Source: Qipengyuania marisflavi (GTDB lineage: Bacteria; Pseudomonadota; Alphaproteobacteria; Sphingomonadales; Sphingomonadaceae). Taken from it: a DNA stretch of 64,000 nucleotides. The translations under genes and the position numbers were made by a program. A model generated the notes under the pieces. That model did not search any database, had not been told where the DNA came from, and saw only the letters and a list, made by a program, of their open reading frames with translations. The stretch lies in contig NZ_VCAO01000003.1 of the NCBI RefSeq assembly GCF_005884405.1, positions 186,001 through 250,000 of the forward strand. The letters are read 5' to 3'. Below are positions 1 to 64,000 of this stretch, piece by piece; within the stretch, counting starts at the first letter, position 1, and each line of letters starts with the position of its first letter.

Positions 1-356
1 TTTGACAGATCCAACACACTGATCTGGCTGGCAAGCCATTCGATCCGGCGCTTCCGGGATTCGATCAGAATCACATTTGTATCTGGCCGCATGATTGCGA
101 TCACCAGCCCCGGAAAACCGGCTCCCGTTCCAAGATCCAGCCAGTCACCTGTTTCACGTGGAACATATTCAAGCAGTTGAGCCGAATCGGCGATGTGACG
201 CAGCCAAGTCTCTTCCAGCGTGCGCTTGGCGACAAGATTCTGTTGCTCGTTCTCGTCGCGCAGCGCGTGGCACAGCATCTCCAACTTCACCATCACGTCA
301 GGCTTTGTCGACTGCGCAACATAAGCACGCGCGGCGGTTTCATCTGTAAGTATCAT
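1..356 (-). CDS. rsmG: 16S rRNA (guanine-N7) methyltransferase RsmG, 5' part only
   Basis: The gene runs off the left edge; about 118 N-terminal residues are present. RsmG (GidB) methylates N7 of a guanine in the 530 loop of 16S rRNA using S-adenosylmethionine. The SAM-binding motif [12 protein letters not shown] is at residues 73-84 and is diagnostic for the family. The ATG at 356-354 overlaps the mnmG stop (ATGA), so the two are translationally coupled. A parS site lies inside the coding sequence, covering residues Val65-Thr69. In alphaproteobacteria parA and parB normally follow rsmG; they would be just outside the window. Confidence 0.95.
150..165. promoter_or_regulatory. parS centromere-like site 1, inside rsmG
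   Basis: The + strand reads TGTTTCACGTGGAACA; its complement TGTTCCACGTGAAACA fits the published ParB-binding consensus TGTTNCACGTGAAACA exactly. It is identical to the second site at 2255-2270. ParB loads here and, with ParA, segregates the origin region. It lies about 9.9 kb from the predicted oriC and sits in frame over rsmG codons 65-69. Confidence 0.92.
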
Positions 357-2209
357 GCTGCGTTCCGCTCATGACGGCGAGCATGGACCAGCAACACGGC
401 CAGCGCAGCAGGGGTGATGCCGGGGATGCGTCCCGCCGCAGCAAGCGTATCTGGACGGGTGCGCTCCAGCCGTTCAATCATTTCATTCGATAGACCGGGG
501 ACTGCGGCATAGGAGAGTTCCGCCGGTAGCTTCACCAGCTCACTGGCGCGCAGATCGCGCAATTCTGCTTCCTGACGCTGTAAATACGGCGCGTAGACCA
601 AGTCCTCCGCCATCTCACGGCCAAGATCATCCCCCGCATCGAGACCGTCGGGCATGGTATCGGAAAGGTCTTCGAGGGAGACGTGACCGCCCTGCAGCCA
701 ATTGCCGACCGAACATCTTCCGCGATCCTGCCGCACCGTATGGCCGCGCGCTGCCATATCAGCGCTGGCGATCTCCTGCCCAAACCAGGTGGCCCAGTCA
801 GCTCGCTTGTCCTCGCGCGCGTTGAACCAATCGCTGCGCTCCGGCCCAACCAACCCGGCGGCCATGCCAAGAGGCGTAAGACGCGTATCAGCATTCGCCG
901 CACGCAGGCGCAGACGATATTCGGCACGCGCGGTCAGCATGCGGTAAGGCTCGGATACGCCCTGAATCGTCAAATCATCGACCATCACAGCAAGATAGGA
1001 ATTCGCGCGATCAAGCGGGGGTGCTGCCCGGTTCAGCACAGTGCACGCGGCCTGCATTCCCGCAACAAGCCCCTGTGCTGCGGCTTCCTCGTATCCAGTG
1101 GTGCCATTAATTTGCCCGGCACAATAGAGCCCGGTGATATCGCGCATTTCGAGCGTCGAGCGCAGTGAGCGCGGGTCGATATGGTCATACTCCACGGCAT
1201 AGCCCGGCACCGCCATTGTGACGTCCTCAAGGCCCTCCATACTCCTGAGCATGACGAGTTGGACATCGACCGGCAGAGAGGTGCTGATCCCATTGGGATA
1301 GACCATCGGAGTGGCTATGCCCTCAGGCTCGAGAAACACCTGATGGCCTTCGCGGTCGGCAAAGCGGTGGATCTTGTCCTCGATAGAGGGGCAATAGCGC
1401 GGCCCGGCAGCATCGATAGCGCCGGAGAACAGCGGTGAACGCTCAAGGTTTTCGCGAATAATATCGTGGCTGCGCGGATTGGTACGCGTCAGCGCACAGA
1501 ATACTTGCGGGTTTGGACGGTGCTTGATCAGTGAGGACATCGTCCACTGCTCGCCGTCGGATGGCTGCTCTTCCAGTCTGGCCCAATCGATGCTTCGGCC
1601 GTCAAGCCGTGGCGGAGTGCCCGTTTTCAGGCGCGCCATTGGCAAGCTTGCCTCGCGCAACTGCGCCGCAAGCACATGGGCCGAATCTTCGCCGATGCGG
1701 CCACCCGTCAGTCGCTCGTCACCACGGAACATAACTCCGCCCAGGAAAGTCCCGGTGCACAGGATCACCGCGCGCGCACCCAAGGCCGTGCCGTCGGCGA
1801 GTTTCAGTCCGGTGACGCGAGCTTGCTCCAGCATCAATTCCGCAACTTCACCTTCTATCAATGTCAGCCCTGACTGAGCTGCAACGATCCGCTGAACCTC
1901 AGCTTTGAACAATGTGCGATCGGCCTGCACGCGCGGACCCCATACTGCACTGCCCTTTGAGCGGTTGAGGATCCGGTAATGGATTGCCGCGGCATCTGCT
2001 GCGCGCCCGATCACCCCGTCCAGCGCATCCACTTCGCGCACCAGATGGCCCTTCCCAAGGCCACCAATCGCCGGGTTGCAGCTCATGGCGCCAACTTTGG
2101 AGAGATCAAAACTGACAAGCCCAGTCCGCGCACCCAGCCGCGCCGCTGCACAGGCTGCTTCGACGCCCGCATGGCCGCCGCCCACAACAAGGATGTCGAA
2201 CTGTGTCAT
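353..2209 (-). CDS. mnmG: tRNA uridine-5-carboxymethylaminomethyl modification enzyme MnmG (GidA)
   Basis: The 618-residue FAD protein works with MnmE to install the (carboxymethyl)aminomethyl group on U34 of certain tRNAs. The FAD-binding motif GGGHAG is at residues 10-15. Cys44, in the SCNPAIGG motif, and a second Cys in RYCPSIEDK match the conserved cysteines of the family. I chose the ATG at 2209 because the family starts at [12 protein letters not shown]; the open frame continues upstream to 2425 but there it overlaps mnmE and the parS site. Length matches the roughly 620-residue norm. The stop overlaps the rsmG start, and mnmE lies 61 bases upstream. Confidence 0.97.
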
Positions 2210-2254
2210 GGACGCGCCGATACCGGCAACGCGGCGCATCGTCAAAGCCGCGAT

Positions 2255-2270
2255 TGTTTCACGTGGAACA
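2255..2270. promoter_or_regulatory. parS centromere-like site 2, between mnmE and mnmG
   Basis: This is a second copy of TGTTTCACGTGGAACA, identical over all 16 bases to the site at 150-165 and in the same orientation. It abuts the mnmE stop codon (2271-2273) and fills part of the 61-base gap before mnmG. Two sites 2.1 kb apart, about 7.8 and 9.9 kb from the predicted oriC, are what a ParB loading zone is expected to look like. Confidence 0.92.
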
Positions 2271-3542
2271 TCATTTGCCGATACAGAACCGCCCAAACAA
2301 TGCGTCGAGCATTTCCTCGGTAGATTCGCGCCCCAACAGCCTGTCGAGCGCGCGGCGTGCGTATCGCAATTCCTCCGCGACCAGCAGCGGATCGTTGAGC
2401 TCAGCAAAATCCTTGAAAGCCGCAATCACCATCATCAGCGCGCCGCGTTGGCGTTGATTATATGCCGGTACATCACCTGATGGCAGCAGAGCACCGGCGC
2501 GCATCACCAGACCTTCGAGCAAATTTTCGAGGCCTTGGCCGGTTACAGCAGAAACCATATGAGCGGGCACGGTTTTAACGTGCCTGTTAAGATCACTCTT
2601 GGTTTCAATTTCGAGAGCATCAAGCGGCCCCTCACCTTCCGCTCCCAGCCACAGGATAATGTCGGCACGCTGCATTTCAGCCTGTGCTTTATCAATACCG
2701 ATCCGCTCGATCTCACCAGCGCTATCCGTACGCAGTCCGGCAGTATCAATCAGTACGAAAGGCACGCCCCGTATCGCCACTGGGCGCTCGATCACATCGC
2801 GCGTGGTCCCCGCCTCTGCCGAGACAATCGCCGCGCCCTCATTCAACATCGCATTGAATAAAGATGATTTTCCGGCGTTTGGTGGTCCGGCGAGGACCAC
2901 CCGAACACCATCGCGAAGGCGCTCGGCAAAGGGGCGGTTCAGCGCAGCGAATATCTCCGCTGAGAGCACCGCCCCTTCACTGGCTACCGATGCGGGTATG
3001 GTATCGACATCATCCTCGTCCGAGAAGTCGATCGCCGCCTCGACTTGCGCCGAAAGTTGCAAGATTGTGGTCCGCCAGCCTTCCACTTCCTTAGACAAGG
3101 AGCCGCCAACCGACCCCATCGCCCCGCGGCGTTGCAATTCGGTTTCAGCTGTAAGCAGATCAGCCAACCCCTCGGCTTCAGCCAGATCGATCCGGCCATT
3201 TAGGAAAGCGCGGCGGGTAAATTCACCCGCCTCAGCCTTGCGAACCCCATCTGTCGCCGCGAGAGCAGTCTCAACGGCCGCCACGACCGCGCGGCCGCCA
3301 TGGCAATGTAGTTCGGCAAGATCCTCGCCTGTCACAGTCGCAGGCCCCGGCAGCCACAGCACCAAAGCCCGGTCCAGCATGACATCACCGTCTCGCAACA
3401 CGCGCAGGCTGGCCATACGCGGCGGCGGCAAATCTCCCGATAGGTCGGCCAGCAGAGCGCCAGCTTTGGGGCCGCTGATCCGCAAAACCGCGATGCCCGC
3501 AGGCAGGGCACCGCTCGAAAGCGCGAAAATTGTATCAGTCAC
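2271..3542 (-). CDS. mnmE: tRNA modification GTPase MnmE (TrmE)
   Basis: The 423-residue protein is the GTPase partner of MnmG in wobble-uridine modification. An N-terminal folate-binding domain covers about residues 1-115. The G domain has the P-loop GPPNAGKSS at 219-227, the switch motif TTRD near 246-249 and DTAG at 266-269. The C-terminal FCIGK carries the catalytic cysteine of the family. The start codon is GTG (3542-3540), with a weak ribosome site. It sits 16 bases after the DUF6489 gene and 61 bases before mnmG. Confidence 0.97.
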
Positions 3543-3558
3543 GGCGCTGCTTCAGCTC

Positions 3559-3822
3559 TCAGTCGTCGGAGCTGGTGTCCTTGGACGAACGCCCCTTGGC
3601 CGCGCCTGCGCCTTCCATGAAGCTCTGGAAAAGCTTGAAGCCCGCCTGCCCCATGGGGGCCAGCTGGCGCGCATAGTCCTGCAATTGGTCGGGGCTGGAA
3701 ACGCCCTTCATCGCCTTTGACATCATGTCGACATAGATCGCATTGGCCTTGCCCACATCGGGCAAACCCATGAAGCTGCGCGCCTCTTCGGGGGTGCAGT
3801 CGATTTCGATTTGGACCTTCAT
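3559..3822 (-). CDS. Small conserved protein, DUF6489-like
   Basis: An 87-residue soluble protein beginning MKVQIEIDCTPEEARSFMGL. This resembles a short family seen next to mnmE in sphingomonads (DUF6489, from memory). It has no signal peptide or membrane segment. The middle is Met- and Gln-rich and could be helical; the tail is acidic and Ser-rich. Gene order suggests co-transcription with mnmE. No function is known to me. Confidence 0.8.
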   Translation of the reverse strand: MKVQIEIDCTPEEARSFMGLPDVGKANAIYVDMMSKAMKGVSSPDQLQDYARQLAPMGQAGFKLFQSFMEGAGAAKGRSSKDTSSDD

Positions 3823-3921
3823 GGCGGGTTCTCCGTTGGGCTAAGTATCGCCTGGCGGGTTTGGCACTTGTCGCGTGCAAGCGCTAGACCCGGCGCGCAT
3901 CAACCAGAGGACTGCCAAACG

Positions 3922-4617
3922 ATGAGCGAGACTGTCACCGTCACAACCCTGTCCGGCAAAGAGAATTTTGCAGCCTATGTTGCGCGCCCTGCTGATGCCC
4001 CGCGCGCCGCCATCGTGGTGATACAGGAGATTTTCGGGGTGAATGCGGGCATTCGCCGCAAATGCGACAAATTGGCTGAAGCAGGCTTTCTCGCCATCGC
4101 GCCTGATTTGTTCTGGAGGCTGGAGCCCGGCATCGAGCTGGATCCCGATATCGAACCCGAATTCCAGCGTGCGCTGGATCTGATGGGCAAGTTCAATCAG
4201 GATCAGGGCGTTCGTGACATCGAAGCCGCGATCAAATGGGCGCAGAGCGAAGGCTGCGGCAAGGTGGGCGCTGTTGGCTACTGCCTGGGCGGACGGCTCG
4301 CTTATATGGCCGCCGCACGGACTGATGCACATGCGACAGTCGGCTATTACGCGGTAGGCGTCGACGGCCTGTTGGGCGAAAAACACGCCATCGCGCATCC
4401 GCTTATGCTGCATATCCCCACCGATGACGGCTTTGTCGACAAGGCGGCGCAGCAGGCGATGCACGCCGGGCTGGATAATCACCCCAAGGTCACGCTCCAC
4501 GATTACGAAGGCATGGATCACGGGTTTGCTACCGAATTTGGCGACCGGCGAAGCGGGGAGGCCGCGCAACTGGCCGATGAGCGTACAATGGCGTTCTTTG
4601 CCGAGCATTTGGGATGA
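3922..4617 (+). CDS. Dienelactone hydrolase family protein
   Basis: A 231-residue alpha/beta hydrolase. The nucleophile elbow GYCLGG with a cysteine nucleophile is the hallmark of dienelactone hydrolases. The later segments TDDGFVD and MDHGFA supply the Asp and His of the triad. The family hydrolyses dienelactones and related esters; the substrate here is unknown. I chose the ATG at 3922 because the family starts shortly before this point, and the longer frame would run back over the divergent DUF6489 start. Its stop overlaps the next start (ATGA), so the two are probably co-transcribed. Confidence 0.9.
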   Translation: MSETVTVTTLSGKENFAAYVARPADAPRAAIVVIQEIFGVNAGIRRKCDKLAEAGFLAIAPDLFWRLEPGIELDPDIEPEFQRALDLMGKFNQDQGVRDIEAAIKWAQSEGCGKVGAVGYCLGGRLAYMAAARTDAHATVGYYAVGVDGLLGEKHAIAHPLMLHIPTDDGFVDKAAQQAMHAGLDNHPKVTLHDYEGMDHGFATEFGDRRSGEAAQLADERTMAFFAEHLG

Positions 4618-6242
4618 GTCAGAACAAGGCGGAGGTGCGGGGTTCATCAGAGCTGTTCATGCGGTTCGGCCTGCCGCTGGTGCTGTTGCTGCTGACCGTG
4701 CTGTTTGCTTGGGTTGAGTGGCTGCGCTGGGGGCTGGTCATCACCCTCCCCCTGCTCGGCATTGCGGTCCTGGACTTTTTTCAGCGCAAGCACTCGCTGC
4801 GCCGCAATTATCCGCTGCTGTCGCGTATGCGCTGGCTAATGGAGGATATGCGGCCGTTCCTGCGAGCCTATGTGGTTGAGGGCGACCTTGAAGGCCGCCC
4901 CTTCAACCATGACGAGCGATCACTGGTCTATGCCCGCGCCAAAGGGCAGCTCGATTCGCATCCCTTCGGGACCGAGCTGGACGTTTATTCCGATGAATAT
5001 GAATGGCTTGCGCATTCGATTGTGCCCAATGAGGAAGCTCCTGCGGAATGGCGGGTGGATGTGGGGAGCCAGCAATGCGCGCGCCCTTATTCGGCGGCTT
5101 TGCTCAATATTTCAGCAATGAGCTTTGGATCGCTGTCAGCCAATGCCATCATGGCGCTCAACAAGGGTGCGGCGGCGGGCAATTTCTATCACGACACCGG
5201 CGAAGGCGGCCTGTCACGCTATCACAAGGAACATGGCGGCGATCTGGTGTGGGAAATCGGCAGCGGCTATTTTGGTTGCCGAGATGACAATGCGGCGTTC
5301 GATCCCGCAAAATTTGCCGATACTGCGCAGCTCGATCAGGTCAAAATGGTCGAAATCAAGCTGAGCCAGGGTGCCAAACCGGGTCACGGCGGGGTGTTGC
5401 CGGGAACGAAGGTCACCAAGGAGATCGCCGCAGCGCGCGGGGTGCCCATCGGCACCGATTGCATTTCTCCGCCATCACATTCGACCTTTTCAACGCCTGT
5501 TGGTCTACTTGAATGGGCGGCCCAATTGCGTGAGCTTTCCGGCGGCAAGCCTGTCGGCATCAAACTGTGCGTGGGTAAGCCGCATGAGGTGTTCGCCATT
5601 GTCAAAGCGATGCGCGAAACCGGGATCACCCTCGATTACATTGTTGTCGATGGGGCCGAGGGCGGCACTGGCGCGGCTCCGGTTGAGTTTTCCAACCGCG
5701 TGGGCGCGCCCTTGCGTGAAGGGCTGATCTTGGTGCGCAATGCACTGGTTGGCGCTGGCCTGAAAGATCAGATCAAGATCGCCGCTGCCGGCAAAGTTCA
5801 TTCGGGCGCGGGTATGGCGATGAATTTCGGCCTTGGCGCGGATTGGTGCAATGCGGGCCGCGCGTTCATGTTTTCACTGGGCTGCGTGCAATCGATGAAT
5901 TGCCATACCGATCACTGCCCAACCGGCATCGCAACACAGGATGCCACCCGGCAACGCGGGCTTGTGGTCATGGACAAGGCCGAAAGAGTCACGCGGTTTC
6001 AGCGGCATACACTGCACGCATTGCGCGAAATGGTGATTGCGATGGGGCTGGACGATCCCTGGCAAATCGCCCCCTGTCACATCTCCGAACGGCTCAACAG
6101 TGCGCGTTCGGACAGTATCGACCGGATTTACAATTTCCTCGAACCGGGACAGCTCCTCGCCGATCCCGGTGGGACACAATATGCGCGCGACTGGGCCATC
6201 GCGAGCGCCTACAGCTTCGGAATGGCCGCATGTCAGCAGTAA
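4614..6242 (+). CDS. FMN-binding glutamate synthase family protein, membrane-anchored
   Basis: A 542-residue protein with two predicted membrane helices at about residues 15-50, followed by a domain like the FMN/synthase half of the glutamate synthase large subunit (alpha/beta barrel). Recognisable segments include LSRYHKEHGGDLVWEIGSGYF-like and KPGHGGVLPG, VDGAEGGTGAAP and the cysteine-containing CHTDHCPTGIATQD. The glutaminase half is absent, so it is a stand-alone flavoprotein whose electron donor and substrate are unknown. It overlaps the hydrolase gene by four bases at the start and the SnoaL-like gene by 13 bases at the end. Confidence 0.88.
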   Translation: MSQNKAEVRGSSELFMRFGLPLVLLLLTVLFAWVEWLRWGLVITLPLLGIAVLDFFQRKHSLRRNYPLLSRMRWLMEDMRPFLRAYVVEGDLEGRPFNHDERSLVYARAKGQLDSHPFGTELDVYSDEYEWLAHSIVPNEEAPAEWRVDVGSQQCARPYSAALLNISAMSFGSLSANAIMALNKGAAAGNFYHDTGEGGLSRYHKEHGGDLVWEIGSGYFGCRDDNAAFDPAKFADTAQLDQVKMVEIKLSQGAKPGHGGVLPGTKVTKEIAAARGVPIGTDCISPPSHSTFSTPVGLLEWAAQLRELSGGKPVGIKLCVGKPHEVFAIVKAMRETGITLDYIVVDGAEGGTGAAPVEFSNRVGAPLREGLILVRNALVGAGLKDQIKIAAAGKVHSGAGMAMNFGLGADWCNAGRAFMFSLGCVQSMNCHTDHCPTGIATQDATRQRGLVVMDKAERVTRFQRHTLHALREMVIAMGLDDPWQIAPCHISERLNSARSDSIDRIYNFLEPGQLLADPGGTQYARDWAIASAYSFGMAACQQ

Positions 6243-6630
6243 CAGGCCTCAAACGCTGGCACGCGGTCATCAATGGCGGCAGCGATCCTGCAGCGCTCGC
6301 GGCGATCATTGCCGATGATGCGGTGTTCCACTCGCCGGTCGTCCACACCCCGCAGCGGGGCCGCGCCATCGTCACAGCATATCTCGCCGCAGCCGGCAAG
6401 ACGCTGGGCAATGACAGCTTTCATTACGTGCGCGAACTGGTCGATGGCGACAACGCCATGCTGGAATTTGTGACCGAAATGGATGGTATTACAGTCAATG
6501 GCATCGACCTTATCCGCTTGACGAGGCGGGCATGATCGTGGATTTCAAGGTGATGGTCCGGCCGCTTAAGGCGGTGAACAAGGTGTGGGAAATGATGGCG
6601 ACGCAGCTGGATGGGTCGCGCAAGAGCTAA
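6230..6630 (+). pseudogene. SnoaL-like (NTF2 fold) protein, frameshifted
   Basis: The frame starting at 6230 encodes a SnoaL/NTF2-like protein (GLKRWHAVINGGSDPAALAA, then DAVFHSPVVHTPQRG). It runs into a stop at 6533-6535 after the out-of-frame tail LIRLTRRA. Shifting one base near 6519-6521 restores a good family tail, DEAGMIVDFKVMVRPLKAVN, which ends at the TAA at 6628-6630. The total of 401 bases is one short of a whole number of codons. One missing T (CGCTTGAC instead of CGCTTTGAC) explains this. It is either a real one-base deletion or a sequencing error. Confidence 0.85.
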
Positions 6631-6643
6631 CGCTTGCGCCCAG

Positions 6644-7039
6644 TCAATCTCCCGCAGAATCCAGCAAAAATGCGCGCACCTCAGCTGGGATCGAGCCATT
6701 GCCGACCTCGGCTGCCATCGCCTGATCAAGTGCAGCCACTGCATCTTGTCCGTTCGCCAGCCGTTTCATCCGCCAGCGCGGGAATAATCGCTCGAAAACC
6801 GGCTCACGCGACAGTATATTTATTGAATGATGACGCGGATCCTGATGGAGCCGTGCCAGCAAGCTATCAAGATTGCCGCGCGGTCCTTCGACCAATTGCA
6901 AAAACTTGCCAGCCCTGAACAACAGGAAACCAGTAATGTCTTCGCCCATATTGTTGCGTGAAGAGGTTTCGATAATTCGAAAAACCTCGTCCGAAGGCAA
7001 GTTGGCGACAGCCTCACTGACATAGATGATTCGCTGCAT
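6644..7039 (-). CDS. BLUF-domain blue-light sensor, short form
   Basis: A 131-residue protein made almost wholly of a BLUF (FAD-binding blue-light sensor) domain. The key residues fall at the same spacing as in AppA: Tyr6, Asn30 and Gln48 match AppA Tyr21, Asn45 and Gln63, and Trp89 and Met91 match Trp104 and Met106. There is no attached output domain, so it should signal by protein contact. The tail after about residue 95 is probably the capping helices. It is read leftward, 58 bases upstream of rho's stop codon end. No partner gene is evident. Confidence 0.93.
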   Translation of the reverse strand: MQRIIYVSEAVANLPSDEVFRIIETSSRNNMGEDITGFLLFRAGKFLQLVEGPRGNLDSLLARLHQDPRHHSINILSREPVFERLFPRWRMKRLANGQDAVAALDQAMAAEVGNGSIPAEVRAFLLDSAGD

Positions 7040-7097
7040 GATATGCCCCTTTGAGACGGAGCTACAGCCTTATCCCTAACAGCAGATGTATGCAGAC

Positions 7098-8363
7098 CTA
7101 CTGGTTCATCGTCGCAAAGAAGTCTTCGTTGGTCTTGGAATCCTTCATCTTGTCGAGCAGGAATTCCATCGCGTCGATCGTGCCCATCTGCATGAGGATA
7201 CGGCGCAGGACCCACATTTTGGACAGCTGATCCTTGTCGACCAGCAACTCTTCCTTGCGGGTGCCGCTTTTGCCCACGTCGAGCGCGGGGAAGATGCGTT
7301 TGTCGGAGACCTTGCGATCCAGCACGATTTCGCTGTTGCCGGTGCCCTTGAACTCTTCAAAGATAACCTCGTCCATGCGGCTGCCGGTGTCGATCAGCGC
7401 GGTGGCGATGATGGACAGCGAACCGCCTTCCTCGATGTTCCGCGCTGCGCCGAAGAAGCGCTTGGGGCGCTGCAGGGCGTTGGCGTCGACACCGCCGGTC
7501 AGCACCTTGCCCGATGACGGGACCACAGTGTTGTAGGCGCGGCCCAGGCGGGTGATCGAATCCAGCAGGATCACGACATCCTTTTTGTGTTCGACCAGCC
7601 GTTTGGCTTTCTCGATCACCATCTCGGCGACCTGGACGTGCCGTGTGGCGGGTTCGTCGAAGGTTGAGGAGATAACCTCACCCTTCACGCTGCGCTGCAT
7701 GTCAGTGACTTCTTCTGGGCGTTCGTCGACCAGCAGGACGATCAGGAACACTTCGGGGTGATTGTCAGTGATTGCTTTGGCGATATTCTGCAGCAGCACG
7801 GTCTTGCCAGTGCGCGGCGGAGCAACGATCAACGCGCGCTGGCCCTTGCCCTGCGGGCTGATGATATCGATGACACGCGCCGACTTGTCCTTGACCGTCG
7901 GGTCGAGGGTATCGAGCGACAGCTTTTCTTCGGGATAGAGCGGCGTGAGATTGTCAAAATTGGTGCGATGGCGCACGGCATCGGGATCGTCGAAATTGAC
8001 GCTGGCGAGGCTGGTGATCGCAAAATAGCGTTCGCCATCGCGCGGGGCGCGGATTTCACCTTCGACCGTATCGCCAGTGCGCAGGCCCCATTTGCGGACC
8101 TGGTTGGGCGAAATATAGATATCGTCAGGCCCGGCGAGATAATTCGCCTCGGGGCTGCGCAGGAAGCCGAAACCGTCCTGCAGCACCTCGATCGTGCCGA
8201 CGCCCATGATCTTTTCTTCGTATTCTTCGTCTTCGGCCAGCTCGCGCAGGATGCAGAACATCAGATCCTGACGGCGCATGGTGGACGCGCCTTCGACGCC
8301 GAGCTCCTCGGCCATCGAAACCAGATCGGCGGGAGTTTTGGCCTTTAATTCTTTGAGATGCAT
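7098..8363 (-). CDS. rho: Transcription termination factor Rho
   Basis: The 421-residue hexameric RNA helicase ends transcripts in a factor-dependent way. It has the N-terminal helical region beginning [20 protein letters not shown], then the RNA-binding cold-shock-like domain (about 50-120). The Walker A motif is [11 protein letters not shown], and the family segments [12 protein letters not shown] and [16 protein letters not shown] are present. Length is typical (419 in E. coli). The gene is read away from the predicted oriC and has a 157-base leader region upstream. Confidence 0.98.
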
Positions 8364-8520
8364 GTGTTTTCTCGAAATATATCATTGATAGCCGGCGGGT
8401 CGATGGGCTTGGGGAAAGCAGACCCGGTCGCGCGCTGGGCGGGACCTCTAGCCGGGAAAGAGGCTCAGCAAATAGGTTCGCAGCACACAGCCGTCAATCG
8501 CCAATGCGGCAGGACGCGCC
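8364..8520 (-). promoter_or_regulatory. rho upstream region with possible promoter
   Basis: This 157-base gap lies between hemJ and rho. Reading leftward, a TATATT box (about 8380-8375) lies 16 bases after TCGACC, a weak sigma-70-like pair just upstream of the rho start. A long leader would fit rho autoregulation, but no specific element was recognised. Confidence 0.35.
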
Positions 8521-8964
8521 TCAGAACGGTTTGACGATCACCAGCACCACGATCAGCGCCAGCATGATGGCCGGGAATTCGCCCCACAATCGCAGCTGTT
8601 TTTCATTTAGCGGCCGCGCCCCGCCAGCCATCTTGCGGGCCTTGGCCACCAGCCAGCCGTGATAGCCCGACAGCACGATCACCAGCAGCAGTTTGGCGTG
8701 GAACCAACCCTGGTCGAAAGCGCCGATGGTCATGGCCAGCAACAGGCCCAGAACCCATACCACGATGATGCTGGGCGTGAGGATGATTGTGCGCAGCAGG
8801 CCGCTGCGTGTGGCCCACAGCGCTTCCTCTTCCGAACCTGGCGGCGCGCTGTGCATATACAGCATCTGGCGTGGCAGCATGAACAGGCCCGCCATCCAGA
8901 ACACCATGAAAATGATGTGGCCCGCCTTGAGCCAGTAATAGGTCATCGAAAGCACATCCTGCAT
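8521..8964 (-). CDS. hemJ: Protoporphyrinogen oxidase HemJ
   Basis: A 147-residue membrane protein with four predicted helices. It matches the HemJ family, which oxidises protoporphyrinogen IX in bacteria lacking HemG/HemY. The N-terminal WLKAGHIIFMVFWMAGLFMLPR holds the conserved helix-I His and the LPR motif; the second conserved segment is YHGWLVAKARKMA. I chose the ATG at 8964, since the longer frame to 9024 would overlap hemE; ATG 8946 is also possible. It follows hemE directly, so two heme-synthesis steps are clustered beside the origin. Confidence 0.92.
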   Translation of the reverse strand: MQDVLSMTYYWLKAGHIIFMVFWMAGLFMLPRQMLYMHSAPPGSEEEALWATRSGLLRTIILTPSIIVVWVLGLLLAMTIGAFDQGWFHAKLLLVIVLSGYHGWLVAKARKMAGGARPLNEKQLRLWGEFPAIMLALIVVLVIVKPF

Positions 8965-8995
8965 GGCTGCGATGTAGGCGCTGTCGCTGCCCGCG

Positions 8996-10021
8996 TCACC
9001 CCTGCCAGCCCCGTATACAGGCAATCAGCAGCTCAACATGCGCAATCGGCGTGCGGCGGTCGATCCCATGGCCCAGATTGAAGACATGCGGACGATCCGA
9101 AAAGGCTTCCAGAATGGTTCGCGTCCGGCTTTCCAGCCGCTGGCTACCGGACAACAGCAGCAACGGATCCAGATTGCCCTGCACCGGCATATCGGCGGGC
9201 AATTCGCGCGCGGCCCAGACTGGATCGATGGTTTCATCGACGCCCACGGCATCAACCCCGGTTTCGCGGGCATAGGCAGGCAATTTCGCGCCCACACCCT
9301 TGGGAAAGCCGATGATCGGAGTGCCGGGATGGCGCTGCTTGAGCGCGGCCACAATCCGCGCATTGGGCGCGATGACCCAGCGTTCAAACTCGTCAGGCGC
9401 CAGGCTGCCTGCCCAGCTATCAAACAATTGCACCGCTTCTGCGCCCGCTGTGATCTGTCCTGACAGATAGTCCACCGTCAGCGTTTCGATCGCGTCAACG
9501 ATGGCCTGAAAGGCTTGCGGATCGCGATAGGCCATCGCCCGCGCCTCGTGCTGGTCACGGCTGCCCTCGCCCGCCACCATGTACGTCGCCACGGTCCAGG
9601 GACTGCCAGCGAAGCCCAGCATTGTCACTTCAGGCGACAGCCGCGCCCGCACCCGGCGCACGGTTTCGTAAATCGGATCGAAGCGGGTCAAATCGGGCGC
9701 CAGCGATTCTAACGCAGCATCGACCAGGCGCGGGGACAGTTTGGGGCCTTCGCCTGCGAGAAATTCCAGATGCTGGCCCAGCGCATGGGGCACGATCAGA
9801 ATATCGGAAAACAGGATCGCGCCGTCAAAACCAAACCGGTCGATGGGCTGGACCGTAACTTCTGCCGCTGCCTCGCTGTCATAAGCCAGCGCCAGAAAGC
9901 CGCCTTTGTGCGCTCGCAGCTCACGATATTCGGGCAAATAGCGCCCTGCCTGACGCATGAGCCAGAGCGGCACGCCAACGCCGCGATTACCGTTCAGAGT
10001 GTCGAGAAGAAGACCGGGCAT
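8996..10021 (-). CDS. hemE: Uroporphyrinogen decarboxylase
   Basis: The 341-residue enzyme removes four carboxyl groups from uroporphyrinogen III to give coproporphyrinogen III. The first family signature, WLMRQAGRYLPEYRE, is near residue 20 and the second, GFAGSPWTVATYM, near residue 120. I chose the ATG at 10021-10019; the longer frame would run through the origin. In Caulobacter and Rickettsia hemE borders the chromosomal origin, and here it has the same place and direction. Confidence 0.97.
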   Translation of the reverse strand: MPGLLLDTLNGNRGVGVPLWLMRQAGRYLPEYRELRAHKGGFLALAYDSEAAAEVTVQPIDRFGFDGAILFSDILIVPHALGQHLEFLAGEGPKLSPRLVDAALESLAPDLTRFDPIYETVRRVRARLSPEVTMLGFAGSPWTVATYMVAGEGSRDQHEARAMAYRDPQAFQAIVDAIETLTVDYLSGQITAGAEAVQLFDSWAGSLAPDEFERWVIAPNARIVAALKQRHPGTPIIGFPKGVGAKLPAYARETGVDAVGVDETIDPVWAARELPADMPVQGNLDPLLLLSGSQRLESRTRTILEAFSDRPHVFNLGHGIDRRTPIAHVELLIACIRGWQG

Positions 10022-10339
10022 CTCAGAGTCTAATCCAATAATATTAGTATATATAAGTATTGATGTAGTTTGTTGGCCCTGTGGATATCGGGCATAGCGC
10101 GCCCCTGCCCGATTTCTCCCGCGATGCAAAGGTTCACTGCGCCATGCGACTCGCCAAAGGCCGTGAGTCGAGTCAGAGTTATGCCCTCTGTCCCCAGCCT
10201 GTCGACAAGCCAGCGCGCCTGTCCACAAGTGGGCAGGGCGAAGGCCGGTAGTGGGGAGCGAATCCACCCCCGAACTTGTCGCCAGCTTTCTCCCGTGGTT
10301 TATGCCGCGCATTGTCCACAGGCCGGAGTCCTGCCGCAC
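10022..10339. other. Predicted chromosomal replication origin (oriC)
   Basis: This 318-base gap lies between divergent hemE and the PPSR gene, the position of oriC in Caulobacter crescentus and Rickettsia prowazekii. Bases 10031-10070 are about 17% GC in a GC-rich window, suiting a DNA-unwinding element. DnaA-box-like sequences are TGTGGATAT (10080-10088, one mismatch to the consensus complement), TTGTCCACA (10312-10320, one mismatch) and CTGTCCACA (10219-10227, two mismatches). Five GANTC (CcrM) sites fall in the gap, at 10026, 10148, 10165, 10170 and 10326. Genes on either side mostly point outward, and two parS sites lie within 10 kb. No CtrA-type TTAA pairs were seen. Confidence 0.82.
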
Positions 10340-11185
10340 GTGACCTCGATCCACCTGCATCTGTTATCCGATTCCACCGGCGAAACGCTGGAAATGCTGG
10401 CCAAGGCGGCGCTGGCGCAATTCGAGAATGCCGACGTTGTCCGGCACTTCTGGCCGATGGTCAGGAGCCGCCAGCACCTTGACCGCATTGTCCCTGAATT
10501 CAAGGCCAATCCGGGGTTGGTGCTGTTCACTCTGGTCAATCCGGAAACCCGCGCCCGGCTGGAGGAAAGCTGTGCGCAGCTGGGTCTGCCGGCGGTGCCG
10601 ATCCTCGACCGGGTAACCGCCGCGCTGGAAAAGGCGCTGGGGCAGGAAGCGCATGGCCGCCCGGGTCGCCAGCACGCGATGGATCAGGCCTATTTCGAAC
10701 GGGTCGAGGCAATCCAGTTCACTATCGCGCATGATGACGGCATCGGCAGCGAGGATTGGGAAGAGGCCGATATCCTGCTGGCCGGGGTGTCGCGCAGCTC
10801 CAAGACGCCGACCAGCATCTATCTGGCCAATCGCGGGTACAAGGTCGCCAATATCCCGCTGGTGGTAGAAAGCCCGCCGCCGCCTGCGCTGTACCGGCTA
10901 AAGCATCCACTGGTGGTGGGGCTGACCACAGCGCCGGAGCGGCTGGTGCAAATCCGCCGCAACCGGCTGCTCAGCCTCAATGAGGGCCATCAGACCGCCT
11001 ATATCGACAATGAGCGGGTGAAGGACGAGGTCGCCTTTGCGCGGCGAATGTTCGCCGACAATGGCTGGGCCGTGATTGATGTTACGCGCCGCTCGATTGA
11101 GGAAACTGCTGCTGCGGTGATCCGCCTGCTGGGTGATCGCGGGCGGCACAAGGGTGGTGATTTCGAAGGGGTAAAACCGATATGA
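10340..11185 (+). CDS. ppsR: PEP synthase regulatory protein (kinase/pyrophosphorylase, DUF299)
   Basis: A 281-residue protein of the PPSR/PDRP family, which switches PEP synthase or pyruvate phosphate dikinase off and on by ADP-dependent phosphorylation and Pi-dependent removal. The N-terminal HLHLLSDSTGET and the P-loop GVSRSSKTPTS (149-159) are diagnostic. I chose GTG 10340, which gives the usual start just before HLHLLSDSTG; upstream codons lie in the origin region and are not conserved-looking. This is the gene called RP001 or duf299 next to oriC in other alphaproteobacteria. It overlaps maf by four bases. Confidence 0.93.
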   Translation: MTSIHLHLLSDSTGETLEMLAKAALAQFENADVVRHFWPMVRSRQHLDRIVPEFKANPGLVLFTLVNPETRARLEESCAQLGLPAVPILDRVTAALEKALGQEAHGRPGRQHAMDQAYFERVEAIQFTIAHDDGIGSEDWEEADILLAGVSRSSKTPTSIYLANRGYKVANIPLVVESPPPPALYRLKHPLVVGLTTAPERLVQIRRNRLLSLNEGHQTAYIDNERVKDEVAFARRMFADNGWAVIDVTRRSIEETAAAVIRLLGDRGRHKGGDFEGVKPI

Positions 11186-11790
11186 GCGGTGATCTTGCCG
11201 GATCGGGCATTGTGCTGGCGTCGAACAGCGCCTCACGCAAAGCCATGCTGAGCGCGGCAGGGATCGCGTTCTCGGCAATTGCTGCCGATTTCGATGAGCG
11301 CGCTCTGGAAGCCGAAATGGCCGATGCCGAGCCCACCGAAGTGGCGCAGGCTTTGGCAGCGGCCAAGGCGGCGGCGGTCGCGGCGCAGCACCCTGAGCGC
11401 CTTGTGTTGGGCAGCGATTCGCTGGTTGAAGTCGGCGGGCAGCGTTTCGATAAGCCAGCTTCGCGCGAAGAGGCCGCCGAACATTTGCGTGCATTTTCTG
11501 GCCAGACGATGACCCTGCACAGCGCTGCGGCACTGGCGCAGGGCGAGCGGGTGCTGTGGGTGGGCAATGATTTTGCGCGGCTGCGCGTGCGCGATCTGAG
11601 CGAGGAGTTTATCGCCGCCTATCTTGATGCCGAATGGCCCGCCGTGTCGCATTGCGTCGGCGTGTTTCGGATCGAAGGCCCCGGTGTCCAACTGTTCTCC
11701 AGCATTGCGGGCGACCAGTTCACCGTGCTGGGGATGCCGCTGCTCCAGGTGCTGGCGGCGCTGCGCGAACATGGCGCGCTGGCCCGGTGA
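11182..11790 (+). CDS. maf: Maf family nucleotide pyrophosphatase
   Basis: A 202-residue Maf/HAM1-fold enzyme. The N-terminal signature LASNSASRKAML is at about 12-23, and the conserved acid lies in LGSDSLVEV near residue 78. Members hydrolyse modified or canonical nucleoside triphosphates to monophosphates plus pyrophosphate (house-cleaning). It overlaps the PPSR gene upstream (ATGA) and aroE downstream (GTGA). The order PPSR-maf-aroE-coaE-dnaQ is the conserved origin cluster. Confidence 0.93.
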   Translation: MSGDLAGSGIVLASNSASRKAMLSAAGIAFSAIAADFDERALEAEMADAEPTEVAQALAAAKAAAVAAQHPERLVLGSDSLVEVGGQRFDKPASREEAAEHLRAFSGQTMTLHSAAALAQGERVLWVGNDFARLRVRDLSEEFIAAYLDAEWPAVSHCVGVFRIEGPGVQLFSSIAGDQFTVLGMPLLQVLAALREHGALAR

Positions 11791-12641
11791 GCGTCTACGC
11801 CGAAGTGATCGGCGATCCCATCGCCCAGTCGAAATCCCCCTCGATTCACAATTTCTGGCTGGAGAAGCTGGGGATCGACGCAGCATACCGCGCCAAACTG
11901 GTCGCACCCGGTGATCTGGCCGCTTATCTGGCGGCGCGGCGCGGCGATCCCGACTGGAGCGGTTGCAATGTCACCATGCCGCACAAGCAGGCGGTGCTAC
12001 CGCTGCTCGACCGGGTCGAACCACTGGCGAAGACGGTTGCCGCGGTCAATACCATCACGCGTTTGGCAGATGGCACACTGTTTGGGCGCAACACCGATGT
12101 TGAGGGTTTTCTCGAACCACTGCGATCCCGGCTCGCCAGACAGCATTATTTTCGCATGGCGCGGATTATCGGGACTGGCGGCGCGGCCAGGGCGGTTGTG
12201 GCTGGGCTGGCGGCAGAGGGGTTCACGCTGGTGGTTGCCGGGCGTGATCCGGCCAAGGCGCGCGCACTGTTGGATGAGCTGGCACCGCAGGGCGAGCACC
12301 ATGCCGCCCCGCTCGACCATTTTGCCGCTCGCACTGATTTCACCTTCGATGACCGTTCCGGCTGCTGCGATCTGGTGATCAACGCCAGCCCGCTGGGAAT
12401 GCGCGGTCAGCCAGCGCTGGCATTTGACTGGAGCCATGCCCCGCCCGGCAGTATCGCCTATGATATCGTGACCGATCCGGTGGACACACAATTCCTGCGT
12501 GATGCGCGGGAGGCCGGATTTGAGACGATTGGCGGCCTCGCCATGCTCATCGGACAGGCGGCTGCGGCTTTTCAACACTTCTTTGATATCGAGGCACCGC
12601 GCGAATTTGATGCCATGCTCAAGGAAAGGCTCGCCCCATGA
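11787..12641 (+). CDS. aroE: Shikimate dehydrogenase (NADP+)
   Basis: The 284-residue enzyme reduces 3-dehydroshikimate to shikimate in aromatic amino acid synthesis. The shikimate-binding start IGDPIAQSKSPSIHNF, the catalytic Lys in TMPHKQAV and the NADP motif GTGGAARA are visible. The GTG at 11787 overlaps the maf stop as GTGA and gives the expected N-terminus. The ATG near 11634 is not a credible start because it lies within maf. It ends with a four-base overlap into coaE. Confidence 0.95.
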   Translation: MSVYAEVIGDPIAQSKSPSIHNFWLEKLGIDAAYRAKLVAPGDLAAYLAARRGDPDWSGCNVTMPHKQAVLPLLDRVEPLAKTVAAVNTITRLADGTLFGRNTDVEGFLEPLRSRLARQHYFRMARIIGTGGAARAVVAGLAAEGFTLVVAGRDPAKARALLDELAPQGEHHAAPLDHFAARTDFTFDDRSGCCDLVINASPLGMRGQPALAFDWSHAPPGSIAYDIVTDPVDTQFLRDAREAGFETIGGLAMLIGQAAAAFQHFFDIEAPREFDAMLKERLAP

Positions 12642-13270
12642 CTCGCCCCATCATTCTTGGCCTGACCGGCTCGATCGGTATGGGCAAATCCACTGTCGCT
12701 GCCATGTTCGCTGCGCAGGGTGTGCCGGTCTTCGATGCCGATGCCGAAGTGCGCGCCATGCAGGGACCAGGCGGCGAGCTGCTGCCAGAGATCGAGGCGG
12801 CGTTTCCGGGCACGACCGCGCCCGAGGGCGTGCTGCGCGACAAATTGGGCGCAGTGGTCTTTGCCGACCGTGACGAGCTGGCGCGGCTCGAAGTGCTGAT
12901 TCACCCCGCAGTCGGACGGCGGCGCGAGGCTTTCCTGATCGAACATGCGGCGGCTCCGCTGGCGGTGTTCGATATCCCGCTATTGTTCGAAAAAGGCGGC
13001 GCCGAGCGGGTCGATGCAGTGGTGGTGGTGTCCGCTCCCGCCGAAGTGCAGCGCGAGCGGGTTCTGGCGCGCGACGGGATGACGCCGGAGAAGTTCGCGC
13101 AGATCCTCGCATTGCAGCTCCCCGATGCGACAAAACGCTCCCGCGCCGACCATGTGATCGATACGGGCGTCTCGCTGGAAGAAACCGAGGCTGCAGTCTC
13201 GGCGCTGGTCGCGCGCCTGACCACCCCTCCCGGCGACACAGGCGGTCCGCCATCCTCGCCACTTCGATAG
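12638..13270 (+). CDS. coaE: Dephospho-CoA kinase
   Basis: The 210-residue enzyme phosphorylates dephospho-CoA, the last step of coenzyme A synthesis. The P-loop GSIGMGKST is at about 11-19, followed by VPVFDADAEV with the conserved Asp. The LFEKGGAERVDAVVVV and RAD-VI segments complete the family pattern. Translationally coupled to aroE (ATGA). Length is normal. Confidence 0.96.
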   Translation: MTRPIILGLTGSIGMGKSTVAAMFAAQGVPVFDADAEVRAMQGPGGELLPEIEAAFPGTTAPEGVLRDKLGAVVFADRDELARLEVLIHPAVGRRREAFLIEHAAAPLAVFDIPLLFEKGGAERVDAVVVVSAPAEVQRERVLARDGMTPEKFAQILALQLPDATKRSRADHVIDTGVSLEETEAAVSALVARLTTPPGDTGGPPSSPLR

Positions 13271-13310
13271 CCGTCACCCCTTGTATTCTGCGGCATCCGG
13301 GCCGATAGAA

Positions 13311-14006
13311 ATGGGGATGCGCGAAATCGTATTTGATACTGAAACGACCGGCCTCGATCCCAGGACCGGGGACCGGATGGTCGAAATTGGCTGCATCGAG
13401 ATGGTCAATCTGGTGCCTACCGGCGAAAGCTACCACGCCTATTTCAATCCGCAGCGCGATATGCCCCCCGGGGCCGAGGCGGTGCACGGGCTGTCCGAGG
13501 CGTTTCTGGCCGACAAGCCGCTGTTTCACGAACTGGCCGAAGAATTGCTCGCCTTTATCGGCGATGCACCGCTGGTGGCGCACAATGCCGGTTTCGATTT
13601 CGGCTTCCTCAACAATGAGCTGGCGAAGTGCGATCGTGAGGCGGTGTGCACCAGCCGCATGGTCGATACGGTCGCGCTGGCCAAGAAACGCCATCCGGGG
13701 GGCAAACTGTCGCTCGACGCGCTGTGCTCGCGCTACGGCATCGATCGCAGCCACCGGGTCAAGCATGGCGCTCTGCTCGATGCGGAATTGCTGGCGCAGG
13801 TCTATGTCGAGCTGAAAGGCGGACGGCAGATCGGGCTGGAACTTGCTGCCAAGGCGCAGGCCGCCGCGCAGCAGCCGGAACGCGCCGCCGTGCGCCAGGC
13901 CCCTGTGGGGCAGCGCCGCGCACCGCGCCCGCATGCGCCCACGCTGGAGGAAAGTGCACGGCACAAGAAATTTATTGCCGGGATCACTTCCCCGCTCTGG
14001 GGATAG
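13311..14006 (+). CDS. dnaQ: DNA polymerase III epsilon subunit (3'-5' proofreading exonuclease)
   Basis: A 231-residue DEDDh exonuclease. Exo I is FDTETTGLDP (with the two acids), Exo II is HNAGFDFGFL, and Exo III is HGALLDAELLA with catalytic His and Asp. The C-terminal tail is Ala/Pro-rich with a possible clamp- or alpha-binding segment. Starts at 13311 (MGMREIV) or 13317 are both plausible; the frame extends further upstream without family similarity. It closes the conserved origin-side gene run after coaE and is followed by a hairpin. Confidence 0.95.
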   Translation: MGMREIVFDTETTGLDPRTGDRMVEIGCIEMVNLVPTGESYHAYFNPQRDMPPGAEAVHGLSEAFLADKPLFHELAEELLAFIGDAPLVAHNAGFDFGFLNNELAKCDREAVCTSRMVDTVALAKKRHPGGKLSLDALCSRYGIDRSHRVKHGALLDAELLAQVYVELKGGRQIGLELAAKAQAAAQQPERAAVRQAPVGQRRAPRPHAPTLEESARHKKFIAGITSPLWG

Positions 14007-14017
14007 GTACTGGTAAG

Positions 14018-14039
14018 ACCCCGGCGGACGGGCCGGGGT
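14018..14039 (+). terminator. Hairpin after dnaQ
   Basis: ACCCCGGC (14018-14025) pairs with GCCGGGGT (14032-14039) around a six-base loop. There is no T-run, so this may act as a stabilising or weak factor-dependent terminator rather than a classical intrinsic one. It separates dnaQ from hpf. Confidence 0.5.
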
Positions 14040-14078
14040 TCGGGATCGGCAGGGCCGCTTAAAGGAGAACGAGAAAAT

Positions 14079-14642
14079 ATGGATATCCGCGTCTCAGGCC
14101 ATCAGATGGACACCGGTAGTGCTCTGCAGGAGCACGTCGACGAGCGGCTCAACGCTATCGTCGAGAAATATTTCAATCGCGCGATTTCGTCGCACGTCAC
14201 GTTCGGCCGTGCAGCGGCCGGCGCCTATAGTTCGGACATCGTCACGCATGTCATGCAGGGCCTGATCCTAAAGGGTCACGGCGAAGCGCATGATGTGCAT
14301 CAGGCGTTCGACAAGGCGGTCAGCAAGATCGAAAAGCAGCTGCGCCGTTATAAGAGCCGGTTGAAAGACCGGCACGAGCGCCACGCGCATTCCGCGCGCG
14401 AGGAAGAGGCGGCCTATACCATCTTTGCCGATGCCGATCCCGAGCAGGAGGTTACCGCCGAAAGCCCGCCGGTGATCGCCGAAACCAGCGCCACGATCCC
14501 CGAATGCAGCGTGGCCGATGCGGTAATGCTGCTCGATTTGCAGAGCACCGATGCGCTGTTCTTCAAGAACGCCAAGAGCGAACGCCACAATATGGTCTAT
14601 CGCCGCCGTGACGGTTCGATCGGCTGGATCGAGCCCCGGTAA
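14079..14642 (+). CDS. hpf: Ribosome hibernation promoting factor, long form
   Basis: The 187-residue protein binds the 30S subunit in resting cells and dimerises ribosomes. The S30AE domain (about 1-110) starts MDIRVSGHQMDTGSALQEHV. A variable linker follows, and the C-terminal dimerisation domain (about 125-187) ends in MVYRRRDGSIGWIEPR, typical of long HPF. A clear AAGGAG ribosome site at 14062-14067 precedes the ATG. Confidence 0.95.
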   Translation: MDIRVSGHQMDTGSALQEHVDERLNAIVEKYFNRAISSHVTFGRAAAGAYSSDIVTHVMQGLILKGHGEAHDVHQAFDKAVSKIEKQLRRYKSRLKDRHERHAHSAREEEAAYTIFADADPEQEVTAESPPVIAETSATIPECSVADAVMLLDLQSTDALFFKNAKSERHNMVYRRRDGSIGWIEPR

Positions 14643-14654
14643 GGGAATGCTGTG

Positions 14655-15128
14655 ATGACCGGGGCCGCAACCAGCGGGGCAGAGGGGCATTATCGCGCGC
14701 TCGAGAGCCTTTACAGCTCCGCCCCGGTCAACACGCTGTTCGATTCCGCGCTGGCCGTGCTGGAGGATGGCCGCGCGCGGATCACCTTCCAGGTCACGCC
14801 CACCTGCTATCACGCCGCCGGTGCGGCGCATGGCACAGTCTATTTCAAAATGCTGGATGACGCCGCCTTTTATGCGGCCAACACGCTGGTCACTGATCGC
14901 TTTCTGCTGACGACTTCATTCAACCTCCATTTCACCAAGCCGGTACGCGAAGGGACTGTCGTGGCCGAGGGCCGCTGGGTCAGTGGCCGCCGACGGGTGC
15001 TGGTCGCCGAATCGCGGTTGATCGATGAAGAGGGCGAGGAAATTGGCCGGGGGACGGGCACCTTCATGCGGTCGCGAATCGCGCTTTCCAGCCTGTCCGG
15101 CTATTCGAACGGCACCCAGAGTGCCTGA
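14655..15128 (+). CDS. PaaI-like hotdog thioesterase
   Basis: A 157-residue hotdog-fold protein. AHGTVYFKMLDDAAFYAANT resembles the active-site helix of PaaI/YbgC-type acyl-CoA thioesterases, with the acid in LDD. The later part FNLHFTKPVREGTVVAEGRW forms the family beta-strands. AAGGGA at 14641-14646 favours ATG 14655 over GTG 14652. It overlaps the next gene by eight bases. The acyl substrate is unknown. Confidence 0.85.
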   Translation: MTGAATSGAEGHYRALESLYSSAPVNTLFDSALAVLEDGRARITFQVTPTCYHAAGAAHGTVYFKMLDDAAFYAANTLVTDRFLLTTSFNLHFTKPVREGTVVAEGRWVSGRRRVLVAESRLIDEEGEEIGRGTGTFMRSRIALSSLSGYSNGTQSA

Positions 15129-15459
15129 CGGGCGGCTGCCTGCGCATATTGAAGTTTCTGGAATGCTGCGCGCGGTAGAGGCTGCGGGCGGCTTTGCGAC
15201 GGTGCTGCGCAAGGGGGAAAAGACCGGCGGCGTCATCCTGGTGTTAACCATGGAATGCGGCAGGGACACGTGCCTTTGGGAGCGGATGCCGCAGCTGGAC
15301 GGGCGCCGCATCTATTCGATCACTCGGCGGCAAGACGATGAAAATCCACACGAATTTGCCGAATATATGCAGCGCCGCCGGGGTCAGGATCCCGATAGCT
15401 GGATAATCGAGCTGGACGTCACGAATCCCGAACGCTTCATCGCAGAGAGCGCCGGTTAA
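15121..15459 (+). CDS. DUF1491 family protein
   Basis: A 112-residue conserved alphaproteobacterial protein of unknown function. The pattern of a basic N-terminus, a central GEKTGGVILV strand and a C-terminal DPDSWIIELD matches DUF1491. The start is GTG 15121, inside the end of the thioesterase gene, so translation is likely coupled. No membrane segment or known catalytic motif is visible. Confidence 0.8.
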   Translation: MPDGRLPAHIEVSGMLRAVEAAGGFATVLRKGEKTGGVILVLTMECGRDTCLWERMPQLDGRRIYSITRRQDDENPHEFAEYMQRRRGQDPDSWIIELDVTNPERFIAESAG

Positions 15460-15460
15460 C

Positions 15461-15488
15461 TTGACTTGATTTCAAATGAGACTATTTG
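15461..15488 (+). promoter_or_regulatory. Possible sigma-70 promoter for sleB
   Basis: TTGACT (15461-15466) and TATTTG (15483-15488) are 16 bases apart in the 201-base gap before the cell wall hydrolase. The gap contains no other gene that I can support. Confidence 0.4.
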
Positions 15489-15660
15489 GCGGCTCAACTT
15501 CGAGTGCGCAGGCGGTTCGGGTCGACAAGGGGTCGCCCGGCTAGCACGCAGACGGGGGGTGGCCGGCAGGCCCGTAACGGACCCAACCCAATGACGCATT
15601 GTAACGCGCGCCGGGTCCCAGCCTGTGTCAGTCCGCCAACCGCCGAATTGCTTCGGGATT

Positions 15661-16311
15661 ATGATTCGCAAGACCACTACTTTTACTGCGGCCCTGGCCG
15701 CTACATTGATCATTACGCTGGCTGGCTTTGAAAGTTCCGGCGCCAATGCACAGAGCAGCGAAATTGCTGCTCCGACCATCACCACCGAAGCCGTTCTGAC
15801 TGACGAAGTCGTTCCGGTATTCGTGGAAAGCCCTGTGGTTCAGGAGCTGCCCGAGGCAGCCGAGCCCGAGAGTGCTCCCCCCATTCCCCATGCGGAAACT
15901 CTGGCCAAGCTGGTCAAGAGCACCGCGACGCCTGCAACGCTGTCCGAAGAAATGCAGTGCCTGGCCGGCGCGATCTATTTCGAATCGCGCGGCGAGCCGC
16001 TGGCCGGACAGCTGGCCGTTGCCAGGGTCATCATCAACCGCGCCGAAGCGCGCCAGTTCCCCTCCAGCTATTGCGGCGTGGTTTACCAGCGTTCGCAGTT
16101 CTCCTTTGTGAAGAACGGCCGGATGCCCCGCATCAAGACCGGATCGGCCGCGTGGCGCAAGGCCAAAGCGATCGCCCGCATCGCGCATGAAAATGCGTGG
16201 GACAGCGCAGCGCAGGATTCGCTGTATTTCCATGCGAAATATGTGAAGCCGAGCTGGAGCCGCCGCAAAACGGCCCGTGCGACGATCAACACCCACGTTT
16301 TCTACAAGTAA
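15661..16311 (+). CDS. Secreted cell wall hydrolase, SleB family
   Basis: A 216-residue protein with an N-terminal signal peptide (about 1-28), a Pro/Glu-rich linker and a C-terminal hydrolase_2 domain (about 95-216). AIYFESRGEPLAGQLAVA carries the catalytic Glu and matches SleB/CwlJ-type lytic enzymes; VIINRAEARQFP and LYFHAKYVKPSW are further family segments. In Gram-negatives such enzymes remodel peptidoglycan in the periplasm. It is convergent with xthA. Confidence 0.9.
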   Translation: MIRKTTTFTAALAATLIITLAGFESSGANAQSSEIAAPTITTEAVLTDEVVPVFVESPVVQELPEAAEPESAPPIPHAETLAKLVKSTATPATLSEEMQCLAGAIYFESRGEPLAGQLAVARVIINRAEARQFPSSYCGVVYQRSQFSFVKNGRMPRIKTGSAAWRKAKAIARIAHENAWDSAAQDSLYFHAKYVKPSWSRRKTARATINTHVFYK

Positions 16312-16329
16312 GCGTTCAACAAAAAACGA

Positions 16330-17103
16330 TCAGTCAGCGACTGCGACCCATACGGGTGCGTGGTCGCTGGCTTTTTCGCGCCCGCGGTGTTCCTTGTCGA
16401 CCCCGGCGCCGGTCATCCGGTCAGCCAGTTCTGGCGACAGCAGCAGGTGGTCGATCCGAAACCCGTGATCGCGCTGCCAGGCTCCGGCCTGATAATCCCA
16501 ATAGGTCCACACGCCGCCGCGCGGATTGAGCGTGCCCAGGGCATCGGTCCAGCCATCGGCCAGCACGCGGGAATAGGCATCGCGTGACTGCGGTTGCATC
16601 AATGCATCGCTGGCCATGGCACGCGGCGCCCAGACGTCTTTGTCGTCGGGGATAACATTGTAATCGCCGACCAGCGCGGTAGGGATTTCCTGCGCCCACA
16701 AGGTTGCCGCATGCGCCCGCAGCCGTTCCATCCAGCGCAGTTTGTAATCGAATTTCGGGCCGGGCAGCGGATTGCCATTGGGCAGATAGATACAGCCCAC
16801 ACGCACCCCGTTCACCTCGGCTTCGAGATAGCGTGAGTGATCGTCTTCCGGCTCGCCGGGCAAGCCCCGCTGTGTTTCGACGGGTTTCACCCCGTCAGCC
16901 AGTATCGCGACGCCGTTGAAGCTTTTCTGGCCATGCCAGATGGCGTGATATCCGATCTTCTCGAATTCGTCGGCGGGAAAGCCTTCGTCCTGCGTCTTGA
17001 TTTCCTGCAGGCAGGCGACGGTAGGCCGGGTTTCCTCGAGCCATTCGAGCAGGCGCGGCAGGCGCGCCTTGATGCCGTTGATGTTGAAGCTGGCGATACG
17101 CAT
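16330..17103 (-). CDS. xthA: Exodeoxyribonuclease III (AP endonuclease)
   Basis: A 257-residue Mg-dependent enzyme that cuts abasic sites and degrades 3' ends in base excision repair. The N-terminal ASFNINGIKARLPRLLEWL with its Asn, the CLQEIKTQD with metal-binding Glu, and VGDYNVIPDDKDVW with catalytic Asp/Asn are all present. The C-terminal SDHAPVWVAV holds the catalytic Asp-His pair. Length is typical (268 in E. coli). Confidence 0.96.
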   Translation of the reverse strand: MRIASFNINGIKARLPRLLEWLEETRPTVACLQEIKTQDEGFPADEFEKIGYHAIWHGQKSFNGVAILADGVKPVETQRGLPGEPEDDHSRYLEAEVNGVRVGCIYLPNGNPLPGPKFDYKLRWMERLRAHAATLWAQEIPTALVGDYNVIPDDKDVWAPRAMASDALMQPQSRDAYSRVLADGWTDALGTLNPRGGVWTYWDYQAGAWQRDHGFRIDHLLLSPELADRMTGAGVDKEHRGREKASDHAPVWVAVAD

Positions 17104-17164
17104 AGGCAGACTGTGCCCGAATGCTGCGGCTGGGTCTAACCCAAATCAGCCCATATAAGGCGTG

Positions 17165-17494
17165 TCAGATCCCGAAACTGGACCCGCAGCCACAGCCCGC
17201 AGCGGCCTGAGGGTTCTCTACCTTGAACGCAGCGCCGCCCAGTGATTCGACAAAATCGACCTTGCTGCCAGCCACCAGATCAAGGCTGACCGGATCGACC
17301 ACCAGCCTAACGCCGCCGGTCTCGCTGACCGAATCGCCGTCCTCCGGGGCGTCCGCCAGGCCAAAGCGGTATTGGAAGCCCGAACATCCGCCGCCTTCCA
17401 CTGACAGGCGCAGGATCGCAGGCTTGGCCTGCTTTTGCGCAATCGCGGCAACGCGGGCGGCAGCGGATTCGGTCAGAGTGAGCATGGTGGCCAT
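17165..17494 (-). CDS. erpA: Iron-sulfur cluster insertion protein ErpA
   Basis: A 109-residue A-type carrier that passes Fe-S clusters to target proteins. The three conserved cysteines are in GGGCSGFQYRF and in the C-terminal GCGCGSSF. It is a second A-type protein in the window, SufA being at 49196, and this one is closer to ErpA in the GGGCSG motif. I chose ATG 17494 over the nearby inner ATG at 17485. Confidence 0.93.
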   Translation of the reverse strand: MATMLTLTESAAARVAAIAQKQAKPAILRLSVEGGGCSGFQYRFGLADAPEDGDSVSETGGVRLVVDPVSLDLVAGSKVDFVESLGGAAFKVENPQAAAGCGCGSSFGI

Positions 17495-17525
17495 GCACCC
17501 GATGTAGGGTGCGCGAGGCCCGGCC

Positions 17526-17957
17526 TCAAGCGGTCTGGATATATTCGCGCATCGCCTGCGCTTCATGCTCGATCTGCTCGAGCCGGGTTTTGACCAGATC
17601 ACCTATGGAAATGAAGCCGCACATCGTGTCGCCATCCACCACCGGAAGGTGGCGAATCCGCCGCTTGGTCATCAGCGACAGCGCCTGTAGCAAACTGGTA
17701 TCACGGGCAATAGTGATTGGCGGAGAGGTCATGACATTGCCGACCGGCCCATCGAGGCACCCCGCGCCCTTGGCCGCCAGACAGTAAATCACGTCACGCT
17801 CGGAAAATATCCCGACCACCCGGCCGCCCTCCATGATGGGCAGCGCGCCGATGCGTTTTTCAGCCAGCAGCGTCACCGCATCGCGCATGGCGGTGTCCAC
17901 GGTGCAGGAAACAATATCCGCAGCCGCAAAGCCTTCGATCAAATTGCCAACATTCAT
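17526..17957 (-). CDS. Two-CBS-domain protein
   Basis: A 143-residue protein made of two CBS motifs: about 8-65 (KRIGALPIMEGGRVVGIFSERD) and 75-130 (RIRHLPVVDGDTMCGFISIGD). CBS pairs bind adenine nucleotides and act as sensors. GGAG upstream of the ATG at 17957 supports this start over the longer frame that runs into the divergent gene. No effector domain is attached. Confidence 0.9.
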   Translation of the reverse strand: MNVGNLIEGFAAADIVSCTVDTAMRDAVTLLAEKRIGALPIMEGGRVVGIFSERDVIYCLAAKGAGCLDGPVGNVMTSPPITIARDTSLLQALSLMTKRRIRHLPVVDGDTMCGFISIGDLVKTRLEQIEHEAQAMREYIQTA

Positions 17958-18068
17958 CCTGTTCTCCACCGCTTTTCCGCCAGGCAGGATGCCATCAATG
18001 CGGCGGAAAAGCGAATCTCCGTGCTGCTTTGCGTTGAATGCGCGCGGCTGACACGCCAAGGAGAGGGC

Positions 18069-18359
18069 ATGACGCGCAAATCCCCGCTTGATGATCCTGA
18101 AACCGCTGCTTTTGCCTGGGCGCGGTTCCGCCGCCTGATGCGTTTCATGATGCTGCTGACCATCGGGGTTGTCGCCATCGCCATGGCGCTGCTGTGGAAG
18201 CAGGGCAATGTGGTGTCAGTGCACTTCTACATCGCCGCCGCGCTGGGGCTGGGCGTCTCGATGCTGCTGACCGCGGCGCTGATGGGGCTGGTGTTCCTGT
18301 CATCGGGGACGGGGCATGACAATGCGATCGAGGACCGGCCTTCCGACCGCGAGGATTAA
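18069..18359 (+). CDS. Small two-helix membrane protein
   Basis: A 96-residue protein with predicted membrane helices at about 24-45 and 54-78 and a charged, acidic tail. It contains [21 protein letters not shown]. It is a conserved-looking hypothetical with no recognised family. The ATG at 18069 follows a GAGAGGG ribosome site. It lies between the divergent CBS gene and the convergent ferredoxin-like gene. Confidence 0.75.
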
Positions 18360-18730
18360 GCAGGCGGGTCCCCGCGCAGGCGAAATTCCTCCACCGGCAC
18401 GCCGCCGATCAAATGCCGCTGGATGATCGCCTCCAGCACTTCCGGCGCACAGGAATGGTACCAGACATTGTCCGGCCAGACGACCGCGACCGGGCCGTTG
18501 GCGCAGATCTGTAGGCAATCCGCCTTGGCCCGCTGCACCTTGCCCGGACCGATCAACTGCAATTCCTTGAGCCGCCGCTTGAGATAGGTCCAGGCCGCCT
18601 TGCCATCCTCGCGCGAACAGCACTTCTGCTTCTCGCTCAGCGCGCACAGGAAAATCTGCCGCGTCACCGTCTCGCCGCCTATCTTGCCTAGCGCGGCGCG
18701 GGCCTTCGCCAGATCATCATCGCCGCTCAT
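18356..18730 (-). CDS. (2Fe-2S) ferredoxin domain protein, thioredoxin-like type
   Basis: A 124-residue protein of the thioredoxin-fold [2Fe-2S] class. The first cysteine pair region is [13 protein letters not shown] and the second is [11 protein letters not shown], giving the spaced Cys ligands typical of this fold. It probably carries electrons, but the partner is not evident. The ATG at 18730 overlaps the stop of the S9 peptidase gene (ATGA). The 3' end overlaps the convergent membrane protein by four bases. Confidence 0.85.
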
Positions 18731-20871
18731 TCGGCGGGTTTCAGCCAGCGGTCGAGCCATGAAAACACTGTCTGGTGCCATTGCAGCGAGTTCTTAGGGC
18801 TGAGCACCCAATGGTTCTCGCCCGGAAACACCAGCAGCTGGCTGGGAATGCGCTTTTCCTGAAGCACGGTGAAGGATGCCAGCCCCTGAGTGTAGGGAAC
18901 GCGGAAGTCCTTCTCGCCAGTCACCACCAGCATCGGCGTTTTCCACGCGTCGATGTGATTGACCGGGTTCCACTTCTCATACTCGGCTGCTGCCTCGGCA
19001 TAACCGCCGCCAAAGTCCCAGCGCGGGAACCACAATTCCTCGGTGGTGAAATAGAAGCTGCGCATGTCGAACAACCCGTCATGCTGGATCAGGCAGCGGA
19101 ACCGGTCGGGCCATTTGCCCGCAATCCAGTTCATCATATAGCCGCCATAGCTGGCGCCCATCGCGCAGGCACGATCACCGTCGATAGACGAATCCTGCGC
19201 CAATGCAGCGGCGAGGCCTTTCTGCAAATCCTCCAGCGGCTTGCCGCCCCAATCGCGGTTGATCGCATCGGTAAAGGCCTGCCCGTATCCTGTGCTGCCG
19301 TGGAAATCGACCGAGATCACAGCATAGCCCTGGCTCGCCAGAACGCGCGGGTTCCAGCGGGTTGACCAGCCATCGTTGAACGATCCCTGCGGGCCGCCGT
19401 GAACGTACAGGATCGCCGGGAGTTTGCCGGTGTGCGCCTCGGGCTTGTGAATCTGGCCCCACACAGTGTCGCCATTGGCGCCTGCGAAGCTGAAGCGCGT
19501 GGTCATGACCGAAGCAAGCTTGCCCATCCGGCTGACTGCAATGTCAGTCAGCGGTTCGGCCTGCTGCCAGCCTTCGGACAGATACAGTTCGGCTGGCCCG
19601 CCCACCGAATCGCGGGTGAACAGCAGTCGTTCGCTGTGCAGCGGAGTGACATTGCCGATATGCGCTTCATTGCCCGCCATCAGGTCGAGCCGCTCGACCG
19701 CGCCGCTACGCGGATCGATGCGGAATGCCGGGGTGTCGAGCACGTCCTGCGCCGTGGCGATCAGCCAGCGGCTGTCGGGGGTCCAGGCGAGCGAGCCGAC
19801 CGAACGGTCCCAATCCTGCGTCAGGGCAGTGGTCTTGCCGCTGCGCAGATCGCGCAGCATGACCACTTGACGGTCCGCCTCATAAGTTGGCCGTGCCATC
19901 GCCACATAGGCCAGGAACTGGCCATCGGGCGACGGGGTGGGCAGCGCATCAAGCGCTTCATTGGCGGCGGTCAGATTGGTGGGGGCGCTGCCGGTCAGAT
20001 CGGACCACCAGATGTCCAGATTGGTCGAATATGGCTCATCCGCACCGGCTTCACGCGCGGTGAAGTACACACTCTTGCCATCGGGTGCCCAGGCGATGTC
20101 CTCACCTCCGCCAAAGGGCTGGGTGGGGGTATCGCCGGTGGGCGCGCCGTCACCGGCTGGGCCGTCGAGTGCGACACCCGGTCCCTGCGCGGTGCCATCC
20201 TGAAGCGCAAAGGCGAACACGCGGCTATGCGTACCGGGGGTTTCCCAGCCGTCCCAGTGCCGCACAAAACCGCCGCTGCCATCGAACAGCCGCCCGTCGC
20301 CGGGGCCGGGCAGATACGCTTTGGCGCTGTCATCGCAGTCCAATCGGATGCAGCTGCGCGGCAATTCTGCCCATACTGCGATATGCCCGCCGTCGCGCGC
20401 AACGGTGTAACCGTTCACACCGCGCGCAAAATCGGTAACTTGTTTGATGCCGCTGACGCTGCCGTCGGGATCGACGCGGGCGCGCCAGACCTGACTAGTG
20501 GCGTCCTTGCCAGCTGCCGGGGTGGCATCATCCGCAAGGTAATAGAGCCAACCATCGCCGCCGAACGCGGCGTCGCTGGCGCCCTTGAGGGCGGTCAGCT
20601 CGACTGCCGGAGTGCCCTGAGTGTCGAGCGGGCGCAGATACAGCGCGGTGCTGCGCTTGAAACTGTCGGGATCGGTGGTGGTGACAGGATAAATCGCGAT
20701 GCGCCCATCGGCATCCACCGCGGGACCGCCCAGTCGCGGCATGGTGACCAGATCTTCGGCGCTCATCGCCGGACGCTCCTGCGCGGCGAGCGGTGCGGGC
20801 ACCATAAGCGATGCGAGGGAGAGGCCGATAAGGCGGGCGAGCGGGCGCGAAACCCATTTTCGTGCAGTCAT
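18727..20871 (-). CDS. S9 family prolyl oligopeptidase / acylaminoacyl-type peptidase, secreted
   Basis: A 714-residue serine peptidase with a signal peptide (about 1-30), a beta-propeller region (about 45-440) and a C-terminal alpha/beta hydrolase domain. The nucleophile Ser is in [11 protein letters not shown]; the Asp is in [10 protein letters not shown] and the His in PGENHWVL. It probably trims peptides in the periplasm. It is followed by the ferredoxin-like gene with a four-base overlap. Confidence 0.94.
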
Positions 20872-20917
20872 GGGTGGAGGGTCTAGCCCTCGCGCCGCCC
20901 GATGATAAGGGGCAAAA

Positions 20918-21430
20918 TCAGCTGCGCTTGCCAGCGATCCGCGTGATTTCCGCCTTCACCAGCTCTTCGACCATGCCGGGCAGGTTCTCGTCCAGCCATG
21001 CGGCCAGCATCGGGCGCAGCAATTCGCGTGTCAGCCCTTCGAGCGACGTTTCGCCGGAACGCACGATTTGCGGCTGTTTGCCGGGCTTGGACAGCATCGC
21101 CAGCGCGGCGAAGTTTTGCTGCATGGCCGTGCGCGTATCGGCGCGGACCAGTGGATCGTCGGCAGAGTCGCCGTCCTGCATGTCGCTATCACCGGAATCG
21201 CCAGGGCGATCATCAGCCTGCACCATTTCGGATTCGTCCAGCTCGAGAACTTCGGCAGCCTCTTCCGCATCGGCGGGTTCGGCGCGTTCGCCATCATCCG
21301 CGCCCACCATGTCAGAACCCAGCGTGCGACGGCGACGCTCGGCAATCGCGTCATCACGATTGTCGCGGGCAATCACCTTCTTGATCGAGTCGAGAATCTC
21401 TTCGACCGAGGGTTCACCTGGCTGGTGCAT
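20918..21430 (-). CDS. popZ: Polar organizing protein PopZ (DUF2497)
   Basis: A 170-residue PopZ-type protein. The N-terminal helix PSVEEILDSIKKVIARD is the conserved partner-binding segment. A long acidic linker (about 43-95) follows, and the C-terminal LLRPMLAAWLDENLPGMVEE is the oligomerisation region. In Caulobacter PopZ forms a polar matrix that anchors ParB-parS, so it fits the origin/partition context. It is the last gene of pcm-tolC-popZ. In many alphaproteobacteria valS comes next, but here an S9 peptidase does. Confidence 0.88.
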   Translation of the reverse strand: MHQPGEPSVEEILDSIKKVIARDNRDDAIAERRRRTLGSDMVGADDGERAEPADAEEAAEVLELDESEMVQADDRPGDSGDSDMQDGDSADDPLVRADTRTAMQQNFAALAMLSKPGKQPQIVRSGETSLEGLTRELLRPMLAAWLDENLPGMVEELVKAEITRIAGKRS

Positions 21431-21480
21431 GGAAATCTTCCCCTGTTGGCGAATCGCATTCTAGCCGATTCGGCGCAGGC

Positions 21481-22962
21481 TTACATAGAAGTTTTGGGTC
21501 CGTATGTCTCCGCAGGCGGAATTTCGGCATCCGCTGCAGACACATCGACCGTGCGCGTCGCCTGCGCCTCGGGGTCCGGATCGCGGTCCCAATCGAACCA
21601 TTTGCCATTTACGCGGTCGTAATTGGTGATCGGATCATACAGCAGTCCCTCGTCGACCAGACCCAGATCGCGCGCCTCGGCACGGCCCATCGCCGCGAGC
21701 AGCGAAAAACCGGCGACGTATGCGTTGCGGCGCGCGGTCACGAGCTGGACCCGCGAACGGAGCAATTCCTGTTCGGCGTTGAGCACGTCGAGAATGGTGC
21801 GATTGCCGATCGAGTTTTCGGCGCGGACGCCCTCAAGGCTAAGCTCGCTGGCGGCGACGGCGCTCTGGCTGCTTTCGATAATGGCCAGCGATGCCTGCCA
21901 GCTCGACCATGCCGAGCGCACTTGCGCGATTGCATCGCGTTCCGCAGCGATGACGTTTTCCAGCGCTGCGGCAGAACGCGCCTGCGCCTGCCGTTCGAGA
22001 GCGGCAGGAAGGCCGCCCTGAAACAGCGGGACGCGCAGCGAAACCCCGGCCTGAGCTGCGCCGCTGCTCTGCGGCAGGACGACATTCGGCACATTGCTGC
22101 GCAGCGAGCTGAGCGTGTTCTGGTAATCGTATCCGGCGAACACTGACACGCGCGGCAGGCGCGCCGATCCGGCGACGTCGATGTCATAGCCCGATGCCTC
22201 GGCCCGCTCTTTCGCGGCGATCAGATCGGGATTGTTGGCCAGAGCGATATCGACTGCGGTGCCGACATCCTGCGGCAGACCGGGCAGCGGTGGTGGCGGC
22301 TGGAGATTGTCAGGCGCATCGCCGACCAGCTGGATATAGGTTTCACGGGCGGCGATCAAATTGGCTTGCGCACTGCGCAAATCGCCCTGCGCCAGCGCCA
22401 GCCGCGATTGCGACTGCGCCACATCGGTGCGGGTAAGGTCGCCAATTTCGAACCGGTCGCCAGTCGCCTGAAAGTTCACGCCAAGCACATCGACCTGATT
22501 GGCCGAGAGCCCAACCAGTGCCTGACCGCGCAGCACATCCATATATGCAGCCACGACGCGCGTGAAAATTGCGCTTTCGGTAGCGCGCAAATCGGCGCGG
22601 CCCGCTGCGACACGGTTTTCAGCAGCGCGGATCGAGTTTTTGACAGCTCCCCCCTGATACAGCGGCACACCCAGATCCAGCCCGCCCGAAAACAGCCGAT
22701 CCGGGCCATTCGCCGAAGCACCAGTCAGAAATTCGGTATAAGCGCCGGTGGCGGCAACATTGGGCCGGCCTGACGCCTTTTCGACCGCAACGGTTTCGTC
22801 AGTCGCACGCTGTCCCGCACGCGCAGCGGCCAGTGTGGGGTTGTTGAGATAGGCTTCGGTCAGCGCTTCCTGCAGCGTATCGGCAGCTGCGGGCACGGCA
22901 AATGCCAGCGCCACAAGGCTCGACCCGATCGCCAGCGCTGCCGAAAACCTTTTGCGCCGCAT
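21481..22962 (-). CDS. tolC: TolC family outer membrane channel protein
   Basis: A 493-residue protein with a signal peptide (about 1-27) and two repeated OEP (outer membrane efflux) domains rich in long alpha-helical segments. The start LQEALTEAYLNNPTLAAARAG matches the TolC family. It forms the outer membrane part of efflux or type I secretion systems; no pump genes are adjacent. Its start overlaps the pcm stop (TGATG). The C-terminal tail is acidic. Confidence 0.94.
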   Translation of the reverse strand: MRRKRFSAALAIGSSLVALAFAVPAAADTLQEALTEAYLNNPTLAAARAGQRATDETVAVEKASGRPNVAATGAYTEFLTGASANGPDRLFSGGLDLGVPLYQGGAVKNSIRAAENRVAAGRADLRATESAIFTRVVAAYMDVLRGQALVGLSANQVDVLGVNFQATGDRFEIGDLTRTDVAQSQSRLALAQGDLRSAQANLIAARETYIQLVGDAPDNLQPPPPLPGLPQDVGTAVDIALANNPDLIAAKERAEASGYDIDVAGSARLPRVSVFAGYDYQNTLSSLRSNVPNVVLPQSSGAAQAGVSLRVPLFQGGLPAALERQAQARSAAALENVIAAERDAIAQVRSAWSSWQASLAIIESSQSAVAASELSLEGVRAENSIGNRTILDVLNAEQELLRSRVQLVTARRNAYVAGFSLLAAMGRAEARDLGLVDEGLLYDPITNYDRVNGKWFDWDRDPDPEAQATRTVDVSAADAEIPPAETYGPKTSM

Positions 22963-23558
22963 CAGAAACTCCAGGACGGTGGACGGTCGAACTGGCCAAG
23001 CCGGGGAATGCCCATTTCAGCCAGCGGCAGCAGTGCCAGCGCGCCGCCTGCCTTGCGCCCGGTGGCAAGCCGCGTCACGCCGCGCTCGACCAGTCCAGTA
23101 ACAATGCGTCCGCCCTCAGCCACCAGCTTGGCCATTGCAGCGGGCAAATGCTCGACCGCGCCATCAACCAGGATCAGATCATATTCGCCGCGATGTTTGC
23201 CTGCCACCGCCTGTTCGGGCGTAAGTGTGGCGAGCGATTGGGCCAGCGGAGTGACCAGCGCTGGCAAATATCCGCTGCCGCCGTCGATCACCAGCACGCG
23301 GTCCGTCATCGAGGGATGCGCCTCGGCCAGCATCGCCCCGTGGAACAGCGGCGCGGCAAGGAAGCGGCCTTCGCCGAGCCGCATCGCACGGTCGGCATAG
23401 GCACTGCTTCGCAGCGTATCAGGCACGAAATCCTCACGCGGGACAGTGCCCATGCGTTCGAGCACGAAAGCCTCGGTCACGCCGCTGGGGCGCAATTGGC
23501 TGTCGATCATCGCGCGGCGCGCGGCAGTCATGTCGGGAAGGGTCTGTGTAATCGTCAT
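22962..23558 (-). CDS. pcm: Protein-L-isoaspartate O-methyltransferase-like protein
   Basis: A 198-residue SAM-dependent methyltransferase of the PIMT family. The MIDSQLRPSGVTEAFVLERM and PREDFVP segments and the SAM motif LVIDGGSGYLPALV are visible. The usual Pcm segment before motif I (GQTIS type) is replaced by FLAAPLFHGAML, as in the alphaproteobacterial variant found upstream of tolC, so isoaspartyl repair activity is uncertain. I chose ATG 23558. A perfect palindrome lies 8 bases upstream. Confidence 0.85.
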   Translation of the reverse strand: MTITQTLPDMTAARRAMIDSQLRPSGVTEAFVLERMGTVPREDFVPDTLRSSAYADRAMRLGEGRFLAAPLFHGAMLAEAHPSMTDRVLVIDGGSGYLPALVTPLAQSLATLTPEQAVAGKHRGEYDLILVDGAVEHLPAAMAKLVAEGGRIVTGLVERGVTRLATGRKAGGALALLPLAEMGIPRLGQFDRPPSWSF

Positions 23559-23565
23559 GTCCGCC

Positions 23566-23580
23566 AACTGTATTACAGTT
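23566..23580. promoter_or_regulatory. Perfect 15-base palindrome before pcm-tolC-popZ
   Basis: AACTGTA-T-TACAGTT is a perfect inverted repeat (7-base arms, one-base centre), 8 bases upstream of the pcm ATG. It lies in the 145-base gap shared with divergent fumarase. Its size and place fit a dimeric repressor operator (for example TetR, MarR or GntR type); the regulator is unknown. Confidence 0.5.
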
Positions 23581-23639
23581 CTAACACGCTTCTGCAAGCC
23601 ATGATGCTTTAAGCACAACACCGCTTGCATCCAAGCGCT

Positions 23640-23668
23640 TTGACCACTGCCCCGAAACACGCTTAGGG
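23640..23668 (+). promoter_or_regulatory. Possible promoter for the fumarase gene
   Basis: TTGACC (23640-23645) and TTAGGG (23663-23668) are 17 bases apart, upstream of the fumarase ATG at 23704. The -35 box is good and the -10 box weak. Confidence 0.35.
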
Positions 23669-23703
23669 AAGAGCGCAAATCTGCAACAAGGGATTACGCA
23701 GCG

Positions 23704-25230
23704 ATGAGCGACATGGTGGTGATCGAAGAAGACGCGCTGATCGAGAGCGTGGCGGATGCGTTGCAATACATCTCCTATTACCACCCGATGGATTACATCC
23801 GCGCGCTGGGCGAGGCTTACGAGGCTGAACAAGGCCCCGCTGCCAAGGATGCGATTGCGCAGATCCTGACCAACAGCCGCATGTGCGCCGAAGGGCACCG
23901 TCCGATTTGCCAGGACACCGGCATCGTCAATGTCTTCGTCAAATGGGGGCAGAATTGCCGGCTGGACTCGGACCGCGCCTTGCAGGAAGTGATCGATGAG
24001 GGTGTGCGCCGCGCCTACAACCATCCCGACAACAAGCTGCGCGCCTCGATCCTCGCCGACCCCGCCTTCACCCGCCGCAATACACGCGACAACACGCCCA
24101 GCGTGCTGTCGGTGGAAATGGTGCATGGCGATACGGTATCGATCGATGTCGCAGCCAAGGGTGGCGGGTCGGAGAACAAATCCAAGTTCAAGATGATGAA
24201 CCCCAGCGACAATATCGTCGACTGGGTGCTCGAACAGATCCCGTCGATGGGGGCGGGCTGGTGTCCGCCGGGGATGCTGGGCATCGGGATTGGCGGAACT
24301 GCCGAACATTGCATGAAGCTGGCCAAGCTCAGCCTGATGGACCCGATCGATATGGGCCAGCTGAAGGCGCGCGGGCCGCAAAACGATATCGAGCAGCTGC
24401 GCATCGACATTTTCGACGCGGTCAACGCGATGGGCGTGGGCGCACAGGGGCTGGGCGGCCTATCGACGGTGCTCGACGTCAAGATTTTCGACGCACCCTG
24501 CCATGCGGCGGGCAAGCCGGTGGGGATGATCCCCAATTGCGCCGCCACCCGCCACGCGCATTTCACGCTCGACGGATCGGGGCCTGCCTATCTGGAGCCC
24601 CCCAAGCTGGCGGATTATCCGCAAGTCACATGGCAGCCCGATGCTGCTGCCAAGCGGGTCGATCTCGACAATCTGACGGCGGAGGAAGTGGCCAGCTGGG
24701 AAGATGGCGACCGCCTGCTGCTGTCGGGCAAGATGCTGACCGGGCGCGATGCTGCGCACAAGCGGATCAAGGATATGATGGCGCGCGGTGAGGAATTGCC
24801 GGTCAATTTCAAGGGCCGCGCGATTTATTACGTGGGTCCGGTCGATCCGGTGATGGGCGAAGTGGTCGGCCCCGCCGGCCCCACCACCGCCACCCGCATG
24901 GACGTGTTCACCGAGATGATGCTCGACCTTGGCCTGCTGGCAATGATCGGCAAGGCGGAGCGCGGGCACGATGCGGTTGAGGTCATCAGCCGCTTCAAGG
25001 TCGCTTATCTGATGGCGACCGGCGGTGCGGCCTATCTGGTCAGCCGCGCGATCAAGGGCGCCCAGGTGGTGGCGTTTGAAGATCTGGGCATGGAGGCGAT
25101 CTACGAATTCACCGTTGAGGATATGCCCGTGACCGTGGCAGTCGATGCGCGGGGCAACAATGTCCACACGCTGGCTCCCGCAAAATGGCGCAAGAAAATC
25201 GCCGAGGAACATTTGCTGCCGGGAACCTGA
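23704..25230 (+). CDS. fumA: Fumarate hydratase, class I (iron-sulfur)
   Basis: The 508-residue enzyme interconverts fumarate and malate in the TCA cycle with a [4Fe-4S] cluster. CQDTGIVNVFVKWG carries the first cluster Cys; the others should lie in WCPPGMLGIGIGG and the later CNAAT-like region near CAATRHAH. The C-terminal beta domain includes IYYVGPVDPVMGEVVGPAGP. It is a single-chain fumarase, alpha and beta halves fused. The gene symbol is the nearest E. coli equivalent. Confidence 0.94.
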   Translation: MSDMVVIEEDALIESVADALQYISYYHPMDYIRALGEAYEAEQGPAAKDAIAQILTNSRMCAEGHRPICQDTGIVNVFVKWGQNCRLDSDRALQEVIDEGVRRAYNHPDNKLRASILADPAFTRRNTRDNTPSVLSVEMVHGDTVSIDVAAKGGGSENKSKFKMMNPSDNIVDWVLEQIPSMGAGWCPPGMLGIGIGGTAEHCMKLAKLSLMDPIDMGQLKARGPQNDIEQLRIDIFDAVNAMGVGAQGLGGLSTVLDVKIFDAPCHAAGKPVGMIPNCAATRHAHFTLDGSGPAYLEPPKLADYPQVTWQPDAAAKRVDLDNLTAEEVASWEDGDRLLLSGKMLTGRDAAHKRIKDMMARGEELPVNFKGRAIYYVGPVDPVMGEVVGPAGPTTATRMDVFTEMMLDLGLLAMIGKAERGHDAVEVISRFKVAYLMATGGAAYLVSRAIKGAQVVAFEDLGMEAIYEFTVEDMPVTVAVDARGNNVHTLAPAKWRKKIAEEHLLPGT

Positions 25231-25323
25231 GCCGACGAGCGGCGCGACGCTCGACGAACGCCAATGCGCGTTCGACAGCGGCGCTGGCCTTTTTGTGAAC
25301 AAGACGGCAGACCGGCACCGCCC

Positions 25324-26556
25324 ATGAATTTTGTGACCTCCTCCGAATCTGAAGAGCCGCGGCTGACGCATGCGGCCGTGCTGGCATCGATTGCCGGGCT
25401 ATGGCTGTGCTATTTCCTGCTCACCACTTTGCGCGGTTCTGTCGTCGGGCTTGAGCTGCAAGGCGAACTGCTGTGGCGCCGCGGTGTGGTCAGCCTGGCC
25501 GGGATGGGGGTCACGGCGCTGCTGTGGCTGGTGCTGCGGCTGGTTGAAGACCGCAGCCTTGGCCTGAAGGTCACCGTGGTACTGATTGCCTCGCTGCCAG
25601 CGGCCCTGCTGATTGCGCAGGTCAACCAATGGGTGTTCGCATCGGTCGAAGCGAAAGTGGAACAGAAGATCGGTGAGGATCGCGGGGTGTCGATCCGCCG
25701 CGATGAAGCGGGCAATCTGCTGGTCGATTTGCCGCGCGCGCCAATGGACCACGGGGTCGATGAAGCCAGCGCGGCATCCCCCCGCAGCATCATGATTGCG
25801 CCCGCCCCGACGGCCAGCGACCGTTGGCGGGCGATTTTCGATATTGCGCTCGGGCGCTATTTCCTGCTGCTCGCCTGGGCGGCGCTGTATCTCGCCATGC
25901 TTGCCGGGGCGCAGGCGCGCGCCGCGCATCAGCGTGAGGAGCGGTTCCGGTCGGCCGCCAAGTCGGCCGAGTTGCGTAGCTTGCGGTATCAGGTCAATCC
26001 GCATTTCCTGTTCAACACGCTCAATTCGCTGTCCGCGCTGGTGATGACGGGCAAGGCCGAACGCGCCGAGCAGATGATCCAGACCATCTCACGGTTCTAT
26101 CGCCACAGTCTGGCTGACGATCCAACGGGTGATGTGGCGCTGGACGAAGAGATCGACCTTCAGGAGCATTATCTCGAAATCGAATCGGTGCGATTTCCCG
26201 AACGGCTGCGCATCAAGATCGACATTCCCTCCGAGCTGGCACATTTCAAAGTGCCGGGCATGATCCTCCAGCCACTGGTTGAAAACTCGGTCAAATATGG
26301 TGTTTCGGCGAGTGCCAGTCCGGTGACCATCGTGATCTCGGCACGCACAGAATATGAACGGCTGGTGCTGACGGTTGCCGATGACGGGCCGGGCGGCCAG
26401 CAGAGCGGCCACAAGGGTTTCGGCATCGGCCTGGCCAATGTGCGCGATCGGCTGAAAGCTCGTTTCGGCGATGCTGCCAGCGTGACCTCGGGCGCTTCCC
26501 AAAGTGGCGGATACGCCACCGAACTGCGGATACCATTGGTGAAACATGGCAGATAG
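25324..26556 (+). CDS. Sensor histidine kinase, LytS/YehU type
   Basis: A 410-residue kinase with several membrane helices in the first 100 residues, a periplasmic or linker segment, another helix near 180-205, then a His_kinase domain. The phospho-accepting His is in NPHFLFNTLNSLSALV. The ATPase motifs are the N box VENSVKYGVS and the G box GFGIGLANVRDRL. It overlaps the next gene, a LytTR regulator, so the two form a two-component pair. The signal is unknown. Confidence 0.93.
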   Translation: MNFVTSSESEEPRLTHAAVLASIAGLWLCYFLLTTLRGSVVGLELQGELLWRRGVVSLAGMGVTALLWLVLRLVEDRSLGLKVTVVLIASLPAALLIAQVNQWVFASVEAKVEQKIGEDRGVSIRRDEAGNLLVDLPRAPMDHGVDEASAASPRSIMIAPAPTASDRWRAIFDIALGRYFLLLAWAALYLAMLAGAQARAAHQREERFRSAAKSAELRSLRYQVNPHFLFNTLNSLSALVMTGKAERAEQMIQTISRFYRHSLADDPTGDVALDEEIDLQEHYLEIESVRFPERLRIKIDIPSELAHFKVPGMILQPLVENSVKYGVSASASPVTIVISARTEYERLVLTVADDGPGGQQSGHKGFGIGLANVRDRLKARFGDAASVTSGASQSGGYATELRIPLVKHGR

Positions 26557-27295
26557 TGAAGACACCCGTCTCCGCACCTTGATCGTCGATGACGAACCGC
26601 TGGCGGTCGAACGGATGCAGGTCATTTGCGCCAAGCTGGACGATCTTTCGGTCGTCGGCACTGCCAGCGACGGCGCGCAGGCGCTGCGACTGGTCGAGGC
26701 GCTGCAGCCCGATTTGCTGTTGCTCGACATGACCATGCCCGAGGTCGACGGTCTGTCAGTGGCGCGCGAACTGGCGAAGGCGAAAACCCGTCCGGCAGTT
26801 GTGTTTGTAACCGCGCATGACAATTACGCAGTCGACGCTTTCGATCTGGATGCGGTCGATTATGTGCTCAAACCCGTCAAACCCGAGCGGCTCGACCGGG
26901 CCGTGCGCCGCGCGCTGGCGCGGCGGGGCGAGGAGGGGCGCGAGGCCAGTCGCTGGCTGGAAGAACTGTGGATTCCGCACCGCTCCGAACTGATCCGGAT
27001 CGAAACCGCCGAAGTGGGCCGGATCGATGCCGAGCGTGATTATGTCCGCCTGCATGTCGGCAATGGCGAAGAGGCGCGGTCCTATCTGCTGTTGCAGACG
27101 ATTGCGGGGCTGGAAAAGCGGCTTGATCCCGCACAGTTCATTCGCATCCATCGCTCCACCATCCTGCGCAAGAACGGGATCAAGGGTCTGCGCCATGACG
27201 GGCTGGGGGTGTGGTCTGTTGAACTCGACAATGGCGAGGCGCTGCGGATCGGGCGGACCTATCTGTCCAAGGTCAAGGCGATGGCCGGACGCTGA
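26546..27295 (+). CDS. LytTR family response regulator
   Basis: A 249-residue regulator with an N-terminal receiver domain (LIVDDEPLAVERM; phospho-accepting Asp in LLLLDMTMPEVDG; Lys in DYVLKPVKPERLD) and a C-terminal LytTR DNA-binding domain (about 145-248, FIRIHRSTILRKNGIKGL). It is partner of the upstream kinase by an 11-base overlap. A hairpin follows 38 bases after the stop. The target genes are not evident. Confidence 0.94.
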   Translation: MADSEDTRLRTLIVDDEPLAVERMQVICAKLDDLSVVGTASDGAQALRLVEALQPDLLLLDMTMPEVDGLSVARELAKAKTRPAVVFVTAHDNYAVDAFDLDAVDYVLKPVKPERLDRAVRRALARRGEEGREASRWLEELWIPHRSELIRIETAEVGRIDAERDYVRLHVGNGEEARSYLLLQTIAGLEKRLDPAQFIRIHRSTILRKNGIKGLRHDGLGVWSVELDNGEALRIGRTYLSKVKAMAGR

Positions 27296-27333
27296 TCCAG
27301 CGCTGCTATATTTCAGAATAATCGGAAAAGTTG

Positions 27334-27369
27334 GATCCCCGACCGGGGGACTGCTTCCGGCCGGGGATC
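27334..27369. terminator. Inverted repeat between convergent genes
   Basis: GATCCCCGACCGG (27334-27346) and CCGGCCGGGGATC (27357-27369) form a 13-base stem with one mismatch and a ten-base loop. It lies between the LytTR gene and the convergent UrcA locus. There is no T-run on either strand, so it could be a bidirectional weak terminator. Confidence 0.5.
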
Positions 27370-27388
27370 AGGTGGTCGGACTGGGGGG

Positions 27389-27709
27389 TCAGCCACCTAT
27401 GCCATATTGTTCAACAACGGCGTCATATTGGGCGCGGGCCGCGATCCGCGCCTTGGCGTAGCAGCGGCGCCCATCACCATCCTTCAGCCGCGTTCAGGTG
27501 CGCTGTTCCTGATAATTGCAGGCCGTACGCGCAGCTTGGTCGAGGCGACGCTGCAATGCTTTGCGATCCGATTTCTTCGTCAGGTCGATGTCGGTGTATG
27601 TGACTGTGAGATCGCGGTTGTAGCCAGCGGCATTCTGGGCAAATGCGGGCGTGGGCGCGGCGGCAAGGGCGAGCCCAAGCGCGGCGGCAATAGCAAGATT
27701 CTTCGCCAT
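27389..27709 (-). pseudogene. UrcA family protein, interrupted by an in-frame stop
   Basis: The frame starts at ATG 27709 with a signal peptide (MAKNLAIAAALGLALAAAPT..., cleaved after AFA) and runs through the UrcA core ending ACNYQEQRT, then meets TGA at 27496-27494. Without a frame change the next 34 codons read TRLKDGDGRRCYAKARIAA and on to QYDAVVEQYGIGG, then a second TGA at 27391-27389. The second half carries the second Cys and basic helix expected of UrcA proteins (about 105 residues). So the gene looks cut by one nonsense change. The 71-residue product may still be made. Confidence 0.75.
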
Positions 27710-27905
27710 TTTTCTATCCTTTCGATTGCAGCAAAGGTTTGGACGAGTTGCCCGGAAACACTGTGCCGACACACTTTGAATGCACCCATATTTTCCTCCC
27801 GGCAGCCCGGATTCGACGGGTGTTTCAGCGTTCTGACGACCTGCTGACCGTTACCGACCAAGTGCTGCTGGGCATCGGCGGGCGGCGAGCCTATGGTTCT
27901 TGGCG

Positions 27906-28172
27906 ATGATCCTGACAGTGCTCTTCATTCTGGGTGTGGCGAATTTTGCCGTTCACAAGGCCGTGCTGGAAAGCGGGCATCCCTTTCTGGCGAGCGTGCC
28001 TGCGGCGCTGCGCGCCAATGGCGGGCGGATTTCTCTGACAGCGGAATTTATCATCCTGCTTTCGGCCATGTTGCTGGCCAATGGCGGGTGGAGCAGCGCG
28101 GGATGGGCTTATGCGTTCTACAGCGCTTGCAATGGCGTGGCCGGGTGGACAATGCTCCGGCGCGCTGAATAA
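27906..28172 (+). CDS. Small membrane protein
   Basis: An 88-residue protein with predicted membrane helices at about 1-18, 43-60 and possibly 65-80. I do not recognise a family. It starts at ATG 27906 or TTG 27900. The sequence includes FILGVANFAVHKAVLESGHP and a glycine-rich GGWSSAGWAYAFYSACNG. It is possibly co-transcribed with the lipid-kinase-like gene 50 bases downstream. Confidence 0.65.
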   Translation: MILTVLFILGVANFAVHKAVLESGHPFLASVPAALRANGGRISLTAEFIILLSAMLLANGGWSSAGWAYAFYSACNGVAGWTMLRRAE

Positions 28173-28222
28173 TCCTGTTGCCAGCTGCGGGAACAAGCTG
28201 AGGCTTTCCGCGCTCTCGTTCT

Positions 28223-29077
28223 ATGACAGACCAATCCAGAATGTGGCTCGTGACCAATGCCCGCAGCGGCAGCAACACCGCCGATGCGCTGGTGGCGCTT
28301 TATGATTGCTGCGACGCGCGCGGCATCGTTGTGGAACGCCAGATCGACTTTCCTGACGAAGAATTGCCGACCCCCGAGCAGCTGGATGAGGCGGGCGTTG
28401 GCTGTCTGGCGATCTATACTGGCGATGGAACACTGAATGCGGCGATCACCGCCCTGTATGGCTGGGGCGGCTCGATCCTGGTGCTGCCCGGCGGGACGAT
28501 GAATTTGCTTAGCATCCGCCTGCACGGTGACGTGGATGCGCCCATAGTGATCGAACGCTATGCCAATCAGGCGGTGCGCCCGGTGCGCCCGCTGATGGCG
28601 CGGTGCGAGAAGGGCGACGCGCTGGCCGGACTGTTGGCGGGGCCGGGCACAGCCTGGGGTTCGGTTCGCGAGGCCATGCGTGATTTCGACCTCTCCGCGA
28701 TTGCGGAAACCGCCAGTCAGGCGATCAACGAGACCACGGCCGGCACGATGCTGCGCTGCGCAGAGCCAGCTCGGGGCAGGCCTGAAGGCTATCCCCTGAT
28801 CGAGTTTTCCCCCAGCGACCGCGGGATGCAGCTGGACGGGTTCTCGTCGGAGACTACAGGCGAATTGCTGCAGCAAAGCTGGGCGCTGCTGCGCCGCCAG
28901 TTCCGTGAAGGGCCGCATATCCGGTTGGGGCTGTTCGATGAAGTCACGCTTGAGAGCGTCGACGGTGGCCCGGTCGAGGTGTTGATTGATGGCGAACCGG
29001 CCACACTTGGCCCGCGCGCAACATTCACAGTGGCAGCATGCGAGGTCGATCTGCTAGCGACCGATCATGGGTACTGA
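28223..29077 (+). CDS. Diacylglycerol/lipid kinase catalytic domain protein
   Basis: A 284-residue protein with the DAGK catalytic motifs: NARSGSN near the start, YTGDGTLNAAITAL (nucleotide-binding GDGT) and LPGGTMNLL. The C-terminal half is the beta-sandwich of the family. Members phosphorylate diacylglycerol, sphingoid bases or other lipids, which is interesting in a sphingolipid-making order, but the substrate cannot be told. The end overlaps the phosphoesterase gene by 11 bases. Confidence 0.87.
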   Translation: MTDQSRMWLVTNARSGSNTADALVALYDCCDARGIVVERQIDFPDEELPTPEQLDEAGVGCLAIYTGDGTLNAAITALYGWGGSILVLPGGTMNLLSIRLHGDVDAPIVIERYANQAVRPVRPLMARCEKGDALAGLLAGPGTAWGSVREAMRDFDLSAIAETASQAINETTAGTMLRCAEPARGRPEGYPLIEFSPSDRGMQLDGFSSETTGELLQQSWALLRRQFREGPHIRLGLFDEVTLESVDGGPVEVLIDGEPATLGPRATFTVAACEVDLLATDHGY

Positions 29078-29927
29078 CAACACGCGGATTTTTCACCTCT
29101 CGGACATCCACTTCGGCCTTGAGGACAATCGCGCGCTCGATTGGGTGGTGCAGGAAATTGCCGAGCGCCGCCCGGACGCGGTGGCGATTACCGGCGATCT
29201 GACCATGCGTGCGCGGCACCGCGAATTTGCCGCCGCAACGCATTGGATCATGTCGCTGGGCATTCCCGTGACGGTTGAAATCGGCAATCACGACATGCCT
29301 TATTTTAACCCGGTCGAGCGGTTCTTTGCGCCCTATCGCCGGTTTCAGGGCATGGAGAGCGTGGTTGAGCGCGAACTTAACCTGCCGGGCCTGGCGATTG
29401 TGCCGCTGAAGACTGCCGTGCGGATGCAGCCCCGGGCCAATTGGTCGAAGGGCTGGATCAGCAAGCGGGCGCTGGAAAAATGCCTGACTGCGATCGACGC
29501 CCTGCCTCCTGGTGTCAAAGCGCTGGTGACCGCGCACCATCCGCTGCGCGAGGTCGGCACGGCAGGCACGGCACTTACCCATGGCGGCAACAATGCGCTG
29601 GCGGAACTGGCCAAGCGTCCCGTTGCCGCAGTGTTGTCGGGGCATGTCCATGATGCGTTCGATATCGTCGAAGCGACCACCAATGGCCCGGTGCGGATGA
29701 TTGGTGCGGGGACTTTGTCCAAGCGCACGCGCTCGACTCCGCCAAGCTATAACGAGCTGATGTGGGACGGGCAGGATTTGACCGTGTGTGTGCGCAATCT
29801 GGAAGATATCGCGACGCCGTCCATGCAGATCGACGACGTCCCGGAAAATGCCCTGCCGCCGCGTGAACCGGGCGAGCCGGTCGCACCGATCCGTCAGGTG
29901 CCGCGCGTAGACCCGCCGGTGCACTGA
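29067..29927 (+). CDS. Calcineurin-like metallophosphoesterase (CpdA-like)
   Basis: A 286-residue enzyme with the metal-binding motifs FHLSDIHFG (D-x-H), ITGDLTMRAR (GD), IGNHDMPYF (GNHD), TAHHPL and SGHVHDAFD (GHxH). These resemble class III 3',5'-cyclic nucleotide phosphodiesterases and related enzymes. Its coupling to a lipid-kinase-like gene could equally suggest a phospholipid substrate. Convergent with the TylF-like gene. Confidence 0.9.
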   Translation: MGTDNTRIFHLSDIHFGLEDNRALDWVVQEIAERRPDAVAITGDLTMRARHREFAAATHWIMSLGIPVTVEIGNHDMPYFNPVERFFAPYRRFQGMESVVERELNLPGLAIVPLKTAVRMQPRANWSKGWISKRALEKCLTAIDALPPGVKALVTAHHPLREVGTAGTALTHGGNNALAELAKRPVAAVLSGHVHDAFDIVEATTNGPVRMIGAGTLSKRTRSTPPSYNELMWDGQDLTVCVRNLEDIATPSMQIDDVPENALPPREPGEPVAPIRQVPRVDPPVH

Positions 29928-29943
29928 CCGCGGCGGCGACTTT

Positions 29944-30621
29944 CTATTCGATAATCACCGCCGCCTGCATATTGGCAAAGGCGAGATAGCGATACTTCAG
30001 GCCAGCAAGCTTGCAGACCTCCTGCCAAGCGCGAAACTCGCCTTGCTGCCAGTTGGGGTAGCCGTAATATTCGTCGAAAATGATGACGCTGCCAGTGGTC
30101 AGGCGCGGGGCGATCGTCTCCAGGACATAGCGCGCGCTGGCGTAAGTATCGCAATCGAGGTGGCACAGCCGCACGGGCGCGTCAGGATGCTCAGCTAGGA
30201 ATGACGGCACTGTGTCTTCAAACCAGCCCTTGATCAGTGCGACATTGCTGCTGACCTTGGGCAAATTCCCTCCCAGATCGAATGCACCCTTGGGCAAATG
30301 ATAGCCGGTCCAGTCTTCGGCCAGCCCGGTGAAACTGTCGAAGCCATACAGCCGCTCGCCGGGGAAGCGCTTGGCGAGATGGTTGATCGACACCCCCTCG
30401 AACACGCCAAATTCCAGCATCATCCCGCTCTCAAGCTGTGCGTGTGACGCGGCATAATCCCACAGCTCTTCGCGCAGCCGGAAGATCATCGCCTGATCGA
30501 GGTGCTGCGCTGCATAATCGGCGGATTGCCGCGCCGCCGCTTCGCGCAACAGATCGTAGACCTCGATCTTGTAAGGCGAGAGCATCCGCGTGAGAGCGTG
30601 CTTGATCCGGCGCAAGGGCAT
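29944..30621 (-). CDS. TylF/macrocin O-methyltransferase-like protein
   Basis: A 225-residue SAM-dependent methyltransferase. LEFGVFEGVSINHLAKRFP is the SAM-binding region, LYGFDSFTGL and LCHLDCDTYASARYVLE are TylF-family hallmarks, and FDEYYGYPNWQQGE carries the metal-binding Asp. I chose ATG 30621, since the longer frame to 30795 crosses the rpsI terminator and overlaps rpsI. The acceptor is unknown; such proteins often act on sugars or aromatic hydroxyls. Confidence 0.85.
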   Translation of the reverse strand: MPLRRIKHALTRMLSPYKIEVYDLLREAAARQSADYAAQHLDQAMIFRLREELWDYAASHAQLESGMMLEFGVFEGVSINHLAKRFPGERLYGFDSFTGLAEDWTGYHLPKGAFDLGGNLPKVSSNVALIKGWFEDTVPSFLAEHPDAPVRLCHLDCDTYASARYVLETIAPRLTTGSVIIFDEYYGYPNWQQGEFRAWQEVCKLAGLKYRYLAFANMQAAVIIE

Positions 30622-30680
30622 CGCGCCCTTCAAGCGGCAAACCAGCGGATTGGCAATCCTTTGTGCAGTGCTGGCGGGCA

Positions 30681-30716
30681 AGAAAAAAGGCGACCCCGTT
30701 GCCAGGGCCGCCTTCT
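30681..30716 (-). terminator. Intrinsic terminator of rplM-rpsI
   Basis: On the - strand, AAGGCGGCCC pairs with GGGTCGCCTT (one mismatch) around a short loop and is followed by a T-rich run ending TTTTTTCT. This is a textbook Rho-independent terminator, 33 bases after the rpsI stop. Confidence 0.9.
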
Positions 30717-30748
30717 TTTGGCGATCACATGGATCGGTTGGAAGCGGC

Positions 30749-31279
30749 TTAACGCTTCGAGAACTGGAAGCTCTTGCGTGCCTTGGCACGGCCATACTTC
30801 TTACGCTCGACCACGCGGCTGTCGCGGGTCAGGAAGCCAGCGGCCTTGACGGCTGCGCGCAGCGTCGGTTCGTAGCGCGTCAGTGCCTGGCTGATGCCGT
30901 GCTTCACAGCGCCAGCCTGGCCCGACAGACCGCCGCCCTTGACCGTAGCGACGATGTCGTACTGGCCCTGGCGTTCGGTGATGGCGAACGGCTGATCGAT
31001 CACGAGGCGCAGCGTGGGACGTGCAAAATACACTTCCTGATCGCGGCCATTGATAGTGATCTTGCCCGTGCCCGGCTTCAGCCAGACGCGTGCCTTGGCA
31101 TCCTTGCGGCGGCCAGTGGCATAGGCGCGACCCTGCTTGTCGAGCACCTGCTCGCGCAGGGGAACTTCGGCCTTGGCAGCGATTTCAGCGGCGTCGCCTT
31201 CCGGCGCGCCCCCGGCGATGTCTTTCAGATCAGCGAGATCGGTGACGGTTTCGCCACTGGTGTTGGTGGTGTCGGCCAT
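30749..31279 (-). CDS. rpsI: 30S ribosomal protein S9
   Basis: A 176-residue S9. The core (about 48-176) starts [19 protein letters not shown] and ends in the basic tail [17 protein letters not shown] that reaches the P-site tRNA. An N-terminal extension of about 45 acidic residues is longer than in E. coli (130 residues) but usual in sphingomonads. It directly follows rplM; the rpsI ATG and rplM stop share one base. Confidence 0.98.
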
Positions 31280-31758
31280 TACGCGGCAGCCTTGTTCTTG
31301 CGGTTCATCGAGGCGACATCGAGCACTTCGGGCTGCTGCCCGTCATGCGGATGCTCGGTGCCGTTGTAGAGGTGGAGCGCCTTCATCTGCGCACGGCCCA
31401 GCGGGCCACGCGGGATCATGCGCGTCACGGCTTTTTCAATCACACGCTCGGGGAAACGACCTTCCAGCACCTTGGCCGGGGTGGTTTCCTTGATACCGCC
31501 GGGGTGGCCGGTGTGCTTGTAATAGATCTTGCCGGTCATCTTCTTGCCGGTGAACTTCACCTTGTCGGCATTGAGGATGATGACGTGATCGCCGCAATCG
31601 ACATGCGGGGTGTAGCTGGGCTTGTGCTTGCCGCGCAGCAAATTGGCGACAATCGCTGCCAGACGGCCCACGACGAGCCCTTCGGCGTCGATAATGTGCC
31701 ACTTCTTTTCGACCTCGGCCGGTTTGATCGACCGGGTGGTCTTGGTGAGAGCCTTCAT
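31279..31758 (-). CDS. rplM: 50S ribosomal protein L13
   Basis: A 159-residue L13. [35 protein letters not shown] and the [18 protein letters not shown] signature are present. The ATG at 31758 matches the family start [20 protein letters not shown]; the longer frame is not conserved. First gene of the operon with rpsI. Confidence 0.98.
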
Positions 31759-31854
31759 GGCTGTGATATCCGTTTCTAGTGTTTGCAGCACTTGCCGCTG
31801 AGGCAAGCACCCGTCCGGCGAATCCGGGTTTGTCCGAATTTGCGAAGCGCGGAC

Positions 31855-31883
31855 CAAATGGCGCCGACACCCCGATTAGTCAA
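31855..31883 (-). promoter_or_regulatory. Possible rplM-rpsI promoter
   Basis: Reading leftward, TTGACT (31883-31878) is followed after 17 bases by CATTTG (31860-31855), about 100 bases before the rplM ATG. The -35 is good, the -10 poor. The leader between it and rplM could hold an L13 autoregulatory structure, but I cannot show one. The rest of the gap, up to 31960, has no other visible gene. Confidence 0.4.
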
Positions 31884-31960
31884 GCAAATCCGCCCGTCTT
31901 GGCTGCGGTAAAATAATACCGCAGCATAATATCGCAACGGTTTTGCGCGCATCTGGCGGG

Positions 31961-32707
31961 TCAGAAAGCGGCCAGTGTCCAGCGCTCTTTTGCTGTGCGC
32001 TGAGTGTCGGCGATGCGCGAGACGATCATTTTCTCGCAGGTATCCAGCAGGCCAGACGCTGGATCGATATGGGTGACCAGCGTAATTTCCAGCTCACCTG
32101 CTGTCCCGTCGGGTAGCGGTATGGTGCGCGTCACCGTGCTGGCGCCGGGTGCGGGAAAGAACAGATCGAGCGGGACAGTGCTGACCAGCGCCGCCGACGT
32201 CTGATGCAATTGCGCGATAAAGCTGCGCGAATCCGCGCTCGCATGTTTGCCCAGAGCAGCCAGCGCCGCATCCACCGCGCTTGTCATATCGCTATCCGCC
32301 GTGGCGGGAGAATTGACGATCCGGCCATCCGCATCGAGCAGTGCGGGAAACAGCCCCGTGACATCGCGCTGGCGCTCAAGCGCGGCTAGCGGGGCGAGTG
32401 CTGCAGGTGCCTCGACTTCGCAGCTCAGCTGGCGGCCAGCAATCTGCATCCCGCGGCCCACGACTTCAAAACGGCATTCCCAATCGCGTGTGACCACCAG
32501 CGCTGCGCCGCCGACCAGCTCACGCTCCAGCACCCGCTGCAACCGCATGGCGTGCGGCGGGGCGCTCAGTTTGCCAGTCGCTCTGGCCGGGGCAGCGGTG
32601 ACACCCAGCGCTGCCAGCGGGGCGAGGGCCATCACGCCCATGACTTCCAGCACCGACCGGCGATTAATGCGCCCCATGTCTTTCATCCCCCCAAAGCTCC
32701 CAGTCAT
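31961..32707 (-). CDS. Tat-exported protein of unknown function
   Basis: A 248-residue protein with a twin-arginine-type leader (RINRRSVLEVMGVMALAPL) and an Ala-rich cleavage region near APARA. The mature part has no motif I recognise; CEVEAPAALAPLAALERQRD is central. Start ATG 32707 overlaps the cutA stop (ATGA); ATG 32686 or 32677 would also keep the leader. It is possibly a periplasmic protein in a cutA-ctaA transcript. Confidence 0.78.
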   Translation of the reverse strand: MTGSFGGMKDMGRINRRSVLEVMGVMALAPLAALGVTAAPARATGKLSAPPHAMRLQRVLERELVGGAALVVTRDWECRFEVVGRGMQIAGRQLSCEVEAPAALAPLAALERQRDVTGLFPALLDADGRIVNSPATADSDMTSAVDAALAALGKHASADSRSFIAQLHQTSAALVSTVPLDLFFPAPGASTVTRTIPLPDGTAGELEITLVTHIDPASGLLDTCEKMIVSRIADTQRTAKERWTLAAF

Positions 32708-32994
32708 TGCGCCGTGCCGCTCCCCGCAGAATCGCAGCGCCAGCCCATTATTGCGGGGGTGTCATAAGGGTGCAGGGCCTCAAGCCGGGTGACTGCGCGG
32801 TCCAGCAGGCTGGCATCCGTTTTGATCAGCGCCGGAATTTCTTCGCCCGCGCCCATTTCGCCCTGCCAGCAGAATAGCGAGCGGATCGGGCCGCCGATAT
32901 TGATGCAGCCGATCAGATTTTCTGCGAGCAATTGACCGCCCAATCGCTCCGCAGTCGCAGCATCGGGGAAGGGGCAATAGATCAGTGCCGTCAT
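32704..32994 (-). CDS. cutA: CutA divalent-ion tolerance family protein
   Basis: A 96-residue CutA1-like trimeric protein. LIYCPFPDAATAERLGGQLL, LIGCINIGGPIRSLFCWQGE and ALHPYDTPAI follow the family pattern, including the conserved Cys in CINI and the YDTP motif. Its role is uncertain; it was linked to copper tolerance in E. coli. The ATG at 32994 overlaps the ctaA stop, and the stop overlaps the next start, so three genes are translationally coupled. Confidence 0.92.
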   Translation of the reverse strand: MTALIYCPFPDAATAERLGGQLLAENLIGCINIGGPIRSLFCWQGEMGAGEEIPALIKTDASLLDRAVTRLEALHPYDTPAIMGWRCDSAGSGTAQ

Positions 32995-34043
32995 GCGCGC
33001 CGCCCCAGCACGTGTGCGCCCCAGGCGAAGCAGGCGACCAGCAACGCGCCGACCACCTGATGCGCCACCGCCAGCCACAGCGCGACGCCGGTCATCACTG
33101 TGGCAATGCCCAGCAGTATCTGCGTGCCGAAGGCGCTGTGAATGGCAATCGAGGCGCGTCTCTCAAGCGGTTTCACCCGGCGCGCCATCACAATCAGCGC
33201 CGCCACCGCGGCCCACGCCCACCAGCGATGCAGGAAATGGATCAGGAAGGGATCGTGCGTTGCAGCATAGAAAAATCCGCGCGCGCCATCGTATTCGGGG
33301 ATCAGGCGGCCCTGCATCAACGGCCAGCTATCCGAAGCCAGTCCGGCATTCAGCCCCGCGACCCATGCCCCCAGCAACAGCTGGACGAACAGGATCGCCG
33401 CCACCCAGCTGGCCATTGCAGTCCATCTTGCGGGAGCCGCTGCGGGGTCGCGATCCAGGGCGCGCAGGTCCAGCGCGGTCCAGACCAGCCCGCCGAGTGT
33501 GAAAAAAGCGGTCAGCAGATGGATCGACAGCCAGAAATGGCTGACATCGGTCATCTCTCCCGACAGCCCGCTGCGTACCATGAACCAGCCGAACACGCCC
33601 TGCAGCCCGCCCAGCGCCAGCAATGCGACCAGCCGCAGCTTATATCCGGCAGGGATCGCCCGGCGCACCCAGAACCATGCCAGCGGCAGCGCGAAAGCGA
33701 TTCCGATCAAGCGGCCCAGCAGGCGGTGAAACCACTCCCAGAAAAAGATGAATTTGAACGCGGCAAGATCCATTCCGGCGGGTCCGGTTTCGTTGCGATA
33801 TTCAGGTGTCTGGCGGTACAGATCGAACTCTTGCTGCCACTGCGCCTCGTCCAGGGGGGGCAAGGTGCCGCTGACCGGGTTCCACTGCGTGATCGACAGC
33901 CCGCTTTCGGTCAGCCGGGTAATCCCGCCCACTGCAACCATCAGCACCACCATGGCCGCCACGATCAACAGCCACAGCGCAATGGCGCGGGGCCGTGTTT
34001 GCGCCGGGTCTTGCGCGGCAGTTTTCAGGACTTGGGGAGACAT
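32991..34043 (-). CDS. ctaA: Heme A synthase (COX15/CtaA)
   Basis: A 350-residue membrane enzyme with about eight helices that oxidises heme O to heme A for cytochrome aa3 oxidase. The N-terminal VGGITRLTESGLSITQWNP and the EFDLYRQTPEY, FIFFWEWFHRLLGR segments with the paired His motifs match type-2 (proteobacterial) CtaA. ATG 34043 (MSPQVLK) is preferred to 34085. Divergent from the MerC-like gene. Confidence 0.95.
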   Translation of the reverse strand: MSPQVLKTAAQDPAQTRPRAIALWLLIVAAMVVLMVAVGGITRLTESGLSITQWNPVSGTLPPLDEAQWQQEFDLYRQTPEYRNETGPAGMDLAAFKFIFFWEWFHRLLGRLIGIAFALPLAWFWVRRAIPAGYKLRLVALLALGGLQGVFGWFMVRSGLSGEMTDVSHFWLSIHLLTAFFTLGGLVWTALDLRALDRDPAAAPARWTAMASWVAAILFVQLLLGAWVAGLNAGLASDSWPLMQGRLIPEYDGARGFFYAATHDPFLIHFLHRWWAWAAVAALIVMARRVKPLERRASIAIHSAFGTQILLGIATVMTGVALWLAVAHQVVGALLVACFAWGAHVLGRRA

Positions 34044-34184
34044 GGCCGCCTGTGTGATGACGCGCGCCGCCTTTCGCAAGGGCAAAACGAATTGCGCGGC
34101 TATCGCCTCTCCGCCGATGGCGAAATTACAGCGGAACAGGGCATTCCCCTTGCATCACGTTACATCGTCACATATCTGTGTTGC

Positions 34185-34589
34185 ATGTTGCAACGTGCCA
34201 TTTCCCCGATTCGTCGGCGGCTCGACCGTGCGGGCATCTTCCTGTCGGGTGCGTGTGCGGTGCATTGCCTGCTGTCGATTGTGCTGGTGTCCGGTCTGGG
34301 TCTGGGCGAGGAGCTGTTTCTCTCGCCCGACATCCACCGCATCGGCCTGGTGATCGCAACGCTGATTGCGGCGGTTGCGATTGGCTGGGGCGCGCTGCGT
34401 CACCGCATGGCTGCACCCTTTGTGGTGGCGATGACCGGCCTGACATTTATGGGCGGCGCACTGGCGGTGCCGCATGGTGCGAAAGAGGCGATCCTGACCA
34501 TCATCGGCGTCGCATTGGTCTCGCTCGGCCACATCCTCAACATGCGCCATACGCACTCCGCGTCTTGCGCGGAGCGTTGCAAGGATTAA
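34185..34589 (+). CDS. MerC-domain membrane protein
   Basis: A 134-residue protein with four predicted helices and the paired-Cys motif [15 protein letters not shown] in helix 1, as in MerC. A second Cys pair (SASCAERC) lies near the C-terminus. In mer operons MerC moves Hg(II) inward, but stand-alone MerC-like proteins are common in alphaproteobacteria and their role is unclear. No other mer gene is present. The start codon lies inside the small inverted repeat TTGCA-TGT-TGCAA (34181-34193). It ends 10 bases before thiSG. Confidence 0.83.
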
Positions 34590-34599
34590 GTGGCGGGGC

Positions 34600-35580
34600 A
34601 TGACAGCCCCTATCTCCCTGACCGTTAACGGCGAACTGCGCCGCACTTCTGCCACCACAATAGCCGCGCTGGTGCGCGAACTGGACCTCGACCCGGCCAA
34701 GGTCGCGGTTGAACGCAATGGCGTGATCGCCCCGCGCAGCGAATTGGCGCAGCATCCGGTCAGTGACGGCGATACGCTGGAAATCGTCCATTTCGTCGGC
34801 GGCGGCAGCGGGGATGACAGCTGGACCGTGGCGGGCCGTACCTTCACCTCGCGGCTGATTGTCGGGACCGGCAAATATAAGGATTTTGCGCAGAACGCCG
34901 CCGCGCTGGAGGCTTCGGGCGCGGAAATCGTCACCGTGGCGGTCCGCAGGGTCAATGTCAGCGATCCCAAGGCGCCGATGCTGACCGACTTCATCGACCC
35001 GAAAAAGACGACCTATCTGCCCAATACCGCAGGCTGCTTCACCGCCGACGACGCGATCCGCACCTTGCGGCTGGCGCGCGAGGCGGGTGGTTGGGATCTG
35101 GTCAAGCTGGAGGTGCTGGGCGAGGCGCGCACACTCTATCCCGATATGCGCGAGACGCTCAAGGCCACTGAAATCCTTGCGAATGAGGGCTTCCTGCCGA
35201 TGGTCTATTGCACCGATGACCCCATCGCGGCGAAGCAGTTGGAAGAGGCGGGCGCCGTGGCGGTCATGCCTCTGGGCGCGCCAATCGGCAGCGGGCTGGG
35301 CATCCAGAACCGCGTGACCATCCGCCTGATCGTCGAAGGCGCCAGCGTGCCCGTGCTGGTCGATGCCGGTGTTGGCACTGCCAGCGATGCAGCTGTGGCG
35401 ATGGAACTGGGCTGCGACGGTGTGCTGATGAACACCGCCATTGCCGAGGCGAAAGACCCCATCCGCATGGCCCGCGCGATGAAACTGGCAGTCGAGGCCG
35501 GGCGACACGCCTATCTCAGCGGCCGCATGGCCACGCGCAAATATGCCGACCCCAGCTCGCCACTGGCGGGCTTGATCTAG
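34600..35580 (+). CDS. thiG: Fused sulfur carrier ThiS / thiazole synthase ThiG
   Basis: A 326-residue fusion. Residues 1-68 are a ThiS ubiquitin-like domain ending in a di-glycine (VHFVGG) that continues into GSGDDSW; residues about 75-326 are ThiG. ThiG makes the thiazole phosphate of thiamine from DXP, glycine-derived imine and ThiS-thiocarboxylate. The Schiff-base Lys is in [16 protein letters not shown], and the phosphate loop is GVGTASDAA with [14 protein letters not shown]. ThiS normally needs a free C-terminal Gly-Gly. No TPP riboswitch fits in the 10-base gap upstream. Confidence 0.93.
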
Positions 35581-35652
35581 ACCAATTTAGGCCATCAACA
35601 CCAATTGTTAACCAAGTTCGGTGACATTCACCCTGCAACAGGGAGTGCCATC

Positions 35653-36180
35653 ATGGCCGTCACGAATGCCGCATCGCTCACCATCGCCGAAATGCGCGAA
35701 TTCGCCAGCTTCACCGCTGCCGAACAGCGCTATATCCGCCGCAGTCTCGATATCGGTCTGGGGCGCTGTGATGCGTTTCGTGTCTGGGGCCGCAACGCGG
35801 TCGAAAACGCCGCGATCCGCAGCCAATATGTCGCTTATCAGGAATTGAAGGCGCTGCGCCAATCGGTGCCGCAGGATTCGGGTTTCGACCGGATCGAAGG
35901 GTTTGTCGGCAAGCTCACCCGCGTGGCCGCTTTCGACCTTGCGCAGGAACGCATGGACAGTTTCTCCGCCTTCCGCTTCCTCTACGAACGCCTGCTGGGC
36001 GCCGAAGCGCGTCCGTGGCTGCCCAGCGCCTTCTGCGCCGCCGCAGCCCTGCCGCAAATTCGCCCTGAACGCCGTCGGATGCTGCTGCAATCCATCAGCG
36101 AAGCCGCCGCAACCGCGCCAGGCTGGAGCGACCGCGCACCCAGCTTCTATCCGGAGTTCATCGAGGAAGTGGCTGCGTAA
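35653..36180 (+). CDS. Hypothetical alpha-helical protein
   Basis: A 175-residue soluble protein with no recognised domain. It is rich in Ala, Arg and Glu and likely all helical; SLTIAEMREFASFTAAEQRY is near the start. The ATG at 35653 is the first with a plausible upstream purine-rich stretch (AGGGAG at 35639-35644). It stands alone after thiSG and is convergent with the lipoprotein gene. Confidence 0.65.
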   Translation: MAVTNAASLTIAEMREFASFTAAEQRYIRRSLDIGLGRCDAFRVWGRNAVENAAIRSQYVAYQELKALRQSVPQDSGFDRIEGFVGKLTRVAAFDLAQERMDSFSAFRFLYERLLGAEARPWLPSAFCAAAALPQIRPERRRMLLQSISEAAATAPGWSDRAPSFYPEFIEEVAA

Positions 36181-36193
36181 GAGCCACAGTCGT

Positions 36194-36676
36194 TCATCGA
36201 CAGTTCTTCGTCACCGCATTGCGGCGAGCTTCCTGCCGAAATGACTCCAGCTTTTCCGAAACCGCTTTGTCGGCATCATCGATAGAGCCACCTCCGGCCT
36301 CGACCGCATTGAAAAGCCCTTCAAGGGCAATTCCCTGCTCCTCAGTGCAGATGAAGTCATCGGAATTAGGTGGGACGTATCCGCCCGTAGAGATACAGGC
36401 GTCGTCGCCGAAGCCTTCGAAGCAAACGCTTTCATAGGAAACGGGAACGCTCGAAGTTGCTACACCCAATCCCGTTATGCCTACCGTTAGCCGCTTGTAC
36501 TCGGCATCTGCGACAGAATCTTCATAGCCTGCCATTCGACACTCGCAATTGATGCGCGAGATTTCCTCAAGCCGTTCTAAGTCTAAAGAAACTTTGGAAT
36601 CGTTCGTCGTCTCGGCATCTCCACCGCAGCCTGAAATCAAAAGTGAAACGGCGAGGCTGACCGGGTACCGCATCAT
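36194..36676 (-). CDS. Putative lipoprotein, unknown function
   Basis: A 160-residue protein with a lipoprotein signal (lipobox LISGC, then GGDAETT). The mature part has six or more cysteines, suggesting disulfides. No family recognised. GC content by my count is about 54%, lower than the neighbours, hinting at a more recent arrival or low expression. ATG 36676 or 36673 lies five to eight bases after the upstream cupin gene stop. Confidence 0.65.
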   Translation of the reverse strand: MMRYPVSLAVSLLISGCGGDAETTNDSKVSLDLERLEEISRINCECRMAGYEDSVADAEYKRLTVGITGLGVATSSVPVSYESVCFEGFGDDACISTGGYVPPNSDDFICTEEQGIALEGLFNAVEAGGGSIDDADKAVSEKLESFRQEARRNAVTKNCR

Positions 36677-36680
36677 TGTT

Positions 36681-37061
36681 CTAAATCTCTTCCACAATCA
36701 GATAGGTCACCGTGGTCTCGCCCACATTCACTACTTCGTGCCACTCCACGCCGTCGCTCGAATAATCCGAGCCCGTCGCCAGCGTCGCCGTGCGCGTGCC
36801 GCTTTCGCTGGTGAGCTTCATCGTGCCTCCGATCAGCGCGTATCCGTAATGCGGCGGGTGATAATGCCGTTCGTGGCCCACACCCGGCGGGAAGGTGCAG
36901 CGCAGCAAGCGGTGCGTGTCGGTCTGGTGCTGGAGCGTGCAGACCCGCTCTCCTTCCCAGCCCGCTTCGAGCGCGGAGGGTAGCGCATCGCTGATGTGCT
37001 GGCGCGTGGTGCAGCTGCCGAGCAGTAGCGTGCCGGCAAGGATTATCCCTATATCTCGCAT
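36681..37061 (-). CDS. Cupin-fold lipoprotein
   Basis: A 126-residue protein with a lipoprotein leader (lipobox LLGSC) and a single cupin barrel: GHERHYHPPHYGYALIGG carries the metal-binding His residues, and DGVEWHEVVNVGETTVTYL the last His. A similar cupin appears as small periplasmic proteins. Enzyme activity unknown. It lies between the acyl-CoA synthetase and a lipoprotein gene, all leftward. Confidence 0.8.
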   Translation of the reverse strand: MRDIGIILAGTLLLGSCTTRQHISDALPSALEAGWEGERVCTLQHQTDTHRLLRCTFPPGVGHERHYHPPHYGYALIGGTMKLTSESGTRTATLATGSDYSSDGVEWHEVVNVGETTVTYLIVEEI

Positions 37062-37063
37062 AT

Positions 37064-38866
37064 TTAGCTGCGGTAAAGCCCGTCGAGGCGCTCGCCGTAG
37101 CGATCCCTGATCTTATGCCGCCGGATTTTCATGCTCGGCGTCATCTCTTCGTTTTCGACGGTGAAGGCTTCGTCGGCAAAGGTGAACTGGCGGACCTTTT
37201 CGACCACTGACAATTCCTTGTTCACCCGGTCCAGAGCCTTGCGCACTTCGGCCCGGAATTCGGGATTGTCCTGCAATTCGCGCAGGTCGAATTTCTTGCC
37301 CTGCGCCTTGGCCCAGTCGAGCGCCCATTCGGCATCGGGGACAATCAGGCCCACGATATAGGGGCGCTGGTCGCCGGTCACCATTGCCTGGCCGATTTCG
37401 GGCTGCAGGGTCAGCATCCCCTCGACTTTTTGCGGGGCGATATTGTCGCCCTTGTCATTGACGATCATGTCTTTCTTACGGTCGGTGATGACCACCCGGC
37501 CCTGATCATCAACATGGCCGATATCGCCGGTGTACAGCCAGCCGTCTTGCAGCGCCCGCCCGGTTTCGGCGGGGTTCTGCCAATAGCCATGCATTACCAG
37601 CTCGCCGCGGCAGAGGATTTCGCCATCCTCGGCAATCTTGATTTCCACGCCGCGCATGGGCGGGCCGACGGAATGCATGGCGATCCCGGCGGCGGGGCGG
37701 TTGCAGCTCATCACCGGGCCAGCCTCGGTCTGGCCATAGCCCTGCAGCATGGTCAGACCCATCGCATCGAAGAAGATGCCGACTTCGGGATTGAGCGGCG
37801 CGCCGCCGCTGACCATCGCCTTGACCCGGCCGCCGAATTTGGCGCGAATCTTGGGGCGCAGCAGGCGGGCGACCACGAAATCGCGTACAGCATCGCCAAA
37901 CTGCGGCTTTCCGGCAGCACGCCGTTCACCGACACCCAGCGCAGTGTCCATCAGTTTGAGCGCCATGCCGCCCTGCTTTTCGATCTGCTTCATGATCCGC
38001 GTGCGCAGCACTTCGAACAGGCGCGGGACGACGACCATGATCGTCGGCTTCACTTCCTCGATATTGCTGGCCAGTTTCTCCAGCCCTTCGGAATAGAATA
38101 TCTGCGCGCCGACAGAGATCGGCAGGAATTGCCCGCCAGTATGCTCGTATGCGTGGCTAAGCGGGAGAAAGGACAGGAAGCGCTCGTCATTCGACAGGCC
38201 GAAATCATCGATCAGGATTTCGCCCGCGCCCGCGACATTGCACAGGATCGCGCCGTGATGCTGCATCACTCCGCGCGGGGCACCGCCGGTGCCGCTGGTG
38301 TAGATGATGCAAGCGGTGTCGCCGCGCCCGATGGTGGCAATCCGCTCCCGCACAGCCTGACGGGCCGTGGCCGCATCGCCTTGCGTCAGGTCGGCCCATG
38401 TGTGGCAGCTAAGATTGCCGCCCTGATATTTGCGGATGCCGTCGATCGGGATGATATGTTCGGCAATTCCGGTGTGCATGATCGCCGGGATCAGCGGTCC
38501 GGACAATTTCTCGTTCGACACGATCACCGCGCGGGCGCCCGAATTGTCGAGAATATGGACGTGATCGCGCTGCGTATTGGTGGTGTAGGCCGGAACGGTA
38601 ATGCAGCCCGCCGCCATGATCGCCAGATCGGCAATGCACCATTCGGGCCGGTTTTCCGACACCAGCGCCACGCGGTCGCCATCGGTCAGGCCCATGGCGC
38701 GCAGCTTTTCTGCCAGAATACATACCTGATCGGCAGTTTCACCCCAGCTCAGCGTCTGCCATTCACCGGCGCGCTTGTGGCCGAGAAAGGGCTGGTCGGC
38801 CTTTTCGTCGGCATGCTTGAGGAACAGCTCGACGAGGTTATTTGCCGCATCGATATCTGAAAGCAC
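37064..38866 (-). CDS. Long-chain acyl-CoA synthetase (AMP-forming)
   Basis: A 600-residue adenylate-forming enzyme. The ATP motif ACIIYTSGTGGAPRGVMQHH, the A5 motif LQGYGQTEAGPVMS, the A7 motif LYTGDIGHVDDQGRVVITDRKKD and the late motif PSMKIRRHKIRDRY are in order. It activates fatty acids for beta-oxidation or lipid synthesis; the region between motifs resembles FadD15-type long-chain synthetases. Only two bases separate it from the cupin gene. Confidence 0.93.
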   Translation of the reverse strand: MLSDIDAANNLVELFLKHADEKADQPFLGHKRAGEWQTLSWGETADQVCILAEKLRAMGLTDGDRVALVSENRPEWCIADLAIMAAGCITVPAYTTNTQRDHVHILDNSGARAVIVSNEKLSGPLIPAIMHTGIAEHIIPIDGIRKYQGGNLSCHTWADLTQGDAATARQAVRERIATIGRGDTACIIYTSGTGGAPRGVMQHHGAILCNVAGAGEILIDDFGLSNDERFLSFLPLSHAYEHTGGQFLPISVGAQIFYSEGLEKLASNIEEVKPTIMVVVPRLFEVLRTRIMKQIEKQGGMALKLMDTALGVGERRAAGKPQFGDAVRDFVVARLLRPKIRAKFGGRVKAMVSGGAPLNPEVGIFFDAMGLTMLQGYGQTEAGPVMSCNRPAAGIAMHSVGPPMRGVEIKIAEDGEILCRGELVMHGYWQNPAETGRALQDGWLYTGDIGHVDDQGRVVITDRKKDMIVNDKGDNIAPQKVEGMLTLQPEIGQAMVTGDQRPYIVGLIVPDAEWALDWAKAQGKKFDLRELQDNPEFRAEVRKALDRVNKELSVVEKVRQFTFADEAFTVENEEMTPSMKIRRHKIRDRYGERLDGLYRS

Positions 38867-38975
38867 TTCGGGCTCCTCGTAGTTTCTTGTTTTGTTTGCG
38901 TCCCAACGTTGCGGGGCGGCTTAGGCTCCCGCTGCCGCTACGGCAAGACCATGCACGGGCGGCATTAACGGCGTC

Positions 38976-40694
38976 TCAGGGCAAGATCAGATCACTTTCG
39001 ATGCGCGGGTCACGCGCGCCCTGCCAGCCGCTGGCAGAGCGTAGGATGGCACCGCCCTTTACCGGGGCGGCGCGTGCGGTAATCTGGCTGTGGCCCAATG
39101 CCTCGAAAGCGGGAATGGCGGTTTCCAGCCAGGTGCCCTGTTCGACCAGTATCGCATCGCCAAACGCCATGATGAAGGGCATCCCGACCGCTTCGCCGGC
39201 CGATGCACCGAAATCGATAGCGGCAATGATGCTGCGCGCGGTCTGGACCGGGATGGTGGAGCCGCCAGCGGCACCGACGGCGAGGAATGGCCGGCCCTGC
39301 GGGTCCCAGACCACAGCCGGCGACATCGAGCTGCGCGGACGCTTGCCGCTCTCCACCCGGTTGGCGACCATACGGCCCTCCACTTCTGGCGAGCGGCTGA
39401 AATCGGTCAGTTCATTGTTGAGATAAAATCCCGAAGCCATCAGCCCGGACCCGAACGGCCCCTCGATGGTGGAGGTGTAGCTGACCATCGTGCCTGCCGC
39501 ATCCACGGCGGCGAGGTGCGATGTGCCGCGCTCCTCAGGCTCGTCGCCGTCGGCCAAGGCAATGGGTGCACCAGCCGGTTTGCCCGGAGCGGCAAAGGCC
39601 AGCGTGGTCGCGGGATCGATCAGGGCGCTTCGCTGCGCCAGATAGGACGGATCGACCAGTCCGGCGACGGGCACCGACACGAAATCGCTATCCGCCAGAT
39701 ACAATTCCCGGTCGGCATAGGCCAGCCGCTGCGCTTCGAGAAACAGGTGCCAGGTGACCGGGTTTTCCGCGCCCAGCGCCGACAGGTCGAAGCGTTCGAG
39801 CATGCCGAGGATTTGCAGCACGGCGACACCGCCCGAAGTCGGCGGACCCATCGCACAGATGCGATAGGCGCGGTAATTGCCGCATACCGGAGCCCGTTCC
39901 TGCGCCTCGTAATCGGCCAGATCGGCGGGGGTCATTGCCTTGTCATGCGGCGTGGCAGCAGCAGTGGTGGTGGCGATTTCCTCGGCCAGCGCGCCGGTAT
40001 AGAACGCCTGCGGCCCGCGTGCGGCGATATCTGTGAAGGTCCGCGCCAGCGCCGAATTGGTGACCACATGGCCCACGGGATGCGCGGCCCCCGCTGCGTC
40101 ATAAAACAGCGCCTTGGCCACCGGCGAACCACCGGCATGTTCGGGCATCCGCACCAGATAATCGTGCAGGCGCGGATTGATGCGGAACCCGTCACGGGCC
40201 AGCGCAATCGCGGGTTCGAACAATTTGGCCCAGGGCAGCCTGCCATTCTTGGCGTGCGCGCGGGCGGCCATTGCGACATTGCCGGGTACCCCCACGCTCA
40301 AGCCGCTGCGGACCGATTCGCGGTAAGCGGGAAGTTTTCCGTCAGGGCCAGAGAACCACTCAGGTCCAGCCGCCGCCGGGGCTTTCTCGCGCCCGTCAAA
40401 GCTTTCAGCGGTGCCAGCGGCGGTGCCGCGCACCAGAAAGCCGCCGCCACCAATGCCGGAGCTTTGCGGTTCGACCACTGTCAGCGCCAGCATGGTGGCA
40501 ACCGCGGCGTCAGTGGCATTGCCACCAGCGCGCAGCATGGCCATCCCGGCCTCCTCAGCGCGTGGATCGGCGGCGGTCACTGTGCCGGCAAAACCGGCTG
40601 GCGGAGCGATTGGTGCGGCGGGCGCATTGGCGGGGAGAGTGGCGCAGCCAGCGAGAAGGGCGGCAGCAAGCGAAACGGTAAAAGCACGGATCAT
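38976..40694 (-). CDS. ggt: Gamma-glutamyltransferase, lipoprotein leader
   Basis: A 572-residue proenzyme with a lipoprotein-type leader (LLAGC). The autocleavage Thr is in ERGTSHLAAVDA, so the small subunit begins around residue 385; NNELTDFS and the later GGSTIP loop are family features. It breaks gamma-glutamyl bonds of glutathione in the periplasm. ATG 40694 is preferred to the upstream frame start because it gives a clean signal. It is 10 bases after pyrD. Confidence 0.93.
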   Translation of the reverse strand: MIRAFTVSLAAALLAGCATLPANAPAAPIAPPAGFAGTVTAADPRAEEAGMAMLRAGGNATDAAVATMLALTVVEPQSSGIGGGGFLVRGTAAGTAESFDGREKAPAAAGPEWFSGPDGKLPAYRESVRSGLSVGVPGNVAMAARAHAKNGRLPWAKLFEPAIALARDGFRINPRLHDYLVRMPEHAGGSPVAKALFYDAAGAAHPVGHVVTNSALARTFTDIAARGPQAFYTGALAEEIATTTAAATPHDKAMTPADLADYEAQERAPVCGNYRAYRICAMGPPTSGGVAVLQILGMLERFDLSALGAENPVTWHLFLEAQRLAYADRELYLADSDFVSVPVAGLVDPSYLAQRSALIDPATTLAFAAPGKPAGAPIALADGDEPEERGTSHLAAVDAAGTMVSYTSTIEGPFGSGLMASGFYLNNELTDFSRSPEVEGRMVANRVESGKRPRSSMSPAVVWDPQGRPFLAVGAAGGSTIPVQTARSIIAAIDFGASAGEAVGMPFIMAFGDAILVEQGTWLETAIPAFEALGHSQITARAAPVKGGAILRSASGWQGARDPRIESDLILP

Positions 40695-40704
40695 GCGGGG
40701 GACG

Positions 40705-41733
40705 CTACTCCGTCCCGACCGCCTCGGCAATCGAGGTAAAGCCGTCACGGCGCATCATTTTTTCCAGCCCACTGACAATCCGCCGCGCCAGTCCCGGTCC
40801 TTCATAGACCAGCGCGCTGTACAGTTGGACCAGGCTGGCCCCGGCGCGGATGCGCGCCCAGGCGTCTGCGGCGCTGGCAATGCCGCCTACACCGATCAGC
40901 GGAACCGCGCCGCCGGTTGCCTTGCGGAAATCACGGATGCGGCCCAGCGCCAGCTGCGTCAGCGGTGCGCCGGAGAGGCCTCCCGTTTCGCCGCGGTGAT
41001 GCGAGCGCAAATCAGGGCGCGAGATGGTGGTGTTGGAGACGATCAGCGCGCCCAGCTGCTTGTCCAGCGCAATCCGCGCAATCGCGTCGATATCGGCACG
41101 CTCCAGATCGGGCGCGACCTTGAGGAAAATCGGCGGGCCGTCAGCGCCGCGTGCATCCAGCACAGCGTCAAGCAGGGCAGTCAGCGCGCCCTCGTCCTGC
41201 AGGGCGCGCAGGCCGGGCGTATTCGGGCTGGAGATATTGACCGCCAGATACGATGCCAGCGGCGCCATGATTTGCGTCATCTTGGCGTAATCGGCAATCC
41301 TGTCGGCGCTGTCCTTATTGGCACCGATATTGATCCCGACCACTCCCGGTCGCTGCGCCCGGCTCGCCAGCCGCTTGCGCGCGCTTTCGGAGCCGCCATT
41401 GTTGAACCCCATCCGATTGATCACCGCGCGGTCTTCGACCAGCCGGAACAGGCGCGGCTTGGGATTGCCTGCTTGCGGAAGCGGGGTAATCGACCCGACC
41501 TCGGCAAATCCGAAGCCCAGCCCAAGCAGCGCATCGGGCACTTCGCCATCCTTGTCGAACCCGGCGGCCATGCCCAGCGGATTGGGAAAGGCGATGCCCG
41601 CCACCTCGGTTGCCAGCGCGCCTGCAGTTGGTGGACTGCGCAGCGGTGAGGCCTTGAGCGCGGCGATGGTCAGGCCATGCGCGCGTTCCGGATCCAGAGC
41701 GAACAAGGCGGGGCGGGCGAGATGGAACAACAT
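40705..41733 (-). CDS. pyrD: Dihydroorotate dehydrogenase (quinone), class 2
   Basis: A 342-residue FMN enzyme that oxidises dihydroorotate to orotate in pyrimidine synthesis. It has the N-terminal membrane-associating helices of class 2 and then GMAAGFDKDGE, GINIGANKDS, VNISSPNTPGLR (Ser base region), LIVSNTTI and GVGGI phosphate-binding motifs. Length is typical. First gene of a leftward run with ggt. Confidence 0.96.
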   Translation of the reverse strand: MLFHLARPALFALDPERAHGLTIAALKASPLRSPPTAGALATEVAGIAFPNPLGMAAGFDKDGEVPDALLGLGFGFAEVGSITPLPQAGNPKPRLFRLVEDRAVINRMGFNNGGSESARKRLASRAQRPGVVGINIGANKDSADRIADYAKMTQIMAPLASYLAVNISSPNTPGLRALQDEGALTALLDAVLDARGADGPPIFLKVAPDLERADIDAIARIALDKQLGALIVSNTTISRPDLRSHHRGETGGLSGAPLTQLALGRIRDFRKATGGAVPLIGVGGIASAADAWARIRAGASLVQLYSALVYEGPGLARRIVSGLEKMMRRDGFTSIAEAVGTE

Positions 41734-42063
41734 GCGCCGCGCCTATGCCCAACCCGCCTGATCCTGTCGAGCGCAGGACCGGTTGGCCGCACCTACAAAC
41801 CGATCCAGCGATGACCTATTTTGTCCGAAATGCCGAGATGTCGTTTGCATACAATCAAATGATACAGACTCGGCTTAATTCACCCCTGCGACCCGAAGGG
41901 CTCGGCGCATTCATGCAAAGAGTTCCTGACTTTATGGGGCGGTTCCTCCGGGCGCCGCCCCCTTTTTTTGGCACCGTGATCCTCTCGCCCCCTTTCCAAG
42001 TGCCGCATTTGGTTGCATGAAACCGGCCAGGGGTCGCACCTTGATAAGTCGGAACCTGGGTCG
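41734..42063. other. 330-base non-coding gap between pyrD and an AraC-type gene
   Basis: I find no credible gene. It has a strong intrinsic terminator on the + strand (41936-41969) with no gene upstream to serve it. Upstream of it are short stems such as GCCGAG (41832-41837) with CTCGGC (41869-41874), and CCTG/CAGG near 41763-41777. The part before the terminator is relatively AT-rich around 41820-41880. It may hold a small RNA gene or the leader of the AraC-type gene, plus the pyrD promoter. Confidence 0.5.
41936..41969 (+). terminator. Orphan intrinsic terminator
   Basis: GGGGCGG (41936-41942) pairs with CCGCCCC (41955-41961) and is followed by C and seven T (41963-41969). It points rightward, about 95 bases before the AraC-type start, with only divergent pyrD on its left. 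Confidence 0.75.
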
Positions 42064-42975
42064 ATGGCGGGCGCGCAACAGGGCGAAAGCCCGCATCAGT
42101 TTACATTTGTGGCGGCCCCGCCCGACCTCGCGCCATATCTCAATTCGCTTTACAGCTGGCAGCTTGAAGAGCCGCGCCTGACGGAAATCCTGCCCGCCTA
42201 TTCCGGGCAAATGGTTGCGTTTGTCCAAGGCAGCGCGCGGATGAAGTTCGATGGCGATGCCATTGGCCGGACCAGTGACGCCTTCTTCGCCGCGCCGCTG
42301 CTACAGGCGCGCCAGTTCGAAGTGACTGGCCCGGCGCGGGCGTTTGGCGTCTCGCTCAATTTTCGCGGCTGGGCGGCGCTGACCGGGCTGGATGTCACCA
42401 AATGGCACGACCGGTTCTTCGCGCCCGGCGCGGCCTTGGGCGAGGGGCTGGCTGAAAAGTTCGCCGCGCTGGCCCCGGCCTGGCGGTCAGGTGCGCTGGA
42501 TGATGCGCAGATGCTGGACGCAATGGTGCAGATTGTGCGCGAAGGGCTGAGCGCCTTGCGCCCCAAGCATATTGAAGTGATCGACCACACGCTGGAATGG
42601 CTGAGCAGCTCGTTCAAACCCGATCTGGCTGATCTCTATGCCAGCCTGCCCTATTCGGAACGACAGGTTCAGCGGCTGGTCGCGCAATTTTTCGGGCAAT
42701 CACCGATTCGTCTGATCCGCCGTTACCGCGCCATTCGCGCCGCCACTCTGCTGTCATTTCCGCAGCTTGCCCCCGAAGTCGAAACCGAGATTCGCGATGC
42801 GTTTTACGATCAGGCGCATCTGATCAAGGAAATCCGCTATTTCACGGGCCGCACCCCGCGCCTGCTGATCCCTGATGATGGTTCGGCGGTAACCGATATG
42901 CTTGGACCTGACGGCTATGGTTCGGTCGACCTGTTTGGCGGCAATCAGGATGAACAGCTTGGCGATGACGGCTAG
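42064..42975 (+). CDS. AraC family transcriptional regulator
   Basis: A 303-residue protein with an N-terminal sensor-like half resembling DUF6597 (HQFTFVAAPPDLAPYLNSLY) and a C-terminal helix-turn-helix pair: YSERQVQRLVAQFFGQSPIRL then IRRYRAIRAATLL and IKEIRYFTGRTPRLL. The ligand and targets are unknown. ATG 42064 is chosen; an earlier ATG at 42013 is possible. It lies alone before the SUF operon. Confidence 0.87.
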   Translation: MAGAQQGESPHQFTFVAAPPDLAPYLNSLYSWQLEEPRLTEILPAYSGQMVAFVQGSARMKFDGDAIGRTSDAFFAAPLLQARQFEVTGPARAFGVSLNFRGWAALTGLDVTKWHDRFFAPGAALGEGLAEKFAALAPAWRSGALDDAQMLDAMVQIVREGLSALRPKHIEVIDHTLEWLSSSFKPDLADLYASLPYSERQVQRLVAQFFGQSPIRLIRRYRAIRAATLLSFPQLAPEVETEIRDAFYDQAHLIKEIRYFTGRTPRLLIPDDGSAVTDMLGPDGYGSVDLFGGNQDEQLGDDG

Positions 42976-43006
42976 CTGCTAACGACTCGCAACAGGCGGT
43001 TCACGG

Positions 43007-43062
43007 TTGAAAACTGCTGCACTGCGGCATAGGTGCCTAATCGGAACAGATTGGTCCGATTA
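43007..43062 (+). promoter_or_regulatory. Promoter and operator of the SUF operon
   Basis: A perfect inverted repeat TAATCGGA (43038-43045) and TCCGATTA (43055-43062), nine bases apart, ends four bases before the Rrf2 regulator ATG. A possible promoter, TTGAAA (43007-43012) with TAGGTG (43030-43035) at 17 bases, lies just before it. The repeat would cover the start of transcription and the ribosome site, suiting autorepression. Confidence 0.6.
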
Positions 43063-43066
43063 CATT

Positions 43067-43477
43067 ATGCGCCTGTCAAATCTCGCCGATTACGCCGTCG
43101 TTACGATGGGCGCTGCGGCCCGCCATTGCGGCGGGGGACGGACCAGTGCGGCCGAACTGGCGGCGGAAACCGCCCTGCCTGTGCCCACGGTCCAGAAACT
43201 GGTCAGCAAGCTGGTGGCTGCCGGATTGTTGCGCTCCACCCGCGGTGCCGGCGGCGGCTTGCAGCTGGCGCGGCCCGCAGCGGCGATCACTCTGGCGGAT
43301 ATTGTCGAGGCGGTCGAAGGGCCGATCGCGCTGTCGGCGTGCAGCGATGGCGGCGACTGTTCGGTCGGCCATGATTGCGCAGTCAGGCCGCATTGGCCGC
43401 TGGTGAACGAGGCGGTGCGCGGCGCGCTGGCCAATATCCCTTTGACCCAACTCGCCCGCCAGGAAGAACCAGCATGA
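43067..43477 (+). CDS. Rrf2 family regulator of the SUF system
   Basis: A 136-residue winged-helix protein of the IscR/Rrf2 family. The start [18 protein letters not shown] is the standard Rrf2 N-terminus, [19 protein letters not shown] the recognition helix, and [13 protein letters not shown] the wing. Three cysteines in [16 protein letters not shown] probably bind an Fe-S cluster. It overlaps sufB by four bases and an inverted repeat precedes it. In alphaproteobacteria this gene is the first of the suf operon. Confidence 0.93.
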
Positions 43478-44967
43478 ACGAAGTTGCCGCAATCCAGGAC
43501 CAGGACGCCCGTGACGCAGCGGATCGCGCTGCCGAATATGAACACGGCTGGTCGTCGGATATCCAGCAGGACTTCGCGCCCAAAGGGCTGACCGAGGACA
43601 CGGTCCGGTTCATTTCCGGCAAGAAGAACGAGCCGGAATGGATGCTTGACTGGCGATTGAAGGCATTTCGCCTGTGGCTGACGCTGGACGAGCCTGACTG
43701 GGCCAAGGTCGGCTATCCCAAGATCGATTACCAGGACGCCTATTATTACGCGGAACCGACCAAGAAGCCGGTGCTGGGCTCGCTTGATGAGCTCGATCCC
43801 GAGATCAAGGCGGTTTATGACAAGCTGGGCATCCCGATCGCCGAGCAGGAAGTGCTCGCCGGGGTCGAAGGCGCTGAGCCCGAAAAGGCAAGGGTTGCGG
43901 TCGATGCGGTGTTCGACAGCGTCAGCGTCGCCACCACATTCCGCAAGGAGCTGGAGAGCGCGGGCGTCATCTTCCGCTCGATTTCGGAGGCGATCCGCGA
44001 ATATCCTGAACTGGTCAGAAAATGGCTCGGCAAAATCGTGCCGCAGCGTGACAATTATTTCGCCACGCTCAATAGCGCGGTCTTTTCGGATGGAACCTTC
44101 GTCTACATTCCCGAAGGCGTGCGCTGCCCGATGGAGCTTTCCACCTATTTCCGCATCAATGCCGAAAACACCGGCCAGTTCGAACGCACGCTGATTATTG
44201 CCGAAAAGGGCAGCTATGTCAGCTATCTGGAAGGCTGCACCGCACCGATGCGCGATGAAAACCAGCTCCACGCCGCAGTGGTCGAACTGGTCGCGATGGA
44301 CGATGCGGAGATCAAATATTCGACCGTCCAGAACTGGTATCCCGGCAATGCCGAGGGCGTGGGCGGGATCTACAATTTCGTCACCAAGCGCGGGCTGTGC
44401 CAGGGCGCACGGTCAAAGATCAGCTGGACGCAGGTCGAAACCGGCAGCGCGGTGACGTGGAAATACCCGTCGTGCGTGCTCAATGGCGAAGACAGCGTGG
44501 GCGAGTTCTACTCGGTCGCGGTGACCAACAATCACCAGCAGGCCGATACCGGCACCAAGATGATTCACAATGGCAAGGGCAGCCGCAGCACGATCATCTC
44601 CAAGGGCATCAGCGCCGGCAAGAGCTCAAACACCTATCGCGGGCTGGTCCGCGTGGGCGCGAACGCCGACAATGTGCGCAATTTCACGCAGTGTGACAGC
44701 CTGCTGCTCGGCAGTGAATGCGGCGCGCACACCGTGCCTTATATCGAAGTGAAAAACCCCAGCGCGCAGATCGAGCACGAGGCGACGACCAGCAAAATCT
44801 CTGACGACCAACTGTTCTACGCAATGCAGCGCGGGCTGGGGACCGAGGAAGCGGTGGCGCTGATCGTCAACGGCTTCGCGAAGGACGTGATGAAGCAGCT
44901 GCCGATGGAATTCGCAGTAGAGGCGCAGAAGCTGCTGGCGATTTCGCTCGAGGGGAGCGTGGGGTGA
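43474..44967 (+). CDS. sufB: Fe-S cluster assembly scaffold SufB
   Basis: A 497-residue SufB. The start region has [20 protein letters not shown]-type sequence; the core beta-helix includes [29 protein letters not shown] and the C-terminal [21 protein letters not shown] with the essential Cys. Start ATG 43474 is coupled to the regulator. SufB forms the SufBCD complex that builds clusters with sulfur from SufS. Here two extra genes separate it from sufC. Confidence 0.97.
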
Positions 44968-45332
44968 TGTTGATAGATTTGCTAAATGGTGATCAGATAA
45001 CAGCGGTTCCACATGCAACACAGTATTGCGATTGGCTTTCGCGCCTTTCCGAAGGCGAACTTCTCAAAATCAAAGATGAGTTGAACGGCATGATCTCTTG
45101 CGATGAGGTTCACACATCAAGTTGGATGCCTGGATCGGATTGGACGGGCACACCGTTTCAGCCGATCTACGAGAAGGCGGCGCGGTCTAGTTTCGACGCC
45201 GCGCGCAAATGCTTTGGACTCATGGTCTGGCAGACATTCATGGAACGACCCGACGAATGGTCTTTTAAGAAAGCTGAGCAAGGAGATCGAGACTTTAGCG
45301 GGACAGTTTATTTCAGGGTAAACGCAACGTGA
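44967..45332 (+). CDS. Unknown protein inserted in the suf operon
   Basis: A 121-residue soluble protein, not recognised. It starts at the ATG sharing the sufB stop (TGATG; GTG 44964 also possible) and ends with a four-base GTGA overlap into the next gene, so it is coupled into the operon. By my count GC is about 52%, well below sufB and sufC. It has three Cys (YCDWL, ISCDEV, RKCFGL) and Trp-rich segments (SSWMPGSDWTGTPFQPIYEK). Codon use looks unlike its neighbours, suggesting acquisition. Confidence 0.75.
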   Translation: MLIDLLNGDQITAVPHATQYCDWLSRLSEGELLKIKDELNGMISCDEVHTSSWMPGSDWTGTPFQPIYEKAARSSFDAARKCFGLMVWQTFMERPDEWSFKKAEQGDRDFSGTVYFRVNAT

Positions 45333-45850
45333 CCGAAAAGAAAACCCTCCACCTTCGCACCCCGTCCGAGCAGGATGATGCGCCCGCAATCAAGAAGAAG
45401 GGCCGCGGTTGGGAGATATCCGAGAAGCGGCTCGATGCGCTGCACGAACGCGCGCGCGATATGCGGCGGCATTCGAGCCCGGCGCACAAGGCGCTGGCAG
45501 AGCGGTTTGCCAAGGCCGATCTGGGGCGGCACAAATTCATCCGCCACATGGTGATCGGCTCGGCGATTGTCGATTTCGGCTGCCACTCGCTGGGTATGGC
45601 AATCTCGATCGACGAGTTGGACGAGGAAGAGGCGCTGGCCACCCGCCGCGACAAGAGCCTTGAGGCGGTGGGCATTCGCGTGATGCGGATTCCAGCCGAA
45701 GAAATCCTTGAAGACATGGACGCCGTGCTGGCGCGGATCACAGCCGGAATGCGCGTGCGCATGGCCGACAAGCAGGAGGCCGCACGCACCCATCGCGATG
45801 CCAATCCGAACCAGAATTATTCACGCCCCAACCGGCGCGAGGAACACTGA
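45329..45850 (+). CDS. DUF559-like (Vsr-type nuclease fold) protein, probably degenerate active site
   Basis: A 173-residue protein. RARDMRRHSSPAHKALAERF, GRHKFIRHMVIGSAIVDFGC and RRDKSLEAVGIRVMRI follow the DUF559 endonuclease-like pattern. The family's E-x-D motif after the strand (usually IE-DG) reads AISIDE here, so the catalytic Glu is a Ser and the following GGxH is missing. Activity is therefore doubtful. It starts with GTG overlapping the previous gene. The N-terminus is Lys-rich and the tail basic. Why it is in a suf operon is unclear. Confidence 0.78.
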   Translation: MTEKKTLHLRTPSEQDDAPAIKKKGRGWEISEKRLDALHERARDMRRHSSPAHKALAERFAKADLGRHKFIRHMVIGSAIVDFGCHSLGMAISIDELDEEEALATRRDKSLEAVGIRVMRIPAEEILEDMDAVLARITAGMRVRMADKQEAARTHRDANPNQNYSRPNRREEH

Positions 45851-45873
45851 TGCATTCCCCAGCCCCCACCTCC

Positions 45874-45960
45874 GTCTTCCCGGGCTTGACCCGGGATCCC
45901 GCTATTTTTCCGCTCCGCCCGTCAAACGGCAGCGGGACCCCGGATCATATCCGGGGCGAC
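45874..45960. repeat. Large imperfect palindromic repeat between the DUF559-like gene and sufC
   Basis: The arm 45874-45903 (GTCTTCCCGGGCTTGACCCG...) is an imperfect reverse complement of 45931-45960. Each arm also holds its own small palindrome: CCCGGG-CTTGA-CCCGGG and CCCCGGATCATATCCGGGG. The layout fits a REP/MITE-like dispersed palindrome known in many proteobacteria. I did not find another copy in this window. It may affect sufC expression. Confidence 0.7.
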
Positions 45961-45977
45961 GATGAATTGAGAAATAT

Positions 45978-46727
45978 ATGATGCTCGAGATCAAAGACCT
46001 TCACGCCACTATCGCTGGCAAGCAAATCCTCAATGGCCTCTCGCTCAGCGTCAATGCGGGTGAGGTCCATGCGATCATGGGGCCGAATGGCGCGGGCAAA
46101 TCGACGCTGTCCTATGTGCTGGGCGGGCGTCCGGGCTATGAAGTGACCGGCGGCAGCGTGACTTTCATGGGGCAGGACCTGCTCGAAATGGAGCCGCATG
46201 AACGCGCCGCGGCGGGTCTTTTTCTGGGATTCCAGTATCCGGTCGAGATTCCCGGTGTTTCGAATGTTCAGTTCCTTCGCGAGGCACTGAACGCCCAGCG
46301 TTCGGCGCGAAATGAAGCGCTTCATTCGGCAGGCGATTTCCTCAAACTGGCGCGCGAAAAGGCCGCGCTGCTGGGGCTCGACATGGAAATGCTCAAGCGC
46401 CACGTCAATGTCGGCTTCTCCGGCGGCGAGAAAAAACGCGCCGAAATGGTGCAGATGGGCATCCTCGATCCGCGCCTCGCCATCCTCGACGAGACCGATA
46501 GCGGGCTGGATATCGACGCGCTGCGCGTGGTGGGCGACGGCATCAATGCGATCATGCGCCAGCCTGACAAGAGCGTGCTTCTGATCACCCATTACCAGCG
46601 GCTGCTCGATTATGTGAAGCCCGATTTCGTGCATATTCTGTCGCAGGGGCGGATCGTGAAAACCGGCGATGCGGAGCTGGCCAAGCACCTTGAAGCCGAA
46701 GGCTATGACGCGGTGATGGCGGCGTGA
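45978..46727 (+). CDS. sufC: SUF system ATPase SufC
   Basis: A 249-residue ABC-type ATPase of the SufBCD complex. Walker A is GPNGAGKSTL, the signature is FSGGEKKRAEM, and Walker B is LAILDETDSGLD, followed by the H-loop LLITHYQRLL. It starts MMLEIKDLHATIAGK; two ATGs are adjacent. Its stop overlaps the sufD start. Confidence 0.97.
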   Translation: MMLEIKDLHATIAGKQILNGLSLSVNAGEVHAIMGPNGAGKSTLSYVLGGRPGYEVTGGSVTFMGQDLLEMEPHERAAAGLFLGFQYPVEIPGVSNVQFLREALNAQRSARNEALHSAGDFLKLAREKAALLGLDMEMLKRHVNVGFSGGEKKRAEMVQMGILDPRLAILDETDSGLDIDALRVVGDGINAIMRQPDKSVLLITHYQRLLDYVKPDFVHILSQGRIVKTGDAELAKHLEAEGYDAVMAA

Positions 46728-47473
46728 GCGAGCTGGCCACCCTGCCGACCCGCAAGGACGAAGCCTGGCGCTATGCTGCGGTGGAAGCGCTGGCAGCCGC
46801 ACCGCTGGCGGACTGGCGCACTATTGCTGTCGCGGCGGGTGAGACTTTTCACGAATGCCTGACCATCGGCGATAGTGAAGTGGCCGAAGTACGCCGTCTG
46901 CGCGTGAGTGTGGCCGACGGCGCGCGGTGCGAGCTTTTTGGCGTGATCGCGGGCGCTCCCTATGCCCGGATCGAAGTGGAAGTGACGCTGGGCAAGGGCG
47001 CGCATTTTGAAATGGGCGGCGTTACCGTCGGCGGGCGCGACACGGTGCGTGAATTCGTCACCCGCGTGGTCCATGCCCAGCCCGATGGCACCAGCAACCA
47101 GACCGTGCGCAGCGTCCATTGGGGGCAGGGCACGGGCAATTTCCTCGGCAATATCGATGTCGCGCGCGATGCGCAGAAGACCGATGCCGCGCAAAGTTTC
47201 AAGGGATTGCTGCTGGAGAAGGGCGCGAGCGTAAACGCTGTGCCGCAGCTGGAGATTTTCGCCGACGATGTGAAATGCGCGCATGGCGCAACTGTTGGCC
47301 AGATGGACGAAACTGCGCGGTTTTATATGGCCGCGCGCGGGCTGTCGCCAGAGGCTTCGCGGCGGCTGCTGGTGCAGGCATTTATCGGTGATGCCTTTGT
47401 GGCGCTGAACGATGATGACACTCGCGAGCGGCTGATGCGGATGGCACTGGACAAGCTGGACCGGCATTTGTGA
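46724..47473 (+). CDS. sufD: Fe-S cluster assembly protein SufD
   Basis: A 249-residue SufD, shorter than the roughly 420 residues in E. coli but as expected for this order. N-terminal LPTRKDEAWRYAAVEAL is the family start; the C-terminal half has GTGNFLGNIDVARDAQKTDA, the SufB/D beta-helix, and the CAHGATVGQMDETARFYMAARGL motif with the conserved Cys-His. It overlaps sufC (GTGA, start GTG) and sufS. Confidence 0.95.
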   Translation: MSELATLPTRKDEAWRYAAVEALAAAPLADWRTIAVAAGETFHECLTIGDSEVAEVRRLRVSVADGARCELFGVIAGAPYARIEVEVTLGKGAHFEMGGVTVGGRDTVREFVTRVVHAQPDGTSNQTVRSVHWGQGTGNFLGNIDVARDAQKTDAAQSFKGLLLEKGASVNAVPQLEIFADDVKCAHGATVGQMDETARFYMAARGLSPEASRRLLVQAFIGDAFVALNDDDTRERLMRMALDKLDRHL

Positions 47474-48699
47474 GCGAAGCGGCCACCCTGCTCCGCCAGC
47501 CCGATGTGCGCGGCGATTTTCCCGGCCTGCTGACGCCGGACGGCGCGCCGTGGCATTATCTCGACACGGCAGCCACCGCACACAAGCCGCAGGCAGTGAT
47601 CGATGCGATGAGCCATGCGCTGGGGCGCGACTATGCCACAGTGCACCGCGGGGTTTACGCACGTTCGGCGCGAATGACGCTGGGGTTTGAAGCCGCGCGC
47701 CGCCGGGTCGCGGAGTTCATCCGTGCGCGCTCCGCCAGCGAAATAGTGTTCGTGCGCGGCGCGACCGAGGCCATCAATCTGGTCGCGGCTAGCTGGGGCG
47801 GAAGCGTGCTGCAGGCCGGCGACCGCATCATGCTGTCCATGCTGGAGCATCATTCGAATATCGTACCGTGGCAGATGATTGCCGAGCGGACCGGCGCGCA
47901 TATCGATGTTTGCCCGCTGACCGAAGACGGACGTATCGATCTGGACGCGCTGGAAACCATGCTGACGCCGCAGCACAGGCTGGTTGCGCTGGCGCATGTT
48001 TCCAATGTGCTGGGATCGGTGCTCGATGCTCGCCGCGCCGCCGATCTGGCGCATGGGGTGGGGGCCAAACTGCTACTCGACGGCTGTCAGGCGGCCCCGC
48101 GCATGGTGCTGGATATGGCAGCGCTGGATTGCGATTTTTACGCCTTTTCGGGCCACAAATTGTACGGTCCTACCGGGATTGGCGTGTTGTGGGCGCGGGA
48201 AGAATTGCTGGACGCAATGCCGCCTTATCAGGGCGGCGGTGCGATGATCGACCGGGTCAGCTTTGCCCGCACTACCTATGCCCCGCCGCCGCAGCGCTTC
48301 GAAGCGGGCACGCCGATGATTGCCGAGGCAATCGCGCTGCACGCTGCCGTGGATTATGTCGCCGCGCTTGGGCCTGATAAGCTGTTTGCGCACGAAGCCG
48401 CGCTGGCCAGCCAGCTGCGTGACCAGCTGCGCGGGCTCAATTCAGTCCGCCTGCTCGGTCCGGAAGATAGCGCGGGCATTGTGTCCTTTGTGATGGAGGG
48501 GGTGCATCCGCACGACCTCGGCACCATATTGGATGAAGAGAACGTGGCAATCCGCGCAGGCCACCATTGCGCGCAGCCGCTGATGGAGCATCTGGGCGTC
48601 CCCGCGACCGCGCGGGCCAGCTTCGGGCTTTATTCGGATGAAAGCGATATCACTGCGTTGATGCGCGGTATCGAACGAACCCAGAGGATCTTCGGATGA
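47470..48699 (+). CDS. sufS: Cysteine desulfurase SufS
   Basis: A 409-residue PLP enzyme that supplies persulfide sulfur from cysteine. LDTAATAHKPQAVIDAM is the N-terminal signature, the Schiff-base Lys is in FSGHKLYGPTGIGVL, and the catalytic Cys is in GHHCAQPLMEHLG. Length matches SufS/CsdA. It overlaps sufD and sufT by four bases each. The start is GTG. Confidence 0.96.
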   Translation: MSEAATLLRQPDVRGDFPGLLTPDGAPWHYLDTAATAHKPQAVIDAMSHALGRDYATVHRGVYARSARMTLGFEAARRRVAEFIRARSASEIVFVRGATEAINLVAASWGGSVLQAGDRIMLSMLEHHSNIVPWQMIAERTGAHIDVCPLTEDGRIDLDALETMLTPQHRLVALAHVSNVLGSVLDARRAADLAHGVGAKLLLDGCQAAPRMVLDMAALDCDFYAFSGHKLYGPTGIGVLWAREELLDAMPPYQGGGAMIDRVSFARTTYAPPPQRFEAGTPMIAEAIALHAAVDYVAALGPDKLFAHEAALASQLRDQLRGLNSVRLLGPEDSAGIVSFVMEGVHPHDLGTILDEENVAIRAGHHCAQPLMEHLGVPATARASFGLYSDESDITALMRGIERTQRIFG

Positions 48700-49199
48700 T
48701 CGAGGACATGGACAGCAAAGACTATATCGCCGCCCCGCCGCCGAATGATCCGCTGGCGGCCAAGCCGCCGCGTGCGCGGGTGTCGGACGCTGTGGAGCCT
48801 GAGGAAAGCCCGCAGGAAAAGCTGGTGCGCAAGCGTGATTATCTGGAAGGTTTCCTGGCGGCCAAGCCTGAAACATTGACGGCGGGGGAGCCTGGCGGTG
48901 ATCTGTATGAGGCGGTCGTGGCCGCGCTTATGGAGATCTATGACCCTGAAATTCCGGTCAATATCTATGATCTCGGCCTGATCTACGGGGTCGATGTGTC
49001 GGACGAAAGTGACGTCGTTGTGACCATGACGCTGACCACGCCGAATTGCCCGGTCGCCGAATCGATGCCGGGCGAGGTGGAACTGCGCGCCGCCAGCGTG
49101 CCGGGCGTTCGCGATGCCCAGGTCAATCTGGTGTTCGACCCGCCGTGGGGGCCAGAAAAAATGACCGACGAAGCGCGGCTGGAACTGGGAATGCTATGA
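48696..49199 (+). CDS. sufT: SUF-associated protein SufT (DUF59/MIP18 family)
   Basis: A 167-residue protein with a variable N-terminal extension (about 1-65) and a DUF59 domain: YDPEIPVNIYDLGLIYGVDV, then TMTLTTPNCPVAESMP with the conserved Cys, and VFDPPWGPEKMTDEARLELG. SufT helps cluster transfer to target proteins. It is coupled to both neighbours by ATGA overlaps. Confidence 0.94.
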   Translation: MIEDMDSKDYIAAPPPNDPLAAKPPRARVSDAVEPEESPQEKLVRKRDYLEGFLAAKPETLTAGEPGGDLYEAVVAALMEIYDPEIPVNIYDLGLIYGVDVSDESDVVVTMTLTTPNCPVAESMPGEVELRAASVPGVRDAQVNLVFDPPWGPEKMTDEARLELGML

Positions 49200-49552
49200 C
49201 CGAGACAAAAACCCGCACTCTTCCCGCTGCCGTGACGCTGACCCAGCGCGCCGAGCAGCGCGTCGCCAATTTGATGGCCAAAGCCCCCGACGATGCGATC
49301 GGGGTCAAGCTGTCGACCCCGCGCCGCGGTTGTTCGGGCCTCGCCTATTCGGTCGATTACATTACCGAAGAGGTGAAGTTCGACGAGAAAATCGCGACTC
49401 CCGGCGGGGTGTTCTACATTGACGGCGCAAGCGTGCTTTATCTGGTCGGCAGCGTGATGGACTGGGTAGAGGATGACTTCACCGCCGGCTTCACCTTCGA
49501 AAACCCCAACGCCAAGGGCGCATGCGGGTGCGGCGAGAGTTTCATGGTATAG
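49196..49552 (+). CDS. sufA: A-type Fe-S carrier SufA
   Basis: A 118-residue A-type carrier. The three cysteines are in RRGCSGLAYSVDY and the C-terminal GACGCGESF. It is the last conserved suf gene and pairs with the separate ErpA at 17165. Start ATG 49196 overlaps the sufT stop. Confidence 0.95.
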   Translation: MTETKTRTLPAAVTLTQRAEQRVANLMAKAPDDAIGVKLSTPRRGCSGLAYSVDYITEEVKFDEKIATPGGVFYIDGASVLYLVGSVMDWVEDDFTAGFTFENPNAKGACGCGESFMV

Positions 49553-49559
49553 TGACCTG

Positions 49560-49787
49560 ATGAATCACTTTCAGCGCCTGCTTATGGAAAAGGCCCGCCA
49601 CCTGTTGGAGCGCGGGGTGAGCGCACGAGAACGGCGGCGGCGAGCGGAAGATATTGTCACAGCTGTGCGGGCCGGGCCGAAGCCGAAGCGCAAACCGCCT
49701 GAGGCTGGCCTGCCGGTTCCCGCCATCTCGCCCAAAGGCCCGTTGCCCATGCAGGGCGGGGCCGAAGCGCCGCTTGCCTTCGATTAA
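49560..49787 (+). CDS. Small basic protein after sufA
   Basis: A 75-residue, very basic protein (ARHLLERGVSARERRRRAED, then a KPKRKPPEAG stretch). No family recognised. It begins seven bases after sufA and probably shares its transcript. It ends with a four-base overlap with a convergent gene. It is coding-like but may be a low-complexity tail gene. Confidence 0.55.
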   Translation: MNHFQRLLMEKARHLLERGVSARERRRRAEDIVTAVRAGPKPKRKPPEAGLPVPAISPKGPLPMQGGAEAPLAFD

Positions 49788-50206
49788 CGCCGCAGCGATT
49801 TGACGCAGGCGGCGCGGTCGACGTCAAGACCGTCACTGGCGCGGCGGGCGTCGACATAGGTCGCGCTTGGTTCTGCGCCTTGCGTCAGCGGATAAAGATA
49901 GACGTCGAGCACACAGGAATTGCCCGCGAATTGCAGCTTGCGGGCATCGCCTTCCTTCACCTCAAGCCGCGGCGTGCCGAACATATTGGCGATGGCGGTG
50001 CCGTTCTTTCCAATTACATCCTCCAGCCCAGCTATCCGCATCACTCGCGGCGCGCGAAAGCCCGTTGTCACGGCCGGCCTCACCGGGCTGGTCTGCGGCG
50101 GGGGAGCAGCAGTGGTGCGCGCAGGCGGCGGTGCAGCAGTGCGCGGCTGCGGGGTGGCGGCGCAGGCGGCCAGTAACGGCACAAGGGCCAGCGCAAGCTT
50201 ACGCAT
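49784..50206 (-). CDS. Putative lipoprotein
   Basis: A 140-residue protein with a lipobox LLAAC, a Pro/Ala/Thr-rich linker (about 22-50) and a small domain with MRIAGLEDVIGKNGTAIANM and FAGNSCVLDVYLYP. The domain resembles small outer-membrane-associated lipoproteins, but I cannot name a family. It overlaps the upstream EI24-like gene by eight bases, so it is coupled. Confidence 0.75.
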   Translation of the reverse strand: MRKLALALVPLLAACAATPQPRTAAPPPARTTAAPPPQTSPVRPAVTTGFRAPRVMRIAGLEDVIGKNGTAIANMFGTPRLEVKEGDARKLQFAGNSCVLDVYLYPLTQGAEPSATYVDARRASDGLDVDRAACVKSLRR

Positions 50207-50891
50207 GGACCATCCCCGCACGTTTGCGGTGTACCATATGCGTTGCCGTGGCAGCGCCCAGCACCGGGGCGAGGAAATTGACGAAGGGCACATACATCAG
50301 TGCGGCAAACACACCGCCCATCAACAGGCGTGACGATCCGGACATGGGGGCAGTTTCCTCATTTTCAGCGCGGTGCCGCAGCCACACCATATCCTGCAAT
50401 TCGCGGCCCAACAGCCAGGCGTTGACCGCCCAGAACAGCACAATCGTGCCGATCCCGGTGACCAGCAGCGCAATCGCAAAGGGTGCGGCAACAAGATTGG
50501 CGATTAAAGTGCGGGCGAGCGAGCGCAAGCCATTGCTCAGCCCTACTGTAAAGGACAGCTCGCGCGCAGTCGATGCCGCGCCGGGATAATGCCGCGCCTC
50601 CACCGCCCGCACCACATCCTCGGCAAAGAATTGCAGCACGAACAGCGCCACGATGCGGAACAGCAGCCACCCGCCTATAACGGTGCCAGCAATAGCTATC
50701 AGTGGGGTAAGCCCGTCGGGATCAGCAATGCCGCCCGCCGCCAGCAATTGGTTCATCCACAGGGCCAGCAACCACCCCAGCGCCCCGAAAATCGCCAGCG
50801 TTATTGCAACACTCTTGGCCAAGACCCTCAGGATCGCCGGGTCGCTCAACTGGCCAACAGCCAGTGCGGATGCGCGGGGGAGCGAAATCAT
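50199..50891 (-). CDS. EI24/CysZ-like membrane protein
   Basis: A 230-residue protein with four or more predicted helices. The pattern of AFFAEDVV-like QFFAEDVVRAVEARHYPGA, and the C-terminal FVNFLAPVLGAATATHMVHR, matches the EI24 (CysZ/DUF) domain family. CysZ members move sulfate, but others have unknown roles. ATG 50891 is chosen because the longer frame runs into the divergent kinase gene. It overlaps the lipoprotein gene by eight bases. Confidence 0.85.
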   Translation of the reverse strand: MISLPRASALAVGQLSDPAILRVLAKSVAITLAIFGALGWLLALWMNQLLAAGGIADPDGLTPLIAIAGTVIGGWLLFRIVALFVLQFFAEDVVRAVEARHYPGAASTARELSFTVGLSNGLRSLARTLIANLVAAPFAIALLVTGIGTIVLFWAVNAWLLGRELQDMVWLRHRAENEETAPMSGSSRLLMGGVFAALMYVPFVNFLAPVLGAATATHMVHRKRAGMVHA

Positions 50892-50997
50892 AGCGGCCAG
50901 CGAATGCGCAAGGCCGCCGCCCAAGTCAACGCCGGGCTTGGCCTCTTGCGGTCGAGCCGCTAACGCGCGCCGACCAATTGCCAGTTCTGGAGCATTC

Positions 50998-51996
50998 ATG
51001 ACCGAACCCCGTTACGACGTAATCGCCATCGGCAACGCCATTGTCGATGTGATGGCCCCCTGCAGCGAAGAGCTGATCGCCGAACTTGGCCTGGCCAAGG
51101 GCGGAATGACGCTGGTCGATGCCGAAGGCGCCACCCGGCTTTATGAAGCGATGGGCCCAGCCAAGGAAATCTCTGGTGGATCGGCTGCCAACACGCTGGC
51201 GGGTATGAGCGCGCTGGGCGCACAATGCGCCTTCATCGGGCAAGTCGCCAAGGACCAGCTGGGCGATGTGTTCAGCCACGACATTCACGCTGTCGGCATC
51301 GATTTCGACACGCCCGCGCGTGCTGCAGAGCCGCCTACCGCCCGCTGCCTGATCTTTGTGACGCCCGATGGCGAGCGGACCATGAACACCTTCCTGGGGG
51401 CCAGCCAGTTCCTGCCTCCCGCCGCACTGGATGATGACACCATCGCCAGCGCCGCCATCCTTTATCTGGAAGGCTATCTGTGGGACCCCGAAGAACCGCG
51501 CAGCGCCATGCGCCGCGCCATCGACGTGGCGCGCGGTGCGGGCCGCAAGGTTGCCTTCACTGCGTCCGAAAGCTTCGTGATTGACCGGCATGGCGACGAT
51601 TTTCGCGCGCTGATCGAAGAGGGCAAGATCGACATTCTGTTCGTCAACGAACACGAGCTGGCATCGCTGACAGGTGAAAGCGATTTCGAGGACGGGATCG
51701 CGGCGCTGACCGCCAAGGTTCCCGTGCTGGTCGCCACGCGCAGCGCCGCCGGTGCGGTCGCAGTGGCGGGCGGCACCCGCGCCGAAGTCGCTGCCGAGCC
51801 GGTTGCCAAGGTTGTCGATACTACGGGCGCAGGCGATCTGTTCGCAGCGGGCTTCCTGACCGGCCATGCGCGCGGCGAAAGCCTTGAGCGGTGCCTGCGT
51901 ATGGGTGCCATCTGCGCCGCCGAAGTGATCAGCCATTACGGCGCACGGCCCGAAGCCGACCTTCAGGCGCTGGTGGCGGAGAAGCTCTCCGCCTGA
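50998..51996 (+). CDS. Adenosine kinase (PfkB family)
   Basis: A 332-residue PfkB-family sugar kinase. GNAIVDVMAPCSEELI and GGSAANTLAGMSALGA form the N-terminal signature; the second signature is DTTGAGDLFAAGFLTGH with the catalytic Asp. The overall pattern best fits the adenosine kinase-like branch widespread in alphaproteobacteria, so adenosine is the likely substrate but this is not proven. Convergent with purD. Confidence 0.88.
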   Translation: MTEPRYDVIAIGNAIVDVMAPCSEELIAELGLAKGGMTLVDAEGATRLYEAMGPAKEISGGSAANTLAGMSALGAQCAFIGQVAKDQLGDVFSHDIHAVGIDFDTPARAAEPPTARCLIFVTPDGERTMNTFLGASQFLPPAALDDDTIASAAILYLEGYLWDPEEPRSAMRRAIDVARGAGRKVAFTASESFVIDRHGDDFRALIEEGKIDILFVNEHELASLTGESDFEDGIAALTAKVPVLVATRSAAGAVAVAGGTRAEVAAEPVAKVVDTTGAGDLFAAGFLTGHARGESLERCLRMGAICAAEVISHYGARPEADLQALVAEKLSA

Positions 51997-52000
51997 TCCG

Positions 52001-53290
52001 TCAGCTGCTCCGCCGCGCCTGTTCGCGCTCGACTTCGCGGGCGCCGATATCGCGGCGGCAGAAGCCATCGTCGAAATCGATCTCGTCCACCGCGCGGTAA
52101 GCGGCGGCCTGCGCCAGCGTGACTGTCGCGCCGCTGGCGGTGACATTGAGCACGCGGCCACCCGCCGCGACCAGCGCGCCGTCCTGCATCAGTGTCCCGG
52201 CGTGGAAGACCTTGGCGTCGTCATCCTCCTCGGCATCACCCAGCACAATCGCGCCGCCCTTGGCTGGGGTGCCGGGATAACCCTTGGCTGCCATCACCAC
52301 AGTCAGCGCCGCATCGCCCGCCATACGCGGCGCAGCGGTCTGGCCCAGCGTGCCTTCGGCGCAGGCCATCATCAGATCGACCAGATCGCTTTTCAGCCGC
52401 ATCATCAGCACCTGACATTCAGGATCACCAAAACGCACATTGTATTCGATCAGCTGCGGTCCGGTCGGTGTCAGCATCAGCCCGGCATACAGTACACCGG
52501 AATAGGGCATTCCCTCTGCCGCCATAGTGCGCACAGTCGGCTCCACGATCTCGCGCAGCGCTTGCGCCTGCAATTGGGGGGTCAGCACCGGGGCGGGGGA
52601 ATAGGCGCCCATGCCGCCAGTATTGGGGCCAGTATCGCTATCGCCGACGCGCTTGTGATCCTGCGCGCTTCCCAGCGTCACGATGGTCTCGCCATCGGTC
52701 AGCGCAAACAGGCTGGCTTCCTCGCCTTCGAGGAATTGCTCGATCACCACTTCGGCACCGGCAGCACCGAATTTGCCGTCGAACATTTCGGCCAGCGCTT
52801 CCTGCGCTTCTTCCCGCGTTTGCGCGATCACCACGCCTTTGCCCGCCGCCAGCCCATCGGCCTTGAGCACGAAGGGCGGATCGAAACGCTTCAGCGCGCC
52901 CCACGCCTGTTCAAGCGAGGTGGTGCGGATATATTTCGCCGTGGGAATACCGGCGCGTTCGCACAGATCCTTGGTAAAGCCCTTGCTGCCTTCCAGCTGC
53001 GCCGCGGCTTTCGAGGGGCCGAACACGGCAAATCCAGCCTCGCGCAGTGCATCGCCCAGCCCCTCCACCAAGGGCACTTCGGGGCCGATCACCACCAGGC
53101 CAATTGTCTGGTGCTGGCAAAACTCGATGACCGCAGCGTGATTGCCTGCATCCAGTTTGACGCAGGTCGCCTCTTCGGCAATGCCCGGATTGCCGGGCGC
53201 CGCCCACAGCTTGTCGCAGCGCGGCGATTGCGCCAGCTTCCACGCCAGCGCATGTTCGCGTCCACCGCTGCCGAGCAGAAGGATATTCAT
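52001..53290 (-). CDS. purD: Phosphoribosylamine-glycine ligase
   Basis: A 429-residue ATP-grasp enzyme of purine synthesis. It starts [19 protein letters not shown], has [17 protein letters not shown], the ATP-binding [13 protein letters not shown], and the signature VRFGDPECQ. The ATG at 53290-53288 overlaps the ATG of divergent xseA (53289-53291) within the four bases CATG, so neither gene has a separate promoter gap. Confidence 0.96.
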
Positions 53291-54758
53291 GGCCGCCGAA
53301 ACCCCCGATTTGGATAGCAAGGACAGTCTCGTAGCGCGCAGCGCGGCGGGCGACAACGCTGCGCCGCATTCGGTGAGCGAAATCTCGCAATTGCTGAAGC
53401 GATCGGTCGAAGACAAATTCGGTTTTGTGCGGATTCGCGGCGAGTTGTCGGGCGTCAAACGCGCCGCCTCGGGCCATTTCTATTGCGCGCTCAAGGATGA
53501 AAACGCTGTCATCGACGGGGTGATGTGGCGCGGCAATGCGGGGCGGCTGGCGTTCCATGCCGAAGATGGGCTGGAAGTGGTCGCGGCGGGCAAGCTGACG
53601 ACTTATCCCGGACGCTCGAAATACCAGATCGTGATCGACCGGATGGAACTGGCCGGCGAAGGCGCGCTGCTGGCGCTGCTGGAAAAGACCAAGGCGCGGC
53701 TGGCGGGCGAGGGGCTGTTCGATGCCGACCGCAAGCGCACGCTGCCATTTCTGCCGCGCACCATCGGCGTGGTCACATCGCCCACCGGCGCAGTGATTCG
53801 CGACATCCTGCACCGGCTGGCAGACCGCTTTCCCAGCCGCGTGATTGTCTGGCCGGTGCTGGTGCAGGGCAAGGGCGCTGCCGAGCAGGTGGCGGCGGCA
53901 GTACGGGGCTTTTCGAATTTGCCGCAAGAACACGCCGACCGGCCCGATCTGGTGATCGTGGCGCGCGGCGGCGGGTCGATAGAGGATTTGTGGAGCTTTA
54001 ACGAGGAAGCTGTGGTCCGCGCCATCGCCGAATCGACTATCCCGACGATCAGCGCGGTCGGGCACGAAACCGACACCACGCTGGCCGATTTTGCGGCCGA
54101 TCGCCGCGCGCCCACGCCCACTGCTGCGGCGGAAATTGCCGTGCCGGTGCGCGCCGAGCTGGCCGCGACACTGGCGGATTTTGCGCATCGCCAGCGGCAA
54201 AGCGCCGCGCGGCCCGTGCAATTGGGGCGCGAACGGCTGGAGGCGCGGGTGCAGCGCCTGCCGCGCGCCGAAACGCTGGTCGAACCGCACGCGCAGAAGC
54301 TGGACGATCTGGCCGAGCGATTGCGGCGCGGCCTGCTCGACCGGATCGCCGCCGCGCGCACGACATTGCAGGGCGACCGCGCCCGCCTGTCGGCCCCGCT
54401 GCTGCGCGCGCGGCTGGAACGCGCGGCAGAGCGGCTGGGAGCGGTGCGGCTGGACCCTGCGCTGGTCACACGGCGAATTACGGATCGCCGCGAACAAATT
54501 GCCGCGCTGGGCCGTCTGGCGCAGCAATTGCATCCCGACCGGCCGCTGGAACGCGGCTATGTCCGCGTGATGGGTTCTGATGGCAGCACGATTACCGACC
54601 GCAAACGGGCCGCCAAGCAGGATGCGCTGACGCTGAAATTTCGCGATGGCGAGCTGGTGGTGGTGCCACATGGGGCCAGCCCTGCTGCCAAACCGGCAGC
54701 CCGCAAGCCTGCTGCGGCGAAACCAACGCCGCCCCGGCAAGATGATTTGTTCGGTTAA
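53289..54758 (+). CDS. xseA: Exodeoxyribonuclease VII large subunit
   Basis: A 489-residue protein. The OB domain comes first ([20 protein letters not shown], then [19 protein letters not shown]), then the catalytic region with [33 protein letters not shown] and [20 protein letters not shown], then a long coiled-coil and a basic C-terminus. It degrades single-stranded DNA. The N-terminal extension before SVSEIS is variable, so the start could be later (GTG near 53374), but this ATG fits. Confidence 0.94.
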
Positions 54759-54781
54759 TCTGCACCTGCTAAAGCAGCCCC

Positions 54782-54988
54782 ATGCTGATGAACAAATCTA
54801 CCGGTGCGGGCTCTGAAGCCAAACTGCACTATGGCCCGAATGCCTTTCGCGTCCTGCGCGCGGGCAAATATGTCCTGTGCGCGATGAGCGGGGTGCCCGT
54901 TCCGCTGGAGGAATTGCGCTATTGGTCGGCAGAATATCAGGAACCTTATGCCAGCGCGCAGCTCGCGGCAGAGCGGTTGGCGAAATGA
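54782..54988 (+). CDS. DUF2093 family protein
   Basis: A 68-residue protein matching DUF2093: AKLHYGPNAFRVLRAGKYVLCAMSG, with LEELRYWSAEYQEPYAS. It is common in alphaproteobacteria and its function is unknown. Start at 54782 (MLMNKS) or 54788. It overlaps the M23 peptidase gene by four bases. Confidence 0.85.
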   Translation: MLMNKSTGAGSEAKLHYGPNAFRVLRAGKYVLCAMSGVPVPLEELRYWSAEYQEPYASAQLAAERLAK

Positions 54989-55929
54989 TCATCAGCCGGG
55001 TCGCGCCACTGCTGGCGCTCGCTTTGGTCATGGGTTGTGCCGTCCCCGATGGGCAGCCCGAAGAGCCTGCTACCACCGCCGCGCCTTCTGCTGTGGTCCA
55101 GCCGGTGCGGGCAAGCCCGACACCGGCGCCAACCCCTACTCCTGTGGCGCACATCCAGCCGACCCGGCCCGGGGTGTTTTCGTTCAGCGGCGAATTGACG
55201 CAGGGCGGTTATATTCGCGGCACCGCACCCGGCGGTGCGGTTAGTGTCACACTGGGCGGCCAGACGCTGCCGATTGATGATGATGGGCATTTCTTCGCTG
55301 CGTTCGACCGGGATGCGGGACCATCCGCAACCCTGTCAGCAAGGCTGGCCGATGGCCGAACCATCGACAGCCCGCTGTCGATTGCGCCGCGCGCCTGGAA
55401 CATCGAACGGGTAAATGTCGCGCGCTCACCCGGCGGGGCCAGCGAAGCTTTTATGCGCATCCGCCGCCCCGAACTGGCGCGGATTGTTCGCGCGCGCGCG
55501 GTGGAAAGCGACACGCAGGGCTGGCGGCAGGACTTTGTCTGGCCGGTCACGGGCCGGATCTCGGGCCGCTTCGGTTCGCAGCGCGTCTATCGCGGCGAAC
55601 CGGGCAGCTATCACTCGGGTCTGGACGTCACCACGGGCCGCGCAGGTTCGCCCTATGTCGCGCCCGCTGACGGCGTGGTGGTGCTGGCGACCAGCAGCGA
55701 TTTCAGCCTCGAAGGCAAGCTGTTGATTATCGATCACGGCAATGGCCTGAACAGCGCTTTCCTCCATTCCTCGCGGCTCTATGTGCAAGAAGGCGAGCGA
55801 GTGAAGCAGGGTCAGCATATCGGCGATATCGGCAGCAGCGGACGCGCCACCGGCCCGCATCTGCACTGGAGCCTGAAGTGGCGCGATGCCCGGCTCGACC
55901 CGCTGCTGTTTACCGGCCCGATGAACTGA
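54985..55929 (+). CDS. M23 family (LytM-type) metallopeptidase, lipoprotein leader
   Basis: A 314-residue protein with a lipobox (LVMGC), a Pro/Thr-rich linker, a beta-rich domain and a C-terminal M23 domain (about 205-305). Metal ligands are in SYHSGLDVTTG (H-x-x-x-D) and GPHLHWSLKW (H-x-H). It cuts peptidoglycan cross-links or regulates other amidases. Translationally coupled to the DUF2093 gene. Confidence 0.93.
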   Translation: MIISRVAPLLALALVMGCAVPDGQPEEPATTAAPSAVVQPVRASPTPAPTPTPVAHIQPTRPGVFSFSGELTQGGYIRGTAPGGAVSVTLGGQTLPIDDDGHFFAAFDRDAGPSATLSARLADGRTIDSPLSIAPRAWNIERVNVARSPGGASEAFMRIRRPELARIVRARAVESDTQGWRQDFVWPVTGRISGRFGSQRVYRGEPGSYHSGLDVTTGRAGSPYVAPADGVVVLATSSDFSLEGKLLIIDHGNGLNSAFLHSSRLYVQEGERVKQGQHIGDIGSSGRATGPHLHWSLKWRDARLDPLLFTGPMN

Positions 55930-55948
55930 GGCGACGCCCCGCCGGACC

Positions 55949-56923
55949 ATGCGCAAATTCCGCCTGACCCTTGCCCTGCTGATCGCTGCGGGCCTGTCGC
56001 CGGGCATCCTGTGGCGTAGTGAGCCGCAACCGCTGGATCGCCAGGCCCCCGTCGACATCGTGCGGCTGGATATCCCCCACGCGAAAATCGGGCCGTTCCG
56101 GCTCAACGCCGCATGGCAGCTGTCCAGCGATAGCCCGATGTTCGGCGGTTATTCGGCGCTGGCGCTGCGGCCCGGACGCACATTGGTGGCCGCCAGTGAC
56201 GGTGGCCGCCTGCTGTTCCTGCGGCGGGAGGGCGGGGCGCTAGCCGATGCCTATCTCGACCGCTTCAAACGCGTCCGCGATGCCGACAAGTCCAATTTCG
56301 ATATCGAGGCGATGACGCTGGATGATGTCAGCGGGCGCATGTGGATGGCCTATGAAGGCTCCAACACAATCGAGCGGTTTGCGCCAGATTTCGAGGCCGA
56401 GGCCCGCGCCCGCCCGCCCGCCATGCGCAATTGGTCAGGCAATACCGGGCCAGAGGCGATGGTGCGGTTGTCCGATGGACGGTTTATCGTGCTGAGCGAA
56501 GGGACTGGCGGGTTGTTTCGCAGCGCCTATCGCGGCCTGTTGTTCGCTGGCGACCCGACCGATCGTGCAACGCCCGCGCCTGTGCGCTTCGGCCTTGAGG
56601 GGACCGATGGCTATGCGCCGGTGGATATGGCTGCGCTGCCCGACGGGCGCGTGCTTATCCTGCTGCGAAAACTGCGCTGGCCGTTCCCGCCGCGCTTTGG
56701 CAGCGCCATCGCGATTGCTGATCCGGCCCGGATTGCTGCGGGCAAGCCCTGGCAGGCCCGCGTGATTGCGCGGCTCGATGCTCCCGTGCCCAGCGACAAT
56801 TACGAAGGTATTGCAGTGGAAATCGGCCGGCAGGGCGAGCGTTTCGTGTGGCTGATATCGGATGATAACGACATGCAACATTTCCAGCGAACGCTGTTGC
56901 TGCGCCTGCGCTGGGCTGACTGA
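55949..56923 (+). CDS. Phytase-like (esterase-like) beta-propeller protein, secreted
   Basis: A 324-residue protein with an N-terminal signal or anchor (about 1-23) and a beta-propeller-like domain matching the esterase-like activity of phytase family: FGGYSALALRPGRTLVAASDGGRL, DIEAMTLDDVSGRMWMAYEGSN, then NYEGIAVEI and LISDDN. The enzyme activity is not established for the family. It lies 19 bases after the M23 gene. Confidence 0.82.
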   Translation: MRKFRLTLALLIAAGLSPGILWRSEPQPLDRQAPVDIVRLDIPHAKIGPFRLNAAWQLSSDSPMFGGYSALALRPGRTLVAASDGGRLLFLRREGGALADAYLDRFKRVRDADKSNFDIEAMTLDDVSGRMWMAYEGSNTIERFAPDFEAEARARPPAMRNWSGNTGPEAMVRLSDGRFIVLSEGTGGLFRSAYRGLLFAGDPTDRATPAPVRFGLEGTDGYAPVDMAALPDGRVLILLRKLRWPFPPRFGSAIAIADPARIAAGKPWQARVIARLDAPVPSDNYEGIAVEIGRQGERFVWLISDDNDMQHFQRTLLLRLRWAD

Positions 56924-56949
56924 AACACGCCGCGAATGTGCAAGCGAAA

Positions 56950-56976
56950 GGGGCGCGCGGACCGGCCGCACGCCCC
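56950..56976 (-). terminator. Hairpin downstream of rpmB
   Basis: GGGGCG (56950-56955) pairs with CGCCCC (56971-56976), with a further inner stem; on the - strand it is followed by TTTCGC. A second hairpin (about 56992-57025) overlaps the rpmB stop. One or both probably end the rpmB transcript, which meets the phytase-like gene head-on here. Confidence 0.55.
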
Positions 56977-57021
56977 CAAATCTCTATCTCGCTGAGTAAG
57001 GCGCCGGAAGGGCGCTTACGC

Positions 57022-57312
57022 TCAGGCGGCTTCGGCGGAAGCCTTCTTGAGCTCGCGCTTGACCTTGACCGCACGCGACGAAAGCTTTTCGTCCTTGGTC
57101 TTCATCAGCCAATTGTCGAGCCCGCCATTGTGCTCAACCGAGCGCAGACCGTGGGTCGACACGCGGAACTTGTAGCTACGCTCGAGCTTCTCGCTCATCA
57201 GCGTAACGTTCTGCAGGTTGGGCAGGAAGACCTTCTTGGTCTTATTGTTGGCATGGCTCACATTGTGGCCGACCTGACGGCCCTTGCCGGTGAGTTCGCA
57301 AATACGCGACAT
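57022..57312 (-). CDS. rpmB: 50S ribosomal protein L28
   Basis: A 96-residue L28. [20 protein letters not shown], then [13 protein letters not shown] and [20 protein letters not shown] follow the family pattern. The ATG is at 57312; the longer frame crosses the promoter. The C-terminus is longer than in E. coli (78 residues), as usual for the class. Confidence 0.97.
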
Positions 57313-57399
57313 GATGCGTCTCTCGTTCAATTGGCGGGGCCGAGTTCCACAGTCCCCTGAAAGCGGGGTGCGGGGCTCGACTTGTCCCGGAAAGCGGCG

Positions 57400-57428
57400 C
57401 GCATAGCTGCGGCCTTGCGAATCGTCAA
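57400..57428 (-). promoter_or_regulatory. Sigma-70-type promoter of rpmB
   Basis: Reading leftward, CTTGACG (-35 TTGACG at 57428-57423) is followed after 17 bases by TATGCG (57405-57400). It lies 88 bases before the rpmB ATG, in the gap shared with divergent tadA. Confidence 0.65.
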
Positions 57429-57468
57429 GCACGTTGCGCCTTGCGCCGCCCCGCTCTAGCGACCTCCT

Positions 57469-57927
57469 ATGGCTGGCTGGACACTACCGCAACCCATGAT
57501 ACGCGCACTGGCGCTGGCCGAGGCTGCGGCGGCGGCGGGTGAAGTGCCCGTGGGCGCGGTGGTGACCCGCGCTGGCGCCGTTATTGCCGAGGCGCATAAT
57601 GCGCCGCGCGAAGGCCATGACCCGACCGCGCATGCTGAAATCCTGGCGATTCGCCGCGCCGCCCGCGCGCTGGGGCAGGAGCGCCTCACCGATTGTGAAT
57701 TGTGGGTAACGCTGGAGCCTTGCGCGATGTGTGCCGGCGCGATTGTCCATGCGCGGATAGGCAAGCTCTATTATGCCGCTGCGGACCCCAAGGGCGGCGC
57801 TGTCGAGCACGGCGCGCGGGTGTTTGACCAGCCGCAATGCCTGCACCGGCCAGAGGTTTATGCTGGCATGGGAGAGGCGAAAGCGGCGGCGCTGCTGCGC
57901 GGTTTTTTCAGCGCGCGCCGGTCATAG
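57469..57927 (+). CDS. tadA: tRNA-specific adenosine deaminase
   Basis: A 152-residue zinc deaminase that makes inosine at position 34 of tRNA-Arg. Zinc and catalytic motifs [11 protein letters not shown] and [16 protein letters not shown] are present, with [10 protein letters not shown] downstream. Length is typical (167 in E. coli). It stands alone, convergent with the RNase T2 gene. Confidence 0.96.
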
Positions 57928-57937
57928 CCAGCACAGG

Positions 57938-58690
57938 TCACAACCCGCGCCAGATTTTTACCGCCCCTTTGTCACGCGCACCGCGCCGCTGGCGGTCGCA
58001 GGTGGTCGGCATAAACCGCTTGTCATAGCAGAGCCGCAACTCCTCCAGCCAACCACGCGAATTGAGATGCACGCCAATGGCATCGGCGCGCCACCCACGG
58101 TTTGCATCGACGAATCGCGTGCGTACTGTGCCAGCGGTCAAATCCTCTTCGCGGGAAATCCGGTCGAAATCGGGGATCTGCAACCCTTGGTAGAGAATGC
58201 GCGTGACCTTGAAATAGGTGGCAGGCCGCTTTGCCATGCAGCTGCCGTGCTTGGCCCATTGCTTGGCCAGCAGGCGGGCCGAGGGGCTGAGGCAGAGGTT
58301 GCGGCGCATATCGGCAGCGACCGGCGCGCGGGCGCGGCACCATTGCGGCCAACTGCGGCCACTGTCCGGCCACAGCCCGTGAACCACCAGCCCGAACCGC
58401 CCATCGCGCCCGGAACACTGCCGCGCATGGCCCGGATTGTCTTCGCGGGTCCGGCAGAATTCCGGCGCCCAGCTCAGCGCCAGCGTGTATCCGGTCACGG
58501 GCAGGCGGCGCGGCGCGGCATCGGGCGCGATGCGCGGCACGGCGATCGAGTCCGGCAGGCGGCATTGGTACGATTGCGCGGCCAGTGGCGTGGCAGCGAT
58601 TGCGGCGGCAAATGCTATGCCACTGCGGATCGCCGCGCTGCCATTGGCCAAAACCTTAGCGCGTCTTTGCGGCAAACCACGCCTTGGCAT
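57938..58690 (-). CDS. Ribonuclease T2 family protein, secreted
   Basis: A 250-residue protein with a signal-like region (about 22-38, ending AAQ). The two active-site segments are present: CAS I FGLVVHGLWPDSG and CAS II KQWAKHGSC, each with a catalytic His. Several cysteines suit disulfides in the periplasm. RNase T2 breaks single-stranded RNA. The ATG at 58690 overlaps the previous gene by 35 bases; a TTG at 58651, giving LANGSAAIRSG, would avoid this and keeps the signal, so the true start may be there. Confidence 0.88.
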   Translation of the reverse strand: MPRRGLPQRRAKVLANGSAAIRSGIAFAAAIAATPLAAQSYQCRLPDSIAVPRIAPDAAPRRLPVTGYTLALSWAPEFCRTREDNPGHARQCSGRDGRFGLVVHGLWPDSGRSWPQWCRARAPVAADMRRNLCLSPSARLLAKQWAKHGSCMAKRPATYFKVTRILYQGLQIPDFDRISREEDLTAGTVRTRFVDANRGWRADAIGVHLNSRGWLEELRLCYDKRFMPTTCDRQRRGARDKGAVKIWRGL

Positions 58691-59054
58691 CGGGACGGAA
58701 CAGAAAGATCAGCGCCGCCGCCTGCAGCAGCGAAGCCAGCAGGCCGATCAGATCCATCGCCTTAATCCCATTGGAAAACAGCGAGAACAGGCCGTAACCG
58801 ACCAGCGCGATCAGCACCCATTTCACAAATTCGATTCGCATCCGCGAGACCAGAAACCACAGCGCCAGCGCAATCACTGTTCCGAAAATTACGCTGCCGA
58901 TCAGAATAGCAGGCCCGCCCTGGGCCCCTTCAGCTGCGAGTTGCGCCTCAAGATCGGCTGACAGCGCGCCGTAACCGATGATGAAGTTCACGATCCCCAA
59001 GGCGATGCCGCCCAGGAATAACATGTCGAATTTCTTGATTGAGTCTGGTCGCAT
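58656..59054 (-). CDS. Four-helix membrane protein
   Basis: A 132-residue protein with helices at about 10-30, 48-68, 75-95 and 100-118. MRPDSIKKFDMLFLGGIALG is the start. No family function recognised. It lies between the RNase T2 gene and nadC, all leftward. Confidence 0.72.
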   Translation of the reverse strand: MRPDSIKKFDMLFLGGIALGIVNFIIGYGALSADLEAQLAAEGAQGGPAILIGSVIFGTVIALALWFLVSRMRIEFVKWVLIALVGYGLFSLFSNGIKAMDLIGLLASLLQAAALIFLFRPDAKAWFAAKTR

Positions 59055-59096
59055 ACAATCCCTCTCAGAAACGCCCGCGCTTGGAATGCAGCAAAG

Positions 59097-59957
59097 TTAA
59101 AGCGGGGTAAAGTCGAGACCGATATCAGCAGCGGGCGCGCTTTGCGTCAGGCGGCCGACCGAGACGTAATTTACCCCGGTTGCAGCCTTGGCAGCGATGG
59201 TCTCCAGATTGATCCCGCCGCTGGCTTCGGTTGGCACGCGGCCTGCCACCAGCGCCACCGCTTCGCGCAGCATGGGCGGGGCCATATTGTCGAGCAGCAG
59301 ACGGGTTGCCCCGGCAGCCAGTGCGGGCTCGATCTGGTCGATGCGGTCGACTTCGCAGATAATGTCGGCGACGCCCGCATCCTTGGCGCGGCGCACGGCC
59401 TCGCCCACATTGCCCGCGACCAGAACATGGTTGTCCTTGATCATTGCCGCATCCCAAAGGCCCATGCGGTGATTCGCTGCGCCGCCCATGCGGACCGCGT
59501 ATTTCTCCAGATGGCGCAGACCGGGAATGGTCTTGCGGGTGTCGAGCAGAGTGCACGCCGGATTGTCCATCGCGCGGACATAGCCCTGCACCATGGTGGC
59601 GATACCCGACAGGTGTTGGACTGTGTTGAGCGCGCTGCGTTCGGCGGTCAGCATGGCGCGGGCATTGCCCGACAGCCGCATCAGATCGGTCCCGGCGGGC
59701 ACATCGGCGCCTTCCTCGACCAGAATTTCCACATCCATATCCGGCTCAAGCGCGCGGAAAAAAGCTGCGGCAATCGGCAGGCCCGCCACGAGGATGGCAT
59801 CGCGGGTGTCCATCACCCCGGCAAAACGCGCATCGGCAGGAATGACGCTCTCGCTGGTGACATCGCGCCCGCCGCCGGGAAGGCCGTCGCCAAGGTCCTC
59901 TGCAAGCGTATCGCGGACAAAGCGGTTCAGGTCGAAGCCGTCGATGTGAAACGCCAT
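59097..59957 (-). CDS. nadC: Quinolinate phosphoribosyltransferase (decarboxylating)
   Basis: A 286-residue enzyme that makes nicotinate mononucleotide from quinolinate and PRPP. Signature segments are LNTVQHLSGIATM, LDTRKTIPGLRHLEKYAVRMGG and NHRMGLWDAAMIKDNH, then GGINLETI for phosphate. The ATG at 59957 shares a base with the stop of the LytTR regulator, so it may be co-transcribed with that two-component pair. Confidence 0.96.
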   Translation of the reverse strand: MAFHIDGFDLNRFVRDTLAEDLGDGLPGGGRDVTSESVIPADARFAGVMDTRDAILVAGLPIAAAFFRALEPDMDVEILVEEGADVPAGTDLMRLSGNARAMLTAERSALNTVQHLSGIATMVQGYVRAMDNPACTLLDTRKTIPGLRHLEKYAVRMGGAANHRMGLWDAAMIKDNHVLVAGNVGEAVRRAKDAGVADIICEVDRIDQIEPALAAGATRLLLDNMAPPMLREAVALVAGRVPTEASGGINLETIAAKAATGVNYVSVGRLTQSAPAADIGLDFTPL

Positions 59958-60754
59958 CAATGAACGAACCGTGCCACTACGTCGCGGTAGGAGCGGCTGA
60001 CTTTCACCTCTGCTCCGGAATCCAGCACCAGGAAGCATTCGCCATTGGTGTGCGGCTTGACCTGCCGGACCTGATCCAGATTGACGATGGTGGAACGGTG
60101 CACGCGCTGGAATTTGCGCGGGTCCAGTCGGCGCTCCAGATCCTTCATGGTTTCGCGCAGGATCAGCGAATTGTCGCCGGTATAGATGCACATGTAATCG
60201 CCAGCCGCTTCGATATGTTCGATCGAGCCGACCTCGACGCGGAAGATCTGTCCGCGATCTTTGACGTTGATCAGCTTTTCATAGCGGCCTGCCGCTTCGC
60301 TATCGTCGGTTTCCATGTCCTCGACCGCTTCCGGCGCCACTTCGGACAGCACATTCTTGAGCTTTTCGGCCTCTTCCGTGCTCTTCTTTTCGGCAATGCG
60401 GGTGCGCACGCGTTCTAGTGTGTCGGCCAGCTTGTCCTCATCCACGGGCTTCATCAGGTAATTGACCGCATTCGCCTCGAACGCGCGGATCGCGTGTTCC
60501 TGGAATGCGGTGACGAAGACGAACAGTGGCGGTTCGATATCCATCACGCCCTGCACCACAGAAAAGCCGTCAAAGCCGGGCATCTGGATATCGAGAAACA
60601 CCAGATCGGGCTTGAGCGTCTTGATCGCACGGATCGCCTCGCGGCCATTCTGGCAGGTTTCGATGATCTCGACATCGTCAAAGGGTTCAAGCCGCAACTG
60701 AAGGCCCTGGATCGCGAGCTTCTCGTCATCGACGAGGATGGTGCGGATGGTCAT
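59957..60754 (-). CDS. LytTR family response regulator
   Basis: A 265-residue regulator. Receiver: ILVDDEKLAIQGLQLRLEPF, Asp in DLVFLDIQMPGFDG, Lys in YLMKPVDEDKL. C-terminal LytTR domain: FQRVHRSTIVNLDQV. An acidic linker (about 125-155) is longer than in the regulator at 26546. It is downstream of its kinase, with a four-base overlap, and followed by nadC. Confidence 0.94.
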   Translation of the reverse strand: MTIRTILVDDEKLAIQGLQLRLEPFDDVEIIETCQNGREAIRAIKTLKPDLVFLDIQMPGFDGFSVVQGVMDIEPPLFVFVTAFQEHAIRAFEANAVNYLMKPVDEDKLADTLERVRTRIAEKKSTEEAEKLKNVLSEVAPEAVEDMETDDSEAAGRYEKLINVKDRGQIFRVEVGSIEHIEAAGDYMCIYTGDNSLILRETMKDLERRLDPRKFQRVHRSTIVNLDQVRQVKPHTNGECFLVLDSGAEVKVSRSYRDVVARFVH

Positions 60755-61962
60755 GGGATCGCCTTTTGCAGAGGTTGCTGGTCTTCAACACGCAAGGTGC
60801 TGGCGGGTTTCGCGGACGCTGTCGCGCGGGGTGCGGCGAACGGGTCCTGTTCGTCGGCAGTTTCGTGCGGCAGCTCGATCAGCACGGTAAAACCGCCGCT
60901 TTCGGGGGAGCGGATTTCAAAGCGGTGATCGTCACCATAGGCCTGCGCCAGCCGATCGCGAATATTGGCAAGGCCCACGCCGGTCGAATCGCGCCGTTTG
61001 TGCGTGGCCATCACGGCGGGCAACCCGCCCTCGACCCCGCCGACATGGACGCCCGGCCCACTGTCGCTGATCGTCACGCGCAGCCGGGGGCCGACGATTT
61101 GCGCCATCAGCGTAATCTCCGCGCCTTCTTCCAGCACGCTGACGCCGTATTTGATGGCATTTTCCACCAGCGGTTGCAGCAGCATCGACGGCAATCGCGC
61201 GGCTGCGGCTTCGCTCTCGACCGAAAAATCGGTGCGCAGCCGATCTTCGAACCGCATCCGTTCGATGTCGAGATAGAGCTTCAATGTCTCGACCTCCTGC
61301 GCCACTGTGACCTTACCGCCGGGCTCGGTGACCAGCGTATGCCGCAGGAAACTGGACAGCCGGGTCAGCATCGCATTGGCCGGCTCAGTGCGTTTCAGCA
61401 GCACCAGCGTGCTGATCGAATTGAGCGTATTGAACAGAAAATGCGGGTTGAGCTGATACCGCAGCATCGCCAGCTGCGCGCTGGTGGCCTGCGCCTCCAG
61501 ACGTTCCAGCCGGTCGGTCTGTTCCTCCACCTGCAGGAAGAAATTGATCGCGTAATACAGCGCAGACCATGCCCCAAGCAGGGTCAGATCGATGAAGTAA
61601 ATCCCGACAAACAGCCGCGCGAAACCGCTGTCGCTGGTGGGGCGCGCCAGTTCCAGCACCCAGCTGTCGACAAAGGCGTAAACCCCCACGGCCAGCACCA
61701 ATGACAGCGCGGTAATGCCCCAGGTCACCAGCGGTTGCTGCTTGATCAGGCGGTTATAGATTACCGCCAGAATCAGGCTGAGCGAAAAGCCCGTGATCGT
61801 GGCGATCAGGATGATGACCAGAAAATCGGCGGGCTGCCCATTGGCCAGCGCGGACATGGCGCGCAGCAGCGCGGTTCCGCCCCAACCGGCCAGCTGGAGG
61901 TTCCAGAATGCCTGATTCTTGTTGGCGAAGAACGGCGTCGGACTGAAGGGCAACACGGCCAT
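60751..61962 (-). CDS. Sensor histidine kinase, LytS/YehU type
   Basis: A 403-residue kinase with several N-terminal membrane helices (about 20-145), then LRYQLNPHFLFNTLNSISTL with the phospho-accepting His. The ATPase N box is VENAIKYGVSV and the G box GVGLANIRDRLAQAYG. It is the partner of the LytTR regulator at 59957. It is a second such pair in the window, related to the pair at 25324. Confidence 0.94.
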   Translation of the reverse strand: MAVLPFSPTPFFANKNQAFWNLQLAGWGGTALLRAMSALANGQPADFLVIILIATITGFSLSLILAVIYNRLIKQQPLVTWGITALSLVLAVGVYAFVDSWVLELARPTSDSGFARLFVGIYFIDLTLLGAWSALYYAINFFLQVEEQTDRLERLEAQATSAQLAMLRYQLNPHFLFNTLNSISTLVLLKRTEPANAMLTRLSSFLRHTLVTEPGGKVTVAQEVETLKLYLDIERMRFEDRLRTDFSVESEAAAARLPSMLLQPLVENAIKYGVSVLEEGAEITLMAQIVGPRLRVTISDSGPGVHVGGVEGGLPAVMATHKRRDSTGVGLANIRDRLAQAYGDDHRFEIRSPESGGFTVLIELPHETADEQDPFAAPRATASAKPASTLRVEDQQPLQKAIP

Positions 61963-62045
61963 GCGGCACCCGCCTTAGCGCAATTGCAGGCCGCTGCGCC
62001 AGCGGCTAGGCTTGCGTGATGCGGACAGGCCGCGGGAGACAGCTG

Positions 62046-62657
62046 ATGGATGTGCGTGAAGACACGCTGCACGGGATGGCAGAACGCGCCGCATTCCGCG
62101 AAATGAAGCAGGGCACCGCCGAAGATTGGGCGGTCATCGGCCGCGATTACCGCGAGTTTGCGCGCGGCTTGCCGGACCGTGTGCTGACCCATCTCAAATT
62201 GCTTGATGGCGATTTCGGGGGCTTTCCGGTGTGCCGACTGGAACATTCCCTGCAGACCGCCACCCGCGCGCACCGCGATGGGCGGGCCGAGGATTACGTG
62301 GTGATGGCGCTGCTGCACGACATGGGTGACACGCTGGGCAGTTATAACCATCCCGAAGTGGCGGCCGCCATCCTCAAGCCGTTTGTCAGCGAGGAATTGC
62401 ACTGGATTTGTCAGAACCACGGCGCGTTCCAGGGCTATTACTATTTCCACTTTCTGGGCATGGACCAGAACGCACGCGAACAGTTCCGCGATCACCCGCA
62501 TTTCGAGGCGTGCCGCGAATTTTGCGAGAAATATGATCAGGCGGCATTCGACCCGGATTACGCCAGCGAACCGCTGGAGTTTTTCGAACCGATGGTGCGG
62601 CGCGTGATGGCAAAGCCGATCACCTCAGCCTATGCCAAGGCGATCGCCGAGGAATAA
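62046..62657 (+). CDS. HD-domain protein, PhnZ/MIOX-like
   Basis: A 203-residue HD-domain protein. CRLEHSLQTATRAHRDGRAED and VVMALLHDMGDTLGSYNHPE supply the H...HD...H ligands, and ICQNHGAFQGYYYFHF adds a further His. This arrangement resembles mixed-valence diiron oxygenases (PhnZ, TmpB, inositol oxygenase) rather than c-di-GMP or nucleotide phosphohydrolases, but this is inference. ATG 62046 is chosen; ATG 62016 is possible. No phosphonate or inositol genes are near. Confidence 0.8.
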   Translation: MDVREDTLHGMAERAAFREMKQGTAEDWAVIGRDYREFARGLPDRVLTHLKLLDGDFGGFPVCRLEHSLQTATRAHRDGRAEDYVVMALLHDMGDTLGSYNHPEVAAAILKPFVSEELHWICQNHGAFQGYYYFHFLGMDQNAREQFRDHPHFEACREFCEKYDQAAFDPDYASEPLEFFEPMVRRVMAKPITSAYAKAIAEE

Positions 62658-62661
62658 GCGC

Positions 62662-63348
62662 TCAGCTGTCGCCCGCGATGGCGGCGGCCAGGCGGTCATA
62701 GCCGACATAACCTTCCAGAGTAGAGCCACCCGCGATCCAGCTGGGCGTGCCGGAAAAGCCCAGCTTGCGGGCAAATTCACGGTTTTTCGCAATTTCCGCA
62801 GTGACCGCATCGGATGCGGCGAACAGGCGGGCGGCGGAAAGGTCCATCCCGGCGGTGCGGGCGGCCTGCTCGACCGATGCGGCGCTGGGCGGGCCAAGAT
62901 CGAACACGGCGTGATAATAAGCGGCGAACTTGCCCTGCTTGGCAGCTGCCAGACCCATCCGTGCAGCATCTTCGCTACCATCGAAAATCGGCCATTCGCG
63001 GACCACGATCTTCAGATCGGGATCTTCTTGCGCCAGCCGGTCGACATCGGCGATGCTCATCCGGCAATAGGTACAGCCATAATCGGTGAACTCAACCAGC
63101 GTCTTGCTGCCTTCGGGATTGCCCAGCACCGCGCCCGGAAACGGCGTGGTTACAGCGCCGCCGACATCGGCCAGCCGGTCCTCAGCCTGCTTTTGCTGAT
63201 ACGCTTCGGCCATGGCGGGCAGAATGTCGGGATTGCCGACCAGATAGCTGCGCGTCAGCCCGTTGCCCAGTCCGCTGGCAGCCCACAATCCGGCGCCCGC
63301 AAAGCCAAAGACAAGCGCGATCAGCGCGGTGATCAGATGGTTTTTCAT
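62662..63348 (-). CDS. DsbA-family thioredoxin-fold protein
   Basis: A 228-residue protein with an N-terminal signal or anchor (about 1-24) and a DsbA-like domain. The active site is FTDYGCTYCRMS (C-T-Y-C), and the cis-Pro is in SGTPSWIAGG. Before the domain there is a helical stretch (about 40-60), as in the DsbA family forms similar to ScsC or BdbD. It probably handles disulfides in the periplasm. It follows the TPR-protein gene directly. Confidence 0.92.
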   Translation of the reverse strand: MKNHLITALIALVFGFAGAGLWAASGLGNGLTRSYLVGNPDILPAMAEAYQQKQAEDRLADVGGAVTTPFPGAVLGNPEGSKTLVEFTDYGCTYCRMSIADVDRLAQEDPDLKIVVREWPIFDGSEDAARMGLAAAKQGKFAAYYHAVFDLGPPSAASVEQAARTAGMDLSAARLFAASDAVTAEIAKNREFARKLGFSGTPSWIAGGSTLEGYVGYDRLAAAIAGDS

Positions 63349-63366
63349 GGCCGCGCCCGCTATCGC

Positions 63367-64000
63367 CTATCGTCCGCCAGTGCAATTGCGGCGGCGCTCG
63401 ATCTCGCATTGCTGTTCGATCAGCGCGCGGGCCTGCATCCCGATATCCTGCGCGCGCAGCCAGTCGGGTGTGCCCATGTCTAGGCCAGCTTCTGCCGCCT
63501 GCGCACTGCGCAGCGCCAAACCGTATTGCCCGCTCATCACCTGCTGTTCGGCGCTGGCGAGGCGCGCGCGCGGGATATCGCCGCGTTCGGCATAGACCAC
63601 GCCCAGCTGATACCAGGCGAACGGGTTCAGCCGGTCACGCCCCACTGCGGCACGCAGCACGCCCTCGGCCTCTTCGTAATGCGTCCGGTCCTCGGTCGCG
63701 ATCAGCGCATGGCCCAGCAGACCCGCAATCAGCGGCTCTGAATTGGAAAGATCGGTGGCGCGGCGCAGCGGCACAATGGCCTCGTCCGCGCGGCCCGATT
63801 CCAGCAGGACCTGACCCTTGAGTTCGAGGAAATAGGGATCTGCAGGATCCAGTTCGAGCAGCGCATCAGCCTCGGCCAGCGCTTTGTCGATGCGCGCTTC
63901 CTGATGATAGGCATAAGCGCGCGCATACATCGCCGGGACGCTGCGGTCGCTCTGCGGATAATCGCGGAACGTCGCTTCGGGTTTGGCGATATAGCCGGTC
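63367..64000 (-). CDS. TPR-containing protein, C-terminal part (probably M48 family metalloprotease)
   Basis: The gene continues off the right edge; 210 C-terminal residues are in the window. The frame is open to base 64000 and reads TGYIAKPEATFRDYPQSDRS before a run of TPR repeats (DALLELDPADPYFLELKGQ, ALIATEDRTHYEEAEGVL, NPFAWYQLGVVYAERGD). This C-terminal layout matches alphaproteobacterial M48 (BepA/YfgC-like) proteases; the HExxH domain would be outside. It is possibly co-transcribed with the DsbA-like gene, 18 bases downstream. Confidence 0.8.
   Translation of the reverse strand, partial: TGYIAKPEATFRDYPQSDRSVPAMYARAYAYHQEARIDKALAEADALLELDPADPYFLELKGQVLLESGRADEAIVPLRRATDLSNSEPLIAGLLGHALIATEDRTHYEEAEGVLRAAVGRDRLNPFAWYQLGVVYAERGDIPRARLASAEQQVMSGQYGLALRSAQAAEAGLDMGTPDWLRAQDIGMQARALIEQQCEIERRRNCTGGR

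Follow-up and report, generated by a model that had tools for sequence, protein, structure and literature searches.

The 318-bp gap between the divergent hemE and PPSR genes of Qipengyuania marisflavi (10022–10339 of the window, by which we mean the whole 64,000-nucleotide stretch analysed) is almost certainly the chromosomal origin, oriC, as the original prediction had proposed and as GC skew, parS-like sites, distance from dnaA, synteny and sequence conservation all support. The location of the origin at hemE is not new, having been published for Sphingomonadaceae (PMC4741004); what is new is a GANTC site locked in position within the gap, together with its possible role. The cluster of GANTC sites and the pattern of change at the one at 10148 suggest, without proving, that CcrM methylation controls this origin.

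Position of the origin

The window corresponds to positions 186001–250000 of contig C12 in a genome of 2.67 Mb (2,669,685 bases in 18 contigs), of which 729,348 bases were read, including 460 kb of C12. Leftward from the gap lie hemE (start codon at 10019–10021, minus strand), a UPF0093 gene, rho, mnmE and mnmG, and rightward PPSR, maf, aroE, coaE, dnaQ and an S30AE gene. The original prediction had noted that genes mostly point away from the gap, and on both sides they do, with exceptions at 3811–4617 and 4614–6242 (both plus strand) on the left and at 16330, 18727, 20918 and 21481 (minus strand) on the right, in a tally over those ORFs of the window that were annotated. The gap occupies the place of the alphaproteobacterial hemE-type oriC, between hemE and COG1806/PPSR, the same two genes that border the origins of Caulobacter and Rickettsia (PMC1914354).

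Cumulative GC skew, established for C12 only and not for the whole chromosome, has its minimum at 189,789, 6.2 kb from the gap, and rises afterwards; in a single-break fit on C12 the eight best breakpoints fell at 189–197 kb, the gap being at 196.0–196.3 kb. The skew of two relatives sampled at 20 stretches each (G012 and G019) split best at PPSR, within the sampling step, with three of the 20 stretches wrong-signed in each. The GC-skew switch of a hemE-type oriC is present on C12, with two sampled relatives in agreement. All three parS-like sites found in the genome (at most two mismatches) lie at C12:185,788–188,270, 7.8–10.2 kb left of the gap, two of them inside the window (Table 1) and the third just outside its left edge. 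Likewise, every match to the parS sequence TGTTYCACGTGRAACA lies ~5–11 kb from PPSR in all eight single-contig relatives searched (in G037, counted across contig ends). The dnaA gene is on a different contig from the gap, and in the same number of single-contig relatives (8/8, contigs treated as circles) it is 0.33–1.33 Mb from hemE–PPSR, and an origin beside dnaA was rejected on these grounds; a skew minimum next to dnaA, the outcome that the original prediction had named as speaking against it, was not found on C12. dnaA is also reported not to be conserved near the origin in Sphingomonadales (PMC8116508).

Table 1. Features of the predicted origin and its surroundings (window positions).
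Feature	Position	Strand	Remarks
parS-like site	150..165		one mismatch
parS-like site	2255..2270		one mismatch
hemE, left boundary gene	8996..10021	-	TIGR01464, 380 bits
Predicted oriC, whole hemE–PPSR intergenic region	10022..10339		box score, skew, parS, synteny
GANTC at hemE edge	10026..10030		27/80 by exact column, 39/80 within four bases
Putative AT-rich unwinding element, upstream of hemE	10031..10070		17.5% GC 40-mer
T/G-rich stretch and GC spacer GATGTAGTTTGTTGGCCC, from AT-rich element to first box	10062..10079	+	trio-like
DUE-proximal DnaA box ATATCCACA, R1-like	10080..10088	-	one mismatch; TGTGGA conserved
GANTC site GACTC	10148..10152		79/80 aligned; near fixed distance from first box
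Tandem GANTC GAGTCGAGTC	10165..10174		10165 site 49/80, 10170 site 40/80 by exact column
Weak DnaA-box-like row TTATGCCCT, CTGTCCCCA, TTGTCGACA (minus), CTGTCCACA	10179..10227		two to three mismatches each
GANTC (GAATC)	10260..10264		19/80 by exact column
Conserved block CTTGTC...CCGTGGTTTAT	10275..10303		CTTGTC 76/80, CCGTGGTTTAT 76/80 gaps
PPSR-proximal DnaA box TTGTCCACA, R4-like	10312..10320	+	one mismatch; TCCACA conserved
GANTC, at that place in this genome only	10326..10330		1/80
PPSR gene, right boundary gene	10340..11185	+	NF003742, 331 bits

Conservation among relatives

By PPSR protein, the nearest named relatives among the best 80 of 252 are Qipengyuania and Erythrobacter. Divergent hemE and PPSR neighbours were found at 136 of 139 loci, our own included (of the exceptions, L114 and L123 are cut near a contig end and L172 has no visible hemE). 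The same arrangement was seen at 38 of 40 loci added from the order and class, the exceptions L239 and L248 having no hemE in the ~1.2 kb read, and at 48 of 49 loci added from the family, where L310 showed none. There is overlap among these sets: 14 of the 25 same-genus gaps and three of the 48 family gaps are identical to members of the 80-gap set described below. In the class draw, 36 of 114 genomes had no PPSR match and 18 of 77 others that matched had their gap left out; in the family draw, 2 of 59 genomes had no match and seven were left out, as was the gap of G037.

We aligned 80 family gaps, our own included, and counted changes on a tree of the hemE and PPSR proteins. Against a median of 12 inferred changes per column, there were none in the TGTGGA columns of the first box (one row is gapped at the T), 0–2 in the TCCACA columns of the distal box, whose third base had 19, and 0–3 per column in CTTGTC and CCGTGGTTTAT; the end boxes are conserved mainly in their TCCACA half. 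TTGG.CCTGTGGA occurs in 74 of the 80 gaps and T.TCCACA in 66, and TTATCCACA, in either orientation, in four. Corresponding counts among the 48 gaps of the wider family draw were 21 for TTGG.CCTGTGGA, 37 for T.TCCACA and 12 for exact TTATCCACA, with CTTGTC in 29 and GTGGTTTAT in 25, and neither TTGG.CCTGTGGA nor GTGGTTTAT was found in the 27 class gaps. A T/G-rich run ahead of the first box recurs in other alphaproteobacterial families (L176, L241, L245), and in many order and class gaps our script located no such first box.

AT-rich element and DnaA boxes

The 40-base stretch that the original prediction had put at about 17% GC is, at 10031–10070, the second-lowest-GC 40-mer in 460 kb of C12 and provides the AT-rich unwinding element of a hemE-type oriC. 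Between it and the first box, columns 10072–10076 are each at least 93% identical across the 80 gaps. The original prediction had listed three DnaA-box-like sequences; such boxes are indeed present, and with up to two mismatches to TTATCCACA they number four, at 10080 (minus strand, one mismatch), 10200 (minus, two), 10219 (plus, two) and 10312 (plus, one). No exact TTATCCACA turned up in a scan of the window allowing up to one mismatch, in line with what had been noted originally. No other 318-bp window in 460 kb of C12 has as high a DnaA-box score as the gap (6), and no other holds three TNTCCACA. The number of boxes by itself is not beyond chance and is weak evidence: boxes with at most one mismatch number 36 in the 460 kb, where two pairs lie no more than 318 bp apart and 0.88 would be expected (P 0.22), and six in the window against 4.95 expected. 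The hemE-type pattern of DnaA boxes is seen in the four boxes together with the conservation of both end boxes, which are opposite in orientation in the 69 of 80 gaps where this was measurable, a median of 233 bp apart (range 138–255). We call them R1-like and R4-like, after the E. coli end boxes R1 and R4. From their sequences we infer that the row at 10179–10227 may act as weak DnaA sites, and the block at 10275–10303 could be either a pair of opposed weak DnaA sites or the PPSR promoter.

Directly after the first box there is an inverted repeat (GATATCGGGCA / TGCCCGATTTC, 10084–10116), and the TGCC in its right arm is conserved across the 80 gaps. The idea that the boxes are degenerate because the recognition helix of DnaA has changed was not supported: of the domain IV residues compared (E. 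coli 397–440), the genome's own DnaA keeps all except T435, which is S. Elsewhere in this DnaA (L002, 880–2511) the Walker A motif reads AATGQGKT, compared with GGTGLGKT in E. coli; the residue matching E. coli G172 is A here and in five of eight relatives (L269–L276), S in G050 and G in G017 and G037.

That the gap holds the divergent hemE and PPSR promoters and nothing more, with the origin elsewhere, for example near parS or dnaA, is in our judgement highly improbable. The AT-rich stretch does adjoin hemE, and the CTTGTC...GTGGTTTAT block has, by eye, the spacing of a promoter; however, a sigma-70 scan of the gap found no promoter (nor was any terminator found), and promoters would leave the opposed end boxes unexplained. 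An origin on the parS side would suit the position of the skew minimum to the left of the gap and the runner-up window by box score (5), at 4272, but that window is within a hydrolase gene of 62% GC and the lowest 40-mer GC over 3500–5000 is 45%; an origin at the box cluster found there (4323–4470), near the skew minimum, was accordingly rejected. A place near dnaA could appeal to Novosphingobium PP1Y, whose origin is reported to lie near hemE, with three boxes, and also close to a dnaA gene (PMC4059872), unlike in the genomes measured here, where the distances to dnaA given above tell against it.

GANTC sites in the gap

GANTC occurs 93 times in the window, against 249 expected, and six of these sites are inside the 318-bp gap, a number that none of 5000 first-order Markov shuffles reached. 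With expectations from base composition, the observed/expected ratio of GANTC was 4.34 in the 80 gaps, 4.57 in the 48 further family gaps and 1.62 in the 70 order and class gaps, in each set the highest of 16 five-base palindromes. By GANTC density the gap ranks second in 460 kb of C12 (6 vs 7), and its six sites are equalled by one window on another contig; among the stretches sampled in relatives, the gap ranks second in G012 (7 vs 12) and first in G019. At this origin there is an excess of methylase targets of the kind associated with Dam in E. coli.

The best-kept of these sites is the one at 10148, which is some 125 bp away from hemE and 190 bp away from PPSR. The sole row of the 80 that lacks it (L156) is gapped there. 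Its central base is C in 48 rows, A in 30 and G in one, never T, and the tree implies about 14 changes at this base and none at the G, A, T and C around it; 78 of the 80 rows also retain the C that precedes the site. Of the 98 distinct gaps in which the distance from the first box could be determined, 96 have a GANTC beginning at +66 to +72, and the other two have one at +80 (the distance was not measurable in 27 of 125 gaps, 24 of them from the wider family draw). When duplicates are counted, GANTC is found at +66 to +72 in 99 of 101 gaps, TCNGA in nine and six other palindromes in none of the 101. TTGG.CCTGTGGA, a GANTC at ~+69, CCGTGGTTTAT and TNNTCCACA could together serve as a motif set by which to annotate oriC across the Qipengyuania–Erythrobacter–Novosphingobium group.

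Several other GANTC-rich places came to light. On C12, GANTC is densest, within the 460 kb read, in a window with seven sites across the 5' part of a DUF2497 (PopZ-like) gene and its upstream DNA, 11 kb to the right of the origin (window positions 20918–21430, minus strand, and 21165–21471). At ~2115 of L194, in G012, 12 GANTC sites within ~315 bp precede an ORF that looks like an aspartyl protease and adjoin an ABC transporter ORF (both named by eye). Among the origin gaps themselves, the 343-bp hemE–PPSR gap of G192 (L313) has 19. In L159, L163, L183 and L236, from other alphaproteobacteria, a GANTC and the first DnaA box are immediately adjacent (TGANTCCTGTGGAT); contact of this kind, seen at these four loci among the order and class gaps listed, is absent from our own gap and was rejected as a general trait.

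Methylase and regulators

The genome encodes GcrA and a CcrM-like protein. Among solved structures this protein matches CcrM best (6pbd, 498 bits), though it falls under the NCBI cut-off of the Caulobacter-type model (603 vs 830 bits). The IHF site of Caulobacter-type origins, sought as the consensus WATCAANNNNTTR, was found in none of the 80 family gaps. Nor was the CtrA site TTAA-N7-TTAA of Caulobacter-type Cori regulation present in any of the 80, our own gap included, as the original prediction had noted for the latter; the window has a single one-mismatch match, at 59097. One review states that CtrA sites have not been seen in origins besides that of Caulobacter, with Rickettsia a possible exception (PMC4468827), a claim opposed by the sites predicted in most of the Wolbachia, Anaplasma and Ehrlichia origins treated in PMC1914354 and by the TTAA-N7-TTAA matches that we find in 4 of 27 class gaps and 1 of 48 wider family gaps. 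Sphingomonas melonis reportedly can lose ctrA without harm to growth (PMC8116508).

In Sphingomonas AAP5 no methylated motif is reported to be more abundant than GANTC (PMC8067484), and in Zymomonas GANTC is described as 99% methylated (PMC8432527); both belong to the same order, and the term oriC is absent from the text of these two papers. In the titles and abstract openings of the open-access literature that we searched, a GANTC cluster at sphingomonad origins is undescribed. For Caulobacter, whose origin contains several GANTC motifs, loss of CcrM is reported to leave DNA content unchanged, and extra chromosome copies on CcrM over-expression are cited in the same source (PMC3973325).

Possible roles of the GANTC sites

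A serious contender, whose chances we put only a little short of evenly balanced, is that the GANTC sites act in transcription of hemE or PPSR under GcrA and CcrM and have no part in replication. The genome has GcrA, other genes carry denser GANTC (the DUF2497 gene here, L194 of G012), and alphaproteobacterial intergenic DNA is reported to be GANTC-enriched in general; on average, however, that enrichment is given as >1.5-fold (PMC3973325), compared with 4.3–4.6-fold here, and transcription does not readily account for a best-kept site that sits in the middle of the origin at a near fixed distance from the first box. We think it unlikely, in turn, that the 10148 site is kept for some other DNA-binding protein that reads CGA[C/A]TC, with CcrM irrelevant to it. 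A restriction of the central base to C or A (78 of 79 rows, never T) and the retention of the preceding C are not required of a pure GANTC site and would fit such a protein, but it would not explain why other sites in the same gaps have other central bases and why GANTC is enriched as a class.

By analogy with E. coli and Caulobacter, DnaA would bind the two end boxes (10080, R1-like; 10312, R4-like), cooperatively fill the weak sites between them, melt the AT-rich stretch at 10031–10070 and load the helicase. Once replication had begun, the GANTC sites would stay hemimethylated for as long as CcrM had not acted, a state that, hypothetically, might tune either DnaA binding or hemE/PPSR transcription. 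Our broader proposal, which we offer tentatively and regard as more doubtful than probable, is that Sphingomonadaceae origins carry a selected cluster of CcrM (GANTC) sites, anchored in the Qipengyuania–Erythrobacter–Novosphingobium group by the near-invariant +66 to +72 site, and that the hemimethylated state following initiation restrains re-initiation or determines when it occurs. If true, the proposal would give alphaproteobacteria an analogue of Dam/SeqA control, in a group whose origins lack CtrA sites, and would bear on how such bacteria hold initiation to a single event in each cycle. A GANTC site with fixed G, A, T and C around a varying centre is a specific, testable target for studying CcrM control of an origin.

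Comparison with known origins

In Sphingomonadaceae, oriC is reported at hemE in most members, and the gap here shares that hemE-side place, a putative DUE and DnaA boxes with the origin of Sphingopyxis granuli TFA and its family (DoriC/Ori-Finder), conserved boxes and a putative DUE being described in Sphingopyxis; GANTC sites and an R1/R4-like arrangement are not mentioned in the parts of that account on which we draw (PMC4741004). With Caulobacter crescentus Cori the gap has in common the hemE/COG1806 flanks, a 40-bp AT-rich region, weak DnaA boxes and several GANTC sites (PMC4468827, PMC1914354, PMC3973325), and it differs in having neither a CtrA nor an IHF consensus site. The original prediction had called the control of this origin unlike that in Caulobacter: this stands for the missing CtrA sites but not for the degenerate boxes, as Cori itself relies on weak G- and W-boxes (PMC4468827).

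The order on one strand of T/G-rich stretch, GC spacer and box is that of the BUS/DnaA-trio system (PMC8287927). Under our own coding of the single-box rule of that source (a box with at most two mismatches, a spacer of 0–16 and at least three NAN trios), which E. coli oriC passes, strict membership was rejected for our own gap, with none on either strand; on the forward strand, 14 of 80 family gaps pass (4% of shuffles), as do 26 of the 70 gaps from the order and class (12% of shuffles).

The flanking genes differ between E. coli oriC (NC_000913) and the gap, and the end boxes are 180 bp apart there and 232 bp here. Both have a cluster of methylase sites, 11 GATC in the annotated 232 bp of E. 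coli and GANTC here, and by eye a 12-base match, GCCCTGTGGATA, can be read between the first-box region and the E. coli sequence. In both, the DUE is followed by a DUE-side box, TGTGGATAA, and then by an inverted box at the far end, so that, judged by its sequence, the predicted layout of the gap is like that of E. coli oriC, an AT-rich element with an oppositely oriented box at each end.
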